Shown in pieces: positions 1 through 64,000 of a stretch of DNA of 64,000 nucleotides. This DNA is from Mesorhizobium sp. L-2-11 (GTDB taxonomy: Bacteria; Pseudomonadota; Alphaproteobacteria; Rhizobiales; Rhizobiaceae). The stretch is taken from NCBI RefSeq assembly GCF_016756595.1, contig NZ_AP023257.1:6154001-6218000 (forward strand), written 5' to 3'. Position numbers and translations under genes: made by a program. The first letter of the stretch is position 1. The number at the start of each line of letters is the position of its first letter. The notes under the pieces are model-generated. The model was given only the letters and a program-made list of their open reading frames with translations, was not told where the DNA came from and made no database searches.

Positions 1-238
1 GCGCGCCACGCAATCCGCACCTCTGCTGTCTTCAAAACGATAGGCAACCATTGGCGGACTGGTTCCGCCATAGGGTCGGTCATCCCGTGCGTAGGCCCAC
101 AACCAGGCTTTCGTGGTTTTCCCGGAACCAGGGGCAAGGGTGGGCAAGGTCGTCTCGTCGGCGAAGACCCTTTCGCCCTCCTTGATGCGCTCCAGTATGT
201 AATCAGCAAGCATCTGCAGCTCGAAGCCCAGATGCCCC
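1..238 (-). mobile_element. IS66-family element, outer copy, left segment (interrupted; continues off window)
   Basis: This stretch matches the middle of the IS66 transposase tnpC in the copy at 45254-47783 and is read on the minus strand. It is the far side of an IS66 copy split by a second IS66 at 239-2768; the other part is 2769-4391. The remaining roughly 0.7 kb of this copy, including its other end, lies before the window. The last eight bases, GATGCCCC at 231-238, are the target duplication made by the inner insertion. Confidence 0.93.
231..238. repeat. 8-bp target-site duplication of inner IS66 (left copy)
   Basis: GATGCCCC occurs immediately before the inner element's first base (GTAAGCG...) and again at 2769-2776 immediately after its last base. 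Eight base pairs is the usual IS66-family duplication. Confidence 0.95.
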
Positions 239-294
239 GTAAGCGCGTAGGCGTCCCCACGTAGCGTGCAGGCGGTTGATCGCTCATTTTCAGC

Positions 295-702
295 ATGAAT
301 CATGCGGAGAATCCTATGAGCGACAGTATGAGCCATCATCGAACATTCGAGATTTTGACGGCGGAGCCTGTGCCGTCCCGACGCAAGCCGCGCCATCGGT
401 CGGACGAAGAGAAGGCACGGCTTGTCGCCGAAGCGTTCTCGCCAGGGGGCAATGTCTCGGCGGTTGCGCGTTCCGAGGGGCTGGACCCCTCGCAGCTCTA
501 TGCGTGGCGCCGCAAGGCGCTTTCGTCGGGCATGGTTGCGCCACTGACGGAGGGAGCGAGCAAGCCGGCGAAGTTCACGCGCTTTGAAGCGGTGGGCAGC
601 GACACGGTGGAAATCGTCATTGGCGACGCAGTGGTGCGCGCCGGCGGCGATGTCGATCCCGATCGCCTGGCGAGGATCATCCGCGCGGTTCGTAAGGCAT
701 GA
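295..702 (+). CDS. tnpA: IS66 accessory protein TnpA
   Basis: A 135-residue protein with a helix-turn-helix of the type found in IS66 TnpA: the stretch around residues 35-75 (SDEEKARLVAEAFSPGG, then SQLYAWRRKAL) resembles the HTH that binds element ends. It is the first gene of the element. Its stop overlaps the tnpB start (ATGA at 699), so the two are probably translationally coupled. A second in-frame ATG at 316 could be the true start. TnpA is needed together with TnpB and TnpC for IS66 transposition, though its exact role is not settled. A copy with the same protein sequence lies at 47320-47727. Confidence 0.9.
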   Translation: MNHAENPMSDSMSHHRTFEILTAEPVPSRRKPRHRSDEEKARLVAEAFSPGGNVSAVARSEGLDPSQLYAWRRKALSSGMVAPLTEGASKPAKFTRFEAVGSDTVEIVIGDAVVRAGGDVDPDRLARIIRAVRKA

Positions 703-1043
703 TCGCTTCCGGTGTGGTGGTTTACGTGTCGTGCCAGCCGGTCGACTTCCGCAAGGGCGCGGCATCTTTGATGGCGCTGGTCAGGGATGGCGGCCTGGAC
801 CCATTCTCGGGGGCACTTCACGTATTCCGTTCGAAGCGTGCGGACCGGGTTCGCATCGTGTGGTGGGACGGCAGCGGGGTTTGTCTTTATTCGAAGACTC
901 TGGAAGATCACAGCTTCTGCTGGCCGGGGATATCGGCCGCGCGCATGCGTCTCGACCACGCCCAGTTGATGGCGCTTCTGGCCGGACTGGACTGGAAAAA
1001 GATTCGTCCGGCCAGGGTCAGGCGGCCGTTATCGACGGGCTGA
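699..1043 (+). CDS. tnpB: IS66 accessory protein TnpB (IS66 Orf2)
   Basis: The 114-residue protein has the standard IS66 Orf2 features: an early VDFRKGAASLMALV segment, a central SKRADRVRIVWWDGSG segment and a C-terminal lysine/arginine-rich tail. Length is normal for the family. It overlaps tnpA by four bases (ATGA) and is followed after about 67 bp by tnpC. It is required for transposition of IS66-type elements; no catalytic activity is assigned. Copies with the same protein sequence are present at 3587-3931 and 46979-47323. Confidence 0.92.
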   Translation: MIASGVVVYVSCQPVDFRKGAASLMALVRDGGLDPFSGALHVFRSKRADRVRIVWWDGSGVCLYSKTLEDHSFCWPGISAARMRLDHAQLMALLAGLDWKKIRPARVRRPLSTG

Positions 1044-1110
1044 AACCGGCCTGCGGCAAGATGAATCATGCGGCTGGAACGGTTGGGAAAGCGGCTGTTT
1101 TTGTGCTCTG

Positions 1111-2760
1111 TTGCTTGCCATGGTTCTACCGGGTCTTGCCCTTCCCGACGACGTTGATGCGCTGAAGGCGATGATCCTTTCCATGGCTCGCGAGCAGGCT
1201 GCAAGCGAGGCCCGGATCGCAGTCGCCGACGCTCGGATCGCAGCATCTGAGGCGGAGGTCGCCCGGCTGAAAGCTGTCGAGAAAAGCGCCAGCGAGCGGA
1301 TCGCCAATCTCACGTCAATCCTGAAAGTTTTACAGCGCACGCAACATGGCACGCGTTCCGAGCGGCTACGCCTGGCCATCGACGACGAGCAGGCCTCCTT
1401 TGCCTTCGAAGAGGTCGAGACCGGCCTTTCGGAAATCCGGAGCGAACTCGACCGCGCGGTCGGGAACAAGCCGAAGCGCGCCCCGCGTCCGCGCAAGGGC
1501 TTTGCTGCCCACCTCGAACGCATCGAGGAGGTCGTCGAGCCGGAAATCCCGGCCGACTGCGAGGGGCTTGAAAAGGTTCTGATCGGCGAGGATCGATCCG
1601 AGCGGCTGGACGTCGTGCCGCCGAAGTTCCAGGTCATCGTCACGCGCCGTCCCAAATACGCCTTCCGGGGCCGTGACGGCGTGGTCCAGGCTCTGGCGCC
1701 GGCGCACATCATCGAAAGCGGGCTGCCGACGGAGCGGCTGCTCGCCTATATCGCCGTCTCCAAATACGCCGACGGCCTCCCGCTTTATCGGCAGGAGGCG
1801 ATCTATCTGCGCGACGGCGTCGAGATCAGCCGGTCGTTGATGGCGCAGTGGATGGGGCATCTGGGCTTCGAGCTGCAGATGCTTGCTGATTACATACTGG
1901 AGCGCATCAAGGAGGGCGAAAGGGTCTTCGCCGACGAGACGACCTTGCCCACCCTTGCCCCTGGTTCCGGGAAAACCACGAAAGCCTGGTTGTGGGCCTA
2001 CGCACGGGATGACCGACCCTATGGCGGAACCAGTCCGCCAATGGTTGCCTATCGTTTTGAAGACAGCAGAGGTGCGGATTGCGTGGCGCGCCACCTCGCC
2101 GGATTCAGCGGTATCCTGCAAGTGGATGGCTACTCGGCCTATACCAACCTGGTCAAGGCACGGGCCAAAGCCGGCAGCAATGAAACAATCCGGCTCGCCG
2201 GGTGCTGGGCTCACCTGCGGCGCAAATTCTACGACCTGCACATCAGCGGGGTCTCGCAGGCCGCGACGGATTCGATCATCGCCATGACCGAATTGTGGAA
2301 GGTCGAGGACGAGGTCCGCGGCAAGGATGCCGGAAGCCGCGCCGCGCTACGTCAGGAAAAGTCCGTGGCCATTGTCGCGAGCCTCTTCGATCTATGGGAA
2401 GCGGAACTGGGCAAGGTCTCCGGAAAATCCAAGACCGCCGAGGCGATCCGCTACGCGCTCACCCGGCGGGAGGCGCTGGAACGCTTTCTGATGGACGGTC
2501 GCATCGAAATCGACTCCAATATCGTCGAGCGTGCAATCAGGCCCCAGACGATCACGCGAAAGAATAGTCTATTCGCCGGCAGCCACGGCGGTGGACGAAC
2601 CTGGGCGACGGTAGCCACCTTGCTGCAAACCTGCAAAATGAACAGCGTCGATCCGCTCGACTGGCTCTCGCAGACCTTGACCCGCATCGCTCAAGGCTGG
2701 CCGGCATCCGAAATCGAAATGCTCATGCCTTGGAACTTTAGGCCTGACGTTATCGGCTGA
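1111..2760 (+). CDS. tnpC: IS66 transposase TnpC
   Basis: A 549-residue transposase. The N-terminal 100 residues are strongly helical with repeated Ala/Glu/Arg heptads, typical of the IS66 leucine-zipper region. The core carries the family's DDE residues, including the FADETTLP segment (first Asp), the LQVDGYSAYTNL segment (second Asp) and the region near SNIVERAIRPQTITRKNSLF (final Glu). The reading frame is intact in this inner copy and ends just before the right terminal repeat. This is the only complete tnpC in the first 5 kb, because the outer copy is interrupted. It could therefore act in trans on the other copies. Confidence 0.93.
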   Translation: MLAMVLPGLALPDDVDALKAMILSMAREQAASEARIAVADARIAASEAEVARLKAVEKSASERIANLTSILKVLQRTQHGTRSERLRLAIDDEQASFAFEEVETGLSEIRSELDRAVGNKPKRAPRPRKGFAAHLERIEEVVEPEIPADCEGLEKVLIGEDRSERLDVVPPKFQVIVTRRPKYAFRGRDGVVQALAPAHIIESGLPTERLLAYIAVSKYADGLPLYRQEAIYLRDGVEISRSLMAQWMGHLGFELQMLADYILERIKEGERVFADETTLPTLAPGSGKTTKAWLWAYARDDRPYGGTSPPMVAYRFEDSRGADCVARHLAGFSGILQVDGYSAYTNLVKARAKAGSNETIRLAGCWAHLRRKFYDLHISGVSQAATDSIIAMTELWKVEDEVRGKDAGSRAALRQEKSVAIVASLFDLWEAELGKVSGKSKTAEAIRYALTRREALERFLMDGRIEIDSNIVERAIRPQTITRKNSLFAGSHGGGRTWATVATLLQTCKMNSVDPLDWLSQTLTRIAQGWPASEIEMLMPWNFRPDVIG

Positions 2761-2768
2761 CCGCTTAC

Positions 2769-2776
2769 GATGCCCC
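2769..2776. repeat. 8-bp target-site duplication of inner IS66 (right copy)
   Basis: GATGCCCC, identical to 231-238, directly abuts the right end of the inner IS66. Confidence 0.95.
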
Positions 2777-3519
2777 ATCCACTGCGCCATCAACGACCGG
2801 CTGATCTCGACGCCGTCGCGCAGATAGATCGCCTCCTGCCGATAAAGCGGGAGGCCGTCGGCGTATTTGGAGACGGCGATATAGGCGAGCAGCCGCTCCG
2901 TCGGCAGCCCGCTTTCGATGATGTGCGCCGGCGCCAGAGCCTGGACCACGCCGTCACGGCCCCGGAAGGCGTATTTGGGACGGCGCGTGACGATGACCTG
3001 GAACTTCGGCGGCACGACGTCCAGCCGCTCGGATCGATCCTCGCCGATCAGAACCTTTTCAAGCCCCTCGCAGTCGGCCGGGATTTCCGGCTCGACGACC
3101 TCCTCGATGCGTTCGAGGTGGGCAGCAAAGCCCTTGCGCGGACGCGGGGCGCGCTTCGGCTTGTTCCCGACCGCGCGGTCGAGTTCGCTCCGGATTTCCG
3201 AAAGGCCGGTCTCGACCTCTTCGAAGGCAAAGGAGGCCTGCTCGTCGTCGATGGCCAGGCGTAGCCGCTCGGAACGCGTGCCATGTTGCGTGCGCTGTAA
3301 AACTTTCAGGATTGACGTGAGATTGGCGATCCGCTCGCTGGCGCTTTTCTCGACAGCTTTCAGCCGGGCGACCTCCGCCTCAGATGCTGCGATCCGAGCG
3401 TCGGCGACTGCGATCCGGGCCTCGCTTGCAGCCTGCTCGCGAGCCATGGAAAGGATCATCGCCTTCAGCGCATCAACGTCGTCGGGAAGGGCAAGACCCG
3501 GTAGAACCATGGCAAGCAA
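2769..3519 (-). pseudogene. tnpC: IS66 tnpC, N-terminal part, interrupted by inner IS66
   Basis: It encodes the first about 250 residues of the same transposase as the inner copy, from the start at 3519 to the insertion point after the QWMGH segment. Translation then runs into the right end of the inner element and stops soon after. The rest of the gene resumes at 238-1 and continues outside the window. The catalytic part is separated from the N-terminus, so this copy cannot make a working TnpC. Confidence 0.92.
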
Positions 3520-3586
3520 CAGAGCACAAAAACAGCCGCTTTCCCAACCGTTCCAGCCGCATGATTCATCTTGCCGCAGGCCGGTT

Positions 3587-3931
3587 TCAGCCCGTCGATA
3601 ACGGCCGCCTGACCCTGGCCGGACGAATCTTTTTCCAGTCCAGTCCGGCCAGAAGCGCCATCAACTGGGCGTGGTCGAGACGCATGCGCGCGGCCGATAT
3701 CCCCGGCCAGCAGAAGCTGTGATCTTCCAGAGTCTTCGAATAAAGACAAACCCCGCTGCCGTCCCACCACACGATGCGAACCCGGTCCGCACGCTTCGAA
3801 CGGAATACGTGAAGTGCCCCCGAGAATGGGTCCAGGCCGCCATCCCTGACCAGCGCCATCAAAGATGCCGCGCCCTTGCGGAAGTCGACCGGCTGGCACG
3901 ACACGTAAACCACCACACCGGAAGCGATCAT
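3587..3931 (-). CDS. tnpB: IS66 accessory protein TnpB (outer copy)
   Basis: A 114-residue IS66 Orf2 protein with the same sequence as the product of 699-1043. The frame is intact, but its partner tnpC is interrupted. Its start overlaps the stop of tnpA (3928) as in the other copies. Confidence 0.9.
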   Translation of the reverse strand: MIASGVVVYVSCQPVDFRKGAASLMALVRDGGLDPFSGALHVFRSKRADRVRIVWWDGSGVCLYSKTLEDHSFCWPGISAARMRLDHAQLMALLAGLDWKKIRPARVRRPLSTG

Positions 3932-4335
3932 GCCTTACGAACCGCGCGGATGATCCTCGCCAGGCGATCGGGATCGACATCGCCGCCGGCGCGCACCACT
4001 GCGTCGCCAATGACGATTTCCACCGTGTCGCTGCCCACCGCTTCAAAGCGCGTGAACTTCGCCGGCTTGCTCGCTCCCTCCGTCAGTGGCGCAACCATGC
4101 CCGACGAAAGCGCCTTGCGGCGCCACGCATAGAGCTGCGAGGGGTCCAGCCCCTCGGAACGCGCAACCGCCGAGACATTGCCCCCTGGCGAGAACGCTTC
4201 GGCGACAAGCCGTGCCTTCTCTTCGTCCGACCGATGGCGCGGCTTGCGTCGGGACGGCACAGGCTCCGCCGTCAAAATCTCGAATGTTCGATGATGGCTC
4301 ATACTGTCGCTCATAGGATTCTCCGCATGATTCAT
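3928..4335 (-). CDS. tnpA: IS66 accessory protein TnpA (outer copy)
   Basis: A 135-residue HTH protein with the same sequence as the product of 295-702. It is the first gene of the outer IS66 copy and lies about 56 bp inside the terminal repeat at 4391. The frame is intact. Confidence 0.88.
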   Translation of the reverse strand: MNHAENPMSDSMSHHRTFEILTAEPVPSRRKPRHRSDEEKARLVAEAFSPGGNVSAVARSEGLDPSQLYAWRRKALSSGMVAPLTEGASKPAKFTRFEAVGSDTVEIVIGDAVVRAGGDVDPDRLARIIRAVRKA

Positions 4336-4365
4336 GCTGAAAATGAGCGATCAACCGCCTGCACG

Positions 4366-6507
4366 CTACGTGGGGACGCCTACGCGCTTACCATCGGCAA
4401 GCAGGGTGACACGGTTGACCGCACCTGATATCACCCGCTCGACCGTCGGCTTGCCGTATCCTAGGAATTTCGTGACCGTTGCCCTGCGCCGCCGCCATTG
4501 TTTCGTGCCCGGCGGTGGATAAGAGGCGTCCAGCAAGGTACCGGCATCGCCCCACTGGGAGCCGTGCACCAGCAATGCTTTCGTGGCGAGAGCCGCCCGT
4601 TTGAAATCCCGCAGGCTGACCCCGTCTTCGGCCAGCACCTCCTCAAGAGCGTCGACAATCTGGATACCCGAACGCGTTACGAGAGCTGCTGCGTTGCTCG
4701 TACCGGTCGAGCGACGGGTACGCGTAACAGATCCTGCCGAAGGGTCGGGTGCTGCCGTCTCCAGGCCAATGTGTCCGATCTCGTCCGGCCAGACGAGGTG
4801 CCCATCGGCGTGATCGGCCGCCCTTGCGACCTGCCGACCTCCAATGTCCACAATATCCGGCTTGAGTGAACGGTTGATCCCGGGGCCGATCGCCGATCCG
4901 AGATTTGGAACGCCAATCGGCGCGAACGGGTCGATAGTGTCCGAAGGGCAGGCGCCCGCCCCGTCCGCATGCACGGCACCCACGCTTAGGACATTCATGG
5001 CCTCGGCAGGGCTGAGCAGACCGCGAATGCCCTTGCTTGCCTCGACCGCACGAATGAGCGCGATCTGTCGTTCCAGGGGCGAAGCTGCGTTGAACGATGC
5101 CTGATCCGGATATCCGGAGGGAAACCGTGCTGTTATATTTCCGGCGCTGACGACGAACAGGATGCCGTATTTGTGCGATAGCCAGTCAAGCAGTCGCGCC
5201 CAGGGAGTTGGCCGACGCACGAAAGGCCCTTCTGCGTCACAGATCGAGTGATTGATGATCAGGACATCGGGCCCCGCCGGCCCAGCCTGCTGGTGCTCGT
5301 CCTTCAGGGCAAAGACCGCCCGATAGATGATGCCGATAGGAAGAAGGTCCTGGTGCGTACGCTCGTCATTGAGATGCTGGGGTGCGGCCAGGACGGGAAC
5401 CGCCTTGAGGCTTCTCGTCAGTGGCGCCTCTCCATTTGCTAGATCGCCGTGGATGATCAGGGAAGCAATCGCAGTACCATGATATCGCCGAGCGACGGGA
5501 ACCCAGGCGCTCGACACGTCAACCTCGATGACATCCACCCGCCCATCCAGAAGGCGGTGGTTCTGCATTGGGTATCCATCCAGGATCGCGGCCACCGCGG
5601 GACGCAGTCCGTCATTTGTGCCCTCACGCAGGCTAGTCACCGCAGAATCCGGCTCGGAGAGGGGCCTGGTGGCGTATAGCGACTGGGGACGGATCGACAT
5701 GATCGGGTCGGCATTGGCCAAGCGCCCGGTGCGGGAACTAATCGCGCTAGCCTGTTGGGCCGGGACCTCAATCAGTGCCACTTGGTACCGGATGGGCTCG
5801 ATCGTCACGAAATCGACAATCCGGCCACCCACCGCTGAAAGAATGCCCTCGAGCGCCTGCTTCGCATTCTTGCGGAGTTCCTCGTTCTCGTGGAACCACA
5901 GATCGAGTTCAAGCCGCACCGGCGCCTGCGGATCCTTCGCGAGACGGCGGTGGATGAAGAACTGGGTGGCCGGTTCAACCCTGTCAGAAGCATTCCACAC
6001 CCGGATTTTGGAAAGGTAGCCGAATATTTTCCACCAATCCTTTTCGTCTTCGCGAGGCGATAGCTTCGACTCGAACCGCCGCCACATGGCAAGCAGCTGG
6101 CGCATGCCGTTTTCGGTCGGCATGGTGAGGTAGAGGCGAGACATAGCGGAGTCGGCATCTCCCGCGTCGTCCTGGTCCGCATCGTCATCGGTGACAGGGT
6201 CGGGGTCTGAGCCGACATAGTCCTCGGTCAGCCACTCGAATCTAAGCTGCTCGGCGGCCGCAACGAACCGCTCGACCGGACCGATGGTTTCGAACACCAA
6301 GGCACGTTCGGGAGAAGCGAACGCTGCATTCGTGGTTGCCCCAGCTTCTAGTGATTCCTTTAGGAGGGCGATGCCCGGAGCCAGCCTCCTGGATTGTTCC
6401 TCAGAGGAGCGAGCCCTCGGGAAGCGAGCCTTTCGGCTCCCCTTTAAGCGCTTGAGCACGTTTTCGCTTCGGCGAATGCGTATGATCGGCCGGTCTACTA
6501 TCTTCAG
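4366..6507 (-). CDS. Subtilisin-like (S8) serine protease, C-terminus replaced by IS66
   Basis: The catalytic triad of the subtilase family is visible: Asp in AAILDGYP, His in RYHGTAIASL and Ser in STGTSNAAAL, with the oxyanion Asn in VVSAGN. About 300 residues of non-catalytic sequence precede the protease domain and contain a very acidic patch (DPDPVTDDDADQDD). No signal peptide is visible, so it probably acts in the cytoplasm. The gene overlaps an AAA+ ATPase upstream. The start is unclear: homology-like sequence begins at DRPIIRIR, and the nearest codon is CTG at 6507; an ATG lies at 6576. The last residues are read from IS66 sequence, so the native C-terminus is lost. A protease paired with an AAA+ unfoldase-like partner suggests regulated proteolysis, possibly in a conflict system; that role is inference. 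Confidence 0.8.
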   Translation of the reverse strand: MKIVDRPIIRIRRSENVLKRLKGSRKARFPRARSSEEQSRRLAPGIALLKESLEAGATTNAAFASPERALVFETIGPVERFVAAAEQLRFEWLTEDYVGSDPDPVTDDDADQDDAGDADSAMSRLYLTMPTENGMRQLLAMWRRFESKLSPREDEKDWWKIFGYLSKIRVWNASDRVEPATQFFIHRRLAKDPQAPVRLELDLWFHENEELRKNAKQALEGILSAVGGRIVDFVTIEPIRYQVALIEVPAQQASAISSRTGRLANADPIMSIRPQSLYATRPLSEPDSAVTSLREGTNDGLRPAVAAILDGYPMQNHRLLDGRVDVIEVDVSSAWVPVARRYHGTAIASLIIHGDLANGEAPLTRSLKAVPVLAAPQHLNDERTHQDLLPIGIIYRAVFALKDEHQQAGPAGPDVLIINHSICDAEGPFVRRPTPWARLLDWLSHKYGILFVVSAGNITARFPSGYPDQASFNAASPLERQIALIRAVEASKGIRGLLSPAEAMNVLSVGAVHADGAGACPSDTIDPFAPIGVPNLGSAIGPGINRSLKPDIVDIGGRQVARAADHADGHLVWPDEIGHIGLETAAPDPSAGSVTRTRRSTGTSNAAALVTRSGIQIVDALEEVLAEDGVSLRDFKRAALATKALLVHGSQWGDAGTLLDASYPPPGTKQWRRRRATVTKFLGYGKPTVERVISGAVNRVTLLADGKRVGVPT

Positions 6508-7483
6508 CCCCCCCCCGAATTGACCGTTTCCGCCGGAGCTTGGCCAGACCTTCAAGCAGCGCTTGGTCGGCGGCAAGTTTTCCGCGAGACAAAACGACCT
6601 TCCTTCTCACGTCTAAAGTGAAGGCTTCGATATCCGAGAAATTCAGACCGTTCAATGTGCGTACGAATTTTTCCTCAATAAAGGCAATAGAGTCACCGTA
6701 GTCTTTCCGGAGCCGATGAAACCACTGGGATATTTCCTGCGGACGTGGAAGTGGCACGTCCACTCGAAGCTCGAAGCGCCTCCACACGGCACGGTCCAAG
6801 AGCTCGGGGTGATTGGTGGCGCACACAATCACGCAGTTCGTGGGTATCGCATCCATTTGCAACAGAAGCGAACTCACGACGCGCTTGATTTCTCCGGTCT
6901 CCTGGGTATCGCCCCGTTCCTTGCCAACCGTGTCGAATTCGTCGAAAAACACCACGCAGGACTGCCCGGCGACAAAATCAGTGAGCCGGCGAAGGCGGGA
7001 TGCGGTCTCGCCGAGATAGCTGGCGATAAGTCCGTCATACCGGACGACATAAAATGGCAGCCGCAGCTCGTGCGAGAGTATTTCAGCGAGACTTGTCTTG
7101 CCCGTCCCGGGCGGCCCGACCAACAGCACCTTATGCCGCGGCTCGAGACCGTGGGACCGCAACAATCCGATTTCCGAATACTCGTCAATGAATTCCTGGA
7201 TTTCCCCCGACGTCTCCGGTGCCAGGACGAGATCCTTGAGCCTACGGCTCGGCTTGAGCTCGACCAGTGCGTCACTCAATTCTGGCGGGATGGCGTATTC
7301 ACGCATTCTCGGCGCACTGGACCTCTTCCTACGATCTGCGTCGATCGCGTCGACTAGTCGCTCAGCGATTCCGTTCTGTTGTTGGGCCCGCGCCTCGGCG
7401 ACAAGCGCCTGAAGCGGCAGCGAGGCACGGTCGCTGGAAAAGCCAAGATCGTCATCCTTCCGTGCGATGCCGGTTCGCGCCAT
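6401..7483 (-). CDS. AAA+ ATPase paired with subtilase
   Basis: A single AAA+ module: Walker A GPPGTGKTS near residue 120, Walker B VVFFDEFD, sensor-1 CATNHPELLD and an arginine-finger-like RRFE. An N-terminal region of about 80 residues and a basic C-terminus flank it. ATG at 7483 was chosen because GGAAGG precedes it at normal spacing; an earlier in-frame ATG at 7591 has no such signal. The 3' end overlaps the downstream protease by about 100 bases across a run of nine G (6508-6516). One G more would stop this protein at a TGA next to the protease start, and one fewer would fuse the two. ATPases of this FtsH/CDC48-like type usually remodel or feed protein substrates. Partnership with the protease is inferred from the overlap. 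Confidence 0.82.
   Translation of the reverse strand: MARTGIARKDDDLGFSSDRASLPLQALVAEARAQQQNGIAERLVDAIDADRRKRSSAPRMREYAIPPELSDALVELKPSRRLKDLVLAPETSGEIQEFIDEYSEIGLLRSHGLEPRHKVLLVGPPGTGKTSLAEILSHELRLPFYVVRYDGLIASYLGETASRLRRLTDFVAGQSCVVFFDEFDTVGKERGDTQETGEIKRVVSSLLLQMDAIPTNCVIVCATNHPELLDRAVWRRFELRVDVPLPRPQEISQWFHRLRKDYGDSIAFIEEKFVRTLNGLNFSDIEAFTLDVRRKVVLSRGKLAADQALLEGLAKLRRKRSIRGGAEDSRPADHTHSPKRKRAQALKGEPKGSLPEGSLL
6508..6516. repeat. Homopolymer run of nine C (G on coding strand) in the ATPase/protease overlap
   Basis: Nine consecutive C lie exactly where the AAA+ frame and the subtilase frame cross. Nine bases keep two overlapping frames, eight join them in one frame, and ten put a TGA stop (GGC TGA) at the end of the ATPase. 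Such runs are prone to slippage. Confidence 0.9.
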
Positions 7484-7714
7484 TGTTCCGTTACCTTCCG
7501 CGCTCGACTCGTCCCCAATGCGGCGCTGTTTCCCATTAATGATAAGCCAATTGGCAACCAGCGCCAGAGGCAGGGTGCAAAAAGCTGCCACTCTCCTGAC
7601 GATCCTATTGTCATTCGAAGCCCGTTAACGTTCGGTTTTGAGGCTGCCACGACGGTTCAAAGGTGACACGGTTTCGATGAGACGTGCAGTACCTCCTTTC
7701 ACGCCGCGCCGCCA

Positions 7715-9685
7715 CTACGAAACGCTCTGTCCGCTCCTCTGCCGTCCGAGGGTCCATGAGATGGCCTCCCCGCGCACCACACCGGAAACCTCCTTGCCGA
7801 GATGTCGGTCAAGCACTGGTCGCCATGGCACCAGCGTGAATTCTCGCGACTTCTCGATGACAGCGTACTTGCCGCTAGCAAGGTCGACGGATCGGCGCAG
7901 CGTGCCTTCTATTCGATCTCCAGGCTGCGCTTCGGCATACGCGAGACCGAGCTGATCCGACAGCTGGCCGGCGACACGGTTCAGCTCGCGCTGGCGCAGG
8001 ATCGAAATCATGTTGGCGCGGTAGACGGTCCGGTTCTGCTCTTCATGCGCGAGGCCTTGCGCGATCAGCCACTGCCGCCGGCGGACTTGCGCTTCCCGTA
8101 CCTCACCGCCAAAGCCGGAGGTGCGCAAGGCCTCCGGTCGGTCGGCAACCAGCTGCTGGTCAATCCAGGTGGCGCCGTCAGAACGGACCTGTCGCTCCAG
8201 CGGCATTGACGAGAGCTCGTCGACAACAACAGGCTCGGCCCTGGCCCGCTGGCGCTCATAGTCAGCGACACGGTTGAGGTGATCTGGCGCGATGATCCAG
8301 GCTCCGTCCGGCTCGCGCTCCACGCCGGCGGTCGCGCGGCGGATCGCCTCCAGCCGCCGCACATGGGTTTCGGCAAAGCGTTCGGTGGCGGACGGATCAT
8401 GCTTGAGGTGAATGTCGATGGAATAGCGGCCCTCATGAGTAGCGGCGATCTCGGCGATCGCCCGGTCAACCGGCGTGGGCTCGATGTTCCTCGGCGTGAC
8501 ACGCACGATGCAGCCGTCGGGCGTCGGCCCAGCGGCCTCGCCCTTGCCGATATCGACATAATGGCTTTTCCCGTCCACACCGTCGACGACGAGGTAATGC
8601 CGGTCGCTGATCTCGTCGGCCAGCCCACGCACGACGACGCGACCGACAATAGGTGCGGCCAGCGGTTCCGGTCGATCATGCACAATGTAATCGGCAGCAC
8701 TGCGGGCGAGCCCCTTGCCGGTCAGCTCGCGGTGCATGGTCTTGATGATGTCGCCGCGCTCGCCAACGCGGCGCAGCGTCGCCTCAAGCTCGTCGTCCAG
8801 ACGCCACCTGCCAGAGCCGATCTCATCGGCTAACCCCATCCGATCGAGCTTGCGCAGGCGTCCCTGATGCAGCGTCTGGCGAAAGGCGTCCCGGCCGTCC
8901 GGCGTGACATGTCCGTCGTCGTCGCGCATGCGTAGCAGCTGCCGGTCTATGCTGGTGAAGCGCTCCTGTTCCATTTCCTGGCGCAGGCGCTGCTCGATCT
9001 CGCGGTCGGTGCGAGGACCGAGATCGAGGCTGACCAGTTCGGCCCCGCGCTCGCGCAAACCGGACGAGATGTAGTCGCGGGCGATGACGAGATTCTCGCC
9101 GCGATCGTCCTTGCCGCGAACGATGACATGGGTGTGGGGATGGCCAGTGTTGAAATGGTCGACGCCAACCCAATCGAGCTTGGTGCCGAGATCCTCTTCC
9201 ATCTGCGCCATCAAGCGTCGGGTCAGTGGCTTGAGGTCGTCATACTCAATGCCGTCTTCGGCGGCGACGATGAAACGGAACTGATGCCGGTCGCCATCGG
9301 CACGATCGAGGAAGGCCTTGCCATCGACCCGATCTTTGTCGGCACCATAGAGTTGGCCAGGCTCGCCTTCGCGGGTGACGCCGTCGCGCTGGAGGTAGCG
9401 CAGGTGCGCGTGCGCTCCGTCGGAACCCTTGCCGGCCAGTTTGACGACCCGTGCCTTGACGACGACACGTCGCAGCCGAAAGGCGGCGTAGCGGTCGCGT
9501 GACTTGAGCAGCGCGGCTGCGGCCCCACCCCGCCCAGCCCGGCTTCCCGTGAAGCGGCCACCGCGCGGGGACCTGCCGCCGGCTCGGTTGATTGCAGCTC
9601 GGACCTGGCCGGCGAAGCGTTTTTCTGCCTTCGAGCCGCGCGACCCGATCTTGCCAAGCTTTGGCCTGAACTCGTCGTCTGTCAT
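7715..9685 (-). CDS. rlxS: Conjugative relaxase, VirD2-like with DUF3363 region (RlxS-type)
   Basis: A 656-residue relaxase. The histidine cluster of the nicking domain is seen in VGVDHFNTGHPHTHVIVRG (about residue 190), and the long C-terminal half fits the DUF3363 region of rhizobial relaxases. The start at 9685 is preceded by GGAGG; an upstream in-frame ATG at 9781 lacks such a signal. The gene lies downstream of a transglycosylase, traF and an rdfS-like gene in one direction. This is the order known from ICEMlSym-type symbiosis islands, where the relaxase nicks oriT and leads the strand into the recipient. The symbol is assigned from this context plus domain content. Confidence 0.88.
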   Translation of the reverse strand: MTDDEFRPKLGKIGSRGSKAEKRFAGQVRAAINRAGGRSPRGGRFTGSRAGRGGAAAALLKSRDRYAAFRLRRVVVKARVVKLAGKGSDGAHAHLRYLQRDGVTREGEPGQLYGADKDRVDGKAFLDRADGDRHQFRFIVAAEDGIEYDDLKPLTRRLMAQMEEDLGTKLDWVGVDHFNTGHPHTHVIVRGKDDRGENLVIARDYISSGLRERGAELVSLDLGPRTDREIEQRLRQEMEQERFTSIDRQLLRMRDDDGHVTPDGRDAFRQTLHQGRLRKLDRMGLADEIGSGRWRLDDELEATLRRVGERGDIIKTMHRELTGKGLARSAADYIVHDRPEPLAAPIVGRVVVRGLADEISDRHYLVVDGVDGKSHYVDIGKGEAAGPTPDGCIVRVTPRNIEPTPVDRAIAEIAATHEGRYSIDIHLKHDPSATERFAETHVRRLEAIRRATAGVEREPDGAWIIAPDHLNRVADYERQRARAEPVVVDELSSMPLERQVRSDGATWIDQQLVADRPEALRTSGFGGEVREAQVRRRQWLIAQGLAHEEQNRTVYRANMISILRQRELNRVAGQLSDQLGLAYAEAQPGDRIEGTLRRSVDLASGKYAVIEKSREFTLVPWRPVLDRHLGKEVSGVVRGEAISWTLGRQRSGQSVS

Positions 9686-9788
9686 GCAAGCCTCCCGAAA
9701 TACTGCAACAAAATCGGCGGCTTGCGCGCCCCAGCCTCTTGGTGCCGCTGGCAGCCTCCTGGGAAAGCGATGTGCAGACAAAGACTTA

Positions 9789-9820
9789 ACCGCCTATCGG
9801 AGGCGGTGCCTTTATCTTGC
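9789..9820. other. Candidate origin of transfer (oriT)
   Basis: A perfect 7-bp inverted repeat (ACCGCCT, loop ATCGG, AGGCGGT at 9789-9807) is followed by TATCTTGC at 9813-9820, which resembles the YATCCTG nick region of IncP-type relaxases. It lies in the 265-bp gap directly upstream of the relaxase gene, the usual place for oriT. Placement is inference from structure and position. Confidence 0.45.
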
Positions 9821-9950
9821 CTTACGCGCCCCTCGCCCCTCGCCTTAAGCGTCCCTGGCCCCTCCCGGATGCCCTCAACAGCGCTAGCCATTGTGCTTCT
9901 TTGGCCGCGCGAGATCCCTGCCGAGCGGCACGAAAAGGCCGCCATTCGTT

Positions 9951-10568
9951 TCACCGGCGCGAACACCGTCGCGAAGGAAGAACAAAGAGCGTCCGGAGGG
10001 AGCGTTCCCGCCCCTTTGAAGTTGTGGATTGGCCTTTGAATTCGTTCATGTCGGCCGCCGAAATCCCCGTCGCCTCAAGCTGTTTCAGATAGGCAACGGT
10101 CTCTTTCGGCAGCGGCCTTCGAAGCTTCAAATGGCCTTCATAGCGCTCGGGTCCAGCGTTGTAGGCGGCAAACAGGCCGGGGAATCCGAAACGCTTATAC
10201 ATGGCGCTGAGATAGGCGGTTCCGGCCAAGATGTTGTCGCGCGGATCGTGCGGGTCGGCTCCCAGACCGTGCTCGACGCGCATCTCCTGATAGGTGCCGG
10301 GCATCACCTGCATAAGACCCATGGCGCCGGCGCGGGAGGTGATGGGACGGCCATCGAGGACGGTCTTGCCGCGGCTTTCGGCATCGATGACGGCGCAAAT
10401 CCAGGCCTGGGGAATGTGGAAGAGTGCGCTTGCTTCCGATACGAAGTGCTGCCATCGTTGCAGCTGCGGACTTTGGGAGATGACGGCTGGCTCAGCGCCG
10501 GTCGAGGCGGAACGGGCGCATGGCGCGACGGCGATCATGCCGAGCATCAGGAGGGTCACTCGGTCCAT
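9951..10568 (-). CDS. Lytic transglycosylase (SLT domain), transfer-associated
   Basis: A 205-residue protein with an N-terminal signal sequence (hydrophobic LLMLGMIAVAPC stretch) and an SLT domain. The catalytic Glu lies in VIDAESRG, followed by the AMGLMQVMPGT motif and the AYNAGP motif. It should act in the periplasm, opening peptidoglycan for the conjugation apparatus, as VirB1-type proteins do. Its start overlaps the 3' end of traF, so both belong to one leftward operon with rdfS upstream and rlxS downstream. Confidence 0.87.
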   Translation of the reverse strand: MDRVTLLMLGMIAVAPCARSASTGAEPAVISQSPQLQRWQHFVSEASALFHIPQAWICAVIDAESRGKTVLDGRPITSRAGAMGLMQVMPGTYQEMRVEHGLGADPHDPRDNILAGTAYLSAMYKRFGFPGLFAAYNAGPERYEGHLKLRRPLPKETVAYLKQLEATGISAADMNEFKGQSTTSKGRERSLRTLFVLPSRRCSRR

Positions 10569-11104
10569 AGCGGCACCAGCCTCCCGATGATGTTTTCGGC
10601 CGGCACCGGCCCGAAATAGCGACTGTCGAAGGAGTGATTTTTTTCGTTGCCGAGCAGGAAAACCTCGTCATGGGCGAGCGCTCGGCAGCCGTTCCACCAG
10701 GGCAGCGGACGGCCTTGCGTGTCGATTTTGAGCCGACGGGCGACGATCTCGCCGCCTATGATGATGGCATTACTAAAGGCGCAGACATGCTCGTCCGGCA
10801 GCGCGGCGAGACGCTTCACCAGCGGTATATTGCGAGGCAGATAGCCGCGTTGGTCGGCGAGATAGGCAACGAAGCCAGGCGGGCGGGCGAGCACAAGATC
10901 GCCGCGCGCAGGCGTGCCAGACCCAACGCGATAGAGACCGACCGGCGCGCTAGCCGAGGCGTTCCAGACCAGCAAGGGAGACGGCTTTGGGAGCGCCGTG
11001 AAGCCTGTCAGGCTCAGGCCAATCGCGGCGATGGCGATTGCGTTGCGCGCCCGAACGCGCCGCAAACGGCTGCCGATCAGATGGATGGAAGGCCGCTGGC
11101 TCAT
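10556..11104 (-). CDS. traF: TraF-type conjugal transfer peptidase (S26 family)
   Basis: A 182-residue S26C signal-peptidase-like protein: an N-terminal membrane anchor (about residues 20-40), the Ser motif around SASAPVGLYRV, a Lys-containing segment IPLVKRLAALP and the GNEKNHSFDSRYFGPV box near the C-terminus. In IncP and rhizobial systems TraF matures the pilin into its cyclic form. It overlaps rdfS by four bases upstream (ATGA) and the transglycosylase downstream, giving a tight operon. This linkage is the arrangement reported for ICEMlSym elements. Confidence 0.9.
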   Translation of the reverse strand: MSQRPSIHLIGSRLRRVRARNAIAIAAIGLSLTGFTALPKPSPLLVWNASASAPVGLYRVGSGTPARGDLVLARPPGFVAYLADQRGYLPRNIPLVKRLAALPDEHVCAFSNAIIIGGEIVARRLKIDTQGRPLPWWNGCRALAHDEVFLLGNEKNHSFDSRYFGPVPAENIIGRLVPLWTE

Positions 11105-11370
11105 GAGCGGGCTCTCTCGTCGGCTGAGCCGGACCCGCCCTTGTCATCGTCGGAGCCGGGTTCTGGCGGGCGGCCTTTCGACCAGTCGTCGAGTTCGTCG
11201 ATGTGGTAGCGGACATAGCGGCCGTGCTTGCGGTATTTCGGGCCGCCGCCGGTCAGCCGCATCTTTTCCAGGGTGCGCTGGGACAGGCCGATATAGAAGG
11301 CAGCCTGCGCGGTGTTCAGAAACGGACTGCCCTTCTTGGCGCGGGCCGCGCGGTCGTTTTCGTCGTCCAT
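11101..11370 (-). CDS. rdfS: Excisionase / recombination directionality factor, AlpA-like HTH (RdfS-type)
   Basis: An 89-residue protein with a winged-helix HTH_17 domain: FLNTAQAAFYIGLSQRTLEKM followed by the KYRKHGRYVRYHIDELDDW wing. The N- and C-terminal tails are charged and probably disordered. Its size, fold and position as first gene before traF, a transglycosylase and the relaxase match RdfS of ICEMlSym islands, which turns the integrase from integration to excision. The partner integrase intS is not in this window. Assignment rests on domain plus gene order; a generic AlpA regulator remains possible. Confidence 0.78.
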   Translation of the reverse strand: MDDENDRAARAKKGSPFLNTAQAAFYIGLSQRTLEKMRLTGGGPKYRKHGRYVRYHIDELDDWSKGRPPEPGSDDDKGGSGSADERARS

Positions 11371-11532
11371 GATGGTCCTCGTTTCGCTTCGGACAAGCGA
11401 CCGCGAGGATCGGCGAGCGAGGTCGTCCTGGGGACGGGCGAAGAGTCGGGTGGGAGTTTTCGCCGCCCCTTCGGGCGAGCGTCGGCGGGAACCCCCGCGC
11501 CGAGTTGCGGCGCGAGGGCTTGAGCCGGCCGG

Positions 11533-11856
11533 TCAGTCGGCCGGGTTCCAGATGACGGCGTAGGTGTCTTGATCGTCTTGGCCGGCGGCGCGGCCGAGAT
11601 TGGCGTAGAGCTTGCGGGGACCGAACTCCGGTGCGGCGATGGACAAGCTCACATAGTCGTTGCCGGAAGTCTCCCCGGTTCGGATCCAGCCGGCGCCGAC
11701 CTCCACGCCCTGCGTCAGCACCCGGAAGTCGGGATGGTTGTCGGCGGACTTGCTCCGATTGGGCACGATGTCGATGTCGGCGCGGACGCTGAGCGTCCTG
11801 AGCTGGCCTTTGTAGCTGCCGTTTTCCTGCTTGTTGACGTAACCGATCGCGGTCAT
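11533..11856 (-). CDS. DUF736 family protein
   Basis: A 107-residue cytoplasmic protein with the DUF736 pattern: GYVNKQENGSYKGQLRTL at the start, PNRSKSADNHPDFRV in the middle and DYVSLSIAAPEFGPRKLYANLG near the end. DUF736 proteins are common on alpha-proteobacterial plasmids and ICEs next to parB-like, DUF2958 and ardC genes. No biochemical role is established. It lies 163 bp upstream of the rdfS-type gene on the same strand, and a decayed parB fragment follows further upstream. Confidence 0.85.
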   Translation of the reverse strand: MTAIGYVNKQENGSYKGQLRTLSVRADIDIVPNRSKSADNHPDFRVLTQGVEVGAGWIRTGETSGNDYVSLSIAAPEFGPRKLYANLGRAAGQDDQDTYAVIWNPAD

Positions 11857-12386
11857 TTTCCTGTCTCCTTCTGCTGTCGCCGGGGACCATTCCCCTGCGA
11901 TGGCGGACCGTGATGGGCGCGTCCGGACCGCCCGAACCCGGCAGGGCCGCAGCGGCAGCGAAGGACCCGAGCGGGCAGCTTTTTTGAAGCGAAGCGGCGC
12001 GAGGAAGCCGCGTCATGCGGCGGGGAAAAAAGCTGGTGGCGAGGGTTTCGGGCGGGCTGGAACCGCCCATAGGTCAATGAGCCAGCCGCAGGGGAATGTC
12101 CTCAAGACGTGTGGGGACAGGTCGCGTGATCGGGTGAGCACAACAAGCGATCGGAACGCGTGCGGCGGGTTCCGCACGCTCAACACCGTGCCGGATCGAT
12201 AAATGTGCCCGTGCACCGGGAGCCCCAGCAGGCATCTCGGCGTGGTAATCGAGCACTGACAAGGGCGAGCTTTGGCGGCCGGATGTTGTTGCCGGAAGCG
12301 GGGTCCAAGGGGCGGAACGTGCAGCCAACGCGCCCCGGAGAGGCGCCAACCCGCGGCTATCGACGAGCCGCCTCGGCATGGCGGAC

Positions 12387-12641
12387 TCATTCGAGGGTAA
12401 CAGCGACCGGGCCTCGGCCCATTGATCGGCGGTCGGAAGCCGCCGCGTTTCGTGTGTTTTCGGTTGGGAACTTGGTCGAATCCGCGCCAGCTGGTTCCAT
12501 TGGAGCGAAACCGATCGTCTCGGCGTGATCGAGGAATTCGACCAAATTGATACCGATGGCCTTCGCGAGGTCCGCCTGGCTGAGACCAGACGCTTTTCTT
12601 TTATCGACGCGGACATACCCGGGTGATCGGCCAGCCGCCAT
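12387..12641 (-). pseudogene. Chimeric remnant: HTH start plus frameshifted ParB-like C-terminus
   Basis: The first 40 codons contain a short HTH-like stretch (KASGLSQADLAKAIGI). Bases 12405-12480 are clearly related to the 3' end of the ParB-like gene at 42082 (compare 42116-42180), but small indels shift the frame. The ORF is therefore a decayed join, not a working gene. Confidence 0.55.
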
Positions 12642-13469
12642 CCGCCAAGGTTAGGTCGTTCCTAGCGGCGCGGCGGGCACGGCTGAGCCCGCGTCCGAAG
12701 TCGACGAGGAAAGGGTATTGCTCCCCCGATTTCCGAAGAAGGCCACTGGTCGCAATTGCCCCTGTGGGCCGTGGCGATCTTTTGGTCGCGCTTGCGACAT
12801 TCTTGTCAGCCTTCGGGACACAACAGTGTTTTCGGATAGGCGCGCACGAGGGAGCAAATCAAGGAATCTCAATCTCGCAAACGCCGTGACGCCCAGCCGG
12901 ACTCGATCCTCAGGGCGTGGAGACCGGCGCGCCGTGCTGAAGAGCTCGGAGGTGTCAAAGGCCTTCCTCGACAGGGGGAGCAGCAACAGCGCGATCGTAG
13001 GCGCGACGGCCGCATCTTCGCAGATCGCAGCCTGCGCACGCAATTACACGCCAGAGACAAAGCCTTACGCGGTCGATGCCGGCGTGCGGCAATGCATCGG
13101 CTCGGCCCGTCCGGAACGGCTTTCGCCTTCCCTTGCCGGCGCGGAAGTTCTGACTACTCCGACAGTACAGCACCTTTGCTCGGTCCGGGTGACCAAGCGA
13201 TTGTGCGGCGCGCTCGGTCTCGGTCAATGCACGGCGCCCCTGCTCAAGCCGACAGGGCTTCGGCAAAAGATAGTCCGATTCGGTGCCCCCAAGTGAAATG
13301 GCATAGCGCTTGCTGTTATCCGTTAGAGCCCACCAAAGCACGTAGAAAGCTATGAACAGAACCATGGCAAAAACGCGAAGTTCCATACAAGCGCCCAAGG
13401 AGACCGTGCACGTTTGCGCCGAACGTCCCCTCCAGACGTCCCTCCTCCGGTATCTGATTTGCTATGGCT
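12642..13469. other. No recognised gene
   Basis: A leftward ORF starting at 13386 begins with a membrane-like segment (VFAMVLFIAFYVLWWAL) and then loses protein-like character; it may be a broken membrane protein. I recognise nothing else here. Confidence 0.4.
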
Positions 13470-13863
13470 GGTTCGAGACTGACGGAGCCGTGGCGCTCGC
13501 CCAATTGTCGCTTACCCGCCTCCGCCAGGAGGGTCGCCGACGCGATCAAAGTGCATCAGGCGACGGTAAGCCGGGTGACGTCGAACACATACATGCAGAC
13601 CCCGCGCGAAGTGTTCGAACTGAAGTATTTTTTCACCGTCGCGAGCGCGTCCTCCCAAGGTGGCGACGCGCGGTCCCCCCCGAAGCTGTCCGCCATCGGA
13701 TCAAGGCGACAATCGCCGACGAATCGCAAGATGACGCGCTTTCCGACGACGACATCGTCGTCCGGCCCAAGGAAAGGGCCATCGATTTGCGCGCCGCACC
13801 GTCACAAAATATCGCGAAGCGATGAACATCCCCTCGTCCGTGCAATGCCGCAGGGAATGGCGC
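13470..13863 (+). pseudogene. rpoN: rpoN (sigma-54) C-terminal remnant, frameshifted
   Basis: Three frames in succession give the DNA-binding end of sigma-54: RRVADAIKVHQATVSRVTSN and FELKYFFT in the first, EAVRHRIKATIADESQDD in the second, and RRTVTKYREAMNIPSSVQ, the RpoN box, in the third. At least two indels separate them and the N-terminal half is absent. It is non-functional and lies just upstream of an MFS gene. Confidence 0.8.
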
Positions 13864-13931
13864 TTCTGGCGTTAATGCGGGTCAACGCAGCAACCCGAGT
13901 TTGCAGCACATCCAAACTGGAGACCCTGTTG

Positions 13932-15158
13932 ATGACCGAATCCGCTACGGGCTTCATGGACGGAGTTCTGCATGACCCAAAACAGCCAGATCAACGGTCT
14001 GGTCCCGCATGGGGTGCAGTCATTTCGCTTGCCTTAGGCACCTTTGGGCTTGTGACGGCAGAGTTTCTGCCTGCCAGCGTGCTGGCGCCGCTCGCGCATG
14101 ATCTCTCTATCACCGAGGGTGCAGTCGGACAGGCGCTGACAACGACCGCCATCGTGGGGGCGATCTCGGCGCCGACGATGGCCGTCATCACAAGGCCCCT
14201 GGACCGCAGGATCGTCATATGGGCGATGACGCTGCTGCTGATCCTGTCGAACGTTCTATCGGCCGTCGCGGGGTCGCTGCCGGTTCTCCTGGCCGCCCGC
14301 GTCGTGCTCGGCATAGCACTCGGAGGGTTCTGGTCGATTTCGGCAGCGCTGGCGATGCGGCTCGTTCCAAGTCACCTCCTGCGGCGCGCCATGTCGATCA
14401 TCCTCACCGGCGTTACCTGCGCTACCGTTTGCGCGGCTCCAATCGGCGCCTATGTCGGCGATATCTGGGGATGGCGAACCGCCTTCATGATCGCTGCGGT
14501 CGTCGGCGCCGTTACGCTGGTAGTGCAACTCATAACCATTCCGAGGCTGCCTCCGATTGGAGTGGCCAGCTTCCGCAGTCTGCTGGATGTGGCCAAGAAT
14601 CCGATGATCAAAGTCGCGATGTTGGTCGTCCTGCTGGTCGCTTCCGGGCACTTCGCCGGCTTCACCTATATCCGCGCCTTCCTTGAGAAGTTTCCCGCGC
14701 TTGATATCGAGACGATCTCGCTGGTGTTGCTCGTCTTTGGCATCGGCGGCTTCTTCGGCAATTTGGCCGGCGGATTCCTGGCCGAGCACAGCCTCAAGGC
14801 AGCCGCGGCCCTGCCTCCCCTGTTCATAGCGATGGCCACTGTCTCGCTGCTGACGCTGGGAGCATCGGCTTGGGCCACGGCGATTGCGGTTACAGTATGG
14901 GGCTTTGCCTTCGGCGCGGTGCCGGTGGGACTGCAGACATGGATGGTGCTGCACGCCGCTCCCGAGCAGGCCGAAAGCGCCGGTGGGCTGATGGCCGCAA
15001 CGTTCCAGGTAGCCATCGCAGCGGGCGCGATTTTCGGCGGACTACTGATGGACAATGCCGGCGTCGCCAGTTCCCTTGCCTACAGCGCCGTTGCCTCGTT
15101 CCTCGGCGCCCTGACAGTGTTCTTGCTCGGCCCGAAGCGCGAACCTCAGACCACCTGA
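13932..15158 (+). CDS. MFS transporter, DHA1-type exporter (AraJ/NepI-like)
   Basis: A 408-residue inner-membrane protein with about twelve hydrophobic segments. The family pattern is seen in FGLVTAEFLPASVLAPLAHDL near the start, the DRR loop after TM2 and the GGFWSISAALAMRLVP segment around TM5. Relatives export sugars, nucleosides or drugs; the substrate cannot be told from sequence. ATG at 13932 was chosen because the much longer open frame upstream is the rpoN remnant. It has no clear operon partner and stands alone among decayed sequences. Confidence 0.8.
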   Translation: MTESATGFMDGVLHDPKQPDQRSGPAWGAVISLALGTFGLVTAEFLPASVLAPLAHDLSITEGAVGQALTTTAIVGAISAPTMAVITRPLDRRIVIWAMTLLLILSNVLSAVAGSLPVLLAARVVLGIALGGFWSISAALAMRLVPSHLLRRAMSIILTGVTCATVCAAPIGAYVGDIWGWRTAFMIAAVVGAVTLVVQLITIPRLPPIGVASFRSLLDVAKNPMIKVAMLVVLLVASGHFAGFTYIRAFLEKFPALDIETISLVLLVFGIGGFFGNLAGGFLAEHSLKAAAALPPLFIAMATVSLLTLGASAWATAIAVTVWGFAFGAVPVGLQTWMVLHAAPEQAESAGGLMAATFQVAIAAGAIFGGLLMDNAGVASSLAYSAVASFLGALTVFLLGPKREPQTT

Positions 15159-15655
15159 CAGAGAGGCCATCAGTGCAGCGCGGGAAAGATGCAATCATCA
15201 GCCGCGCGGTGCGATCCTACGCACGATTTTTGGCGGTTGCAGGCCTCGTCTCCGGGTGATCGGACGCTGTTGTCCGGTCGATTTCGACCGGCGGGGGCGT
15301 TTCGAATGATGGTGCCGACGAGAGAACCTAAGAGTGCGGGACCGAACCGGACCGCCTCGTCCGTCGACCGCTCTGGCATGGCGACGCGGTCTATGCGGCT
15401 CTGTCTTGCGGCGAGCATCGGGCGGATCGCGCGCCTGATCTCTTACATGAAGCTCGGGGCCGAACATGCCCCGCAGCTTCTGATTCGGCCCGAAATAGAG
15501 GATCGTTCGGCGATATCGTAGTTGTATTCACCAACTGTGATCCAGCCGCGATTGAACGTCGACAGCCCCGCGCGACGGATTTCCAGCGGCGGAATCTCAA
15601 GCGCCGCCTGCCCTTGGTAAGGCGGCTTACCGGAATTCGGCAGGAGGACGAGACG
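15159..15655. other. No recognised gene
   Basis: Only short, overlapping open frames with arginine-rich, low-similarity translations are present. A minus-strand stretch (RGWITVGEYNYDIAE) looks protein-like, but I could not place it. Confidence 0.4.
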
Positions 15656-15659
15656 AGTT

Positions 15660-15780
15660 ATCTCACGCTCAGTATCCCCGCAATTCGGTGCGGCGCATGG
15701 CGAAAACCTTCAGCCTCGCATAGCTTGCGGTAAAAGTACTTCTTCCACTTCATGTTTTTGGTGTTGCCGGCTGCCAGCAT
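15660..15780 (-). pseudogene. nifQ: nifQ C-terminal remnant
   Basis: The minus strand encodes NTKNMKWKKYFYRKLCEAEG, the conserved C-terminal block of NifQ (molybdenum delivery for FeMo-cofactor). It then shifts frame at about 15690, after which CAAPNCGD continues the NifQ cysteine motif in another frame. The rest of the gene is missing. Confidence 0.62.
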
Positions 15781-15906
15781 GGGGAAACACGTGGCACGCC
15801 GTCATGCAAAATCATCGAATGTGCGTCAGACCCAATTTTGCACGCCGGTTCGCACCCGTATGAGGCGCTGAGTAAATCTAGACTGAGACCAGGAGTGCCC
15901 GCGACT

Positions 15907-16812
15907 TCACATGCGGGATGCCTCCTGCAACATTATCTGCCGCATCCAGATGCTTGCCGGATCACTGTTGTGGAGGGTGGGCCATTGGACGGCCTCGGTG
16001 AACGTGGGTAGTGGCCGCGGAAGTTCGATGATCCGCAAGGGGAAGGTTTCTTTGAAATGCTGAACCAGCCGGAAGGGCATGGTCGCTATCCGAGCTGTGC
16101 CTGAGACCATCGGCGGGATCATGCTAAAGGCCTGTACGACGATCTCAACACGTCTCTTGAGACCATGCTCAAGCAAAAACTGTTCCTCGATGGATGGCAT
16201 CTGGGCACCGCCGACCCTGAACGCAATGTGTTTCATCGACACGTATCTCTCGAATGTAAGCTGACGTGGCAACTGCTTGTTCGTGGGGCAGCCCACGCAC
16301 ACGAATGTCTCGTCGAACAGCGCCGCTCTTGGATGGGCGCTCGACATGAAAAATTCCGGAAGAATCACAAAATCGACGTCACCGCGCCGGAGAAGCTCAT
16401 CGGGGTCGTTGTCGAGCGGCCGCAATTCGAAGCTGACGGCGGGTGCTTCGCGTGCAACCCGCTCCACGACCTTTTCAAAAAACACGAGTGTGGCGAAATC
16501 GGAAAGAATGATCCTGAAGCGGCGATCGGATTGAGCCGGATTAAACGGATCCCAAGAAATAATCGAGCATTGGATGTGCAAGAGTGCGCCACGAACAGCG
16601 GGGGCGAGTGTTTCCGCACGCGGGGTTAGAACGCGTTCGCGGCCGCTCATCGTAAACAGTTCATCGTTGAAATAGTTGCGCAGCCGGGCGACGGCCGCGC
16701 TCATGGCCGGCTGACTAAGGTTGATGCTGCTTGCCGCCGCCGTGAGGTTGCGCGCGGTCAGCAGTGCGTCGAGCACGACGAGAAGGTTCAGATCAAGGCC
16801 TTTGAAACGCAT
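15907..16812 (-). CDS. nodD1: NodD, LysR-type activator of nod genes (shorter copy)
   Basis: A 301-residue LysR regulator. The N-terminal [18 protein letters not shown] and the [24 protein letters not shown] are diagnostic of NodD, followed by the ligand-binding domain that senses plant flavonoids. It is closely similar to the second NodD at 18885-19829 but 13 residues shorter. NodD binds nod boxes and activates the adjacent operons when inducer is present. Upstream, on the opposite strand, only a broken nod box and nodA/nodB tails remain, so this nodD has lost its divergent operon. Which of the two copies matches nodD1 of reference strains cannot be told here. Confidence 0.88.
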
Positions 16813-16817
16813 GCCTC

Positions 16818-16850
16818 ATCTGTCCGTAACGTGGTTGTTTGTCATCGTGA
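16818..16850 (+). promoter_or_regulatory. Degenerate, truncated nod box (5' half)
   Basis: The bases from 16822 to 16847 match the 5' half of the nod box at 23660-23707 at about 22 of 25 positions (for example AACGTGG.TG.TTGTCATCG). The 3' half (AAACAATC.ATTTTGCC) is gone and nodA tail sequence follows at once. It probably no longer drives transcription. Confidence 0.6.
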
Positions 16851-17011
16851 CCATTATGGGCGCTCGTTTACGGTCCCACTCAGAGGTGTTGTGTCCCGAC
16901 CTGCCGCCCGCGCGCGTGGAGGACGTGCTCGTCGTAGTTATGGGGATAGCGCGGCCGACGAGCGAATGGCCGACCGGTACAACAGTCGATCGGATAGGTC
17001 CGGAGCTATGA
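16847..17011 (+). pseudogene. nodA: nodA C-terminal remnant
   Basis: It encodes GARLRSHSEVLCPDLPPARV and ends SEWPTGTTVDRIGPEL, aligning with the last 50 residues of intact NodA (31870-32463). The N-terminal three quarters are missing, and a nod-box half directly precedes it. Confidence 0.8.
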
Positions 17012-17046
17012 AACATGTCGATTACAGATGCGAATTTTTCACGTGA
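17008..17046 (+). pseudogene. nodB: nodB N-terminal remnant
   Basis: ATGA overlap with the nodA remnant is followed by MKHVDYRCEFFT. MKHxDYRCE is the usual NodB start in rhizobia. It is cut after about ten codons and abuts the end of nolL on the other strand. Confidence 0.65.
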
Positions 17047-18168
17047 CTAATTGATTACAGATTGAGATTTGAGCAGACTTGGGCGTGGCGGCGCTCCGAC
17101 AACGATCCGCGACACATATCCGAGGTTGCGCGCAATACTGCGAATTGCCATCGCTATGACGACAATCGCCACTCCAAGCACAGTTGCGAAGGCGATTCTG
17201 GTCGTGAGATTCCACACTTCTCCAAACTGTATCAAATCCATGAGGCGAAACACGGCACCCTGGACCAGGTAAAGCAGCAGCGTGCTCTGACCAAGCTGCA
17301 CCGCGACGAAGCGAGCTACTCTAGTCGAATAGACAAGTCTCCAGCATTGGAACATAGACTGCATTGCTACCGCAGAAGCCGCCAAAGAGCCAGAGAACAT
17401 CAGAAAAACTTGTTTAGCTGACTGTTCATCATGAATTAAAACGAGATTATTGTAGGCATAAGTCTCATTGCCCCACCCGAGGAAGCATATGAAAGCCGCT
17501 ATCGAAAGTAAGACAACAAAAATCCATTTGTAACGCCAGATGACGCCATTCTGCCATCCGATCGGCTGGGCAAACAGGAACCCTAAACAATAAAATGGGT
17601 AGGTGTATTTTAACAACGGGGTTATTGATAACGTGATGGGTGCGAATGCGACCGCAATTGCAGATGCGCTTATGATCCATATCGATAGACGGTTGAAATT
17701 TGTAAGAACTCTAATCAGAATGAACGAAATAAATGCCGCCCATATGAACCAGTAGGTTCCAATAACTTCCGTCGACAAGTCCAGCAATGTGTCGGTTAAA
17801 CTCTTCGTAGGAAAAATCACTACGAACTTTATCGTCCAGATCAACATACACCAAAAAAGCATTGGCAGTATTAGCTGCGTTGCCCGCTCACCGACACCCT
17901 GGGTGAACGATTTTCGCAAAATTGCCCCAGAAGAAAGATATCCGCTTATCGCCATAAAGAGAGGCATATGAAACATGTAGATCGACTTGAAATACGGCGA
18001 CAGCCAGAAAGCGTCGGTGCCCTGGTAGATTAAATATTGTAACAAGTGCCCAATTATCACCAAAATAATGAGTATGCCTTTGGCGAAATCAAAGCTTAGG
18101 TCTCGGTTGTTTGTCCCTGCTGGGCACGAGCCGCGTCCCTTCGCTCCGGCTCTTATGTGATCAAGCAT
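17047..18168 (-). CDS. nolL: NolL, Nod-factor fucose O-acetyltransferase (acyltransferase 3)
   Basis: A 373-residue integral membrane acyltransferase. The family 3 signature begins near residue 25 (LSFDFAKGILIILVIIGHLL), with about ten hydrophobic segments and the FHMPLFMAISGYLSSG motif near residue 70. NolL transfers acetyl to the fucose on the reducing end of the lipochitooligosaccharide in Lotus-nodulating Mesorhizobium. It is distinctly AT-richer than its neighbours. It lies downstream of a nod box (18826-18873) and a degenerate nodA, so it probably uses that nod box. nodZ and noeL/nolK, needed to add the fucose, are not in this window. Confidence 0.85.
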   Translation of the reverse strand: MLDHIRAGAKGRGSCPAGTNNRDLSFDFAKGILIILVIIGHLLQYLIYQGTDAFWLSPYFKSIYMFHMPLFMAISGYLSSGAILRKSFTQGVGERATQLILPMLFWCMLIWTIKFVVIFPTKSLTDTLLDLSTEVIGTYWFIWAAFISFILIRVLTNFNRLSIWIISASAIAVAFAPITLSITPLLKYTYPFYCLGFLFAQPIGWQNGVIWRYKWIFVVLLSIAAFICFLGWGNETYAYNNLVLIHDEQSAKQVFLMFSGSLAASAVAMQSMFQCWRLVYSTRVARFVAVQLGQSTLLLYLVQGAVFRLMDLIQFGEVWNLTTRIAFATVLGVAIVVIAMAIRSIARNLGYVSRIVVGAPPRPSLLKSQSVIN

Positions 18169-18329
18169 CAGACTCCAGCCTATCTGTTGCAGTTGCTACT
18201 TGCCGTTTCTGGGCACGGCGAGCGCGGTGCAAAGGATCGAAAATCACGCGGATCGCGGCGTGGTATGGAGGGCCGATTGGCTGCAACCGAGCGGACAAAA
18301 TCCCAGTGCCTGATCGCAAACCTCGAGCG

Positions 18330-18795
18330 CATTGGCGGTCGCGATCATGTGTGGCGATGCGAACGCCCGGCACTATGGTCGTCTGGCCGTCTCTGCAGAA
18401 CCTCTCAAGATGGTTTCGCAGCGGGTGCCGAACCATGCCAAAAGCGAATGGAATGCCACGCTGCTGCAGCACCGGACGCATGACGCGGATAGAATGACTC
18501 ATTCCGAGTCTCTCAAGATCCGGATGCATCCTGTACGGTCCGAGTTCGCCTACCAAGAAATCAACCTCGCCAACCGTGAAGAAATGGCGCAGCGGGTCCT
18601 AGTGAGCTGCTACGCCGTGCACATCAGAGCCGATTGCGCGAACCTTCGGCCCCGCACCGGCCCAGCTACAACCGCCTGAAAGCCCCTGTCGCCCATAGGC
18701 CTTTTGGAAGAAGGCGGAGAGTTCGACATGATCGGCTACTTACAAGTCACTTCCCAGCACACGCTGCAGAAGCAGGGGCGTGATCGGGCGCATGT
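18330..18795 (-). pseudogene. nodA: Degenerate full-length nodA
   Basis: Segments of all of NodA can be read in order on the minus strand with stops and shifts: VADHVELSAFF, SWAGAGPKVRAIGSDVHGV, then VGELGPYRMHPDLERLGMSH and GIPFAFGMVRHPLRNHLERF. The C-terminus is lost. It sits between a nod box and nolL and cannot make an acyltransferase. Confidence 0.8.
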
Positions 18796-18825
18796 CAAGT
18801 GCGGTCATCTATGCAGCGCCCTGGA

Positions 18826-18873
18826 AGTTTGGTAAAATCGATTGTTTAGATCGCGAGCATCCACGCTATGGAT
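18826..18873 (-). promoter_or_regulatory. nod box (toward nodA remnant and nolL)
   Basis: On the minus strand it reads ATCCATAGCGTGGATG, then GATCTAAACAATC and ATTTTACC, matching the NodD-binding consensus along its full length. It drives leftward transcription toward nolL and ends 11 bp before the ATG of the divergent nodD2, so NodD binding here may also regulate nodD2 itself. Confidence 0.92.
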
Positions 18874-18884
18874 AAGTGAAAGCC

Positions 18885-19829
18885 ATGCGCTTCAAGGGCC
18901 TTGATCTGAACCTTCTCGTCGTGCTCGACGCACTGCTGACCGAGCGGACCCTCACGGCGGCGGCAAGCAGCATCAACCTTAGTCAGCCGGCCATGAGCGC
19001 GGCCGTCGCCCGGCTGCGCGACTATTTCAACGATGAACTGTTTACGACGAGCGGCCGCGAACGTGTTCTAACCCCGCGTGCGGAAACACTCGCCCCCGCA
19101 GTTCGCAGCGCACTCTTGCAAATCCAGTGCTCGATTATCTCTTGGGATCCGTTTAATCCGGCTCAATCCGATCGCCGTTTCAGGATCATTCTTTCCGATT
19201 TCGCCACACTCGTGTTTTTTGAAAAGGTCGTGGAGCGGGTTGCACGCGAAGCACCCGCCGTCAGCTTCGAATTGTTGCCTATAGACGACGACCCCGATGA
19301 GCTTCTCCGGCGCGGTGACGTCGATTTTCTGATTTTTCCAGAATTGTTCATGTCAAGTGCCCATCCAAGAGCGGCGCTGTTCGACGACACGCTCGTGTGC
19401 GTGGGCTGCTCCACGAACAAGCAGCTGCCACGGCAGCTTACATTCGAGAGATACATGTCGATGAGGCACGTTGCGGTCAAGTTCGGGCGGACGCTGAAGC
19501 CCTCCATCGAGGAACAGTTTTTTCTTGAGCATGGTCTCAAGAGACGTGTTGAGATCGTTGTGCAGGCCTTTAGCAAGATCCCGCCGATGGTCTCAGGCAC
19601 AGCTCGTATAGCGACCATGCCCTTCCGGCTGGTTCAGCATTTCAAAAAAACCTTTCCCCTGCGGATCATCGACCTTCCGCTGCCACTACCCACGTTCACC
19701 GAGGCCGTTCAATGGCCCGCCCTTCACAACAGTGATCCGGCAAGCATCTGGCTGCGAGAGATATTGCTACAGGAGGCGTCTCGAATGACTTCTCCGGGGG
19801 ACGCCAAAAGGCGCCCCAGGCAGCCCTAA
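18885..19829 (+). CDS. nodD2: NodD, LysR-type activator of nod genes (longer copy)
   Basis: A 314-residue LysR regulator closely similar to the copy at 15907-16812. It has the same [13 protein letters not shown] start and HTH around [19 protein letters not shown], and differs at scattered positions of the inducer-binding domain. The C-terminus extends 13 residues further with a basic tail ([10 protein letters not shown]). ATG at 18885 is preferred over GTG at 18876 because it matches the NodD start. It is divergent from an intact nod box, the classic nodD arrangement. Two NodD paralogues usually differ in flavonoid response. Confidence 0.9.
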
Positions 19830-19843
19830 TTTACTCCCGCGTC

Positions 19844-20656
19844 TCACGCCGGCACTCGCGTCAATAGCCCGTGTCGGAAGAGAGCGATGCTCGCGGCAAG
19901 TGCGCCTGCGAGGTCGTCCAGCGGGTGGGCTGCATCGACAAACGGTGCGAATGAGAAGGGCCCCCCATAGCCGCCATCAAGCAGCGCCCGGATCTGGCTG
20001 CCATTGTCGGAACCGACTAAGACGCGATCCGGGTAAATCCAGTGGATCGGATCGTTCACGCTTGAAATGTGGACGAGACCGGTCAGCTCGGAGGAGAAGA
20101 ACGTCTCCCCGGCAAGCGTGTGGTGGAACGTGTCGTGCACGAGGCGGAAGACGGATTGGCCATCAATGGCGGCAATGGCCTTAGCCGCTTCGTTCTTCGA
20201 TCGAAGCGAGCAGGTCCGGAAGCCCAGCGGCTCGATGAGACCGATCAGACCGCGCGACTGGAGGATCGGCTTGAGCGCCTTCAAGGCGACGCGGAGATCG
20301 CCCCGGCGCTCGACATTGGCGGGCCAGGAGCCGTCGTTGACCGGCACCAGCATGAGCGTCTTGGCTCCGCAGGCCGCTGCATAATCGGCGAGCTTGCTCG
20401 CCTCGGCCCTGCGGGCGGGGGTCCACTCATTGAAGCGCTGGAGGGCATTGACGGAAATAATCCCAACGCCTGTGTCGGCGGCCGCAGACCGGACGTCCGC
20501 CGCCGGCATGCCGCGTGCAATAGCATTGCTGCCCGGTTGGCTGCGGATCTGGACATCGGTTAGGCCCTGGTCGCGGGCAAAAGCGAAAAGTGCCCTGACG
20601 TCAAGTCCGGGCGTCGCCAAATAATCGAGTGCAAAGCGGGGCGATGCTTGGCGCAT
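19844..20656 (-). CDS. TIM-barrel sugar-phosphate isomerase/epimerase family, MocC/IolI-like
   Basis: A 270-residue AP-endonuclease-2-type TIM barrel. Likely metal ligands are seen in GLIGLIEPLGF (Glu) and RLVHDTFHHTLAG (His/Asp), followed by LVHISSVNDP. The pattern VNALQRFNEWTP and the ligand spacing resemble the inosose isomerase IolI and the rhizopine catabolism protein MocC. A role in inositol or rhizopine use is therefore plausible but not shown; no other moc or iol genes are visible. The start at 20656 follows a GGAAGG-like site, and ATGs further upstream lack one. It is convergent with nodD2, only 14 bp away. Confidence 0.65.
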   Translation of the reverse strand: MRQASPRFALDYLATPGLDVRALFAFARDQGLTDVQIRSQPGSNAIARGMPAADVRSAAADTGVGIISVNALQRFNEWTPARRAEASKLADYAAACGAKTLMLVPVNDGSWPANVERRGDLRVALKALKPILQSRGLIGLIEPLGFRTCSLRSKNEAAKAIAAIDGQSVFRLVHDTFHHTLAGETFFSSELTGLVHISSVNDPIHWIYPDRVLVGSDNGSQIRALLDGGYGGPFSFAPFVDAAHPLDDLAGALAASIALFRHGLLTRVPA

Positions 20657-20919
20657 GGCTTGGCTTTCCTTCCATGAAACGGGCGTCATTCTCGGCTGAC
20701 TGGCTTCTACCGTGCGTTGATTCGCGAGGGCCGAAATGATGGGCATGAGCGAGGCGAGGCAGTCGTACTCACGTTTCTCTCACGCTATGTTTTTCTCTCA
20801 TTTATGAGCCGACGTTCACCCAAACGGCGGTGCCGCGCCTCCTGAGACATGGTTAAATAGGTGCAATGACCGAACTCGCTCGCAGCCATCCAACTGCTTC
20901 CGCAAGGTACCCGCCAAAG

Positions 20920-21570
20920 TCAGGCAGCAGGGTGTTTCGCCAGAGCGAGGCCGACGCCCAGCGCGATCATCGCGCCACCTGACGCCTCCCTCAGGCGGCG
21001 GATCAACCCGGGACGCGCTGCCGCGCCGTCTTGAATGCCGCTGGCCACGACGGCAACCACGATGTCGGCGAGCGTGTTGAGCGCAATGGACACGGAGCCA
21101 AGCACCACGAATTGCAGAGCTACGAGCCCTGCGCTCGGATTCACGAACTGCGGAATGAAGGCGAGGAAAAAGACTGCCGTCTTCGGGTTGAGCGCCTCGA
21201 CCAGTACCCCTTCACGAAACGCCCGCCGGGGTCCGACTGGACCCACTGCGGCGCCGTCATCGCCGCCAGTCGCTCCCCTGAGGCGGGCGGCTTGAAAGGT
21301 GCGAAAGCCGAGCCAGACGAGGTAGACCGCGCCGAACAGCTTTAATGCGGAGAACAGTTCCGAGCTCTCGAGCACGATCGCGGAAACACCTAAGCTTGCG
21401 GCGAGGACGTGGATCATGCCCCCCAACCCCGTGCCGAAGCTGGAAGCGATACCTTCCCGACGACCACCGGCGAGCGTGCGCGCGGCAACGTAGAAGATGC
21501 CCGGACCGGGGGTGATGGCGAGCACGGAGGCCGCGGCGAGGTACAGGGCGAGTGGGGTCAGTTCTGGCAT
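20920..21570 (-). CDS. LysE/RhtB family amino-acid exporter
   Basis: A 216-residue membrane protein with the LysE signature near the N-terminus (ALYLAAASVLAITPGPGIFYV) and six predicted membrane segments, including the EALNPKTAVFFLAFIPQFV motif. Relatives export amino acids such as lysine, threonine or homoserine. It lies 27 bp downstream of a paiB-like gene on the same strand, so the two are probably cotranscribed. The substrate cannot be deduced. Confidence 0.85.
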   Translation of the reverse strand: MPELTPLALYLAAASVLAITPGPGIFYVAARTLAGGRREGIASSFGTGLGGMIHVLAASLGVSAIVLESSELFSALKLFGAVYLVWLGFRTFQAARLRGATGGDDGAAVGPVGPRRAFREGVLVEALNPKTAVFFLAFIPQFVNPSAGLVALQFVVLGSVSIALNTLADIVVAVVASGIQDGAAARPGLIRRLREASGGAMIALGVGLALAKHPAA

Positions 21571-21597
21571 GATGGTCGATTCCGACGAAGTTCATGA

Positions 21598-22221
21598 TTA
21601 TTTTGGGATGAGAGCGGCGACGTCGCGGTCAGATGCCCGCTCGCTCGCCGCAAGGCCCGCCGCCACGCCAGCGCGGTCGGCCGCGTTCCGGTTCTGGCTC
21701 ATTTTGCGCTTGCCCTCCAGCCTCGTGATTGGCATGCGCAGGCCGACGATTCCGCGGAGTTGCGCCTGTATAAAATCCGGCGGCGCGTCCGACACCGCCC
21801 AAGGCGAGGCGCGCTCGCCCTCGTGGTGGTCGGTCAGCCGATTCACGACGTCCAGCAATCTTCCCGCATCCTCGAAGAACTCGACCGGGCCATAGGCGTG
21901 GACGGCGACGTAATTCCAGGTCGGGACGACCTTCCCGGTTTCCCGCTTGGTCGCATACCATGCCGGCGTCACGTAAGCGTCCGGCCCCATGAAGATGGCC
22001 AAGCCGTCGCCCAGCGGCGGAACACGGCACTGGGGATTGGCCTTCGCCAGGTGCCCGTAGATCACGCCGTGCTCGCCCTCGCTCTCGTCAAGGAAGAGGG
22101 GCAGTGGCGTTGCGAGCGGCCCTTCCGCCGTGACGGTAACGAAGTTCGCCAGCAGCGCCGCGCGAATGGTCGCGCGCAGGCATTCCTTGTCGTCGTCGCG
22201 GAAAGCGGGAGGGATGTACAT
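21598..22221 (-). CDS. PaiB-like FMN-binding negative regulator
   Basis: A 207-residue PaiB-family protein: starts MYIPPAFRDDD, with the flavin-fold motifs TPLPLFLDE, GHLAKANPQ and the typical VPTWNYVAVHAYGPVE segment. Members bind FMN and are annotated as repressors of protease or sporulation genes in Bacillus, though in proteobacteria the role is poorly known. It is upstream of the LysE exporter, a frequent pairing near MocR regulators. Here the MocR gene (23883-25352) is separated from it by the nodB locus. Confidence 0.85.
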   Translation of the reverse strand: MYIPPAFRDDDKECLRATIRAALLANFVTVTAEGPLATPLPLFLDESEGEHGVIYGHLAKANPQCRVPPLGDGLAIFMGPDAYVTPAWYATKRETGKVVPTWNYVAVHAYGPVEFFEDAGRLLDVVNRLTDHHEGERASPWAVSDAPPDFIQAQLRGIVGLRMPITRLEGKRKMSQNRNAADRAGVAAGLAASERASDRDVAALIPK

Positions 22222-22710
22222 CGCGAAACTCCTTGCGTTACCAAGTCAGGTATCGGCAAGCTGGCCTATTGGAAACAGCCAGTCAGAAGCTATTGAGGTA
22301 GTCCAGTTGGTGAAAGATGGCATCGCGCGCCGGATCAGGGCACCGGAATCCCCGGTGCCGGTCACGGTATGCGAATTGCCTGCCAAACCTTTCGGACGCA
22401 GCCAGCGATCCCGCAGGGTCGCGCTATGTGAGCCTGTGACAAGCCCAATGAAATCGATCCAACGCGAAGTGAACCATACATTCAACAATCGTCGAAGAGT
22501 GAACCTACCGGCGGTGCTGGGCCATGCCGAGAGCCTGCGCGGGTCCTCATCGTAGCAGGTGACAACAGACGTCTAGCCAACTGTCGGAGCCGACCAGTTC
22601 GTCCGATGTCGACGAAGTGCTTGTTCGCAGGGCGTAAACGGCCTGTAAGCCTTCATAAGAGAGACCACACAGGTACTGGCTGGGAAAGCAGGTCCATGGG
22701 ATCTCGCATT
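22222..22710. other. No recognised gene
   Basis: About 490 bp between paiB and nodB. Only short frames with no recognisable protein; no clear terminator. Confidence 0.5.
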
Positions 22711-23370
22711 TCAGTGATGTTCTGGAAGCGAGCGAATTTCATATCCGCAGGCATCTAATGCAGGAATCAGATTGGACAGCGCCATAACGGTCTGGTTGCG
22801 CAGACTGGCTTGAGTGCTCCGTGTCGACTCGTCGGGAGGGCATCCGTCGTGCAAGAGCACGATTGCGCCGGGGCGTACCGAGGCGAGCACTGCATCGACG
22901 ATCGCGTCGGTGCCGGGGCGCGACCAGTCTCTTGGGTCGATCGACCAATGAAGGGCCGCCAGCCCCGCGATCTCTGAGGCAGTGAACACTTCTTCGCTCC
23001 AGGCGCCGTATGGCGCGCGAATGTAGCGGATCGAGGCCTGCGGGCATGCCAGCATGATGGCCTGGTTCGCCTCAAATACTTCAGGTTGCACTTCGCCCAA
23101 ACCGCATTTGGACAGGTCCGGATGAGACATCGTGTGGTTGCCTACCTCATGCCCTTCTGCGATCATTCGCTGGATGAGTTCCGGATGCTCTGCGGCGTAA
23201 GCACCAATGACGAAGAATGTCGCTGGCACCCGATTTTGCGCCAGCACATCGAGTATCTGTGGTGTGAAACATGGATTGGGACCGTCGTCAAACGTCAGAT
23301 AAACGCTTCGACGCCCGGTGCCGTCAGCGCATTCACTCTGCACCTTCCATCTGTCATCGAGACGTCTCAT
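22711..23370 (-). CDS. nodB: NodB, chitooligosaccharide N-deacetylase
   Basis: A 219-residue polysaccharide deacetylase. The metal-binding motifs are the TFDDGPNP box near residue 27 and the HEVGNHTMSHPDLS box near residue 75, with RYIRAPYGAWS and LLHDGCPP later. NodB removes the acetyl group from the non-reducing sugar of the Nod-factor backbone, so NodA can acylate it. The gene stands alone behind its own nod box, away from nodAC, as in M. loti. Its ATG overlaps the stop of a nodA tail (ATGA), a relic of the ancestral nodAB junction. Confidence 0.92.
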   Translation of the reverse strand: MRRLDDRWKVQSECADGTGRRSVYLTFDDGPNPCFTPQILDVLAQNRVPATFFVIGAYAAEHPELIQRMIAEGHEVGNHTMSHPDLSKCGLGEVQPEVFEANQAIMLACPQASIRYIRAPYGAWSEEVFTASEIAGLAALHWSIDPRDWSRPGTDAIVDAVLASVRPGAIVLLHDGCPPDESTRSTQASLRNQTVMALSNLIPALDACGYEIRSLPEHH

Positions 23371-23423
23371 AGCTGCGAACCCTTGCGGTCAATTGTTGTA
23401 CCGGTCGGCCATTCGCAATCGGC
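23367..23423 (-). pseudogene. nodA: nodA C-terminal tail preceding nodB
   Basis: The minus strand encodes CEWPTGTTIDRKGSQL and then a stop overlapping the nodB ATG. This matches the NodA C-terminus ([16 protein letters not shown]). The rest of nodA between here and the nod box is lost or unrecognisable. Confidence 0.82.
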
Positions 23424-23659
23424 ATAACCCCGATCCTTGAGGTAGGGGCCTACGCTACCGGGGGGAGCTTGTCGCGAAGAGCCGACGCGATGCAGCTTGC
23501 GCCGATCACCGATGTACCTGATCGAAAAGGGGATCGGCTCGCTTGATGTTCGGCGCAGACCAGGAGGGACACACCAGAAAATGCTCCTCGGAGCCAACGC
23601 ATGCATCGACAATCTCCTTAGGGCTGCATCCTTGAATTCTTCCTATGGGACGTTCTGTA

Positions 23660-23707
23660 CAATCGGCAAAATCGATTGTTTCGATGACAAGCATCCACGT
23701 TGCGGAT
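23660..23707 (-). promoter_or_regulatory. nod box (toward nodB)
   Basis: The minus strand reads ATCCGCAACGTGGATG, TCATCGAAACAATC and GATTTTGCCGATTG, a full-length nod box about 290 bp upstream of nodB. It should make nodB inducible through NodD. Confidence 0.92.
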
Positions 23708-23734
23708 AGATGAGACAAAGGCTTGGATCGCGCG

Positions 23735-23870
23735 CAACCTCACGGCGGCGGCAGCAGCATCAACCTTAGTCAGCCGGCCATGAGCGCGGCCGTCGCCCGG
23801 CCGCGCGACTATTTCAACGATGAACTGTTTACGATGAGCGGCCGCGAATGCGTTCTAACCCGCGTGCGGA
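23735..23870 (+). pseudogene. nodD: nodD HTH fragment
   Basis: It encodes the NodD HTH region ([31 protein letters not shown]), divergent from the nodB nod box as a nodD would be. It lacks both the start and the inducer-binding domain and is cut close to the stop of the next gene at 23883. Confidence 0.85.
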
Positions 23871-23882
23871 ACCGTCAGCGTC

Positions 23883-25352
23883 TCAGAGTCGAGCGACGAC
23901 GTCGCGCAGCATCTCGACGCCTTTTTCGATCTGCCGGATGCTCAGGGCGGAATAGCCCATGACAAGCCCGACGCGGTCGGCTTCGCCTGCTCCCGACTGC
24001 CGATGATAAAGCGGCGAAATCGGGTGCAGACCCAGACCCGCGTATTGGGCAGCTTCGACCAACGCCGTTTCACGCGATCGCGGCAGGTCGTTGAACCATA
24101 TGACGACGTGCAGTCCAGCCTCTGCCCCCTGGACGGCGATCCGACCTTGAAAACTCCGCTTCAGGGCGGTCAGCAATGCCTCCCGGCGCTCGCCGTTGAT
24201 GCGGCGCACGCGGCGCACATGGCTTTCATAGCCACCGCTCTCGATCAGAGAGGCCAATGACTCCTGCCCCGCCATCGGAGAATGCCGGTCGGCAAGCTGC
24301 TTGGCGGTTTCGAAAACCTGCAGGAATTCCGCCGGGACGACGAGATAACCGATCCGCAGCATCGGCGAGAGCGTCTTGGAGATGGTGCCGAGGTAGATGA
24401 CGGCCCCATGATCCTCGAGGCTATGCAGCGGGGGAACGGGGCTGATATCGTAGCGATATTCGCTGTCGTAGTCGTCCTCGATGACATAGGCGCCCTGCTC
24501 CCGCGCCCATTCCAGAAGCTGATGCCGCCGCGGGATCGGCATGACGCCGCCGAGCGGAAACTGATGCGAGGGCGTCACATAGGCCAGCCGGGCCGCGACC
24601 CCCGCCAGTTGCTCCGTTTGCATGCCGTGATCGTCAACCTCGACGGGAACGGGCGTGGCACCTGTACTGGCAAAGACCTGGCGCGCCATCCTGTAGCAGG
24701 GGTCCTCGATGACGAAGCTGTCCCCGGGGTCGAGCAGCAGGCGCGCGCAGAGATCGAGGCCCTGCTGCGAACCATTGACGATGACGATCTGCTCGGGGTC
24801 GCAGCGCACAGTACGGGCGCGCCAGAGATAGCCCTGAAGCGCTTGGCGGAGCCGGCTCGAACCGCACGGATCGTCATAGGCGAGCCGTGCCGGCCGCTGC
24901 GCCATCGCCGCGTTCATCGCGCGCTTCCAAACCGATGCGGGGAAATCTGAGGGCGCCAGGACGCCATATCGGAAATCAACCTTCAGCGTGTTCGGCAGGT
25001 AATCCGGCCAGCGCGGAGTACCACGCAGCCGTTCGCCATAGCTTGACAAGTGAACCGGGCCGAACCGTTTTGGGGGATTGGCGGTCAGCTCATGTCCCAG
25101 CAGTGAGGATGCGACACGAGGGCGCGCGCCTTGACGGATGTCGATGAAACCTTCCGCGGCCAGCTGCTCGTAGGCGACGGTGACGGTCGTTCGCGAGACG
25201 CCAAGTTCCTCGGCGAGACCACGGGAGGACGGCAGCTGGCTTCCGGTGCCGTAAACGCCTCTGAGGATCTGCTCGCGAAGCGCTTCGTAGATCTGGCGCG
25301 CGCCCATGCCATGCGAGCGGGTTGAAGCACCGGGACCTGGAGACTGGACCAT
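23883..25352 (-). CDS. MocR/GabR-type regulator: GntR HTH fused to aminotransferase domain
   Basis: About 489 residues. The N-terminal winged helix shows the GntR pattern [20 protein letters not shown] and [17 protein letters not shown]. The C-terminal two thirds is a class I aminotransferase fold with PNPLxG-like and PLP motifs ([18 protein letters not shown] contains the PLP lysine). Such proteins sense pyridoxal phosphate-linked ligands and usually regulate a divergent or nearby gene. The start at 25352 follows an AGGAAAAG site; a longer frame opens at 25487. A lyase pseudogene lies divergently, and LysE/PaiB genes lie beyond nodB. Confidence 0.85.
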
Positions 25353-25479
25353 TTCTTTTCCTGCCAACTGGACATTCCATATCAACCAGTTTGCAGCCAC
25401 TCCTTCCGAAAGCCAAGGCACGTCTGAAGCCGATGCCCGAGACCGCAATCCAAGACCGGAAAGTGGCACATCTGCGAAC

Positions 25480-25900
25480 GATGCCAAATTCGGCTTCGCT
25501 ACCCTCGCGATCCATCACGGCTACGATCCGGCTGGTTTTCCCAATGCCGGTCAACCACGCGTCTTCCTGAGCTCGACCTACGATCGAAAGTGTTGCGGCG
25601 AATGAGGCCGCCGCCTTGGCGGCGCAATCCTCGGCGACGCGGAAGCCTCCACACGCTGTACGAAACGGGCTTGCGCTACATCACCGGCGCGGCGCTCTCG
25701 ACCATGTCCTCCTTCCTGGTTCTGCGCGGGCTGAAAAGGACTCTCGCGCTTCGCATGGAATGGCACAGCACCACGGCGCTTGCGATCGCGCAGGTGCGCG
25801 ACGGGCATTCGGCCGTGGGTTAGGTGAGCTCCCCTTCCTCGACTCGCATCCCGATCAGGCGATTGCCCGAAAGGAGATGTCGGGCATCGCCAACGAGGGG
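25480..25900 (+). pseudogene. Cystathionine/methionine gamma-lyase remnant with large internal deletion
   Basis: FGFATLAIHHGYDPAGFP and VFLSSTYD are the N-terminus of a Cys/Met-metabolism PLP enzyme. After a deletion, TGLRYITGAALSTMSSFLVL and RGLKRTLALRMEWH give the C-terminal region in another frame, and LPFLDSHPDQAIARKEMSG follows in a third. The PLP-binding middle is missing. Confidence 0.75.
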
Positions 25901-26278
25901 GCCGAAGGGTCAAGGCGCGCTAAGACATGATCGTCGCCTCACCAACGCATTTTGCCAAAAGCATCTCAACGACGAATATGCCGGCTTGGCGCGCCGTAGG
26001 GCCGCCGCCTTATCCCGCGAGCGGCGCAGCCCGCTCGCACGTCCCGTCCGCTATGCGTAACACCAGGCTGATGCCGAAGACCATAGGCAGTCACCGAACC
26101 GGGTCCGCCGTCGAGAAACGACGAATTGGTGCTGTCTTGAGCCACCGGCAAGCAAATCCATTACTGATCCTCGACTGCCATAGGCGTTATGCATGCTCGC
26201 AGCCTGGGCACAGTCATATGAAGATGCTTGGACAGAACGGTGTTTCGGCAACTGTTATCTGTCGTCCAGCTTTTGGCA
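25901..26278. other. No recognised gene
   Basis: About 380 bp between the lyase remnant and the end of nolO with no recognisable coding sequence. Confidence 0.5.
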
Positions 26279-28300
26279 TCAGTTTTGATGGACGCGAGCA
26301 GCTTGCGAGGGACGCATCCGAACGCGGCGCTGCTCCCACAACCGTCGCAGTTCTCCTGTGAGAGCCTCGCGCTGGGCCTGATCCAGCGTAATTGTATCGA
26401 GGAGATCCGCGAGCACGGCTTCGCCCTCGATTCGCGTCAGCAGATCGAACAATTCAGGTGAAATACGCACACCGTCACGGCTGGAGTGATCCGTTCGGAT
26501 TTCGCAGACGGTCTCCTGGCGATCCAGCGCCGTGTGAGCGCGGACCTTATACAGGGATACATAAGGCGGCAATGAAACCGCGAGCGCAGTCCAATCCTCC
26601 AGCGTTGCGGCCCGTTTTTTGACGAGGAACGGCCCGACCACAAGTCCATCCAACTCTGTCGTCAGGAACGTGGCAATCGAGTCTGCAACTGAATCCACGA
26701 TCGGCTCGGCATTGTTGTTAAAGGACGTGTTGAGCAGAATTGGGATGCCAGTGCGCTGCTTGAAGGCATTGATGACGTCCCAGTAGGCCGGACTGGCCTT
26801 GCGCGATACTGTTTGCAGCCGAGCCGTACCGTCGACGTGCGTGATGGCGCCGAGCAAACCACGCTTGGAGTCGCGCACACGAACCACGAAATTCATGAAG
26901 GGAAATTCGCACGCACTGCCTGGGAGGTCGAAAAATTCGCGCGCATCCTCCTCCAGCACTGATGGGGCGAACGGGCGATACCCTTCCCGCTTCTTGACCA
27001 TGGCGTTGATCCGGTCCTTGTTTGTGGCGGGCCTGGGGTCGGCAAGAATGCTGCGATTTCCGAGCGCGCGCGGCCCGAACTCCGAACGACCTTGCACCCA
27101 GCCGATCACGGCGCCACCGGCCATCCACTCGGCTGCCCTATCCGCCACCTCCTCAGTGCGTTCAAACTCCAGGTGCCCCGCCCATGCCTTTAGTTCCTCT
27201 TCCACAGCATGATCGCTCGCGAGATCCGGCCCCCAATAAACCTCCTGCAATCGCGCACGCGGCGCGGGGCGGCCCAACTCACCAGACACGATTAATGCAG
27301 CGCCCAATGCGCAGCCAGCGTCATGCGACGCGGGCTGCACGAAGATGTCTTCGAAAAGGCCTGAATAGAGCAGCTTGCCGTTCATGGAGCAATTGTGCGC
27401 AACGCCACCGGCCAGGCACAGCCGCGTCATCCCCGTGGCCTCACGATGATGCCGAAGAATGTGAAACACGATGCGTTCGAGTGCTTCCTGTAGCGACGCA
27501 CTCACATCTTTGTGCTGCTGAGTGAATGGCATTCCCTTTTGCCGGACCTGAATGGTGCGAAGCAAAGTCGGACCGATGCGGTCCAGGTGGACGCGATACT
27601 CGCCGTTTGCAGACAGTTCATAGAACTGCTCGAAAAGCTCGCGATAGGGAACGGGATCGCCGTAGGGGGCAAGCCCCATTACCTTATATTCATCGAACAA
27701 GCCGTAGCCGAGATACCGGATCACCTCGAGATAAAATAGCCCAAGGGAATTGTTCTCTGGGAAAGTCGCGAGTTGCGAAATTTCAGCACCAGATCCTACC
27801 GCCACAAGACCCGACTGGAAATCACCAGAGCCATCAATCGCGAAAATCAGACTTTGCTCGAAGCCCGACATTGCAAAAGCACTCACGGCGTGCGCCTGAT
27901 GATGACTTACGAATGAGATACGCGAAGGGTCGAGCTCGCTACCGAACTCCTGCGCCAACAGCTGCTGCACCAAAAATTTGGCATCCAACGGAATGGAGGC
28001 GTCGGGCTCGGAAGCAAGCATGTTTTCGAGCATGGCGTTGCAATAGGCTTCGGTAGCGTAGTACGCCACATGATCGATTTCGCTGAGCTGAACCCCAGCG
28101 GCTGAAAGACAGTATTGAACCGAACTGATTGGGAGCTTGTTGGAGTGCTTGATCCGATTGAGGCGCTCCTCTTCTACGGCCGCGATGACCTGTCCGTCTC
28201 GGACGAGCACCGCAGCGCCATCGTGCATGAATGTATTCGCAATCTGGAATCGGTTTTCATAGACTTTGTCTAATCCGCCGCTCAATCCTAGACACAGCAT
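26279..28300 (-). CDS. nolO: NolO, Nod-factor carbamoyltransferase
   Basis: A 673-residue carbamoyltransferase of the NodU/CmcH family. The N-terminal ASKHA-like part starts MLCLGLSGGLDKVYENRF, with SHHQAHAVSAFAMSGF and FAIDGSGDFQSG motifs. Downstream come LCLAGGVAHNCSMNGKL and the RSEFGPRALGNRSILADPR block, which are conserved in the family. The C-terminal extension beyond about residue 560 distinguishes NolO from the shorter NodU. NolO carbamoylates the non-reducing sugar of Nod factor. It is the last gene of the nodACIJ-nolO operon and is separated from nodJ by about 300 bp. Confidence 0.9.
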   Translation of the reverse strand: MLCLGLSGGLDKVYENRFQIANTFMHDGAAVLVRDGQVIAAVEEERLNRIKHSNKLPISSVQYCLSAAGVQLSEIDHVAYYATEAYCNAMLENMLASEPDASIPLDAKFLVQQLLAQEFGSELDPSRISFVSHHQAHAVSAFAMSGFEQSLIFAIDGSGDFQSGLVAVGSGAEISQLATFPENNSLGLFYLEVIRYLGYGLFDEYKVMGLAPYGDPVPYRELFEQFYELSANGEYRVHLDRIGPTLLRTIQVRQKGMPFTQQHKDVSASLQEALERIVFHILRHHREATGMTRLCLAGGVAHNCSMNGKLLYSGLFEDIFVQPASHDAGCALGAALIVSGELGRPAPRARLQEVYWGPDLASDHAVEEELKAWAGHLEFERTEEVADRAAEWMAGGAVIGWVQGRSEFGPRALGNRSILADPRPATNKDRINAMVKKREGYRPFAPSVLEEDAREFFDLPGSACEFPFMNFVVRVRDSKRGLLGAITHVDGTARLQTVSRKASPAYWDVINAFKQRTGIPILLNTSFNNNAEPIVDSVADSIATFLTTELDGLVVGPFLVKKRAATLEDWTALAVSLPPYVSLYKVRAHTALDRQETVCEIRTDHSSRDGVRISPELFDLLTRIEGEAVLADLLDTITLDQAQREALTGELRRLWEQRRVRMRPSQAARVHQN

Positions 28301-28603
28301 CTCGCTCTCCGTTTATCGTACAGGAAGACTGAATTGGCCTGTCTCAAGGCCGTTTGATCAAAAACACAGGCTGCGTTGTCGTTCGCCGCCGCGAACGCCA
28401 GTCAGACATCACCAACCTCAAAGAAATTCTCTTACGCCTGGATCAACATGAGATCCTGTGATCGAGGTCCCGGGCGTTCCATAACGTTGAGAGATTGAGT
28501 GGATGCCACGAAGACCCTGGGTTGGATGCCGATTTGCGTTGGCGATGTCGTTTTTATTTGCAGCACGAAGTCCGTAGCGCATTGTTTATCTCACTCTCTT
28601 TCG
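28301..28603. other. nodJ-nolO spacer
   Basis: About 300 bp without a gene; no nod box seen, so nolO is probably read through from nodJ. Confidence 0.55.
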
Positions 28604-29392
28604 TCAGCGCATTAGTCGGCGGCGCAACAGCGCCATCGAGAGGAAGAATGGCAACAGCGCGTACAGGCCGAGCACACCGACGTGCAGGGCGATGCCGCTG
28701 ATCGGGCGATCAAGCATAACCGGACGAATGAGGTCGATCGCATGTGACAGCGGCATGCATCGCGCTATCTGCTGAAAGGCGCCAGGCAGCTGGTTCAATG
28801 GGAAAACGGCGCCCGACAGGAACAGCATAGGTGTGAGGACAAGCGTCTGGTAAAACACGAAGTAATCGTAGCTGGGCGAAAGTGCGGTGACGATCATCGC
28901 GAGGCTCGCAAATACGCACCCTGTCAGAGCAATGATTGGCAGCGCATAGAGGACGGACGGCCAGGCGGCATAGCCCAAGGTTGCGGTGACGATGGTAATA
29001 GCCGTACCGGCCATGAAGGCCTTGGTGGCTGCCCACGCCAGTTCACCCAGAACGATGTCGCCGAGGGTAACGTGCGTATACAGCATGGCTTCCCATGTGC
29101 GTTGAGAATGCATGCGAGCGAAAGCCGCGTACAATGTTTCCAGGGTAGAGGCGGTCATCGCACTTACCGCGACCATGCCGGCCGCCAAAAAGGCGATATA
29201 CGACGCACCGTCGACGCGGCCGACCATTATGCCGAGGCCGGTGCCTAGGCCGAAAAGGTAGATCATAGGATCGGCGAGGTTACCGAGAAGCGACACGAGT
29301 GCGACTTTCTTCCATGCCAGATAGTTGCGTCGCCATACCGCAACCCAGTTCCACGCATTGGCCGGCAGCGCCGCCGCAAAACCTTCAATCAT
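28604..29392 (-). CDS. nodJ: NodJ, Nod-factor ABC exporter permease
   Basis: A 262-residue ABC-2 type permease with six hydrophobic segments. NodJ/KpsM features include [20 protein letters not shown] near the start and the [17 protein letters not shown] segment before the last helices. It forms the membrane part of the NodIJ exporter that secretes lipochitooligosaccharides. It starts four bases after the nodI stop, which indicates tight coupling. Confidence 0.92.
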
Positions 29393-29395
29393 CGC

Positions 29396-30442
29396 TCACT
29401 CCTCCATCTCGCGCCCGGTCAGCCGCAAGAAAACATCCTCGAGATTGGCTGGACGCAGAAGAAGACGCAGACCTGCTCGCCCCTGCAGTTGCGTGCGCAC
29501 CTGGTCAGGGTCTGGCGCATAGCAATAAAGGGTTTCGCCGCTGACCTCGATGCGCTGGGAATGTGGCTTGACCAGCGAAAGCAACTCGTGCGGATCGCCG
29601 CCATAAATCTCCATGACCTGGCATCCGATATGCTCGTCGATCAGCGCCTGCGGGCCGCCTTCGGCGATGTTGCGGCCCTTTTCGAGCACGCACAGCCGAT
29701 CGCATAATCGCTCAGCCTCTTCCATGAAATGCGTCGTCAGGATAATCGTCTTGCCGCGTGCCAACAGGGCGCGCAGCCGCTCCCAGATCAGGTGGCGCGC
29801 GTGCGGATCGAGGCCGGTGGTCGGCTCGTCCATCACAATGAGCTGGGGGTCGTTGATCAACGCCCGCGCCATTGTCAGGCATCGCTTCATGCCGCCGGAC
29901 AGTTCCGAGACGCGCGCATCCGCCTTGCGCTCGAGGCGAGCGAACTCGAGAAGCGACGGGATGACCGCTTCGCTCTGACGTGTGCTCATGCCGAAGTAGC
30001 GTCCGAACACCAGCAGGTTCTCGCGTACGGTGAATTCCTGGTCAAGATTGTCGAATTGCGGGACCACGCCAATGCCCCTGCGTGCCAGCCGAGCGCGCGC
30101 CGGCACCGGGACGCCAAGCACCGTGATCGTGCCCGCGTCAGGGCATGTCATGCCGAGGAGCATACGCGCAATCGTGCTTTTGCCCGCCCCGTTTGGTCCG
30201 AGGAGGCCGAAACACTCTCCCGACGCAACGGAGAACGACAGTTCGTCGACAACGATCTTGTTCCCATACGACTTGGTTACGCCGGCAAAATCGACTGCCA
30301 CGGTTGACGCAGAGTCAGGCACGGAGCTTTTCGCGCTTGTTTGCCCGTGAGACTCCCGTTCGATCGCAGGAGTCTCGAGCCGCCGCAAATCCTCTGGGCC
30401 CAACTTACGCTTCAACACTTGATGTTTCTGGTCCTGGCTCAA
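29396..30442 (-). CDS. nodI: NodI, Nod-factor ABC exporter ATP-binding protein
   Basis: About 348 residues from TTG at 30442. ABC motifs: Walker [13 protein letters not shown], signature [18 protein letters not shown], Walker [13 protein letters not shown] and the switch His in [13 protein letters not shown]. The C-terminal 80 residues match the NodI/DrrA accessory part. The frame stays open into nodC, but starts before 30468 would overlap that gene. TTG at 30442 or GTG at 30418 is more likely, giving the normal NodI length. It works with NodJ. Confidence 0.9.
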
Positions 30443-30467
30443 AACTCTTCTACCTGCGATCAAGTAA

Positions 30468-31742
30468 CTATTGCTGTTCGCTGTAAGCGGCGTCAGATCC
30501 CACCAGGTTTGGCTTTGGAAGGGCGTCGCCGGTGTCTTGCACATTGGCCGCAGAGCTTCGCGACAACCAATCGCTGTTGCTTAATGTACACAGCGCGTAT
30601 GCTTTCAAGGGGAGCAAGAGAAAGATGTTGATGAGTGTGTGGAGCGAGAACCCGAGAAATCGAAGTTGGCGCGCACGAAACGCTGCCACGCTGCAGCGAA
30701 CTATAGTCATGGCTGCAATCATCAGGCATGCCGTCCAAGGCACAGTACCTGTCGTTACGAATTGCGCGAGCCCCGCCAGAATCGACAAAGAGAGCAATAA
30801 TGGGCCAATATTCTGGCCAATCACGTCCAATGTGAGATAAATATTAAGGCCGCGCAGCAGTTGGAACGCCAGCAACGTGTCACGGAAAGTGCTCCGGGCC
30901 CAGCGAAGCTGTTGGCGCAGATAGGGACCCATGCTGTTGGGAACGACTGTTGCCGCGACGGCCTCCGGGACATACTCTGTTCGAAAGCCTGCTTTCAGCA
31001 TCAGGATCGTAAGGTGGCGGTCCTCGCCGAAGTCGCTCGGCTTCCCTCGAAAGCGCTGCGTCTCGTACTGATCCAGCAGCGAAACAAGCGCGGATCGCCG
31101 GTACATGGCACACGGACCGCAGCAACACATGACGGCACCGAACCGAGCCTGCGCTGCGCGCTCTTCGTTGCAGGCGAGCCAGTATTCCATGTCGATCAAC
31201 CGCGTCAGCCAAGTTTCACTGCGATTGCTAGCCGCCAACTGGCCCATGGCGGCGCCGACCGCTTGATCTTGCATCTTTAGCGCAAGCCTGGTGATGACGT
31301 CCGGGGCGAGTATCGTGTCCGAATCTACATTCAGCACCAAATCTCCGCACGAGCGGCGAATGGCGGCAATCTGCGCCTTGCGCTTTCCGACATTCTTTGG
31401 GAGCGCAACGAAGTTGAACCTCGGGTCGCCCGCGTATTCCTCGTGTACACCCACGAGGGCATCGCGGTTTGCAGAACCGTCATCAACAACATAGACCTGC
31501 AGTTTGCCGGCGTAGTCCTGACTTGCAATGGAAGCCAGGCAGTCCGAGAGGGTGCGAGGCGCCTCGTTGTAGCACGGGATAATGACATCGACGCTCGGCC
31601 AAGGCTCACCGCTGGGCGGGTCGCCCGAGGTCGGCGGTACGTTTGTAGGCAGGGTATAAAAGACCTGCGCGGTTTTATAGACGGTCGACAGCAGCGCGTA
31701 AGAGCAGATGGCAACAGTACTGGCTGAGGCAAATAGGTTCAT
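30468..31742 (-). CDS. nodC: NodC, N-acetylglucosaminyltransferase (chitooligosaccharide synthase)
   Basis: A 424-residue membrane-bound family-2 glycosyltransferase. Catalytic motifs in order: [21 protein letters not shown] (DxD), [11 protein letters not shown] and the [10 protein letters not shown] (QxxRW) product-binding box. A hydrophobic N-terminal anchor (residues 5-30) and several C-terminal membrane segments frame the active domain. It polymerises UDP-GlcNAc into the short chitin backbone of Nod factor. It follows nodA with only a nodB scar between them. Confidence 0.94.
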
Positions 31743-31774
31743 GAGATGTCAGATTTTTCAGTGAATTTGAGGGA

Positions 31775-31873
31775 AGCGGGCGGATAGTAAAACCGCGGCC
31801 AATGCTGGAATCAGCTCGATCAACGCCATGGGGGCGGGTCGCGCTGACTGACGTCGTAGCGGGTGTCCTTCAT
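31775..31873 (-). pseudogene. nodB: nodB scar between nodA and nodC
   Basis: An ATGA at the nodA stop opens a short frame, and 31797-31832 encodes MALIELIPALA, similar to MALSNLIPALDA near the NodB C-terminus, with about 20 of 28 bases identical there. The deacetylase core is deleted. This marks where nodB sat in an ancestral nodABC operon. Confidence 0.6.
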
Positions 31874-32463
31874 AGCTCTGGACCGTTCCGATCGATCAAA
31901 GTGCCGGCCGGCCACTCGCTCATTGAGCGTCCAATTGGGAGCACCAGGACGAGTACGTTGTCGTCGACTCGCGTGGGAGGCAGATCGAGGTACACGTCCG
32001 GGTGGGTTGAACGCACGCGAACGCCCGACAAAATGTTCGCCAAGCCTTTGCGGCAGAACCTCGAAACATGGTTCCGGAGCGCGGGCCGCACCGAGCCGAA
32101 CGCGAATGGAACGCCAAGCTGCTGCAGCACCGGATACATCACGCTGATCGAATGGGCGATTCCCAGCCCCTCAAGATCCGGACGCACCCCGTATAGACCG
32201 AGTTCAGCGACAAGCAGATCATCGTCGCCAACTTTGATGTATCGGCGCAGCAGGCCCAAGTGAGCCGCTACCCCGTGCACATCACGGCCGATTACGCGGA
32301 GCTCCGGCCTTGCACCGGCCCAACTTCGACCGCCTGCGAATTGCTTCCCATTAAAGGCTCCGGTCGGTTCATAGGTCTTCCGGAAGAACTCAGAGAGTTC
32401 GAGGTGATCGGGAAGCTGCAACTCATTTTCCCAGCATAACCTCCACTGCACGTCAGGGCGCAT
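31870..32463 (-). CDS. nodA: NodA, Nod-factor N-acyltransferase
   Basis: A 197-residue acyltransferase, the normal family length, from ATG at 32463 with AGAGGAAG in front. It shows the NodA pattern [36 protein letters not shown] and the C-terminal [16 protein letters not shown]. NodA attaches the fatty acyl chain to the deacetylated sugar, so its acyl preference helps set host range. It is the first gene behind the nod box at 32554-32601 and is followed by nodC, nodI, nodJ and nolO. It is the only intact nodA; three decayed copies exist nearby. Confidence 0.94.
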
Positions 32464-32553
32464 GCGAAGACTTCCTCTTTTTCGGATTCTTTTGTGCACC
32501 TCACGCGGTAGAGCAATGGCGGTGCATGTCATGGGTCTATGAACGGCCCTCCC

Positions 32554-32601
32554 GGATTGGTAAAATTGATTGTTTAGATCGCGAGCATCCACGCTATGGA
32601 T
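32554..32601 (-). promoter_or_regulatory. nod box (toward nodACIJ-nolO)
   Basis: The minus strand reads ATCCATAGCGTGGATG, GATCTAAACAATC and AATTTTACCAATCC, essentially a consensus nod box 90 bp upstream of nodA. Confidence 0.94.
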
Positions 32602-32610
32602 GTTAAAACC

Positions 32611-32660
32611 ATGCCTTTCAAAGCCTGATCTGAACCTTCTGGTCGTGCTCGATTGGCCCG
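32611..32660 (+). pseudogene. nodD: nodD N-terminal remnant
   Basis: Just beyond the nod box, an ATG followed by CCTTTCAAAGCC and TGATCTGAACCTTCTGGTCG matches the first 15 codons of nodD with one indel, then ends. The rest of this divergent nodD is deleted. Confidence 0.7.
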
Positions 32661-33164
32661 ATAAGCGGCGGCACCGATGGCAGCTGTCGGTGACACAACC
32701 TGATTCAAGAGCGGCCGCCAGCGCGTGGCTGCGCCCGTGCCGAAGCAGCGATCAAGTGGAGGACGGCCCGACTGTTAGGCGTCAGCAAACGCGGCGACCG
32801 TTGGCGCACGCGATGATGCATGGCGATCGCGCAGCTCTGGATCGCCGGCGGCAAACAGGTTCCGCGAAGCTCTATCGCGCTCGCCAACAGGAATCGTCTG
32901 GTCAATGCTTTCGAGTGTTGCCAGTCAACCGGACTGTCGGTGAAAGCACCTGGAGAGCGGGAAGGAGGGCGCGCCCGGATGGCGCTACTTCGAACGAATT
33001 GTTTGAGGTTTTGGCCGACTGGAACACACAGCTTGAGCACCTGAGGCCTGAAGTGCGCGAAGGAGCTGGCCCCTAAGTCTTCATTCCGTGCGAGGGATCA
33101 AAAATCGCCGCACACAGAAAGGCAGCCTAAGGAGCGTCAGCACTTGCGCCGGCCGAAGGGCCGA
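32661..33164. other. No recognised gene
   Basis: About 500 bp of open but unrecognised sequence between the nodD remnant and the group II intron. Confidence 0.45.
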
Positions 33165-33236
33165 TCGCGGTAGGGACGCTCATTGCTGAGCGCCCCCCGC
33201 ACAGATCCGTACGTGCAGGATTCCCGCATACGGCTC

Positions 33237-34077
33237 CTACCTTGGGTGTTTGACGGCGAAGCGGATTGCCGGCCAGGGATGCAGGATTCTTGGTTTCGGA
33301 AGCCACTGCGCTGCGAGCTTTTCCACTCGGGACGTCGACGTCGTGTCCATCTGGCCACGGTGTCTCAGAGCCAGCTTCCAGAGGAAGATGACATGCTCCC
33401 TAAATGCCCGAAGTGATCGCAGATTGGCGGGCACCGCGTGATACTCATAGTATCCGCGGACGACCTGCCTGAGCCATTTCGCTTGTTCACGAATTGGCTG
33501 GTTTCTCAACCACCGCAACCGGTCCTTGATCTCCCGGAGCTTTGCCCTCATACGGTCGCGGCGGGACTTCCGAAGAAGCATGAAGTCTCCCCGCAGTGAT
33601 TTGCCGCAGATATGGGTAAAGCCGAGAAAGTCGAAGGTCTCCGGTTTTCCGAGACCACGTTCCCGACGACGACTGGCCGCGTAGCGGCCAAACATTAGCA
33701 GGCGCGTTTTCTCAGGGTGCAATGACAGAGAGAACTTCTCCAACCGTTCTCGCATCTCGATCTGGAAACGGTGTGCGTCAGCTTCTCGTTCGAAGCCTAC
33801 CACGATGTCGTCCGCGTAGCGGACGATGATCATATTGCCCGTGGCCGACCGCTGTCGCCAGCGGTTGGCCCAAAGGTCGAAGACGTAGTGCAGGTAGAGG
33901 TTCGCGAGCAGTGGCGAAGCCACCGATCCCTGACCCGTCCCCTGCTCAGACGTCGTGACGATCCCTTCTTCCAGAACGCCCGCCTTCAGCCACTTCTGGA
34001 TGAGACGAATGATACGCTGGTCGCCGATCCGATGGTTCAGGAACCTGACCAGCCATTCCTGACTGACCCGGTCGAAG
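33237..34077 (-). pseudogene. ltrA: Group II intron reverse transcriptase/maturase, C-terminal part
   Basis: It contains the RT core from SFDRVSQEWLVRFL onward, with the catalytic MIIVRYADDIVVGF (YADD) motif, then the maturase X domain and a basic DNA-binding end. The N-terminal part is at 36817-37454. Removing 34078-36816 joins the two in frame (1479 bases, 493 codons) and restores ADIQQFFDRVSQEWL. As it stands the enzyme is split and inactive. Confidence 0.9.
34075..34077. repeat. 3-bp AAG crossover repeat, left boundary of serine-recombinase element
   Basis: AAG at 34075-34077 recurs at 36814-36816. Keeping one copy regenerates the uninterrupted intron ORF, so the crossover lies within these bases. 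Confidence 0.75.
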
Positions 34078-34129
34078 GAAACATCTCCAGACTGCCCATC
34101 ACCAGGACCTTCCCGCCTCGGCAACGATC

Positions 34130-34564
34130 ATGCGGGAGGGCCACGCCTTTGAAGGGCGGCCTCTGGCCGTAATCAGCCGACTCAAACGCCGCGGCGAGCC
34201 AACGCTGCTTGTAGAATTGCCGGACGGCAGCCGGACCTACATTCCCGTGGCGTGGACGGATCTCGGGGGCATGGATGGTGGTTCCACAGCCTCGCCAGCA
34301 AATCACTCCAGCATTGGGCGGATTTCAGACCTTCTGCATCTGCGCCTTCTGACCGACGCTCTTCTTGAGCGGCGCGGCGAGTCGCCGCCCGATGACAAGG
34401 AGGAGCGACATGCAACTGAAGCTGAGATTCGCCGAGGAAGACCGCAAGCGGCCTCCCGACCCACCCGCCTGGGAGACGCTGGACGCCGAGGCGCGGGCGG
34501 AGGCGTTGCGCCGGCTCGCCCTCGTGATCGCGCGCATGCTGACAGTGAGGGAGGCCGGTCATGA
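34130..34564 (+). CDS. DUF5372-like protein of serine-recombinase element
   Basis: Up to 144 residues. The first 70 (HAFEGRPLAVISRLKRRGEP, VELPDGSRTYIPVAWTDL) resemble small proteins found upstream of large serine recombinases in rhizobia (DUF5372). The second half is Arg/Gly/Ala-rich and overlaps the next ORF, so its reality is less sure. The frame stays open into the recombinase start. The function is unknown; a recombination accessory role is only suggested by position. Confidence 0.6.
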   Translation: MREGHAFEGRPLAVISRLKRRGEPTLLVELPDGSRTYIPVAWTDLGGMDGGSTASPANHSSIGRISDLLHLRLLTDALLERRGESPPDDKEERHATEAEIRRGRPQAASRPTRLGDAGRRGAGGGVAPARPRDRAHADSEGGRS

Positions 34565-34568
34565 CTGA
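34410..34568 (+). CDS. Small protein preceding serine recombinase
   Basis: A 52-residue ORF (MQLKLRFAEEDRKRPPDPPA start) with AAGGAGGAGCG directly upstream, a strong ribosome site. Its stop overlaps the recombinase ATG, which suggests translational coupling. It is helical and charged, with no recognised domain; similar small ORFs accompany related recombinases. Confidence 0.6.
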   Translation: MQLKLRFAEEDRKRPPDPPAWETLDAEARAEALRRLALVIARMLTVREAGHD

Positions 34569-36786
34569 ACACAGCAAAATCGCCGCCGGTCACCAGGCCC
34601 GGTTGGCTGTCGTCTACCTGCGCCAGTCGAGCGCCTCGCAGGTGGAGAACAACCGTGAATCGACCGAGCGACAATACGGGCTGGCCGAGCGGGCGCGCGA
34701 GCTGGGTTGGCCGGACGAGCGTGTCCTGGTCATCGACGAGGACCTCGGCCTGTCCGGCGCAGGCAGCGTCATGCGCGCCGGCTTTGCCCGGCTGACCAGC
34801 GAGGTGGCGCTGGCCCGGGTCGGCATCGTGCTTGGCCTGGAGGTTTCGCGACTGGCGCGCAACAATGCCGACTGGCACCGGCTGATCGAGTTGGCGGGGC
34901 TGACCGATACGCTGATTGGCGATGCCGACGGAATCTACCACCCGGCCCTGTTCAACGATAGACTTTTGCTCGGTTTGAAAGGCGCCATGAGCGAGGCCGA
35001 ATTGCACGTCCTGCGCGCCCGCCTCGATGGCGGCATCCGCAACAAGGCAGCGCGCGGCGAATTGCGCCGCGGCCTACCGATCGGCTTCATCTGGGGGGAC
35101 GAAGACGGCGAGATCCTGATCCATCCCGACGAGGCCGTCGCCCATGCCATCCGCACCGTCTTTGCCCGCTTTGCCGAGCTCGGCTCGGCGCGCCGCGTGT
35201 GGCTGTGGTTCCGCGAGCAAGGAATGAAGTTCCCGCTGTGGCTTAATGCACGCACAGAGCTGCGCTGGGGCGAGGCCAGCTACCACGCCATTCACAGCGT
35301 GCTTGCCAATCCGGTCTATGCGGGCGCCTATGTCTATGGCAAGAATCGCCGAGAGACGGTGCTCGACGAAACCGGCGCGCGGCGCAAGCGGATGCGCAAG
35401 CTGCCGATGGAAGACTGGCAAGTGCTGATCAAGGACCACCACCAGGGCTATCTCGACTGGCCGACCTTCGAGGCCAATCGAGAGCGCATGGCGGCCAACA
35501 CCCAGCCCCGGACGCACGCCAAGGCGCAGGAACAGGCCGGTGGCGCCGCCAGAGAGGGCGGCGCCCTGCTGCAGGGCATTGCCCGTTGCGGCCATTGCGG
35601 GCGACGGCTGCACACCCATTATCGCGGCCGCACCGTGACGCCGGGCTACCATTGTCCCGGCAAGGTGGTCGTCGAGGGCAGAGGCGTCCATTGCCTCAAT
35701 GTTGGCGGCGGGCAGATCGATGAAGCCGTGGTGGCGGCCTTCCTGGAAGCGCTGGAGCCGGTGTGCCTGACCGCCACGCTCGAAGCGGCCGAGCGGCTGG
35801 AGAACGATCGCGAGGCGGCCCTCAAGCAATGGCGGCTCGACGTGGAGCGCGCCGTCTTCGTCGTCAACCGCGCCGAGCGCCGCTATTGCGCCGTCGATCC
35901 CGACAATCGCCTGGTCGCCCGCAGGCTCGAGCAGGAGTGGGAGGAGGCGCTGCGCGCACTGGAGGCGGCAAAGGCGGAACTGGCGCGGCGCGAGGAGCAG
36001 CGTCCGCGCGTCCTGTCGGCCACGGAGCGGGAAAAGCTGCTTGCCCTCGGGGCCGATCTGGCGAGCGTTTGGCACGCGCCCACCACCACGCCGCGTGACC
36101 GCAAGGAATTGCTGCGCACTCTCCTCGAGGAGGTCACCCTCCATATTGATCGCGGCGAGGCAGCGGCGCGTCTGGTGCTGCGCTGGAAGGGCGATGCTAC
36201 GAGCCGCCTCACCGTCGCCTTACCGCGCTCGCGACCGGCGACGGTTCGTACCGACGAAGATACGCTGGCGCTGCTGCGGCGGCTGGCACCGCATTACCCC
36301 GACGCCGTCATCGCCGGCGTCCTCAACCGCCAGGGTCGCCGAACGGCGTACGGCCACCGCTTCGATGCCAATCGCGTCGGCTATCTGCGCAACCACTGGA
36401 AGATTCCTGTCTGCAAGGCCAAGCCGCCGGCCGCCAACGGCGACATCGTCACCGTCCGTCAGGCCGCCGCCAGCCTCGGCGTGGCGCCGTCGACGCTCCA
36501 CCGCCACATCAACGACGGCCTGATCCAGGGCGAACAAATCACGCCCGGCGCGCCCTGGCGCATTCGCCTAACCCCGGAGCTCAAGGCCCGCTTCCTCACC
36601 ACACCCGGCCACGGCTTTGAACCGATCCGCGATGCCATGGACACCCTCGGGCTTTCCCGCCAAAGTTTGTTGCAGCGAATAAAACGCGGCGAACTGGACG
36701 CCGTCCATATCGTCCGCGGACAGAGAAAAGGTTTATGGATCAAGACCATAGATCACGATCCCACCCTCTTCGAACACACTTCATGA
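34561..36786 (+). CDS. Large serine recombinase
   Basis: A 741-residue integrase. The resolvase domain at the N-terminus has the catalytic Ser in VVYLRQSSASQVENN and the LGLEVSRLARNNADWHRL motif. A recombinase domain follows (NPVYAGAYVYGKNRRE), then a zinc ribbon (IARCGHCGRRLHTHY, YHCPG) and a coiled-coil stretch rich in Glu/Arg (about residues 400-480). The last 120 residues include an HTH (AAASLGVAPSTLHRHINDG). The protein is intact and should catalyse integration and excision of the element it sits in. It is the last gene, ending 30 bp before the right boundary. Confidence 0.92.
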   Translation: MTEHSKIAAGHQARLAVVYLRQSSASQVENNRESTERQYGLAERARELGWPDERVLVIDEDLGLSGAGSVMRAGFARLTSEVALARVGIVLGLEVSRLARNNADWHRLIELAGLTDTLIGDADGIYHPALFNDRLLLGLKGAMSEAELHVLRARLDGGIRNKAARGELRRGLPIGFIWGDEDGEILIHPDEAVAHAIRTVFARFAELGSARRVWLWFREQGMKFPLWLNARTELRWGEASYHAIHSVLANPVYAGAYVYGKNRRETVLDETGARRKRMRKLPMEDWQVLIKDHHQGYLDWPTFEANRERMAANTQPRTHAKAQEQAGGAAREGGALLQGIARCGHCGRRLHTHYRGRTVTPGYHCPGKVVVEGRGVHCLNVGGGQIDEAVVAAFLEALEPVCLTATLEAAERLENDREAALKQWRLDVERAVFVVNRAERRYCAVDPDNRLVARRLEQEWEEALRALEAAKAELARREEQRPRVLSATEREKLLALGADLASVWHAPTTTPRDRKELLRTLLEEVTLHIDRGEAAARLVLRWKGDATSRLTVALPRSRPATVRTDEDTLALLRRLAPHYPDAVIAGVLNRQGRRTAYGHRFDANRVGYLRNHWKIPVCKAKPPAANGDIVTVRQAAASLGVAPSTLHRHINDGLIQGEQITPGAPWRIRLTPELKARFLTTPGHGFEPIRDAMDTLGLSRQSLLQRIKRGELDAVHIVRGQRKGLWIKTIDHDPTLFEHTS

Positions 36787-36813
36787 ACCAGGGGGCATTA
36801 TGACAATGGATCC

Positions 36814-36816
36814 AAG
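36814..36816. repeat. 3-bp AAG crossover repeat, right boundary
   Basis: Second copy of the AAG at 34075-34077; the intron ORF resumes at 36817. Confidence 0.75.
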
Positions 36817-37454
36817 AACTGCTGGATATCAGCGTCCAGTATGAAGTTCACCTTTCGCTTTTCGATCCCGACCGCGAGTGCGTCCAGCGCATCGTGCTGG
36901 CCACGTCCGGGCCGGAAACCGTACGAGAACCCGAGGAAGTCTTCCTCGTAGATCGCGTTCAGCACCGCGACCGTCGCTCTTTGGACAATTTTGTCCTCAA
37001 GGGCGGCGATTGCGAGCGGGCGTTGGCGTCCGTCCGGCTTTGGTATGTACTGCCGCCGTGCGGGGCTTGCCCGGTATGCACCTCTTTGGAGCCTATCGCG
37101 CAGATTCTCGATCAGGGGATCAAGGTCCGCTTCGTAGGCTCGCCATGTCAGCCCGTCAACGCCGGGGGCTGCATCACGCCGTAGGGCGTAAAATGCCGTC
37201 CTCAACGTTTCGAGATTGAGATGGTGAAAGAGGCTGGTGAACCTCTCCTGCTTCCTAAGTCTTGCGACTTGCCGTATGCGTTCCAGCGCATGTGACACGC
37301 TTTCCCGGTCCTGTGCCCGGCGCGTGGTTTGCTGATCCGCATTTCCCTTGGTCGTTGCCCTTGGCTCCACTGACTCCGCAGCCGGTTCCCCGGCCTTGTT
37401 CGTCAGCTTCATAGCTACTACGGCAACGTCTGACTTCTCACGATCGTTCATCAT
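36817..37454 (-). pseudogene. ltrA: Group II intron reverse transcriptase/maturase, N-terminal part
   Basis: It encodes RT domains 0-2 (APGVDGLTW, RQYIPKPDGRQRPLAI, FSYGFRPGRGQHDAL, NFILDADIQ) from ATG at 37454. It is cut by the serine-recombinase element just before the RT-3 core. See 33237-34077 for the rest. Confidence 0.9.
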
Positions 37455-37821
37455 CGGCTCATGCTTTCGCTTTCCCGATGCGGACCAAGGAAGGTGATAC
37501 CGCCTTGGTCAATCGTGAGATCTCCCGGTTCCCGAACAAGGAATTTCCGCACATGCCAGGTTCTACGACCACGCCGAGTTGGTCGGGCACTCGCAATAAC
37601 GCGCCCTACCATGTTGCCTTCCGGAGCATCCACGCCGTCGGCACTCGAGATTAGGTCCCTTACGCGGCTCAATGGCTGGCCTATGCTTTCTCCTACCGAC
37701 GCTTCACCGACGACCTCGCGGGCGTCGGCGCACGGCTCGGAGCCAAGGTGGATTGCTACTCCTTCACTGAAATGGACTTTCACCATTCTATTCCTTGCCG
37801 GTTTCTCCGGCGCTCGGACAC

Positions 37822-38286
37822 GGGACCGACGGCCCCCGACGAGGAGTGCCGCTTTCCCGGCTAGGGATCGTCACCTACCTGGGCCGAAACACCTTTGAGG
37901 TTCGGTGGCGGCAGCCGTGGAGCCCGTCCCGCATAGGGAGCCATGCAAAATAAGGACTTCGCTTCATGTGGGCATCTATGGGTCATTTATTGGGTAAAGC
38001 CGTTACGCAAAATGGCAGAGGTGGGGAACGGTCACCCCGCCGCTTCCGAACCTGATGTCTGGACCGGAAAGGCTTCGGCCGACGTCTGGGGCCGTTGAGG
38101 TGGAAGCGGGCGAAAACCCCTCGAGGCTCGCGGCGCTGAACATCGAGCCGCATGAAGAAGCCGGATGTAGTCAGCGGTTGTTACCATCAACCGGATCCAG
38201 CTACTTGTTGCATCGGGCGCTCTTATACGTCCGCATATTGGGTCAGCTTGACACCGCAGAAGCGCACAGTGTCTCCCAGTGTTTTA
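37822..38286. other. No recognised gene
   Basis: About 465 bp between the presumed 5' end of the group II intron and the end of nodS. No coding sequence recognised. Confidence 0.45.
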
Positions 38287-38892
38287 TCAGGCAGCGGAAA
38301 TCGGCTTTCGGAAGAGAGCCAGCAGGCAGTCTTCATTGATCGACGCGCCCCGGCACTCGATGCACTCGATCTCGGTCAACGATTCCTTCAGCATGGCGAT
38401 GGTGGTCTCTGAACCAGCAGCGTGCCCCCAGCGTTGGCAATTGGCGTCACGTGCCGACCCGAAAACCAGCTGCCCGCCTGGCGCAAGCAGACCTACCAGG
38501 TTGCGGACTGCCGCGCGGATCTGAACGAGGTCTCCGACGTAGTAAAGAACCTCCGCAACGACGATCAGGTCGAACAGCTCATCACTCGAAAACTGTTGAA
38601 CATCGGAAATTATCCAGCTGATGTGCGGCGTCTCCTTCATGCGTAAACGTGCTCGGGTAATCGCTGGCTCCACGACATCGATCACAGTGAGCCGCTGGCA
38701 AATGGGGGCTAGCCGCTCCGTAAAAGCGCCGGCAGCGCACCCGACTTCGAGCGCATTCGCGACTCGACCTTGCGCAAGTGACAACCGGAGAATTTGGGTG
38801 TGGCGCTCCCGCTCGAACGGGTTGCCATCGAGCCGCCATGGATCGTCTGCGGCCATTTCTCGATTCAGCAGTTCATGATCGATTTGGGTCAA
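38287..38892 (-). CDS. nodS: NodS, SAM-dependent N-methyltransferase of Nod factor
   Basis: A 201-residue class I methyltransferase. The SAM-binding motif is ALEVGCAAGAFTERLA near residue 45, followed by LTVIDVVEPAI and LIVVAEVLYYVGDL. The NodS-type start MTQIDHELLNREMAADDPWR is conserved. It N-methylates the non-reducing glucosamine of the Nod factor. It is a single gene behind a nod box 120 bp upstream; nodU, its neighbour in other rhizobia, is absent. Confidence 0.9.
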   Translation of the reverse strand: MTQIDHELLNREMAADDPWRLDGNPFERERHTQILRLSLAQGRVANALEVGCAAGAFTERLAPICQRLTVIDVVEPAITRARLRMKETPHISWIISDVQQFSSDELFDLIVVAEVLYYVGDLVQIRAAVRNLVGLLAPGGQLVFGSARDANCQRWGHAAGSETTIAMLKESLTEIECIECRGASINEDCLLALFRKPISAA

Positions 38893-39013
38893 ATTCGCAC
38901 CTAGCTAAGGCAGCAATCACCGGCGCTGCAAATGCCGTCAGATGTCGGTAGGGTCGGGACCGTACTGCGGGCCGAGGCAGTTGATTTCGGTCACGCTCCT
39001 AATTGGGTCCGCA

Positions 39014-39061
39014 GGATTGGCAAAATTGATTGTTTGGATGACAACCATCCACGCAGTGAAC
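39014..39061 (-). promoter_or_regulatory. nod box (toward nodS)
   Basis: The minus strand reads CACTGCGTGGATG, GTCATCCAAACAATC and AATTTTGCCAATCC. The 5' end is weaker than in the other boxes, but the inner NodD contacts are kept. Confidence 0.88.
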
Positions 39062-39263
39062 ACATCGAAGGCGGAATTGGGCGTGGATTCGCACACACAC
39101 GGCGATTGACACGTTGACGATCCGCGATGGAAGAGGCTCGCGGCATTCAGCAGCCCCGTCTTCATCAAGCTGATCCCGCGCAGCCGCGACCGCTCCCATC
39201 GAACCACACGCGCCCGCCTGCTACGACGCCGCACGCTGATGCTGAGACTATGGTGACTGGGGT

Positions 39264-40445
39264 TTACCGCCTCAGCACGGCCGCAATGCCATGACGGACA
39301 AAGGGAAGATGTTGGCCGAGGCGCAGCCCCACATGCCTTGCAAGCCGTGCCGCCGGATGCTCGCTTGAGTAGAGTCCGACGAGGATATTCGTAGCATGGT
39401 AGAGCGGCGCCGCCGACAGGCGCAGTCGGCTTTCATATCTGTGGAGCATGTCGGGGTCGGCAATGTCGCGACGGTCGCGCCATGCGGTCTCTATACCCCG
39501 GGCGAGCTGCTTCTGGCCGCCAAGGCCGATGTTGAAGCCATGCGCGGTCACCGGGTGCATGCCAATGGCAGCGTCGCCGATCAATGCGAAGCTCGGCGCC
39601 CGGAACCTGTGCGCCCAGGTCGTGGCCAACGGATAGATATAGCGTTGGCTTGCCAGGCTCATGTTGCCGAGGCGCCCTCGACAGCGCTTTGTCAACTCCC
39701 TCAGGAACAACTCGTCGTCGAGGGCAAGCAGTCCGTCGGCCTCGTTTGAGGGCAAAGTCAAAAGCAGCGACGACACGCCTGGCGCGAGGGGCAACATCGC
39801 CACCGTCTGATGGTGATCGAACCATTCGATCGCGATCTGGTGGTGGGGGCGCTCGTGCCTCACCCGGCAAATCAGCATCGAGTTGCCAAGCCGATTGATA
39901 TCGGCGCCAATGCCGAGCAGATTGCGGGTGGCGGAAAAACGCGAATCGGCTGCAACGAGAAGGCGAGCGCTCAGCTGCCTGCCATTGGAGAGCGTTATCA
40001 CTGCTCCTTGACGGCTGTTTGTTGCACGCACGACCGAGTGGCCGCACAGCAGCCGGGCATGGCCCCGCAAGCGGATGATCTTGAACAGGGCATCGCGGAT
40101 CTGGCAATTCGGGACCAGAACGCCCAGTGGTTCCGCGGATCCGGCGGGGGCATCGAAACACAACGCAAACGGGCTCGATCCGTTGAGGACGCGTGCGCCT
40201 TGAAGCGGTGACTTGTCCGAAGCGGAGATAACATCCCAGGCTCCGAGCTCGCGAAGGATTCCAATCGAGGCGTGGGTGAGCGCGATCTCGCGGCCGTCGA
40301 AAGCCGGACTTGCCAGTCTTTCCAGGGCCTGCCCTTCCACAACCGCCAGTTTGAGCTGGCTATAGGCAAGCGATGCGGCGAAGGAAAGTCCGACCGGCCC
40401 GGCGCCCACGACAATAATGTCGAAGCTGTCGTCACAGCCGGCCAT
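39264..40445 (-). CDS. FAD-dependent UbiH/UbiF-family hydroxylase
   Basis: A 393-residue flavoprotein monooxygenase. It has the N-terminal dinucleotide fold DIIVVGAGPVGLSFAASLA, a DG-like region around LLVAADSRFSATR and the FAD-binding FALIGDAAIGMHPVTAHGFN near residue 300. This is the Ubi hydroxylase family that oxidises quinone precursors, but other aromatic substrates are possible. It is not part of the core Nod-factor pathway and has no obvious partner. Confidence 0.8.
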   Translation of the reverse strand: MAGCDDSFDIIVVGAGPVGLSFAASLAYSQLKLAVVEGQALERLASPAFDGREIALTHASIGILRELGAWDVISASDKSPLQGARVLNGSSPFALCFDAPAGSAEPLGVLVPNCQIRDALFKIIRLRGHARLLCGHSVVRATNSRQGAVITLSNGRQLSARLLVAADSRFSATRNLLGIGADINRLGNSMLICRVRHERPHHQIAIEWFDHHQTVAMLPLAPGVSSLLLTLPSNEADGLLALDDELFLRELTKRCRGRLGNMSLASQRYIYPLATTWAHRFRAPSFALIGDAAIGMHPVTAHGFNIGLGGQKQLARGIETAWRDRRDIADPDMLHRYESRLRLSAAPLYHATNILVGLYSSEHPAARLARHVGLRLGQHLPFVRHGIAAVLRR

Positions 40446-40865
40446 CAGCGTGCCGCCAGCGCGTCGGTTCTCTTCGTGAGATGTTGGGGGAGTCGAGCCG
40501 CAGGTCGTGCATCGATTGCGCTGTGATCTATTGCCCGCATCGCCTCAAGCGCGGTTCTCACGTCGGTTCCTGGCTGGTGAAGCGTCATTTGCCTGCTGTA
40601 TGATCTGGATTGTCAAGATGATGGGAGCGACGACCAGGCTGTCGGTCAGCCCATGCGTTTTCCCGTGAAGGACTGGGCGATCAAACCACGCCGACAAGGG
40701 CGTGGCCTTGATCTGGGTCAGTCGAGGCCCAACCGGCGTCAGATGACGTCGATCCAATCCAGTCATGCGCCAGCTGACCCCATGACGACGCCATGGCACC
40801 AGCCAGCCCAAGGGAGAACCAGGCGTCTGATCTGGGGAAGGCTGTTTTAAGGACTTTTTGCGAGA
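40446..40865. other. No recognised gene
   Basis: About 420 bp between two minus-strand enzyme genes with only short unsupported frames. Confidence 0.45.
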
Positions 40866-41840
40866 TCAGCGAATAACCGGCTCGCCATGGAAGCGCCGGC
40901 GCGAGGGCGGCGAGACGCCGAAGCCGACTTCCATCATCAGCCGTGGCGTGCGCGAAGGCACGGTGCCCATATGGAAGCCGAACGGATCCTCGACGAAACC
41001 GAGACCGGCTTCGCCGGTCAGCGTGACGGGACTGTCATCGCCATAGACCTTGAGAACCTCCTGCGCCGGATGGCCGACAAGCAGCGTGAGCTGATGCTTG
41101 ATGGCGCGGCGGTTATGACTGCCACGGACATAAACATGCGGGCCGGTGCCCTCGTCGACCGGCGTCAGGTAGAAGAAGAATTTCAGCATCCGCCAGTCAT
41201 CGAGATCGAAATGATACTTGCCGAGCGAGGCACGGTTCTTGTCGGCGTCGGAAGCCTCGCTGGTCGGGAAGCTCCACCACACGCGTGTGGTGATCAATTT
41301 CGCCTCAGCGCCCAGATAATGCGCGGCGATGTCGAGCAGCAGCGGATCGTTCTGGATGGCGACCGCTGCCTTGCAGCCGAGGATGTGTTCGAAAAAGTGG
41401 CCGCTGAGCAAGGGGCGGCCGAAACGCTTCTCGGCCTCGGCATGGTCCTCAGCCATGAATTCGAGACGGCGATCGAAATTGCCGAAACAAGGCGTGTAGC
41501 GGGCGAAGGCGGCGATCTCCTTATGGATGGAAGTCGGCAGGACGAGCCCGCAAAACAGCCCGTCCGACCGCAGCGCCTCGACAATTTCCTGGCGATCGAC
41601 GCCGGCAAACATGGTGTCGTGGGCTTTTTGCGACACGCGAACCGGCTTTGCCCCACGCCAGTGCATCCGGCGCGCCGGCATGGTGCGGGCGAGCACGAAC
41701 ATCGGCAGCCATGCCGGGTTCTCGCGAATGTCCGACAGATAGGTCGGAATGCACACGGCGATGCGGCGCAGCACGCCGCCGTTTCGCGCGATGGCCTCGA
41801 GACTGGTGGCGCCGGATTTGTCAGGGCTCGAAAGGGTCAT
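40866..41840 (-). CDS. Phytanoyl-CoA dioxygenase-like (2-oxoglutarate/Fe) protein
   Basis: A 324-residue protein. The HxD iron motif is in KYHFDLDDWRMLKFFFYLTP and the distal His in VYVRGSHNRRAIKHQ, as in PhyH-type oxygenases, with a conserved WWSFPTSE segment before it. No signal peptide. The substrate is unknown; related proteins hydroxylate lipids or secondary metabolites. It stands alone on the minus strand, 240 bp past the end of the parB-like gene. Confidence 0.65.
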   Translation of the reverse strand: MTLSSPDKSGATSLEAIARNGGVLRRIAVCIPTYLSDIRENPAWLPMFVLARTMPARRMHWRGAKPVRVSQKAHDTMFAGVDRQEIVEALRSDGLFCGLVLPTSIHKEIAAFARYTPCFGNFDRRLEFMAEDHAEAEKRFGRPLLSGHFFEHILGCKAAVAIQNDPLLLDIAAHYLGAEAKLITTRVWWSFPTSEASDADKNRASLGKYHFDLDDWRMLKFFFYLTPVDEGTGPHVYVRGSHNRRAIKHQLTLLVGHPAQEVLKVYGDDSPVTLTGEAGLGFVEDPFGFHMGTVPSRTPRLMMEVGFGVSPPSRRRFHGEPVIR

Positions 41841-42081
41841 GAAGGTCCTCAGCTATGAATGCAATATGATATCGACGAAGCATCGGTTCTCACTGCCTCG
41901 CCGCTGGTCCAAGCCCGATTCCCGCAACGGAAGGACGTGTAGGCGCGCGTCGGTTTTTGTGCAATGCACAATAGCCTTGCGCGTGGCAAATCTGTTCGGA
42001 TCGCCGTGCGCATCAGCCAATATCCAGCGGCAGGCAAACGAGGCGGCGGCACTTGAAAAGAGCCGCCGCCCGGCTTGGCAG

Positions 42082-43812
42082 CTATTGGCGGACGAACAGC
42101 GGCTGGACGCTCGCCCATTGATCGGCGGTGCGGAAGCCGCCGCGTTTCGTGTAGCTTTCGACCGGGAATTTCATCCAGTTGGGCAGCCAGTTGTCGATCT
42201 TCTCGCGGCCGTTCTCGCCCGACAGGCAATCGCGGATGATCTTCTTTTGCGTCTTGACCTTCTCGGCGACATTGCCGTCGGCGACAGGCTTGCCGGCGAG
42301 GTCGGCCAGCATTGCATTGGCGATCTCCCTGTCGCGCAGCAGGTCGAAGAAGGCGTCGTCCGCTTGCCACCACGCGCCCATGTCGATGCCCAGATGGTTG
42401 CCGAGGGCCTCGACGACGGCGCTGCCGGCTTCGAGCGTCTCGGCCATGACAAGGCCGAGAACGCGCATGACGTCGTCGTCGCAAAGTGCCAGCAAACGGG
42501 CAAAGACTGCGGCAAGCGCAAAGGCGTCGCCATTGCCGCCGGCTATCGCACCCTCCTCGTCCGGCGCACCGAGCAGGGCAAGAACTTCGCGCCGTTTTTC
42601 GGCGAATGCGGCTTCGGCCTTGCAGGCTGCGATGCTTGCCGCCACCGCTTCATTGGCGGTGCGCTGCGGCTCGACACGCACCTGCCACAGGCCCGAACCT
42701 GTGACGGCATGCGCCACCATCAGGCGCAGCGCGACACAAGGATGGTCGAGCATGGCGGTACGCACGGCACCGTGGCGGTGCAGATCGACATAGTTCTGCA
42801 TCGGCCCGGTGAGTTCCGGTCGCGACGGCTTGGCGGGGGTTTCTTCGTGCGCGCCGCCCTCGCCTTGCGCGCGGGCGCGGCGGGCTTCCTTGCGCGACAG
42901 CCAGCCCTCGTGGCATTCGACCGCGCCGCGATGCGAGACTGAGATGAAGACCTTGCCGCCCTTCTTCCTCGGCGTCTTTTCGTGGTCCCATGACTGGAAA
43001 TGCTGGCCCGGTTCCAGCACGGCCACCTCGGGCCAGCCGGCTTCCAGATAGGCATCGCGTTTGGCGGCAATCGCCTCGTTCTGCTTTTGCCAGAACAGGT
43101 CGGCATCGGCGAAATAGCTGTCCTCGCCGAACAGGTCGCAGACGATCAGGCCCGGATAGTCCTCGATGGGGAACAGCGCCACCTTGGTGGAAATCGACTG
43201 GCCGCCGAACAGCCATTGCTTCAACTGGTGGCCGCGCGGCGCGTATTGCTCGGGATCGGCATAAAGCGCCAGCCAATCCTTCTGCTGCGCCTTGGAGGCC
43301 ATGGTCAGATGGCGCGCCGTCTCGGCGTCGATGTCGGCGCGCCGATAGGCCTCGCGGATCTTGGGCAGAAGATCGCCGAGCGCCAGAATGCGTTTGACCA
43401 GAAGCTCGGTGACGCCGAAGGTTGCAGCGATATCTGGAATGGTGCGGCCTTCCCTCATCAGCCGCGAAAACGTCTCCCACTGCGACACCTCGTCGGGATC
43501 GAGCCGGGCGAAGTTTTCGATCAGCGAGGCCTCGAGCGCGTCGGCGTCGTCGCCGTCTTCCATGATGGCGCAGGGCAAGGCATTGCCCTGGCCGCGCTCG
43601 TCGGCGAGCGATTTGGCGGCGAAATAGCGGCGCCGGCCGGCGACGATCTCGAAGCTTTCCGGCGTGCCGTTGGGCCGCACCAAAAGCGGCACCAGGACGC
43701 CGCGCGCGCGAACCGACGGCAGGATGTCCGACACGTCGGGCGCGCGTTTGGAATGGCGCATGTTGAGCGCCGAAATGTTGAGCTTATCAAGCGGAATGTG
43801 GGCAAGTTGCAT
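42082..43812 (-). CDS. ParB/RepB/Spo0J-family nuclease-domain protein (plasmid/ICE type)
   Basis: About 576 residues from ATG at 43812. The N-terminal ParB domain includes NMRHSKRAPDVSDILPSVRA, EIVAGRRRYFAAKSL and LIENFARLDPDEVSQW (box II and HTH). The long C-terminal half is typical of alpha-proteobacterial accessory ParB proteins. They accompany DUF2958, ArdC and DUF736 genes on plasmids and ICEs and are thought to help maintain the element; the role here is inferred. A decayed duplicate of its 3' end lies at 12405-12480. Confidence 0.85.
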   Translation of the reverse strand: MQLAHIPLDKLNISALNMRHSKRAPDVSDILPSVRARGVLVPLLVRPNGTPESFEIVAGRRRYFAAKSLADERGQGNALPCAIMEDGDDADALEASLIENFARLDPDEVSQWETFSRLMREGRTIPDIAATFGVTELLVKRILALGDLLPKIREAYRRADIDAETARHLTMASKAQQKDWLALYADPEQYAPRGHQLKQWLFGGQSISTKVALFPIEDYPGLIVCDLFGEDSYFADADLFWQKQNEAIAAKRDAYLEAGWPEVAVLEPGQHFQSWDHEKTPRKKGGKVFISVSHRGAVECHEGWLSRKEARRARAQGEGGAHEETPAKPSRPELTGPMQNYVDLHRHGAVRTAMLDHPCVALRLMVAHAVTGSGLWQVRVEPQRTANEAVAASIAACKAEAAFAEKRREVLALLGAPDEEGAIAGGNGDAFALAAVFARLLALCDDDVMRVLGLVMAETLEAGSAVVEALGNHLGIDMGAWWQADDAFFDLLRDREIANAMLADLAGKPVADGNVAEKVKTQKKIIRDCLSGENGREKIDNWLPNWMKFPVESYTKRGGFRTADQWASVQPLFVRQ

Positions 43813-43890
43813 GGTTTGTCTCCTTCGTTGCGGGGTGGGATTGCCCCGCCGCAGAGGCTGCAAGCCGGCGCGGCGGGACGGTTTTCGCGC

Positions 43891-44310
43891 CTAGCGGCGC
43901 GTCTGTTCCGCCGTGTCGGGCGGAAGCTTGGAATGGGCGTTGCCAAGGGCCTCTGCCGCCTGTCGCAGCAGCCGGTCGGCTTCGGTGATGTGGCCGGCGC
44001 TGCACGCTGCCTGGGCGTAGACGGAGAGCGGAAAGCGCGGCTTGAAGCAGAGGTCGCGCTCGATGCCGAGGCCAAGCCGCCCCTTGACGCTTGCAAGCTC
44101 GGCAAGACTGACGCTGCCGAGTTCGGGGAAGCCGAAGCCGAGGTCGCAAAGGCCGAAAAGGGTGTCGCCGTCGGCGTCGAGTTCGGTGAGAAGCCAGGTC
44201 GCTGGGCCGGTAGGATCGAACAGTTTGACCACCGGGACATGGTCGGTTTCGGTGTCGGTTGCGCCATTGGCGAGCAGCAGGGCGCAAAGCTCGTCGGTGA
44301 TCAGGATCAT
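43891..44310 (-). CDS. DUF2958 family protein
   Basis: A 139-residue protein from ATG at 44310. DUF2958 pattern: MILITDELCALLLANG, VPVVKLFDPTGPATWLLTEL, LFGLCDLGFGFPELG and LERDLCFKP-like end. The function is unknown. It sits 78 bp upstream of the parB-like gene in a leftward run ardC, small ORF, DUF2958, parB that is common on rhizobial mobile DNA. In this window the run is cut off from the ardC promoter by the element at 44823-53630. Confidence 0.85.
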   Translation of the reverse strand: MILITDELCALLLANGATDTETDHVPVVKLFDPTGPATWLLTELDADGDTLFGLCDLGFGFPELGSVSLAELASVKGRLGLGIERDLCFKPRFPLSVYAQAACSAGHITEADRLLRQAAEALGNAHSKLPPDTAEQTRR

Positions 44311-44323
44311 GGGAAAACTCCTC

Positions 44324-44520
44324 TCAAAACAGGGCGCGTTGATTTCTGGCGTCATCGAACAGCCCGATATCGAGCGGCTTTTGCGCCGCGCGTGGGCGCA
44401 TCGGCGCGTCGGCCAAAAGGGCGAGGCGGTCGCGCGTGGTGGCTGGACACCGGGAATGAGCGTCTGCTCGCCTTGCGGCGTTGGCTCGGTCCGCAGGGTG
44501 TCGGGATCGCGCGCGCTCAT
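44324..44520 (-). pseudogene. Small conserved-looking ORF with a frameshift
   Basis: ATG at 44520 overlaps the ardC stop (ATGA). The first 27 codons (MSARDPDTLRTEPTPQGEQT) continue sensibly only after a frame change near 44440 into TTRDRLALLADAPMRPRA and IGLFDDARNQRALF. Either it is a broken small gene or the similarity of frames is chance. Confidence 0.4.
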
Positions 44521-44822
44521 GCCGCGATCTCGTCTTGTTGCGCGCGTTCGGCCTCGGCGTTGAAGCCCAGAAGAAAATCGGTGGCCTTGGAGGCAAGGCT
44601 GGCGGCGCGGAAGATGGCGCGATTGTCATCGCGCAGCACCTTCAGCCATGTGCCGATATAGTCGGCATGGCGCACGGTCGGCTCGATGCCGAGGGTCGAG
44701 CAGACAAAGGCTGCGGTGATTTCGGCAACCAGTTCCTCGCGCGCATAGGTCTTGGAACCGAAGGCGCCGGAGAGGTCGCGCGCCAGCCGCGCCGGGTGGC
44801 CGGTCCAGTGGCCAAGCTCGTG
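44517..44822 (-). pseudogene. ardC: ArdC-family antirestriction protein, C-terminal part
   Basis: It begins with the codons for HELGHWTGHPARLARDLSGA, that is, the zincin HEXXH motif, and continues to EERAQQDE-like C-terminus with EELVAEITAAFVCS. The N-terminal 219 codons are at 53637-54293. The six bases CACGAG (His-Glu) are present at both breakpoints; joining them once gives an intact 320-residue ArdC. The break falls exactly in the zinc-binding motif. Confidence 0.9.
44817..44822. repeat. 6-bp CTCGTG repeat at left end of GInt-type element
   Basis: CTCGTG (CACGAG on the coding strand, His-Glu of ardC) flanks the element here and at 53631-53636. It is the likely crossover core. Confidence 0.85.
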
Positions 44823-44903
44823 TTAGGTCACATCTCCATGGCGTCCTTTCTGTCATCTCCCTGATGGGGAATCAGGACAGTTTCTACGTATGAGACGCTG
44901 CTC

Positions 44904-44951
44904 CGCCTTTCGCGGGGAGCGGGCCCGAGGGCCTGCTCCCCGCGAAAGGCG
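44904..44951. other. Long perfect hairpin near left element end
   Basis: CGCCTTTCGCGGGGAGC is followed after 14 bases by its exact reverse complement (17-bp stem). It lies between the left end and ginA. A smaller palindrome (CCTGATGGGGAATCAGG) is at 44860-44876. They could be a terminator protecting the element from ardC-side transcription or recombinase-binding structure. Confidence 0.8.
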
Positions 44952-45245
44952 GGTCGCCCGAATTGGAGAGCCTTTGGCCGAGCTATTGTTCACTTCCGAT
45001 GAGTTTGCACCGAACGGTATGTCAGTCCCTGGCGTGCCGATGCTCCTCGACCGAGAGATGCGTCTGGTCGAACCGGCTTGTGCCTGGTTGCTGCACATTG
45101 CGCTCGTAAGAGGACGAACACGCAGCCGGCAGACATGGCGCACTTATGGTGAAGCCCTTTACGACTGGTGGCAGACCCTCGAAGCGAATGAGTGGATATG
45201 GGATGAGGTCGGCGTCGCGGAAATCGCTGCGTACCGAGATCGGAT

Positions 45246-45253
45246 GCTCTTTC
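45246..45253. repeat. 8-bp target duplication of IS66 in ginA (left)
   Basis: GCTCTTTC precedes the IS66 end at 45254 and recurs at 47784-47791. Confidence 0.95.
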
Positions 45254-45261
45254 GTAAGCGG

Positions 45262-46911
45262 TCAGCCGATAACGTCAGGCCTAAAGTTCCAAGGCATGAG
45301 CATTTCGATTTCGGATGCCGGCCAGCCTTGAGCGATGCGGGTCAAGGTCTGCGAGAGCCAGTCGAGCGGATCGACGCTGTTCATTTTGCAGGTTTGCAGC
45401 AAGGTGGCTACCGTCGCCCAGGTTCGTCCACCGCCGTGGCTGCCGGCGAATAGACTATTCTTTCGCGTGATCGTCTGGGGCCTGATTGCACGCTCGACGA
45501 TATTGGAGTCGATTTCGATGCGACCGTCCATCAGAAAGCGTTCCAGCGCCTCCCGCCGGGTGAGCGCGTAGCGGATCGCCTCGGCGGTCTTGGATTTTCC
45601 GGAGACCTTGCCCAGTTCCGCTTCCCATAGATCGAAGAGGCTCGCGACAATGGCCACGGACTTTTCCTGACGTAGCGCGGCGCGGCTTCCGGCATCCTTG
45701 CCGCGGACCTCGTCCTCGACCTTCCACAATTCGGTCATGGCGATGATCGAATCCGTCGCGGCCTGCGAGACCCCGCTGATGTGCAGGTCGTAGAATTTGC
45801 GCCGCAGGTGAGCCCAGCACCCGGCGAGCCGGATTGTTTCATTGCTGCCGGCTTTGGCCCGTGCCTTGACCAGGTTGGTATAGGCCGAGTAGCCATCCAC
45901 TTGCAGGATACCGCTGAATCCGGCGAGGTGGCGCGCCACGCAATCCGCACCTCTGCTGTCTTCAAAACGATAGGCAACCATTGGCGGACTGGTTCCGCCA
46001 TAGGGTCGGTCATCCCGTGCGTAGGCCCACAACCAGGCTTTCGTGGTTTTCCCGGAACCAGGGGCAAGGGTGGGCAAGGTCGTCTCGTCGGCGAAGACCC
46101 TTTCGCCCTCCTTGATGCGCTCCAGTATGTAATCAGCAAGCATCTGCAGCTCGAAGCCCAGATGCCCCATCCACTGCGCCATCAACGACCGGCTGATCTC
46201 GACGCCGTCGCGCAGATAGATCGCCTCCTGCCGATAAAGCGGGAGGCCGTCGGCGTATTTGGAGACGGCGATATAGGCGAGCAGCCGCTCCGTCGGCAGC
46301 CCGCTTTCGATGATGTGCGCCGGCGCCAGAGCCTGGACCACGCCGTCACGGCCCCGGAAGGCGTATTTGGGACGGCGCGTGACGATGACCTGGAACTTCG
46401 GCGGCACGACGTCCAGCCGCTCGGATCGATCCTCGCCGATCAGAACCTTTTCAAGCCCCTCGCAGTCGGCCGGGATTTCCGGCTCGACGACCTCCTCGAT
46501 GCGTTCGAGGTGGGCAGCAAAGCCCTTGCGCGGACGCGGGGCGCGCTTCGGCTTGTTCCCGACCGCGCGGTCGAGTTCGCTCCGGATTTCCGAAAGGCCG
46601 GTCTCGACCTCTTCGAAGGCAAAGGAGGCCTGCTCGTCGTCGATGGCCAGGCGTAGCCGCTCGGAACGCGTGCCATGTTGCGTGCGCTGTAAAACTTTCA
46701 GGATTGACGTGAGATTGGCGATCCGCTCGCTGGCGCTTTTCTCGACAGCTTTCAGCCGGGCGACCTCCGCCTCAGATGCTGCGATCCGAGCGTCGGCGAC
46801 TGCGATCCGGGCCTCGCTTGCAGCCTGCTCGCGAGCCATGGAAAGGATCATCGCCTTCAGCGCATCAACGTCGTCGGGAAGGGCAAGACCCGGTAGAACC
46901 ATGGCAAGCAA
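45262..46911 (-). CDS. tnpC: IS66 transposase TnpC
   Basis: A 549-residue transposase with the same sequence as the product of 1111-2760, including the N-terminal coiled-coil and the DDE segments. The frame is intact, so this copy should be active. Confidence 0.93.
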   Translation of the reverse strand: MLAMVLPGLALPDDVDALKAMILSMAREQAASEARIAVADARIAASEAEVARLKAVEKSASERIANLTSILKVLQRTQHGTRSERLRLAIDDEQASFAFEEVETGLSEIRSELDRAVGNKPKRAPRPRKGFAAHLERIEEVVEPEIPADCEGLEKVLIGEDRSERLDVVPPKFQVIVTRRPKYAFRGRDGVVQALAPAHIIESGLPTERLLAYIAVSKYADGLPLYRQEAIYLRDGVEISRSLMAQWMGHLGFELQMLADYILERIKEGERVFADETTLPTLAPGSGKTTKAWLWAYARDDRPYGGTSPPMVAYRFEDSRGADCVARHLAGFSGILQVDGYSAYTNLVKARAKAGSNETIRLAGCWAHLRRKFYDLHISGVSQAATDSIIAMTELWKVEDEVRGKDAGSRAALRQEKSVAIVASLFDLWEAELGKVSGKSKTAEAIRYALTRREALERFLMDGRIEIDSNIVERAIRPQTITRKNSLFAGSHGGGRTWATVATLLQTCKMNSVDPLDWLSQTLTRIAQGWPASEIEMLMPWNFRPDVIG

Positions 46912-46978
46912 CAGAGCACAAAAACAGCCGCTTTCCCAACCGTTCCAGCCGCATGATTCATCTTGCCGCAGGCCGGTT

Positions 46979-47323
46979 TCAGCCCGTCGATAACGGCCGC
47001 CTGACCCTGGCCGGACGAATCTTTTTCCAGTCCAGTCCGGCCAGAAGCGCCATCAACTGGGCGTGGTCGAGACGCATGCGCGCGGCCGATATCCCCGGCC
47101 AGCAGAAGCTGTGATCTTCCAGAGTCTTCGAATAAAGACAAACCCCGCTGCCGTCCCACCACACGATGCGAACCCGGTCCGCACGCTTCGAACGGAATAC
47201 GTGAAGTGCCCCCGAGAATGGGTCCAGGCCGCCATCCCTGACCAGCGCCATCAAAGATGCCGCGCCCTTGCGGAAGTCGACCGGCTGGCACGACACGTAA
47301 ACCACCACACCGGAAGCGATCAT
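46979..47323 (-). CDS. tnpB: IS66 accessory protein TnpB
   Basis: A 114-residue IS66 Orf2 protein with the same sequence as the product of 699-1043; its start overlaps the tnpA stop. Confidence 0.92.
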   Translation of the reverse strand: MIASGVVVYVSCQPVDFRKGAASLMALVRDGGLDPFSGALHVFRSKRADRVRIVWWDGSGVCLYSKTLEDHSFCWPGISAARMRLDHAQLMALLAGLDWKKIRPARVRRPLSTG

Positions 47324-47727
47324 GCCTTACGAACCGCGCGGATGATCCTCGCCAGGCGATCGGGATCGACATCGCCGCCGGCGCGCACCACTGCGTCGCC
47401 AATGACGATTTCCACCGTGTCGCTGCCCACCGCTTCAAAGCGCGTGAACTTCGCCGGCTTGCTCGCTCCCTCCGTCAGTGGCGCAACCATGCCCGACGAA
47501 AGCGCCTTGCGGCGCCACGCATAGAGCTGCGAGGGGTCCAGCCCCTCGGAACGCGCAACCGCCGAGACATTGCCCCCTGGCGAGAACGCTTCGGCGACAA
47601 GCCGTGCCTTCTCTTCGTCCGACCGATGGCGCGGCTTGCGTCGGGACGGCACAGGCTCCGCCGTCAAAATCTCGAATGTTCGATGATGGCTCATACTGTC
47701 GCTCATAGGATTCTCCGCATGATTCAT
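47320..47727 (-). CDS. tnpA: IS66 accessory protein TnpA
   Basis: A 135-residue HTH protein with the same sequence as the product of 295-702; first gene of this copy. Confidence 0.9.
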   Translation of the reverse strand: MNHAENPMSDSMSHHRTFEILTAEPVPSRRKPRHRSDEEKARLVAEAFSPGGNVSAVARSEGLDPSQLYAWRRKALSSGMVAPLTEGASKPAKFTRFEAVGSDTVEIVIGDAVVRAGGDVDPDRLARIIRAVRKA

Positions 47728-47783
47728 GCTGAAAATGAGCGATCAACCGCCTGCACGCTACGTGGGGACGCCTACGCGCTTAC

Positions 47784-47791
47784 GCTCTTTC
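47784..47791. repeat. 8-bp target duplication of IS66 in ginA (right)
   Basis: GCTCTTTC, identical to 45246-45253, directly after the IS66 end; the ginA frame resumes here. Confidence 0.95.
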
Positions 47792-48650
47792 GACCCAGCG
47801 ATCACACCGGACGGGCCTATGCCCGCAGCACCGTCAATGGTCGCCTCAGAACATTGGCTTTGTTCTATCGATGGTGTGTTGCTGCGGGTCTCACTGATAC
47901 TGCACCGTTCAACACGAGCGAACTTGCGCTGTCGCGACGTCAGCCGCAGGGATTCCTCACTCATGTTGATGCCACCGGCGGGCGACAGCTCGCCAATGAA
48001 CTGACTATCCGGCAAACCTCGGCGCTGCCAAAACCGCTGTCGCCGGTCGCGTTGCGACGCGTGATGGCTGGCCTGGGGTCTCGCGACCGTTTGATAATCG
48101 AATGGGCTGTCACAACCGGCATGCGCCGGATGGAGGTAGCCGGATTGAGACTGCGGTCACTTCCACGATCCAGTCTGGATGCTCTGGTCGTCGTCAGAAT
48201 CGAAGCCACGAAAGGGGGCAAAACGCGGACGGTTTATCCGCCATTGTCCCTGATCGATCGCACGCTCGCCTATGCGCGCGAAGAGCGAGCGGTCATCGTT
48301 CGACGAGCCAAATTGCGGCACGCCGACTACGCGGAACCAGATGCTGTCTTCCTGACGGAAGCCGGTCGCGGAATCAGTGCTCGCCGTGTCGGTGCAATGT
48401 TCGCCGCCGCGGCCGGGACAGCAGGTGTGACGGCAAGCTTCCATGCGCTGCGACATACCTTTGCGACAGCGATGCTCCGGTTCTTGCAACGGCGGGCGCA
48501 AGACGAGCCGGAGCTCAATCCACTTCTCACCCTCCAGGTGGTGTTAGGACATGCCGATCTTTCTACGACGGCAATCTATCTGCGCGTGCTGGCGACAGAT
48601 CTGACACTGGTGGAATCCTCTGTCGACGAACTTTACGGGGCTCTTCTACA

Positions 48651-50438
48651 ATGAAGCGGCAACGCAAAGATTATCGGCTCGATCCATCGCCTATACCGCT
48701 CGCTGGCGAGCCTACTTCGCTGGTGGTCAACTTCCTTGATCCCAACGGTCGACTGGAAAAAAGCTTCGACTTCTCGATCTATGGAATGACACCAAGAGTC
48801 GCTGCCGAAATCGCGCTTGCCTTCCGCAACCACCATGCCGGTCACAGTCCGGCCACGCGCGAGGGAGCGTTCCATGCGCTTCGCCGTTGGTTTGTGTTCC
48901 TTGGTGAGCAAAATCCCGCCATCACATCGATGCGGGATGTCGATACAACAACGCTACGAGCTTTTATTGCGTGGCTCGATACCAAACCGTGGACCAAGAG
49001 TTCTCGCCATGGCACCTGGTCCGTGCTCAAACAGATGGTTCGCTGGCTGAAGCGCAATCGGCCTGAGCTCGTCGCCACCGATCTGGAAATCCCGTTCAAC
49101 GCCTTTCCTCGCAAGAATGCAGAGACGCGTCCCCGCGAGGCGCTGAGCCGGTCTGAGATGGAAGCGATCCTCTCCGCGGCTCGCAAAGACATAGAAGCAA
49201 TCTGGTCGACCTTCCAGGCTGGGAAAACCCTGCTCTCCCAGGTCGACCGCGAGGCTATCGCGCGGGAACGGGATCTCAGTCGGCTCGACCTTGATGATCT
49301 CGGTGTGATGCTCGCTGTCATCGTCGAGCATTACGGCGGGTTGGTTCCTCCCCAGAACGTGACGCTGGAGCGCGGTGCTGGTCGATGGCGGCTTCACTTC
49401 GCCTCGCTTAAGCATGGCGGGAACCAGAAGCTCGCGAGCTATCTTCACACCCTGCCCGAAACGCTGATTCCATACATGATCGCCATCGGGGCGCAGAGCT
49501 ACGCGAACCCCGAGGCCCTCCGAGAACTTCGACGGGACTGCATGAGCGATCATCTGCTTTTAGATGGCCGGGAAGTCATGACGTGGTCGAAGGGCCGCTC
49601 AAACCGAGTGCAGCGGCGAAGCTTCCTGCGTGACAAAAGTTTGTCGGTGCCTCACCTCATCGATCAGGTAGTGGAAATGACGGCGTTATTGATGCCCCAT
49701 GTTCCGGCGCATGATCGCGAGCGGCTCTTTCTGGTCGCGAGCATAAACGGCACGCGTGCGATCAAGCTGATCCCCGACTACTTGATGAGTAAGCACGTCA
49801 GATTGTTCGCCCAACGTCACGGCCTTGTTGACGAAAAAGGCGCGCCGCTCGCGCTCACCCTGGCCGCGCTGCGAACTACGGGGCTCACTCTCGCGCATGA
49901 AACGCTCGGGCACGATATCCTGAAGACCCAGATCCTCGCCAATCACGCCACGCCGGATACAACGCAGCGCTATATCGATCGGCCGATCGTGCGAAAGGCC
50001 CAGGAGCGCATTATCGGTGATCTGCAATTACGCTTCGTCGAAGCCATTCGCAGCCCCCACGATGAGGCTGATGACGAACGTGATGCCGACGTAGCGACAG
50101 TCCAGGCCGAATATGCCACGGCTGCCGGCTTCATCTGCAAGGATCCACTCGCGGGCGTCGGGGAAGGCCAGAAAACTGGCCGTCTATGCACGGCCTGGCT
50201 GGGCTGCTTCACCTGCCCGAACGCGGTGATTCCTCTCGATCCTGGTGTTCTAATCCGGTTGCTGTCGACGCGAGATGCCCTTGTCGCGGCACGTCAAGCG
50301 CTGGCTCCGGACCGCTGGCGGCTCCTCTACGCGCCGAAACTGGAAATCCTCGAGCACGACATCCTGCCGCGCTTCTCGCCGGAGCTTCACTTGGCCGCGT
50401 CCATGGAAGCGGCACCAGCTCTGCCGGTGATCGAATGA
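48651..50438 (+). CDS. ginB: GinB, large tyrosine-recombinase-like protein
   Basis: A 595-residue protein. An N-terminal SAM-like core-binding region (SPATREGAFHALRRWFVFL) leads into a divergent phage-integrase domain. The C-terminal catalytic boxes are partly degenerate: LAALRTTGLTLAHETLGHD has Ala where the usual His stands, while NHATPDTTQRYIDR keeps His and Tyr. A Cys-containing segment (CTAWLGCFTCPNAV) lies near the end. The start overlaps the ginA stop and the stop overlaps ginC, both as ATGA. In GInts all of ginABC are needed for movement. Confidence 0.85.
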   Translation: MKRQRKDYRLDPSPIPLAGEPTSLVVNFLDPNGRLEKSFDFSIYGMTPRVAAEIALAFRNHHAGHSPATREGAFHALRRWFVFLGEQNPAITSMRDVDTTTLRAFIAWLDTKPWTKSSRHGTWSVLKQMVRWLKRNRPELVATDLEIPFNAFPRKNAETRPREALSRSEMEAILSAARKDIEAIWSTFQAGKTLLSQVDREAIARERDLSRLDLDDLGVMLAVIVEHYGGLVPPQNVTLERGAGRWRLHFASLKHGGNQKLASYLHTLPETLIPYMIAIGAQSYANPEALRELRRDCMSDHLLLDGREVMTWSKGRSNRVQRRSFLRDKSLSVPHLIDQVVEMTALLMPHVPAHDRERLFLVASINGTRAIKLIPDYLMSKHVRLFAQRHGLVDEKGAPLALTLAALRTTGLTLAHETLGHDILKTQILANHATPDTTQRYIDRPIVRKAQERIIGDLQLRFVEAIRSPHDEADDERDADVATVQAEYATAAGFICKDPLAGVGEGQKTGRLCTAWLGCFTCPNAVIPLDPGVLIRLLSTRDALVAARQALAPDRWRLLYAPKLEILEHDILPRFSPELHLAASMEAAPALPVIE

Positions 50439-52255
50439 AGGCGCGACGTGCTCGAAAACCTGTTCTCGCCGAGTGGTCCGAAGCACCGCTCTCGCAATGG
50501 AGCCGGTTCGGCGATGATGAATGGTTGCTCGACATCCGGACCGCCGGCCGGCGCGCCGACCAGAACAAAATGAGCTGGACGATCGCCTTGCCGGAGGGAG
50601 CTGTCATCAGTGAAGACGCGTGGCGTGCTCTCCATGAAACCGCGAAGCAGTTCTTATGGTCGATGACCGTGAATCCACCAGCCGGTCGCAAGCGGCTGTC
50701 ACCAACGTCGGTGCATGGCAAAGCCATCACCCTGAAAACCATGATCCGGTGGATGGTGCTCGACGGACTGGAGACGTTCAGCAGCATTGATGCCGCGGCC
50801 GTGGAGCGGCTGCGAGCCTGGCTGCTGACACGAGTGGGATACCGGGGAAAGCCCATCACGGCGAACACCATCGTCAACTACATGGTGGTGCTGAAGGATC
50901 TCTATCGACAGCGAACCAAGCTTGATGATGCCCCGTTGATCGATCCTCTGCCGCAGGAGACGACCTATGAGGCGGCAGGCCTGACGCCCGCGACGCGCGG
51001 TGCGATCCCGTTCATTCCCGATGCCATTGCGATCTCCTTGCTGAATACCGCTCTGCAATGGGTGGAGGACCATGGTCCAACGATCGTGAAAGCAGAGACG
51101 ATCCGACGCGAGGCACGGGCGTTCGGACTGACCCAAGGGGCAAAAAGGCAAGCTTCCTACCATGTACGCAAGGCATTGCGGCGTGCCGATCTGAAAGGCC
51201 CTGCGGGCGAAGCACTGTCCGGCGCGTATGCGGTCCGCCACGCTGCCACGCATCTCGCGGAGGCCTGCTATATCATCATTGCCGGCTTCGTCGGCATGCG
51301 CGTGAGCGAAATCCTCTCGACCGAGGTCGGTGCCATCGAGTTCCACCCCATCGGGGATACCGGCGTCGATCAAGCCTACATTGTCGCGCGGTTGTTCAAG
51401 ACCGTCGACCAGCATGGCGGACGACTGGAGCGCTGGATTGCTCCTGACCCCGTGGTGAAGGCGGTCAGCCTACTTGAGCAGCTGAGTGCACCGTTGCGTA
51501 AAGCGTCCGGAAGGCGAGAACTCTTCCTCGTCAAAAATACCCAGTACGGCGAGATCGTCCCGGTCACCCAGATGCATATCGGCTGGCGGATCAACGATTT
51601 TGCCCGACATGTTGGCGTGCCCATGCACGAGGGAAAGCCTTGGGCATTCAGCAGCCACCAGTTCCGCAAGACGTTTGCGCGCTTTATCGCGCGAAAGGAC
51701 CGGTCGCAACTTCTTGGCCTTGCGGGGCATTACAAACACGCATCGGTCGCGATGACCGCGCGTGGTTATGTCGGCAGCGACTTCGATCTCCGGCAACTCG
51801 TCGATCATGAAAACCGGGCGGAAACAGCCACGGCATTGGAACGAATGCTGGTCAGCGATCGACTTGCCGGGCGCATGGGCGAGCGCATTGTCGCGGGCAA
51901 CGCCCGGTTCCGGGGACGCGCCGGCGAGCAGGTCCGTCAGGATTACATCGAGTTTGTCCTCGCCGAAACGGACCTGCGCATCCACGCCTGCGATTACGGC
52001 TGGTGTGTGTTCCAGCAGGAGACCAGTCGTTGTGGAGGTGAAATAGCACCCAGCGAGGCCGGCCGGAGTCCATCTGTCTGCCTGGGCTGCGCGAACATGG
52101 TGATCGAGCCGCAGCATGCGCCTTATTGGCAGGACCGTCGGACGAGGAACCAGGTGTTGCTCCCTGCCGCCAACGAAATGACGGTCGCGGTTCTCACCGA
52201 GGCAATCGAACAATGCGACAATGTCCTGATCAGGATCGGAGAACATGATGGATGA
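50435..52255 (+). CDS. ginC: GinC, large tyrosine recombinase
   Basis: A 606-residue recombinase. Conserved boxes: IIIAGFVGMRVSEILS (first Arg), FSSHQFRKTFARF (His-x-x-Arg) and GLAGHYKHASVAMTARGYVG (His and Tyr). The C-terminus has several cysteines (CDYGWCVFQQETSRC, CLGCANMV) that may bind zinc. ATG at 50435 overlaps the ginB stop. The frame is intact. With GinA disrupted, it may still bind the element ends but probably cannot complete the reaction. Confidence 0.85.
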   Translation: MKARRARKPVLAEWSEAPLSQWSRFGDDEWLLDIRTAGRRADQNKMSWTIALPEGAVISEDAWRALHETAKQFLWSMTVNPPAGRKRLSPTSVHGKAITLKTMIRWMVLDGLETFSSIDAAAVERLRAWLLTRVGYRGKPITANTIVNYMVVLKDLYRQRTKLDDAPLIDPLPQETTYEAAGLTPATRGAIPFIPDAIAISLLNTALQWVEDHGPTIVKAETIRREARAFGLTQGAKRQASYHVRKALRRADLKGPAGEALSGAYAVRHAATHLAEACYIIIAGFVGMRVSEILSTEVGAIEFHPIGDTGVDQAYIVARLFKTVDQHGGRLERWIAPDPVVKAVSLLEQLSAPLRKASGRRELFLVKNTQYGEIVPVTQMHIGWRINDFARHVGVPMHEGKPWAFSSHQFRKTFARFIARKDRSQLLGLAGHYKHASVAMTARGYVGSDFDLRQLVDHENRAETATALERMLVSDRLAGRMGERIVAGNARFRGRAGEQVRQDYIEFVLAETDLRIHACDYGWCVFQQETSRCGGEIAPSEAGRSPSVCLGCANMVIEPQHAPYWQDRRTRNQVLLPAANEMTVAVLTEAIEQCDNVLIRIGEHDG

Positions 52256-52694
52256 CCCACGCTCGCCTTCCGCCTTGTCTGCGGCGCGCGCTTATCGTGC
52301 GGCGCTGGCTCGACTGGTTCGTGGCGAGGGCCGCCATCCGGATCATCAGGGGCGCATCGTGAGGATCAGTCCCGCTTCGGTCGCGCGTGAAGCGGGGAAA
52401 AGCCGAAATCCGCTCTACACGACACATCGCGACATCCTCGATGAGATCGAGGCCGCCGTACAGGCACCAGGTCCTTCCAAAGACCTCGCGGCCCGGGTGA
52501 CGGAAATGGAGGTTGAGATTGCACAGCTCCGTTCCGAAGCCCGCCGGCACAGCGAAGAAAAGCGGAAGCTGGCGAGCGAAAATCTAGCACTCCTTCACCG
52601 GGCGAGGACGGCGGAGGACAAACTGGCATCCTCGCAGCGGCGGGCGCCATTGGCGCCTGCCGCTGCGTTGCCTGTCAGGCCGCTACCGCGCTGA
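52245..52694 (+). CDS. ginD: GinD, small coiled-coil accessory protein
   Basis: A 149-residue protein. An HTH-like start (ISPASVAREAGKSRNPLYT) is followed by a helical, heptad-rich stretch (VTEMEVEIAQLRSEARR to LLHRARTAEDKL). It overlaps the end of ginC by 11 bases and is the last gene of the gin operon, matching the size and place of GinD in GInts and the small third gene of Tn554-like elements. It likely binds DNA with the recombinases; no enzyme motif is seen. Confidence 0.75.
   Translation: MMDDPRSPSALSAARAYRAALARLVRGEGRHPDHQGRIVRISPASVAREAGKSRNPLYTTHRDILDEIEAAVQAPGPSKDLAARVTEMEVEIAQLRSEARRHSEEKRKLASENLALLHRARTAEDKLASSQRRAPLAPAAALPVRPLPR
52635..52665. terminator. Hairpin between converging ginD and ardC-like gene
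   Basis: CAGCGGCGGGCGCC, loop ATT, GGCGCCTGCCGCTG: 13 of 14 positions pair. It lies in the last codons of ginD just before the converging ardC-like gene ends, so it may stop transcription from both sides. No U-tract follows, hence moderate confidence. Confidence 0.5.
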
Positions 52695-53577
52695 TCTGCT
52701 GGCAGGGCTGTTGCGCATGCATCCAGTCGACAGCGGCCTGAGCCTTGCTTGAGGCCGTGAAGATGGCGGAGGTATCGGCGCGAAGGACCTTCAACCAACT
52801 GGAGATATAGGCGGCGTGATCCGGCCTTGGCCGTGCCGATATCGATAGATCGGCGAGAACCATGGCTGCTCCAGCGTCAGCAATTATCTCCTCCATGGCA
52901 TAGGCTTCGGAGCCGAACCGTCCGGATAGATCGCGGTCGAGTCTGTGTTTTACTCCTGACGCGTGAAGACCTTCATGGAAAAGCACGCTGTAATGAGACG
53001 CGACGTCGCGGAATGAGCTGAAAACTGGCATATGCACCCGATCAGCCGAAGGCAAATAGTAGGCTTCGTTGCCTCCATATACGGTGCTGATCCCAAGGTT
53101 CGCATAGAAAGCATCAGCGTGTGCGATACGTTCTTCTTCCGAGCGGGCAACCGCCGGTTCTGGCTCATAACCATCGACCTGGGCGCAGTTGAACACCGAA
53201 TAGCCGCGGGCGAATAGACGCCGACGCTCACCATCATTGGAATCATCATCCTCATAAGTCTTGCCGCCGATCTGCCCCCAGAAGACGACGGTTGTGGATC
53301 TCTCACCTTTGCGCACCTGGGCACCAAGGGCCTGCCATTGGCGATACGTTCCCCAGAGGCCGGCAGGATATCCAGCGCTATGCGCCGCGACCCACAAGGC
53401 AAGTGTGTTCACGCCACGGTAGGCCTTGCCGGATGCAATATTGGTCGGCCGGGCAGTGGCTGTTCCATCATGATGCCAGGGCATCACATACTCGCCAGCA
53501 CCGGCTTCGATGGCAGCGATAATCTCTTCAGTGATGCGGGCATAAACATCTGCTCGGTTCAGAGAAGCCATCGTCAT
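52675..53577 (-). CDS. ardC: ArdC-like antirestriction/zincin protein carried by the GInt-type element
   Basis: A 300-residue ArdC-family protein. An N-terminal ssDNA-binding-type domain (DVYARITEEIIAAIEAG, MPWHHDG, YRGVNTLALW, GERSTTVVFW) is followed by a zincin domain with HEXXH as HEGLH and EEIIADAGAAM downstream. ArdC proteins protect incoming DNA from restriction; protease activity is inferred from the motif. It is preceded by GGGAGGG. Its ATG overlaps the stop of the truncated native ardC N-terminus (ATGA), so it is placed to be translated from the native ardC transcript. It differs widely in sequence from the native protein. Confidence 0.87.
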   Translation of the reverse strand: MTMASLNRADVYARITEEIIAAIEAGAGEYVMPWHHDGTATARPTNIASGKAYRGVNTLALWVAAHSAGYPAGLWGTYRQWQALGAQVRKGERSTTVVFWGQIGGKTYEDDDSNDGERRRLFARGYSVFNCAQVDGYEPEPAVARSEEERIAHADAFYANLGISTVYGGNEAYYLPSADRVHMPVFSSFRDVASHYSVLFHEGLHASGVKHRLDRDLSGRFGSEAYAMEEIIADAGAAMVLADLSISARPRPDHAAYISSWLKVLRADTSAIFTASSKAQAAVDWMHAQQPCQQISAVAA

Positions 53578-53630
53578 GCCCTCCCTGCTGCAGGTGCTGA
53601 AGCAAGAAGGACACTTGCGATGAAACCTAA

Positions 53631-53636
53631 CTCGTG
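53631..53636. repeat. 6-bp CTCGTG repeat at right end of GInt-type element
   Basis: Second copy of the flanking repeat at 44817-44822; encodes the His-Glu codons of ardC. Confidence 0.85.
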
Positions 53637-54293
53637 GAAGCAGGTGCGGTAATAGTCGATCTGCTGAAAGAATGCCGGCTGCGGCGGCACCTGAATGGAG
53701 TCGGTCCCCGGCATGTAGAACGCGCGATCGCCGCCGATGCGGAAATCCGCGCCGCTTCCTCGAATAAGCGCCTCGGCCTGCGGGATGATCTCGCGTTCGG
53801 GCAGCGGTTCGGCGTTGCCATAAAGGTGCTCGGGCAGGCCGTCGCACTGCGCGACGTTGAAGACGGTGAAGCGCTTCAAGTACGGCACCGCCTGCGGCTC
53901 GTCGCCGTCTGTCCTGGCGCGCTCCTGCTCGCCCTTTGGGACAAAGCGGTCGGCATGCACGATTGTTGTGCCGCGCTCGCCCTTCCTGACATTGCCGCCA
54001 AGGGCAAGCGCCTGCAGGAAGGTCAGCCAGTTCTGGCCGGGATAGCTGCGCTCGATGACGGCGCCCCACAGGATGAGGATGTTGATGCCGGAATAGCGGC
54101 GCCCGGTGGCCGCGTTGCTGGGCAGGCCGAGGTCGGCCTTTGCGCTGCCCCATGGCTTGACCCATGGCACGGTGCCGCGCTCCAGTTCGGCAATGATGCG
54201 GTCCGTGATCTCCTGATAAAGGCTGGCGCCCGAGCGCCCGCCCCTGCCCGCGCCAGCCTCTCGGCTGCCGGAACGCTGGTGTTTTGCACGCAT
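53637..54293 (-). pseudogene. ardC: ArdC-family antirestriction protein, N-terminal part
   Basis: It encodes 219 codons up to the HEXXH motif: ASLYQEITDRIIAELERGTV, PWVKPWGSAKADLG, YSGINILILWG, KGERGTTIVHADRF and YYRTCFHE. Translation then enters the element, reads about 15 further codons and stops at 53574-53576, overlapping the ATG of the cargo ardC-like gene. The C-terminus is at 44517-44822. The gene is the first of the ardC, DUF2958, parB run. Confidence 0.9.
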
Positions 54294-54718
54294 CGTCTGG
54301 TCCTCCGCTCTTCAATCCCGCGCCTTTCCCCGCAAGTGGGGTGGGCGGCGAGACGCGACCGGAAAGGCCCGCCGTCGGAGGCGGACCGCATCCGAAGGAC
54401 CGGAACGAAGAGGAGGACCCGAAGCGCAAGCGAAGGGTTGCGGGACGCCGCGGCGGGCCTAGAAGGGAGTGCCGCCCACCCCGCGCCGCCGGGAAAGGCC
54501 AACAGACAAACCGCGCCGGCCGGCAGGGCGGCGACCGTCAGCAGCCGACAGGCTGCCCGCGCCAGGGGGCGAAGCCGGATGGCCGAGACCGCCTGAGCCT
54601 GGCGAAGAAAAAGCGGGCTCGGTTCACGAGCACCCGGCACGCGCCGTCAGGCGCGCGGGCGCGTCAGATTTCTGCGCCGTGCGGACATCGGTTTGGCGTT
54701 CCGGTCGCACTCGTTCAA
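54294..54718. other. No recognised gene; likely ardC promoter region
   Basis: About 425 bp, very GC-rich, between the ardC start and the end of the omptin gene. No nod box or other motif recognised. Confidence 0.45.
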
Positions 54719-55687
54719 TCAGAACGAGGTCTTGATGCCGACCATCACTGTCGCCGCGGCAAAATCGCCGCCGATCCAGTCGTCTTCGCCGCCAGTCTCT
54801 GCGCCGGTCGCAATGTCATAGGTGTTGTAGTCGCCGCGAGCGGTGAACACCTTTTCGTAGGAACCGGAGACGAAGAAGCTGGTCCGCTCGTTGTACTGGT
54901 AGCCGACGCTGCCGCCGACCATCAGAACCGGCGCCAATTCGAAATCATCCTCGAAGCGCAGGTCACGCATCCAGTGATGATCGGTAGCGCCGGCCGAGAA
55001 GGTCGTGCCGCCCTTCAGCGCAAAGCCGAAGTTCCAGCGATCCTGGACATAGGTCGCATCGATGCCGGCGAAGGCGACCGGCAATTTCTGCTGGTAGCTG
55101 ATGGCCTTTGCGTCTCCTGGGAAGCCGCCAACCGAATCCCGGAAGCCGGCAACGCTGTAGACATAGGAGCCGCCATAGGCAGTCCACTTGACCGAGGTGT
55201 ACTTGAAACCACCGTTGACGTTGATCAGCAGCTGGTCACTGAACTGGAAATCGTGGCCGAGCGCGACGGTTGCCGAATAGAAGTAATCAAGATCGGTGTC
55301 GGAATGGCGCGAACGGTTGCTCCAGTCGTTCCAGCCATCATTGGTCGAGAATGACGGGTTCCAGTCATAGTCTTCCATGTAGCTGTCGCCGCTGAAGGCG
55401 ATCTGGCTGGAAAGCTTGGCGGTCCAGCCGGCCTCGCTGCGCGCCGTCATCTCGGCTGAAATGACCGCAGAGGTGCCTTCCCAGATAAGGTGGCTCAGCT
55501 TCGAGCCGCTGCCGGGAGCCTGATAGACCAGCTCGTTGGCCTCGATGTCGATGACGCCGACGCCGCCAACGAAAGAGAAATTGGGATTGTAGGGCGCCGG
55601 TTCGCTCGCCACCGCGTCGCTGGCCATCGCCGGCCAGGCAGCGAGCAACGCTGCCGCTCCACCAAAGACTTTCGCGTACAATTTCAT
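54719..55687 (-). CDS. Omptin-family outer-membrane aspartic protease
   Basis: A 322-residue protein from ATG at 55687 with GAGGG upstream. A signal peptide (MKLYAKVFGGAAALLAAWPA, cleavage near AMAS) precedes an omptin barrel. The active-site pairs are visible: Asp-x-Asp in YMEDYDWNPSF and Asp-x-His in ATDHHWMRD, as in OmpT/Pla, and the barrel ends in Phe. Omptins cleave peptides between basic residues at the cell surface. It is rare in rhizobia. A truncated nod box lies 90 bp upstream pointing at it, suggesting past control by NodD. Confidence 0.85.
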   Translation of the reverse strand: MKLYAKVFGGAAALLAAWPAMASDAVASEPAPYNPNFSFVGGVGVIDIEANELVYQAPGSGSKLSHLIWEGTSAVISAEMTARSEAGWTAKLSSQIAFSGDSYMEDYDWNPSFSTNDGWNDWSNRSRHSDTDLDYFYSATVALGHDFQFSDQLLINVNGGFKYTSVKWTAYGGSYVYSVAGFRDSVGGFPGDAKAISYQQKLPVAFAGIDATYVQDRWNFGFALKGGTTFSAGATDHHWMRDLRFEDDFELAPVLMVGGSVGYQYNERTSFFVSGSYEKVFTARGDYNTYDIATGAETGGEDDWIGGDFAAATVMVGIKTSF

Positions 55688-55740
55688 AGGACTACCCTCA
55701 TGGGAATCATCCGCCATTCGGCTATACGCAGCGTGCCGGG

Positions 55741-55792
55741 TGCACGTCACGTGCGGTCGTCTATGCAGCGCCCCTGTAGGTTGGCAAAATTG
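55741..55792 (-). promoter_or_regulatory. Truncated nod box and leader upstream of omptin gene
   Basis: GGTTGGCAAAATTG at 55779-55792 is the 3' end of a nod box, and the following leader (GCGGTCGTCTATGCAGCG) closely matches the leader beside the nolL nod box at 18800-18820. The 5' two thirds of the box is replaced by integrase remnant DNA. Confidence 0.65.
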
Positions 55793-56018
55793 CCGCCCTC
55801 GGCTCTGTTCCTCAACACTCAAGGAAACGCCGTTAGCGTGACCCGATTAACGGCGGTTTTTGCCGATGCGTTCCGGGCAGCCGGCGTGACGGGAACCCCT
55901 GCATTATCCGAGGCACACATTTGCGATGACGATGCTGGTACGATTGCAGCGGCAGGCAGCGACCACGCCGGACCTCAATCCGCTGAGAATCGTGCAGGTT
56001 GCTTTGAGCAGCCCATAG
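55793..56018 (+). pseudogene. Tyrosine recombinase C-terminal remnant
   Basis: ALFLNTQGNAVSVTRLTAVF and DAFRAAGVTGTP are followed, after a frame change near 55908, by RHTFAMTMLVRLQRQAATTP and LNPLRIVQVALSS, the catalytic region of a phage-type integrase related to GinA. Both ends are lost. Confidence 0.75.
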
Positions 56019-56031
56019 CAAACTCTCTAGT

Positions 56032-56487
56032 CTAGATAATCCGAAAGAGCCGAGGGCCGAGTTCCTCGAACCCGTTGCGCAGGTAGAAATCGAGCGTGCG
56101 CTTCCATTTTGGTTGCCTGGGCGCTGCAAGCTCAAGTCGCTTCCAACCACGCGCACGGCCTTCCCGCGAGGCGACCTCAAGCAGTTGAGGGGCAATCCCT
56201 TTGGAGCGCTTTTCGGGTCGAACATACAGCTCCGAAATATAGCCGAACTTACCGCCTGCATAGATCGCCGTGCATTCATTCAGCACCATGATGCCGACCG
56301 GCTCGTCATCTGCAGTTGCGATCACTGCGACCACGCCAGCGTCGGCAAGCATTATCTGCGCGCTTTGTCTCACGTCGTCGGGCGCGGGCGCTTTCCCGCC
56401 AGTGAGTTCATCGAGTAGCGCGTGAATAAAACGGACGACCGTCCCTGCGTCCGTTGCGTTGGCGCGGCGCGTAGATATGGAAGGCAT
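56032..56487 (-). CDS. GNAT-family N-acetyltransferase
   Basis: A 151-residue GNAT protein: ISELYVRPEKRSKGIAPQLL holds the acetyl-CoA-binding R-x-x-G motif, followed by GWKRLELAAPRQPKWKRTLD and a typical FYLRNGFEE ending. The acceptor is unknown. It is convergent with the integrase remnant and apparently monocistronic. Confidence 0.85.
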   Translation of the reverse strand: MPSISTRRANATDAGTVVRFIHALLDELTGGKAPAPDDVRQSAQIMLADAGVVAVIATADDEPVGIMVLNECTAIYAGGKFGYISELYVRPEKRSKGIAPQLLEVASREGRARGWKRLELAAPRQPKWKRTLDFYLRNGFEELGPRLFRII

Positions 56488-56876
56488 ATTTTCTCCTGCT
56501 AGTGGTCGAAATTCCGATGCATGCTGTCATCAGCGCAGATCCGACTCACTCTTTTAAGTAACTCGGACGAGTGAACAGCATTTTTCATCAAAAATATGAT
56601 AAAAAATTGCAAAATAAATATTACAAGCAATAGGATTCCGGATGACTTGAGGTGGATTGCGCAGATAGGGGACCTTCTTACAGCAAATCAACATGGTTAC
56701 TTCGTCACCGCACGGTGAAGCCGCCTTGCCGAGGTGGGATGAAGCTGCAAGTCTAAAAGGGCCTGAGACAAAAGATACAGCCTTGAGATGCCCGTGCGGC
56801 CAGAACGCTAGGACAATGCAGTCGAGCAAAGAGGACATCCGTGACGGGCGGCGAGAGCGCTCGACGGTCGCCACAC
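56488..56876. other. AT-rich intergenic region
   Basis: About 390 bp, notably AT-rich at 56560-56640, with no recognised gene; it probably holds the GNAT promoter. Confidence 0.5.
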
Positions 56877-57968
56877 TCATTCGGCGCCAGCCGGAACACG
56901 AGCCGAGCCGACCGGTGCGCAGAGGCTGGTCGCCGCGCCGATCAAGTCGGACACGTCGGCCCCGGTCGTCGCGAAAGAGGTGACGAACCTCACGATCCCG
57001 GGCTCCCAGCGATCATGGTAGAAGCGGAATCCCATGTCGAGCAGCCCCCGGATCAGGGACGTGGGAAGTCGGCAGAACAGTATATTGGCCTCGGGACGCT
57101 GCTGGATTTTCACGCCTGGCACCAGGGCCAACCCCTGCGCGAGCGCCGATGCCATCGCATTGGCATGGACCGCGTTGCGAAGCCAGACACCTTCCCTCAG
57201 ATAACCGTCCATTTGCGCCGCCATGAAGCGCATCTTGGAACTCAACTGGCCGGCACGCTTTCGGCGAAAGGCTATCGTGCTCGCGAGATCTCCGCGGAAC
57301 GAGACGACCGCATCGACCCCAAACGTTCCATTCTTGGTGGCGCCAAATGACACAAGGTCGACGCCGGCCTTCCACGTCATCTCGGCTGGCGAGCAGCGCA
57401 GAGTGACGAGGGCGTTGGCGAAGCGAGCACCGTCCATGTGGAGCGCCAGGTTCGCTGACCGGCAGATATGTCCGATCGCCTTGATCTCGTCGAGCGCGTA
57501 GACCGATCCCATCTCGGTCGCCTGCGTGATGCTGACGCTGGAGGGCTGGACCGAGTGGATATCGCCCACCATGCGCGTTGCATTGGCCGCCAAGGCGTCG
57601 ATGTCGATTTTGCCAGCCTCGCCTGGAAGCTGCACCAACTTCGCACCGGCGGTGTAGAACTCCGGCGCGCCGCACTCGTCCCGGTTGATGTGTGCGTCGG
57701 CGTGCGAGAGGATGCTGCCCCATGGCTGCGTAATCGCCGCGAGCGCCAGCGCGTTTGCCGCCGACCCCGTCGAAACGAGGAACACGTCGACCGCATGCTC
57801 GAACACCTCGGCGAGCTGGCGCTCGACGGTATGCGTCAGCTCATCGTTGCCGTAGGGAAGCGCCTGACCCGACGCGCACGCGGTGATGGCTGCGATCACC
57901 TCGGGGGAGACGCCGGCGATGTTGTCGCTGGTGAAGCCGCGGGGGCGGGTCTGCTTGCTGTCGCTCAT
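56877..57968 (-). CDS. Low-specificity L-threonine aldolase (PLP enzyme)
   Basis: A 363-residue fold-type I PLP enzyme of the beta-eliminating lyase family. Motifs: NDELTHTVERQLAEVF and VFLVSTGSAANALAL near residues 40-75, the Asp in LALHMDGARFANALVTL, and the PLP lysine in VSFGATKNGTFGVDA. It splits threonine or allo-threonine into glycine and acetaldehyde, or acts on related beta-hydroxy amino acids. An AraC regulator lies 70 bp upstream in the same direction. Confidence 0.87.
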   Translation of the reverse strand: MSDSKQTRPRGFTSDNIAGVSPEVIAAITACASGQALPYGNDELTHTVERQLAEVFEHAVDVFLVSTGSAANALALAAITQPWGSILSHADAHINRDECGAPEFYTAGAKLVQLPGEAGKIDIDALAANATRMVGDIHSVQPSSVSITQATEMGSVYALDEIKAIGHICRSANLALHMDGARFANALVTLRCSPAEMTWKAGVDLVSFGATKNGTFGVDAVVSFRGDLASTIAFRRKRAGQLSSKMRFMAAQMDGYLREGVWLRNAVHANAMASALAQGLALVPGVKIQQRPEANILFCRLPTSLIRGLLDMGFRFYHDRWEPGIVRFVTSFATTGADVSDLIGAATSLCAPVGSARVPAGAE

Positions 57969-58038
57969 CGTCTTGACGCTCTTTCATCCATTGAGCGTCC
58001 AAGCTAGACGGTTCGCCGCGCGCTTTATTGAACGATAT

Positions 58039-58914
58039 TCAAACCGAGAGGTAACGCGCCGGCGTCACCCCCAGCACCGCCTTGAAGTGCCGGGTCAGGT
58101 GGCTCTGGTCCGCGAACCCTACCGCGACGGCGACCTCGGCGACGTGCTGGCCTCGCCTCAGCAGCCGTCGCGCCTCGTCGATGCGGACCTGGATGAGGTA
58201 GCGGGTGGGGGGCAACCCGAAATGCGCCTTGAAGCCATCGATCAACGTCGCCTTGGAGCATCCGGCCAGGGCGGCCAGGGCGGCGAGCTGCAGAACTTCG
58301 TCAAAGTGGGCATGGATGAAGTCACGCACGTCGCGGAACCTCGGCGGTACCAATTTTCGCTCAGCAACGCGCGACCCGCCGGCCTCTGCGAAGACGTGGG
58401 GCAGGAAACGGATCAGATACTCCTCGATCTCCAGTGCCGAGCTATGCCCATGTTCAAGCAGGCGCCAAAACGCGCTGAGGCCGTGTGCAACTGGGGCATT
58501 CTCCTGGAACGGGCTTTTGAAGTCGATCGTTCCGGGTTCGTTTTGGCCGCTGTCCTCAAGGACTTGCCGGATAAGGACTTCGGGCATGTAAAAGATCTTC
58601 TGGCTCCAGCCAAGATCGTCACCAGCACCCCCGAAATGCGGTTCCCCGGGCGCGAAGGTCGCGACGGTGCCGCTACCGGCGTGCCAAACCTCACCTCGGC
58701 ACCAAACATCATGGACGCCTCGCTCGATCAGCCCGATCAGATACTCGTTGTGGACATGCTTGGAGAAATCCTGCCGGTGATAGTCCGCCGCCAGGTAATC
58801 GAGCCCGCCAAGGACATCGGAGTGCTTCATCACCGCACGATTGCGCGGCGGTCGGCCCGGAGGTTCAGAACGGCCGCGCGCCTTTTCGTCGCATTCTACG
58901 GCGGTATCGGCCAC
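58039..58914 (-). CDS. AraC-family transcriptional regulator
   Basis: A 291-residue regulator: an N-terminal cupin-like sensing domain (VATFAPGEPHFGGAGDD) and a C-terminal pair of HTHs (LAALAGCSKATLIDGFKAHFGL and VAVAVGFADQSHLTRHFK) with the PARYLSV ending. It is upstream of the threonine aldolase on the same strand; such regulators often control a neighbouring enzyme or LysE exporter. The ligand is unknown. Confidence 0.85.
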   Translation of the reverse strand: MADTAVECDEKARGRSEPPGRPPRNRAVMKHSDVLGGLDYLAADYHRQDFSKHVHNEYLIGLIERGVHDVWCRGEVWHAGSGTVATFAPGEPHFGGAGDDLGWSQKIFYMPEVLIRQVLEDSGQNEPGTIDFKSPFQENAPVAHGLSAFWRLLEHGHSSALEIEEYLIRFLPHVFAEAGGSRVAERKLVPPRFRDVRDFIHAHFDEVLQLAALAALAGCSKATLIDGFKAHFGLPPTRYLIQVRIDEARRLLRRGQHVAEVAVAVGFADQSHLTRHFKAVLGVTPARYLSV

Positions 58915-59109
58915 TTGATGATCAATCCAGGTCGGTCGTCACAACGATATCGTGCACACGTCGCGAATTTCAAACCGAAGCAGGATTAATTGCCGCCCGA
59001 AGAGGGGCCTGCTGCAGGGCGGGCAGCGGATTGGCGGGATTAATCGTGTTTCAAGCTTGGGATGTGGACCCGAGCGACGCGTGGCCGTGTGGCCGATATC
59101 AAGAAGAAG

Positions 59110-59205
59110 ACCAAGCGCTATCCCCTCCGATCTGACGCATGAGGAATGGTCGCGGATAAACCGTTCCTGCCGGGCGCGGCCAAGACCGGGCGCGCATGCT
59201 GCCAA
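59110..59205 (+). pseudogene. IS5-family transposase fragments
   Basis: IPSDLTHEEWSRINRSC and, in another frame, MLPKDFPP match two conserved N-terminal blocks of IS5-type transposases (SDLTDEEW and WRMLPKDFPPW). The middle and the rest are missing. Confidence 0.55.
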
Positions 59206-59279
59206 AGGATTTCCCGCCCATATCGGTCGCGGTCGAGACGCCTTACGGACATGCCCACGGACTGCGCCAACTGGCTGGA

Positions 59280-59405
59280 ACGTTCCCCGGCCTGACGGCG
59301 AAGCAGCAGGCGCCGATCAAGGCGCTGAACGCAGAATACGCCAAAACTCGAAGCCGAGGACGAGCGTGCCAACGAACTGCCGGCCGATGTTGACGAACGG
59401 CTACC
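59280..59405 (+). pseudogene. ParB-like C-terminal fragment, frameshifted
   Basis: TAKQQAPIKALNAEYAK continues after a frame change as KLEAEDERANELPADVDERL, the C-terminal pattern of plasmid ParB proteins. Short relic only. Confidence 0.5.
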
Positions 59406-59429
59406 AGGGGCGGCTACGGCTGCACTCAT

Positions 59430-59445
59430 TGTCGGATCTTCGACG
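59430..59445. promoter_or_regulatory. Near-match to NifA upstream site
   Basis: TGT-N10-ACG at 59430-59445 differs by one base from the NifA site TGT-N10-ACA and lies about 80 bp upstream of the sigma-54 promoter. Weak on its own. Confidence 0.3.
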
Positions 59446-59508
59446 AAGTCGGACATCAGACACAGCGCTATCGGAGTGACCGCATTGTTCTGCAACGATT
59501 TTCTCATT

Positions 59509-59523
59509 TGGCACGACACATGC
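59509..59523 (+). promoter_or_regulatory. Sigma-54 (-24/-12) promoter upstream of ompW
   Basis: TGGCACG at 59509-59515 followed by TGC at 59521-59523, giving GG-N10-GC, fits the RpoN consensus. It is 100 bp upstream of the ompW start on the same strand. Confidence 0.7.
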
Positions 59524-59623
59524 GGGGGCTATCCCGCATGAGCGCTCCGTCAATCTCGATTGATGCGAGCAGGATTCAATCAAGGCGCAGTGCGTCGCTT
59601 CTGAAGATCAAGGAGAGAAAAGT

Positions 59624-60316
59624 ATGGCGAGAGCGCGAATTGGCGTGGCGCGGGCAATGACAGCGGCTGTCGTCCTCATCGTTGCGGGACAGGCCGGCGC
59701 GGCAGATGTTCATCAAGCCGCGAGCGTCCCGCAGGCAGAAGCCTGCGTCGCGGAAGCGCCAAGCCCCTGGCAGATCCGCCTGCGTGCGTTGGGGGTGATC
59801 ACCGAGGATTCGGGCTATGTCAATGCGGTGCCCGGCTCCGGTCTTTCGTATTCGAACACCGTGACGCCGGAACTCGATATCTCATATTTCTTCACGGACA
59901 ACATCGCCGCCGAACTCATACTCGGCACCACCTATGCCAACATCGATGGCCAAGGTGCGATCGGCGGGCTGGGCGAGGTCGGCAAGGTTTGGCTGCTGCC
60001 GCCCACGCTCACATTGCAGTATCATTTTACCGATTTCGGCGCCTTCGAGCCCTATATCGGCGCCGGCGTGAACTATACGATCTTCTATCATCAGCAAGTC
60101 GGCAGCGCCGATGATCTCAAGGTCAAGAACACATTCGGCGCCGCGCTGCAGGTCGGATTCGACTACATGGTGGACCGGCACTGGGGCGTCAACTTCGACG
60201 TGAAGAAGCTTTTCCTCAAGCCCGACTTCGACGTCACTGTCGCCGGCGCCAAGCTCACGGGCAAGGCCAAGCTCGATCCCTGGTTGATAGGCGCAGGTCT
60301 CACCTACCGCTTCTGA
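59624..60316 (+). CDS. OmpW-family outer-membrane protein
   Basis: A 230-residue protein with a signal peptide (AMTAAVVLIVAGQAGAAD) and an eight-strand barrel pattern: PELDISYFFTDNIAAELILG, PTLTLQYHFTDFGAFEPYIG, AGVNYTIFY and a C-terminal TYRF. OmpW proteins form small hydrophobic channels. It has an AAGGAGAG-like ribosome site. The sigma-54 promoter in front suggests expression in symbiosis or under low oxygen. A P450 gene follows 90 bp downstream in the same direction. Confidence 0.88.
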   Translation: MARARIGVARAMTAAVVLIVAGQAGAADVHQAASVPQAEACVAEAPSPWQIRLRALGVITEDSGYVNAVPGSGLSYSNTVTPELDISYFFTDNIAAELILGTTYANIDGQGAIGGLGEVGKVWLLPPTLTLQYHFTDFGAFEPYIGAGVNYTIFYHQQVGSADDLKVKNTFGAALQVGFDYMVDRHWGVNFDVKKLFLKPDFDVTVAGAKLTGKAKLDPWLIGAGLTYRF

Positions 60317-60406
60317 GGACGAAGCACGGGGCACTTTTCGAAGTCCGCGCGCGGATCTTCCGTGCCGAGAAGTGGACCCGCGATGGTTCTTAAAGGAGTT
60401 GTTGGC

Positions 60407-61639
60407 ATGCGCGTAGAAAGCGATCATTGCGACGTGATCGGTGTGCCGGCCGCTCCCACGCAACTTGATCGTCTTTCTTCTGCGATTCTGCGGCAGGGGG
60501 GGATGGCGCGAGTGTCGCTGCCGGGCGATGTGGTGACCTGGGCGGCAGCCCGTCACCAGACGCTCAGGCAGATGCTTTCCGACCAGCGTTTCAACAAGGA
60601 CTGGCGACAGTGGGGGGCGCTGCAGGACGGCGAGATTCCCGAGGATCATTCGCTGATCGGGATATGCAAAGTGGACAACATGACCACGGCGCACGGCGCC
60701 GATCACCGGCGCTTGCGCGGCCTGCTGTCCAGCAGCTTCGCGCCCAGTCGTATCGCCTTGCTGGCGCCACGGGTCGAACAATGCGTCGATCGACTCCTGG
60801 CCGAGATGGCGCAGCGCGGCGGCAGTGCCGATCTGATGAGCGAGTTCGCCGCTCCGCTGCCCACCAACGTGATCGCCGAACTGTTCGGTTTGCCGGACGA
60901 ACAGCGCGAAGAGATCGTCGCGCTCACCTACAGCCTGGCCAACACCTCCGCCACAGCCGAAGAGGTGCGACAGACGCGGCAGCGCATCCCGGAGTTCTTC
61001 CGTCGCCTGATCGCGCTCAAGCGGGGCCAGCTCGGCGATGATCTGGCTTCGGCCCTGATCGTCGCGCGTGACAAAGGCGAGCTCGTTTCCGACACCGAGC
61101 TCATCGACATGCTGTTCATGGTGCTCTCTGCGGGCTTCGTGACCACCGCCGGCGTCATCGGCAATGGCGTGCTGGCATTGCTGACGCATCCGCAGCAACT
61201 GCACTTGGTGCGCAGCGGCCAAGTTCCGTGGTCACAGGCGATCGAGGAGATCCTGCGCTGGGGCAGCTCAGCGGCCAATCTGCCGTTCCGCTATGCCACC
61301 CAGGACGTGGAGATCGACGGATGCCTGGTCCGCCGCGGCGATGCCGTCCTGATGGCGTTCCATGCGGCGAACCGGGACGAAAAGGCCTTCGGTCCCGGCG
61401 CCAACAGGTTCGATGTCACCCGGCGGCACAACCCGCATTTGTCATTCGGCGAGGGGCCGCATTCCTGCCTGGGCGCTGCGCTGGCGCGCCTGGAATTGCG
61501 CTGCGCCTTCCCCGCGCTATTCGGGCGGCTGGAGGATCTGGCGCTGACCATCGCTGCGGAGGACGTCGTCTACATGCCGTCTTACGTCATTCGCTGCCCG
61601 CAGCGCCTGCCGGTCAGCTTCCGCCCTTCCGTCGCTTAG
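60407..61639 (+). CDS. Cytochrome P450
   Basis: A 410-residue soluble bacterial P450. Motifs: the I-helix region VLSAGFVTTAGVIGNGVLA, ExxR in EEILRWGSSAANLPFR and the heme-binding FGEGPHSCLGAALARLE with the axial Cys. ATG at 60407 is preceded by AAAGGAG. The substrate is unknown. Rhizobial islands carry P450s of the CYP127 and gibberellin-pathway (CYP112/114/117) groups; I cannot assign it to one. It may be cotranscribed with ompW from the sigma-54 promoter. Confidence 0.87.
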   Translation: MRVESDHCDVIGVPAAPTQLDRLSSAILRQGGMARVSLPGDVVTWAAARHQTLRQMLSDQRFNKDWRQWGALQDGEIPEDHSLIGICKVDNMTTAHGADHRRLRGLLSSSFAPSRIALLAPRVEQCVDRLLAEMAQRGGSADLMSEFAAPLPTNVIAELFGLPDEQREEIVALTYSLANTSATAEEVRQTRQRIPEFFRRLIALKRGQLGDDLASALIVARDKGELVSDTELIDMLFMVLSAGFVTTAGVIGNGVLALLTHPQQLHLVRSGQVPWSQAIEEILRWGSSAANLPFRYATQDVEIDGCLVRRGDAVLMAFHAANRDEKAFGPGANRFDVTRRHNPHLSFGEGPHSCLGAALARLELRCAFPALFGRLEDLALTIAAEDVVYMPSYVIRCPQRLPVSFRPSVA

Positions 61640-61992
61640 AGAGTGCGGCATTCACCCCGGATTCGGTGATTCTCGGTTCGCCGGGGTGGCTTGTCTCGCA
61701 CGAGGGGGGCGAGCATGCCCGGTTACGCACGATCGTGGCGCCGGCCTTCAGCAATCGCAGGGTGAAGCTGCTCGCGCAGCAGGTCGAGGCGATCGCCGCG
61801 CAGTTGTTCGAGACGCTGGCGGCCCAGCCCCAGTCCGCCGACCTGAGGCGCCACCTCTCCTTTCCGCTTCCGGACATGGTTATCAGCGTGCTGATGGGCG
61901 AGTGCGCAAGCACGCTGAGCGAAGCCGAGCGGGAACAAGTACCGGGATTCCCGGCTGACCGTGACGACCTGGCCCGACTTTACGCCCTTTGA
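61640..61992 (+). pseudogene. Second cytochrome P450, N-terminal fragment
   Basis: AFTPDSVILGSPGWLVSHEG, HARLRTIVAPAFSNRRVK and FPLPDMVISVLMGE form the B-to-E-helix region of a different P450 that lacks its start and its heme-binding half. The fragment begins right at the stop of the intact P450, which suggests a deletion joined them. Confidence 0.75.
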
Positions 61993-62187
61993 GCCCGGCG
62001 ACCTCGATCTCATCCGGCGTCGCCGATGGGGACAAGGATCTCTCCGAGCCTGCACTGATAAGAGGCGGCATCGTAAGCGGCTTTGGGCGAAAGAGACCGA
62101 TCAGCGCAAGGGCATTATTCGCATCATCACATAAACATCTCGTTATATGTATTGACAAGGAGCGAAGCTGCTGTGATTGTGCGCATG

Positions 62188-62360
62188 TCGTGGTTCTCCG
62201 CGCGGCACTGCTGTAGCGGAGCTAAGAGGGAAGCCGGTGCGATGCCGGCGCTGCCCCCGCAACTGTTAGCGGCGAGCCAAGCCCATTGGTGTCACTGAGG
62301 CGAACGGCCTCGGGAAGACGGGCAGAGGCTTTGACCCGCGAGCCAGGAGACCTGCCACGA
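62188..62360 (+). promoter_or_regulatory. Cobalamin riboswitch upstream of metE
   Basis: The conserved core is present: GAGGGAAGCCGGTG, the GCTGCCCCCGCAACTG B12-box-like segment, GGGAAGAC and GACCCGCGAGCCAGGAGACC. The ends pair (TCGTGG/CCACGA, P1). B12 binding should shut off the B12-independent methionine synthase. Confidence 0.92.
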
Positions 62361-62465
62361 CGAACAACGTCCACGGGCGGGGTGTCTCGGTGGCCGCGGT
62401 AGCCTGGCTTCGTGCCGCCTGCTCGCGCGTTCCTTGTCCCCACGCCCCAACCATCGGGGTATGGC

Positions 62466-64000
62466 ATGACTGTCTCTCAACAAATTCCAGTGGCAACGCT
62501 CGGCGTGCCGCGTATCGGTCGACGGCGGGAACTCAAATTCGCGCTTGAAAGCTACTGGTCCGGAAAATCTCCCGCTGCCGACCTGCTCGCGACGGCGAAG
62601 GCGCTACGCGCCGCCAGCTGGAGGGAGCAGCACGATCGCGGCGTGTCGAAAATCCCGTCCAACGATTTCTCGCTTTATGACCATGTGCTCGACACCGTCG
62701 CCATGGTCGGCGCCGTGCCGGCACGATACACCTGGACTGACGGCGAGGTCCCACTCGATACCTATTTCGCCATGGCGCGCGGCAACCAAGATCAGGCCGC
62801 TGATTGCGGACATGCCGGTGACGAGCATGCGGCCAACGGGCATGGCCTTGCCGCGATGGAAATGACCAAATGGTTCGACACCAACTATCACTACATTGTG
62901 CCGGAACTTACCGACGATCAGAGCTTTGCCCTCTCGTCGGCGAAACCGGTCGATCATTTCCTCGAGGCCAAGGCGCTCGGCATCCACACGCGCCCGGTCC
63001 TGCTTGGACCGGTTACCTTTCTCAAGTTGGCGAAGTCACCTGAGGAAGGTTTCAACCCTATCGCGCTCCTGCCACGGCTGCTGCCCGTCTACGAGGAGCT
63101 CCTGCGGAGGCTGAAGCTCGCGGGAGCCGATTGGGTGCAGATCGATGAGCCGGCGCTCGTGGTCGATCTGGTTCCCAATGAACGGGATGCGCTCCAATTC
63201 GCCTACTGCCGGCTGTCAAAAGCAGCACCGGAGTTGAAGATCATGGTCGCTACCTATTTCGGATCGCTGGGAGACAATCTCGAGACCGCAACTTCTCTGC
63301 CCGTGGCGGGACTGCACGTCGATCTCGTGCGCGCTCCAGAGCAGTTGGAGACCGTCGGCCGGCTCGCGCAAAAGGAACTTGTCCTGTCGCTCGGACTGAT
63401 CGACGGCCGCAACGTCTGGCGCGCGAACCTGCCTGCCATACTTGACCGCATCAAGCCGATCGTCGCCGGCTGGCCGTTGGACCGCGTGGAGATCGCCCCG
63501 TCCTGCTCGATGCTGCATGTGCCGATCGACCTGGACATGGAGACGGCACTCGATGCGGACGTGAAATCGTGGCTCGCCTTCGCGGCGCAAAAAACCGACG
63601 AGCTGGTCGTGCTCGCCCGTGCCCTGGCTGAAGGCCGGGACGCGGTCGCCGCCGAACTAGAGGCGTCGGCTGAGGCTGCCGCCGTTCGCGCGACATCCGC
63701 TAAGGTGCATGATCCGCTCGTCGAAGGACGGGTCGCCAGCATCAAGGTCGGCATGACGCGCCGGAAGAGCGCATTCGACGTGCGCTCCAAGCTTCAGGGC
63801 GACACGTTTGGCTTGCCATCCTTCCCCACCACGACGATCGGCTCCTTCCCGCAAACAGCCGAGGTTCGCAAGGCGCGGGCAGCCCATGCCAAGGGCGAGC
63901 TGAGTTACGTCGACTATGAGGCCTTCCTGAAAAAAGAGATAGAAGCCGCCGTTCGCTGGCAAGAAGAGATCGGACTCGACGTGCTGGTCCACGGCGAATT
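62466..64000 (+). CDS. metE: MetE, B12-independent methionine synthase (5' part, runs off window)
   Basis: 511 codons are visible and the gene continues past 64000. The N-terminal domain starts TVSQQIPVATLGVPRIGRRR, with KWFDTNYHYIVPEL and the LLGPVTFLKLAKS motif. The C-terminal catalytic barrel begins around LPSFPTTTIGSFPQTAEVRK. MetE transfers methyl from 5-methyltetrahydropteroyl-triglutamate to homocysteine. ATG at 62466 is chosen because the ATG at 62461 hits a stop after two codons. It lies downstream of a cobalamin riboswitch. Confidence 0.95.
   Translation, partial: MTVSQQIPVATLGVPRIGRRRELKFALESYWSGKSPAADLLATAKALRAASWREQHDRGVSKIPSNDFSLYDHVLDTVAMVGAVPARYTWTDGEVPLDTYFAMARGNQDQAADCGHAGDEHAANGHGLAAMEMTKWFDTNYHYIVPELTDDQSFALSSAKPVDHFLEAKALGIHTRPVLLGPVTFLKLAKSPEEGFNPIALLPRLLPVYEELLRRLKLAGADWVQIDEPALVVDLVPNERDALQFAYCRLSKAAPELKIMVATYFGSLGDNLETATSLPVAGLHVDLVRAPEQLETVGRLAQKELVLSLGLIDGRNVWRANLPAILDRIKPIVAGWPLDRVEIAPSCSMLHVPIDLDMETALDADVKSWLAFAAQKTDELVVLARALAEGRDAVAAELEASAEAAAVRATSAKVHDPLVEGRVASIKVGMTRRKSAFDVRSKLQGDTFGLPSFPTTTIGSFPQTAEVRKARAAHAKGELSYVDYEAFLKKEIEAAVRWQEEIGLDVLVHGE

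Follow-up and report, generated by a model that had tools for sequence, protein, structure and literature searches.

The window, a 64,000-nt stretch of contig NZ_AP023257.1 of Mesorhizobium sp. L-2-11, contains an integrative element at positions 44823-53630, which measures 6,270 bp without the IS66 insertion that it carries. Its ginA-, ginB-, ginC- and ginD-like genes lie on the plus strand, and its sole cargo, an intact ardC gene, lies on the minus strand. The element separates the 5′ and 3′ parts of another ardC, which we refer to as the host ardC (Table 1).

Table 1. Features of the element and of the interrupted host ardC, in window coordinates
Feature	Position	Strand	Basis or remark
Host ardC 3′ part, starting HELGHWTGHPARLARD	44550..44822	-	ArdC profile positions 203-290
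Left 6-bp core CTCGTG	44817..44822	+	Sequence
Left end TTAGGTCACATC	44823..44834	+	Inverted match to right end
ginA-like tyrosine recombinase	44974..48654	+	PF00589, 70.8 bits; tblastn of L030 GinA
IS66-family insertion	45255..47784	.	8-bp duplication CTCTTTCG
ginB-like	48651..50438	+	Start set by analogy with L030
ginC-like	50435..52255	+	tblastn relatives in 270 plasmid records (query from 50450)
ginD-like small protein	52245..52694	+	Place after ginC as in GInts
Cargo ardC, intact, 298 aa	52675..53571	-	ArdcN and MPTase-PolyVal, motif HEGLH
Right end / leader, 59 nt	53572..53630	-	att arm TTAGGTTTCATC..GTGTCCTT, read as tail
Right 6-bp core CACGAG (His-Glu codons)	53631..53636	-	Sequence
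Host ardC 5′ part	53574..54293	-	Full ssDNA-binding domain (ArdcN) and metallopeptidase domain as far as His-Glu of HExxH

The recombinase operon resembles that of the GInts (Bardaji et al. 2017, PMC5385486), for which the accessible part of that report describes an operon of three tyrosine recombinase-like genes closed at one end by a small ginD, with cargo beyond it and a high insertion specificity. Gene order, lengths and overlaps reveal an operon of this type both in the window and in a relative, L030 of Mesorhizobium loti NZP2037. The longer ginB-like frame reaches 20.1 bits for Phage_int_SAM_1, below the cut-off of 22.3, the longer ginC-like frame has no Pfam match, and the ginD-like protein has no match in Pfam or NCBIfam; the element is classed as GInt-like from gene order, lengths and overlaps and from the PF00589 domain of GinA, with no match above cut-off for GinB or GinC. 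Cargo occupies the space between ginD and the other end, being ardC in the window and ars genes together with ardC in pCAR3. In the latter (L034 11221-13926), the arsenic resistance (ars) cluster is placed between ginD and ardC, and ardC is still terminal. In the window, ginA is split by IS66 into pieces at 44974-45255 and 47785-48654; this copy of the element may be stranded unless other copies help.

The element ends read TTAGGTCACATC on the left (44823) and TTAGGTTTCATC, inverted, on the right (53630), and the 6-bp core CTCGTG flanks both sides, with CTCATG to the left of L009. Flanking direct repeats (attL/attR) in GInts are imperfect and 10 nt or longer; here, the 6-bp core is the only clear repeat, and the arms are inverted. 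Strand-biased circularizing integrative elements (PMC10214605) likewise have four conserved genes and, in their joined site, a 6-bp spacer between imperfect inverted repeats; the accessible text of that paper describes them as a group distinguishable from GInts. Inside the left end lies a stem-loop with an unbroken 23-bp stem (44903-44952; DNA fold z -6.7), kept in all four copies of the element in this genome, which may block transcription or join in recombination.

At the right end, the border between host and element is exact: the core occupies 53631-53636, and element DNA begins at 53630. As the first-pass annotation had noticed, the frame of the host ardC, which starts on the minus strand with the ATG at 54293, runs into the element and ends there at a TGA (53576-53574), ahead of an intact ArdC-like frame on the same strand that ends at 52675. 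The host part matches PF08401 with 138.6 bits and positions 1-54 of the 126 of PF18818, and past His-Glu it continues as an 18-codon tail, LGFIASVLLASAPAAGRA, encoded by the element. That annotation had also placed the cargo start at the ATG at 53577-53575, overlapping the stop as ATGA and preceded by GGGAGGG. All of these are present, but the next ATG, at 53571-53569, is the better start. The GGGAGGG (53585-53579) ends only 1 nt before the first ATG and lies 7 nt before the second, and since relatives in addition keep a stop-NN-ATG arrangement (see below), we take 53571 as the start of the cargo. A scan of 52600-54720 for sigma-70 promoters returned no site; as only 0.3 sites are expected by chance, this leaves room for a promoter. 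Host ardC adjoins a gene for an omptin-family outer membrane protease (54719-55822), which is also found in L136.

The cargo protein has the features of ArdC, an ArdcN domain and, after it, a zincin-like metallopeptidase domain whose HExxH motif here reads HEGLH; both Pfam families score above cut-off (PF18818 147.1 bits, PF08401 135.5 bits, for the frame from 53577). It matches the structure entries of R388 ArdC, 6i89/6sna, over 5-285 with an E value of 4e-55 and shares the two domains described for that protein in the accessible part of PMC7213743. R388 ArdC, however, is a plasmid gene and its structure entry reads HEATH, whereas the gene studied here is the cargo of an element.

When the window was compared by BLASTN with other stretches of the genome to which it belongs, the unit proved to be present in four copies, two on contig C1 (one of them in the window) and one each on C2 and C4, which are 99.9-100% identical over 5.85-5.87 kb (6.27 kb in total). 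IS66 is absent at the ginA position from the other three. All four copies sit at the His-Glu codons of HExxH, and because the N-terminal ardC fragments at their right ends share only 39-60% identity with one another, four different ardC genes have been struck at the same codons. An empty site on the Mesorhizobium plasmid MesoLj131c2 (L136) documents the site-specific insertion. The ardC of this plasmid is unbroken at HELGHWTG and 97% identical in protein to the window fragment, its neighbourhood is shared with the window (omptin, aldolase, OmpW, P450), and the window flanks align to it with 99.1% identity over 2,267 bp and 96% over 99 bp, in adjoining matches that overlap by 5 nt. The same plasmid ardC is cut some 30 codons further on, where the window is uncut; as each is uncut where the other is cut, the two serve as empty sites for each other's element.

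The copy on C4 is part of a stack (L011 2520-16947) with three ardC-carrying element ends and the gin-like genes of a second GInt. Here, an ardC cut at His-Glu precedes the terminal part of a relative, 81% identical, which includes the first part of that relative's ardC (type B). A third type of element end (type C) interrupts this type B ardC at Met-Pro-Trp, and the type C ardC is in turn cut at His-Glu by the present element. Such an arrangement appears to consist of the remnants of successive insertions, and it has probably been reshuffled, since the left remainder is of another ardC type (HEAAH). In L010, the left ardC piece (9493-9607) is 98% identical to the window ardC and the right fragment (15868-16479) only 46% in protein, a mismatch suggesting that element copies may have recombined with each other.

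To survey relatives, we searched with GinC in plasmid records (270 records, of which 20 were analysed, picked by hand among 60 listed) and in genome contigs (the best 80 of 168 confirmed stretches), and with the cargo ardC in 146 genomes of the genus (30 loci, then 20 longer stretches), and we ran an ArdC profile built from eight proteins over the loci. Merging of identical fragments reduced 35 rows to 28 sequence-distinct right junctions at His-Glu, with the small duplicates L001-L008 and L014-L029 left out; several can come from one genome, with five from that of the window and three from G468. An ardC stands at that end in 25 of the 28. L139-L188 were located by means of the cargo ardC, and the rate of cargo among them is therefore not independent; within the subset found by GinC (from L030-L129), which is blind to the cargo, the count is 15 of 18. 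The first-pass annotation had proposed a survey for an outward-end ardC-like gene with an ATGA join, and had named gin elements in ardC that lack a cargo ardC at that end as evidence that would count against its reading. The gene was indeed found at most junctions, but three that target ardC lack it (L069, L070, L072), and the ATGA overlap fails as a conserved signal: 22 of the 25 coupled junctions read stop-NN-ATG, and L066 alone depends on ATGA. The remaining two (L031, L071) are in-frame read-throughs, with the truncated and the cargo ardC in one open frame.

The stop codon at these junctions is TGA or TAA, and the tails, counted from the codon after His-Glu, measure 17, 18, 26, 36 and, in L065, 47 codons; tail lengths thus vary and the stop/start spacing is kept. 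L065 has a run of N between fragment and junction, the cargo ardC of L149 has itself been cut, and that at the second L011 junction is interrupted after 33 residues. Of the four copies in G468, one lies off target in an unrelated repetitive gene, where the frame stops at once and no coupling is seen. This gene (L186, around 1900) looks adhesin-like from its sequence and contains the core by chance.

With mononucleotide shuffles of five leaders, the chance that the first in-frame stop falls beside the start is 0.04-0.11 per leader, and 0.46 for L066. A single leader is accordingly a weak case, and the claim that the spacing exceeds chance rests on its conservation across relatives. These chances, and a tail peptide that shows no clear selection, would fit a spacing that arises as a by-product of conserved att-arm DNA, a Shine-Dalgarno sequence and a start codon, without selection for coupling. 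Beyond the att arm, however, length and sequence differ by lineage and the frame and stop position are retained, with either TGA or TAA, which makes this account improbable. The same exact spacing, over 22 distinct junctions with tails of different length, also argues against the view that no exchange is needed and that the cargo is an ordinary passenger, close to the broken gene for reasons of compactness. According to the accessible part of PMC7213743, protease activity is dispensable for antirestriction by R388 ArdC; a truncated N-terminal ArdC might therefore still work, and the ArdcN domain is complete in the host fragment. Cargo of the same gene as the target nevertheless recurs in duf736 elements and at the EExxA site described below, and we consider this view, too, unlikely.

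The cargo ardC is under purifying selection: by the NG86 method, dN/dS was 0.03-0.14 in nine of the ten computable pairs and 0.30 in one close pair, with three of 13 pairs saturated. For the 36-codon tails beyond codon 9, pN/pS was about 0.5-1.1 in pairs where both differ, and no clear selection on the tail peptide could be detected in these pairs; the tail is kept open and its peptide is hardly constrained. Descent of the cargo ardC from the target that it replaces was considered and rejected, as the N-terminal target part shares 30-50% identity with the cargo in 18 of 19 comparisons. The remaining one, at 66%, is L011, where the target is a type C cargo ardC; the second L011 fragment, one of the 19, was compared with the A-type cargo and not with its own.

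At the His-Glu site, the 25 ardC genes read HEGLH in 22 cases, HENGH in one and HECGH in one, and one is cut before the motif, whereas the 18 targets at left junctions read HEL (14), HEV (2), HET and HEA. Self-immunity through a recoded cut site is a possibility; it is held at that level because the target arms are loose and free-standing HEGLH ardC genes exist. The latter (L142, L143, L144) are 85-87% identical to the cargo and have an upstream region of their own, with no ArdC fragment or GinC match within 3.9 kb. The motif may therefore predate capture, and an ardC of this type is a possible source of the cargo. The ardC of L035, once a candidate cargo, was dropped, as it appears to be the plasmid's own.

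Target and cargo need not be the same gene, because in type C elements (L036 and L153, one and the same plasmid location, plus L150 and L151) ardC is coupled, with unchanged spacing, to a DUF932 gene that has been split. Pfam gave no match for the DUF932 fragment; its identity follows from an annotated DUF932 protein that is 71% identical to it over 180 aa, with matches in all four type C loci and both halves in L036. A similar leader and ardC behind another gene is what would be expected if a passenger antirestriction ardC at the edge of the element were expressed from the promoter of any gene struck, with ardC as a secondary target and the targets perhaps being early-expressed plasmid genes. 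This reading is possible, although we place it well below even odds. Against it, the identifiable targets of the main clade are all ardC save for the one off-target copy, with several rows lacking an assignment, DUF736 elements carry duf736, and early-branching elements target ardC without cargo. In a further type (L041, L049), ParB is split, and no second copy of the ParB N-terminal part was found within the stretch examined.

Other REPLACEMENTS comprised two groups, the DUF736 elements and the EExxA-site elements. In L044, L045, L046, L105, L114 and L115, a full-length duf736 at the right end directly precedes the 3′ remainder of a second duf736 (profile positions 13 or 14 to 98). The matching 5′ fragment, cut at codon 15, lies on the far side in L044, L045, L046 and L115, and also in L110, where no full duf736 copy was seen within the stretch examined; L107, L109 and L116 show a full or partial duf736 only, near a contig end or without a remainder. 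The stretch ahead of the full duf736 in L044 and L045 resembles that ahead of the split gene. Seven different GinC rows of the DUF736 type form one clade with a support of 98. A Bradyrhizobium plasmid (L043, 1-4708 and 5949-11278) has tandem gin operons with duf736 in two frames between them.

In ten loci (L136, L137, L169, L170, L172-L175, L177, L188), ardC is cut after the EExxA motif, and all ten have a full ardC of a different motif at the far end of an element that has distant GinC-like matches; this rate is biased, as eight of them (all but L136 and L137) were located via their ardC. The 3′ remainder was seen in seven and not in L174, L175 and L177. Three integrase genes are annotated in L136 and L137, and the other eight loci were scored by their GinC-like match only. 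In L188, the EExxA element has cut the cargo ardC of a His-Glu element, which adds a further layer of replacement.

In a tree of 82 different GinC rows, the ardC-targeting elements fall into one of two main groups (28 rows, six of them without an assigned target). The three rows that lack cargo (L069, L070, L072) diverge early; L071 is placed next to L069 and L072 at a support of 80. Rows with a coupled ardC form a later group of 21, supported at 98, together with three contig-cut rows without an assigned target. Because the early-branching elements target ardC without carrying it, the tree suggests that ardC targeting preceded ardC cargo. This was a quick tree with SH-aLRT support only, which leaves out L031 (broken GinC), has long branches for L036, L071, L035, L101 and L048, and labels L052, L060, L061 and L062 as ardC-targeting by their cargo ardC alone, as their contigs end before the target. 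The 'other' group of clade 2 holds 50 rows, whose targets are mostly unassigned.

Taken as a whole, the replacement anatomy is right, and broader than first noted, since it belongs to a site-specific family of elements. The target-gene replacement proposed in the first-pass annotation stands in the four targets of this genome, the 25 of 28 junctions, the spacing, the purifying selection and the recurrence with duf736 and at a second ardC site; it does not extend to the three junctions without cargo or to the type C elements at DUF932. We favour, with a probability of roughly 0.7, the reading that a minimal GInt-like element breaks ardC at its catalytic codons and exchanges the target for a frame-joined cargo ardC by termination-reinitiation. 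The element, made up of ginABCD and ardC, inserts site-specifically at the His-Glu codons and cuts ardC genes in the protease active site. With the insertion point fixed relative to these codons, the broken gene's frame enters the element in a single phase. The element end keeps this phase open for 17-47 codons, with the att arm read as protein, and then closes it immediately ahead of the ATG of a complete, divergent ardC. On this proposal, the promoter, message and ribosomes of the broken gene would thereby express the cargo ardC from a shared transcript through reinitiation, so that the target gene would be exchanged and not lost. If the cargo acts in antirestriction, the carrier may benefit, with a lower cost of insertion and continued protection of the host.

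The first-pass annotation knew of no such case for GInts. In the openly licensed literature, we likewise found no precedent for GInts, ardC or frame coupling, and the word ardC is absent from PMC5385486 and PMC10214605; target replacement as such, however, is known. Its nearest precedent is the recA mobile element of Vibrio cholerae S24 (Rapa et al. 2014, PMC4405046), an island which, as far as the accessible text describes it, lies inside a conserved gene, carries a divergent copy of that gene and excises as a circle. There, the carried recA has a promoter region with its own LexA site, whereas for the cargo ardC no promoter was seen and the gene is joined to the frame of the broken one; moreover, a single element is described there, compared with a family in many genomes here. 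The GInts in the accessible part of PMC5385486 target ABC transporter, ssb and ribonucleotide reductase genes instead of ardC, with an outward promoter and no cargo copy of the target reported in that part, and their authors consider that the target is probably not fully inactivated by insertion; unlike theirs, the cargo here can be as small as one gene. Islands in tRNA and tmRNA genes (Islander, PMC4383910) similarly restore the gene that they split. In the accessible description, however, island sequence regenerates the target, with displacement of a fragment, whereas the element studied here provides an entire divergent gene and leaves the original one disrupted.

At odds that we put not far short of even, the ardC genes of plasmids and islands may be a battlefield, on which at least two distant kinds of recombinase element break HExxH or EExxA and install their own divergent ardC. 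The copy brought to the HExxH site lacks the usual cut motif (mostly HEGLH instead of HEL-) and may escape its own kind. If true, nature would have its own equivalent of a disrupt-and-rescue drive, directed at antirestriction genes that mobile elements carry; the TARE gene drive (PMC7046741) is alike in outline, in that, per its accessible text, a target gene is disrupted while being rescued, but it is an engineered CRISPR drive and serves as an analogy only. On the battlefield reading, newcomers would overwrite their predecessors, and dead ardC fragments would pile up around a single live copy.

The usual view of integrative elements is that they limit harm by inserting into tRNA genes or at the ends of genes. 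Here, a gene is cut at its catalytic codons and a different allele, linked to that gene's reading frame, is returned, and a similar pattern is found in other elements with duf736 and at the second ardC site. If it works as it looks, this would be an allele-swapping mechanism for plasmid antirestriction genes, would allow replacement of a target gene by way of translational coupling to be tested directly, and would explain why truncated ardC genes, some of them annotated as 'ArdC-like ssDNA-binding domain' proteins, occur beside whole ones.
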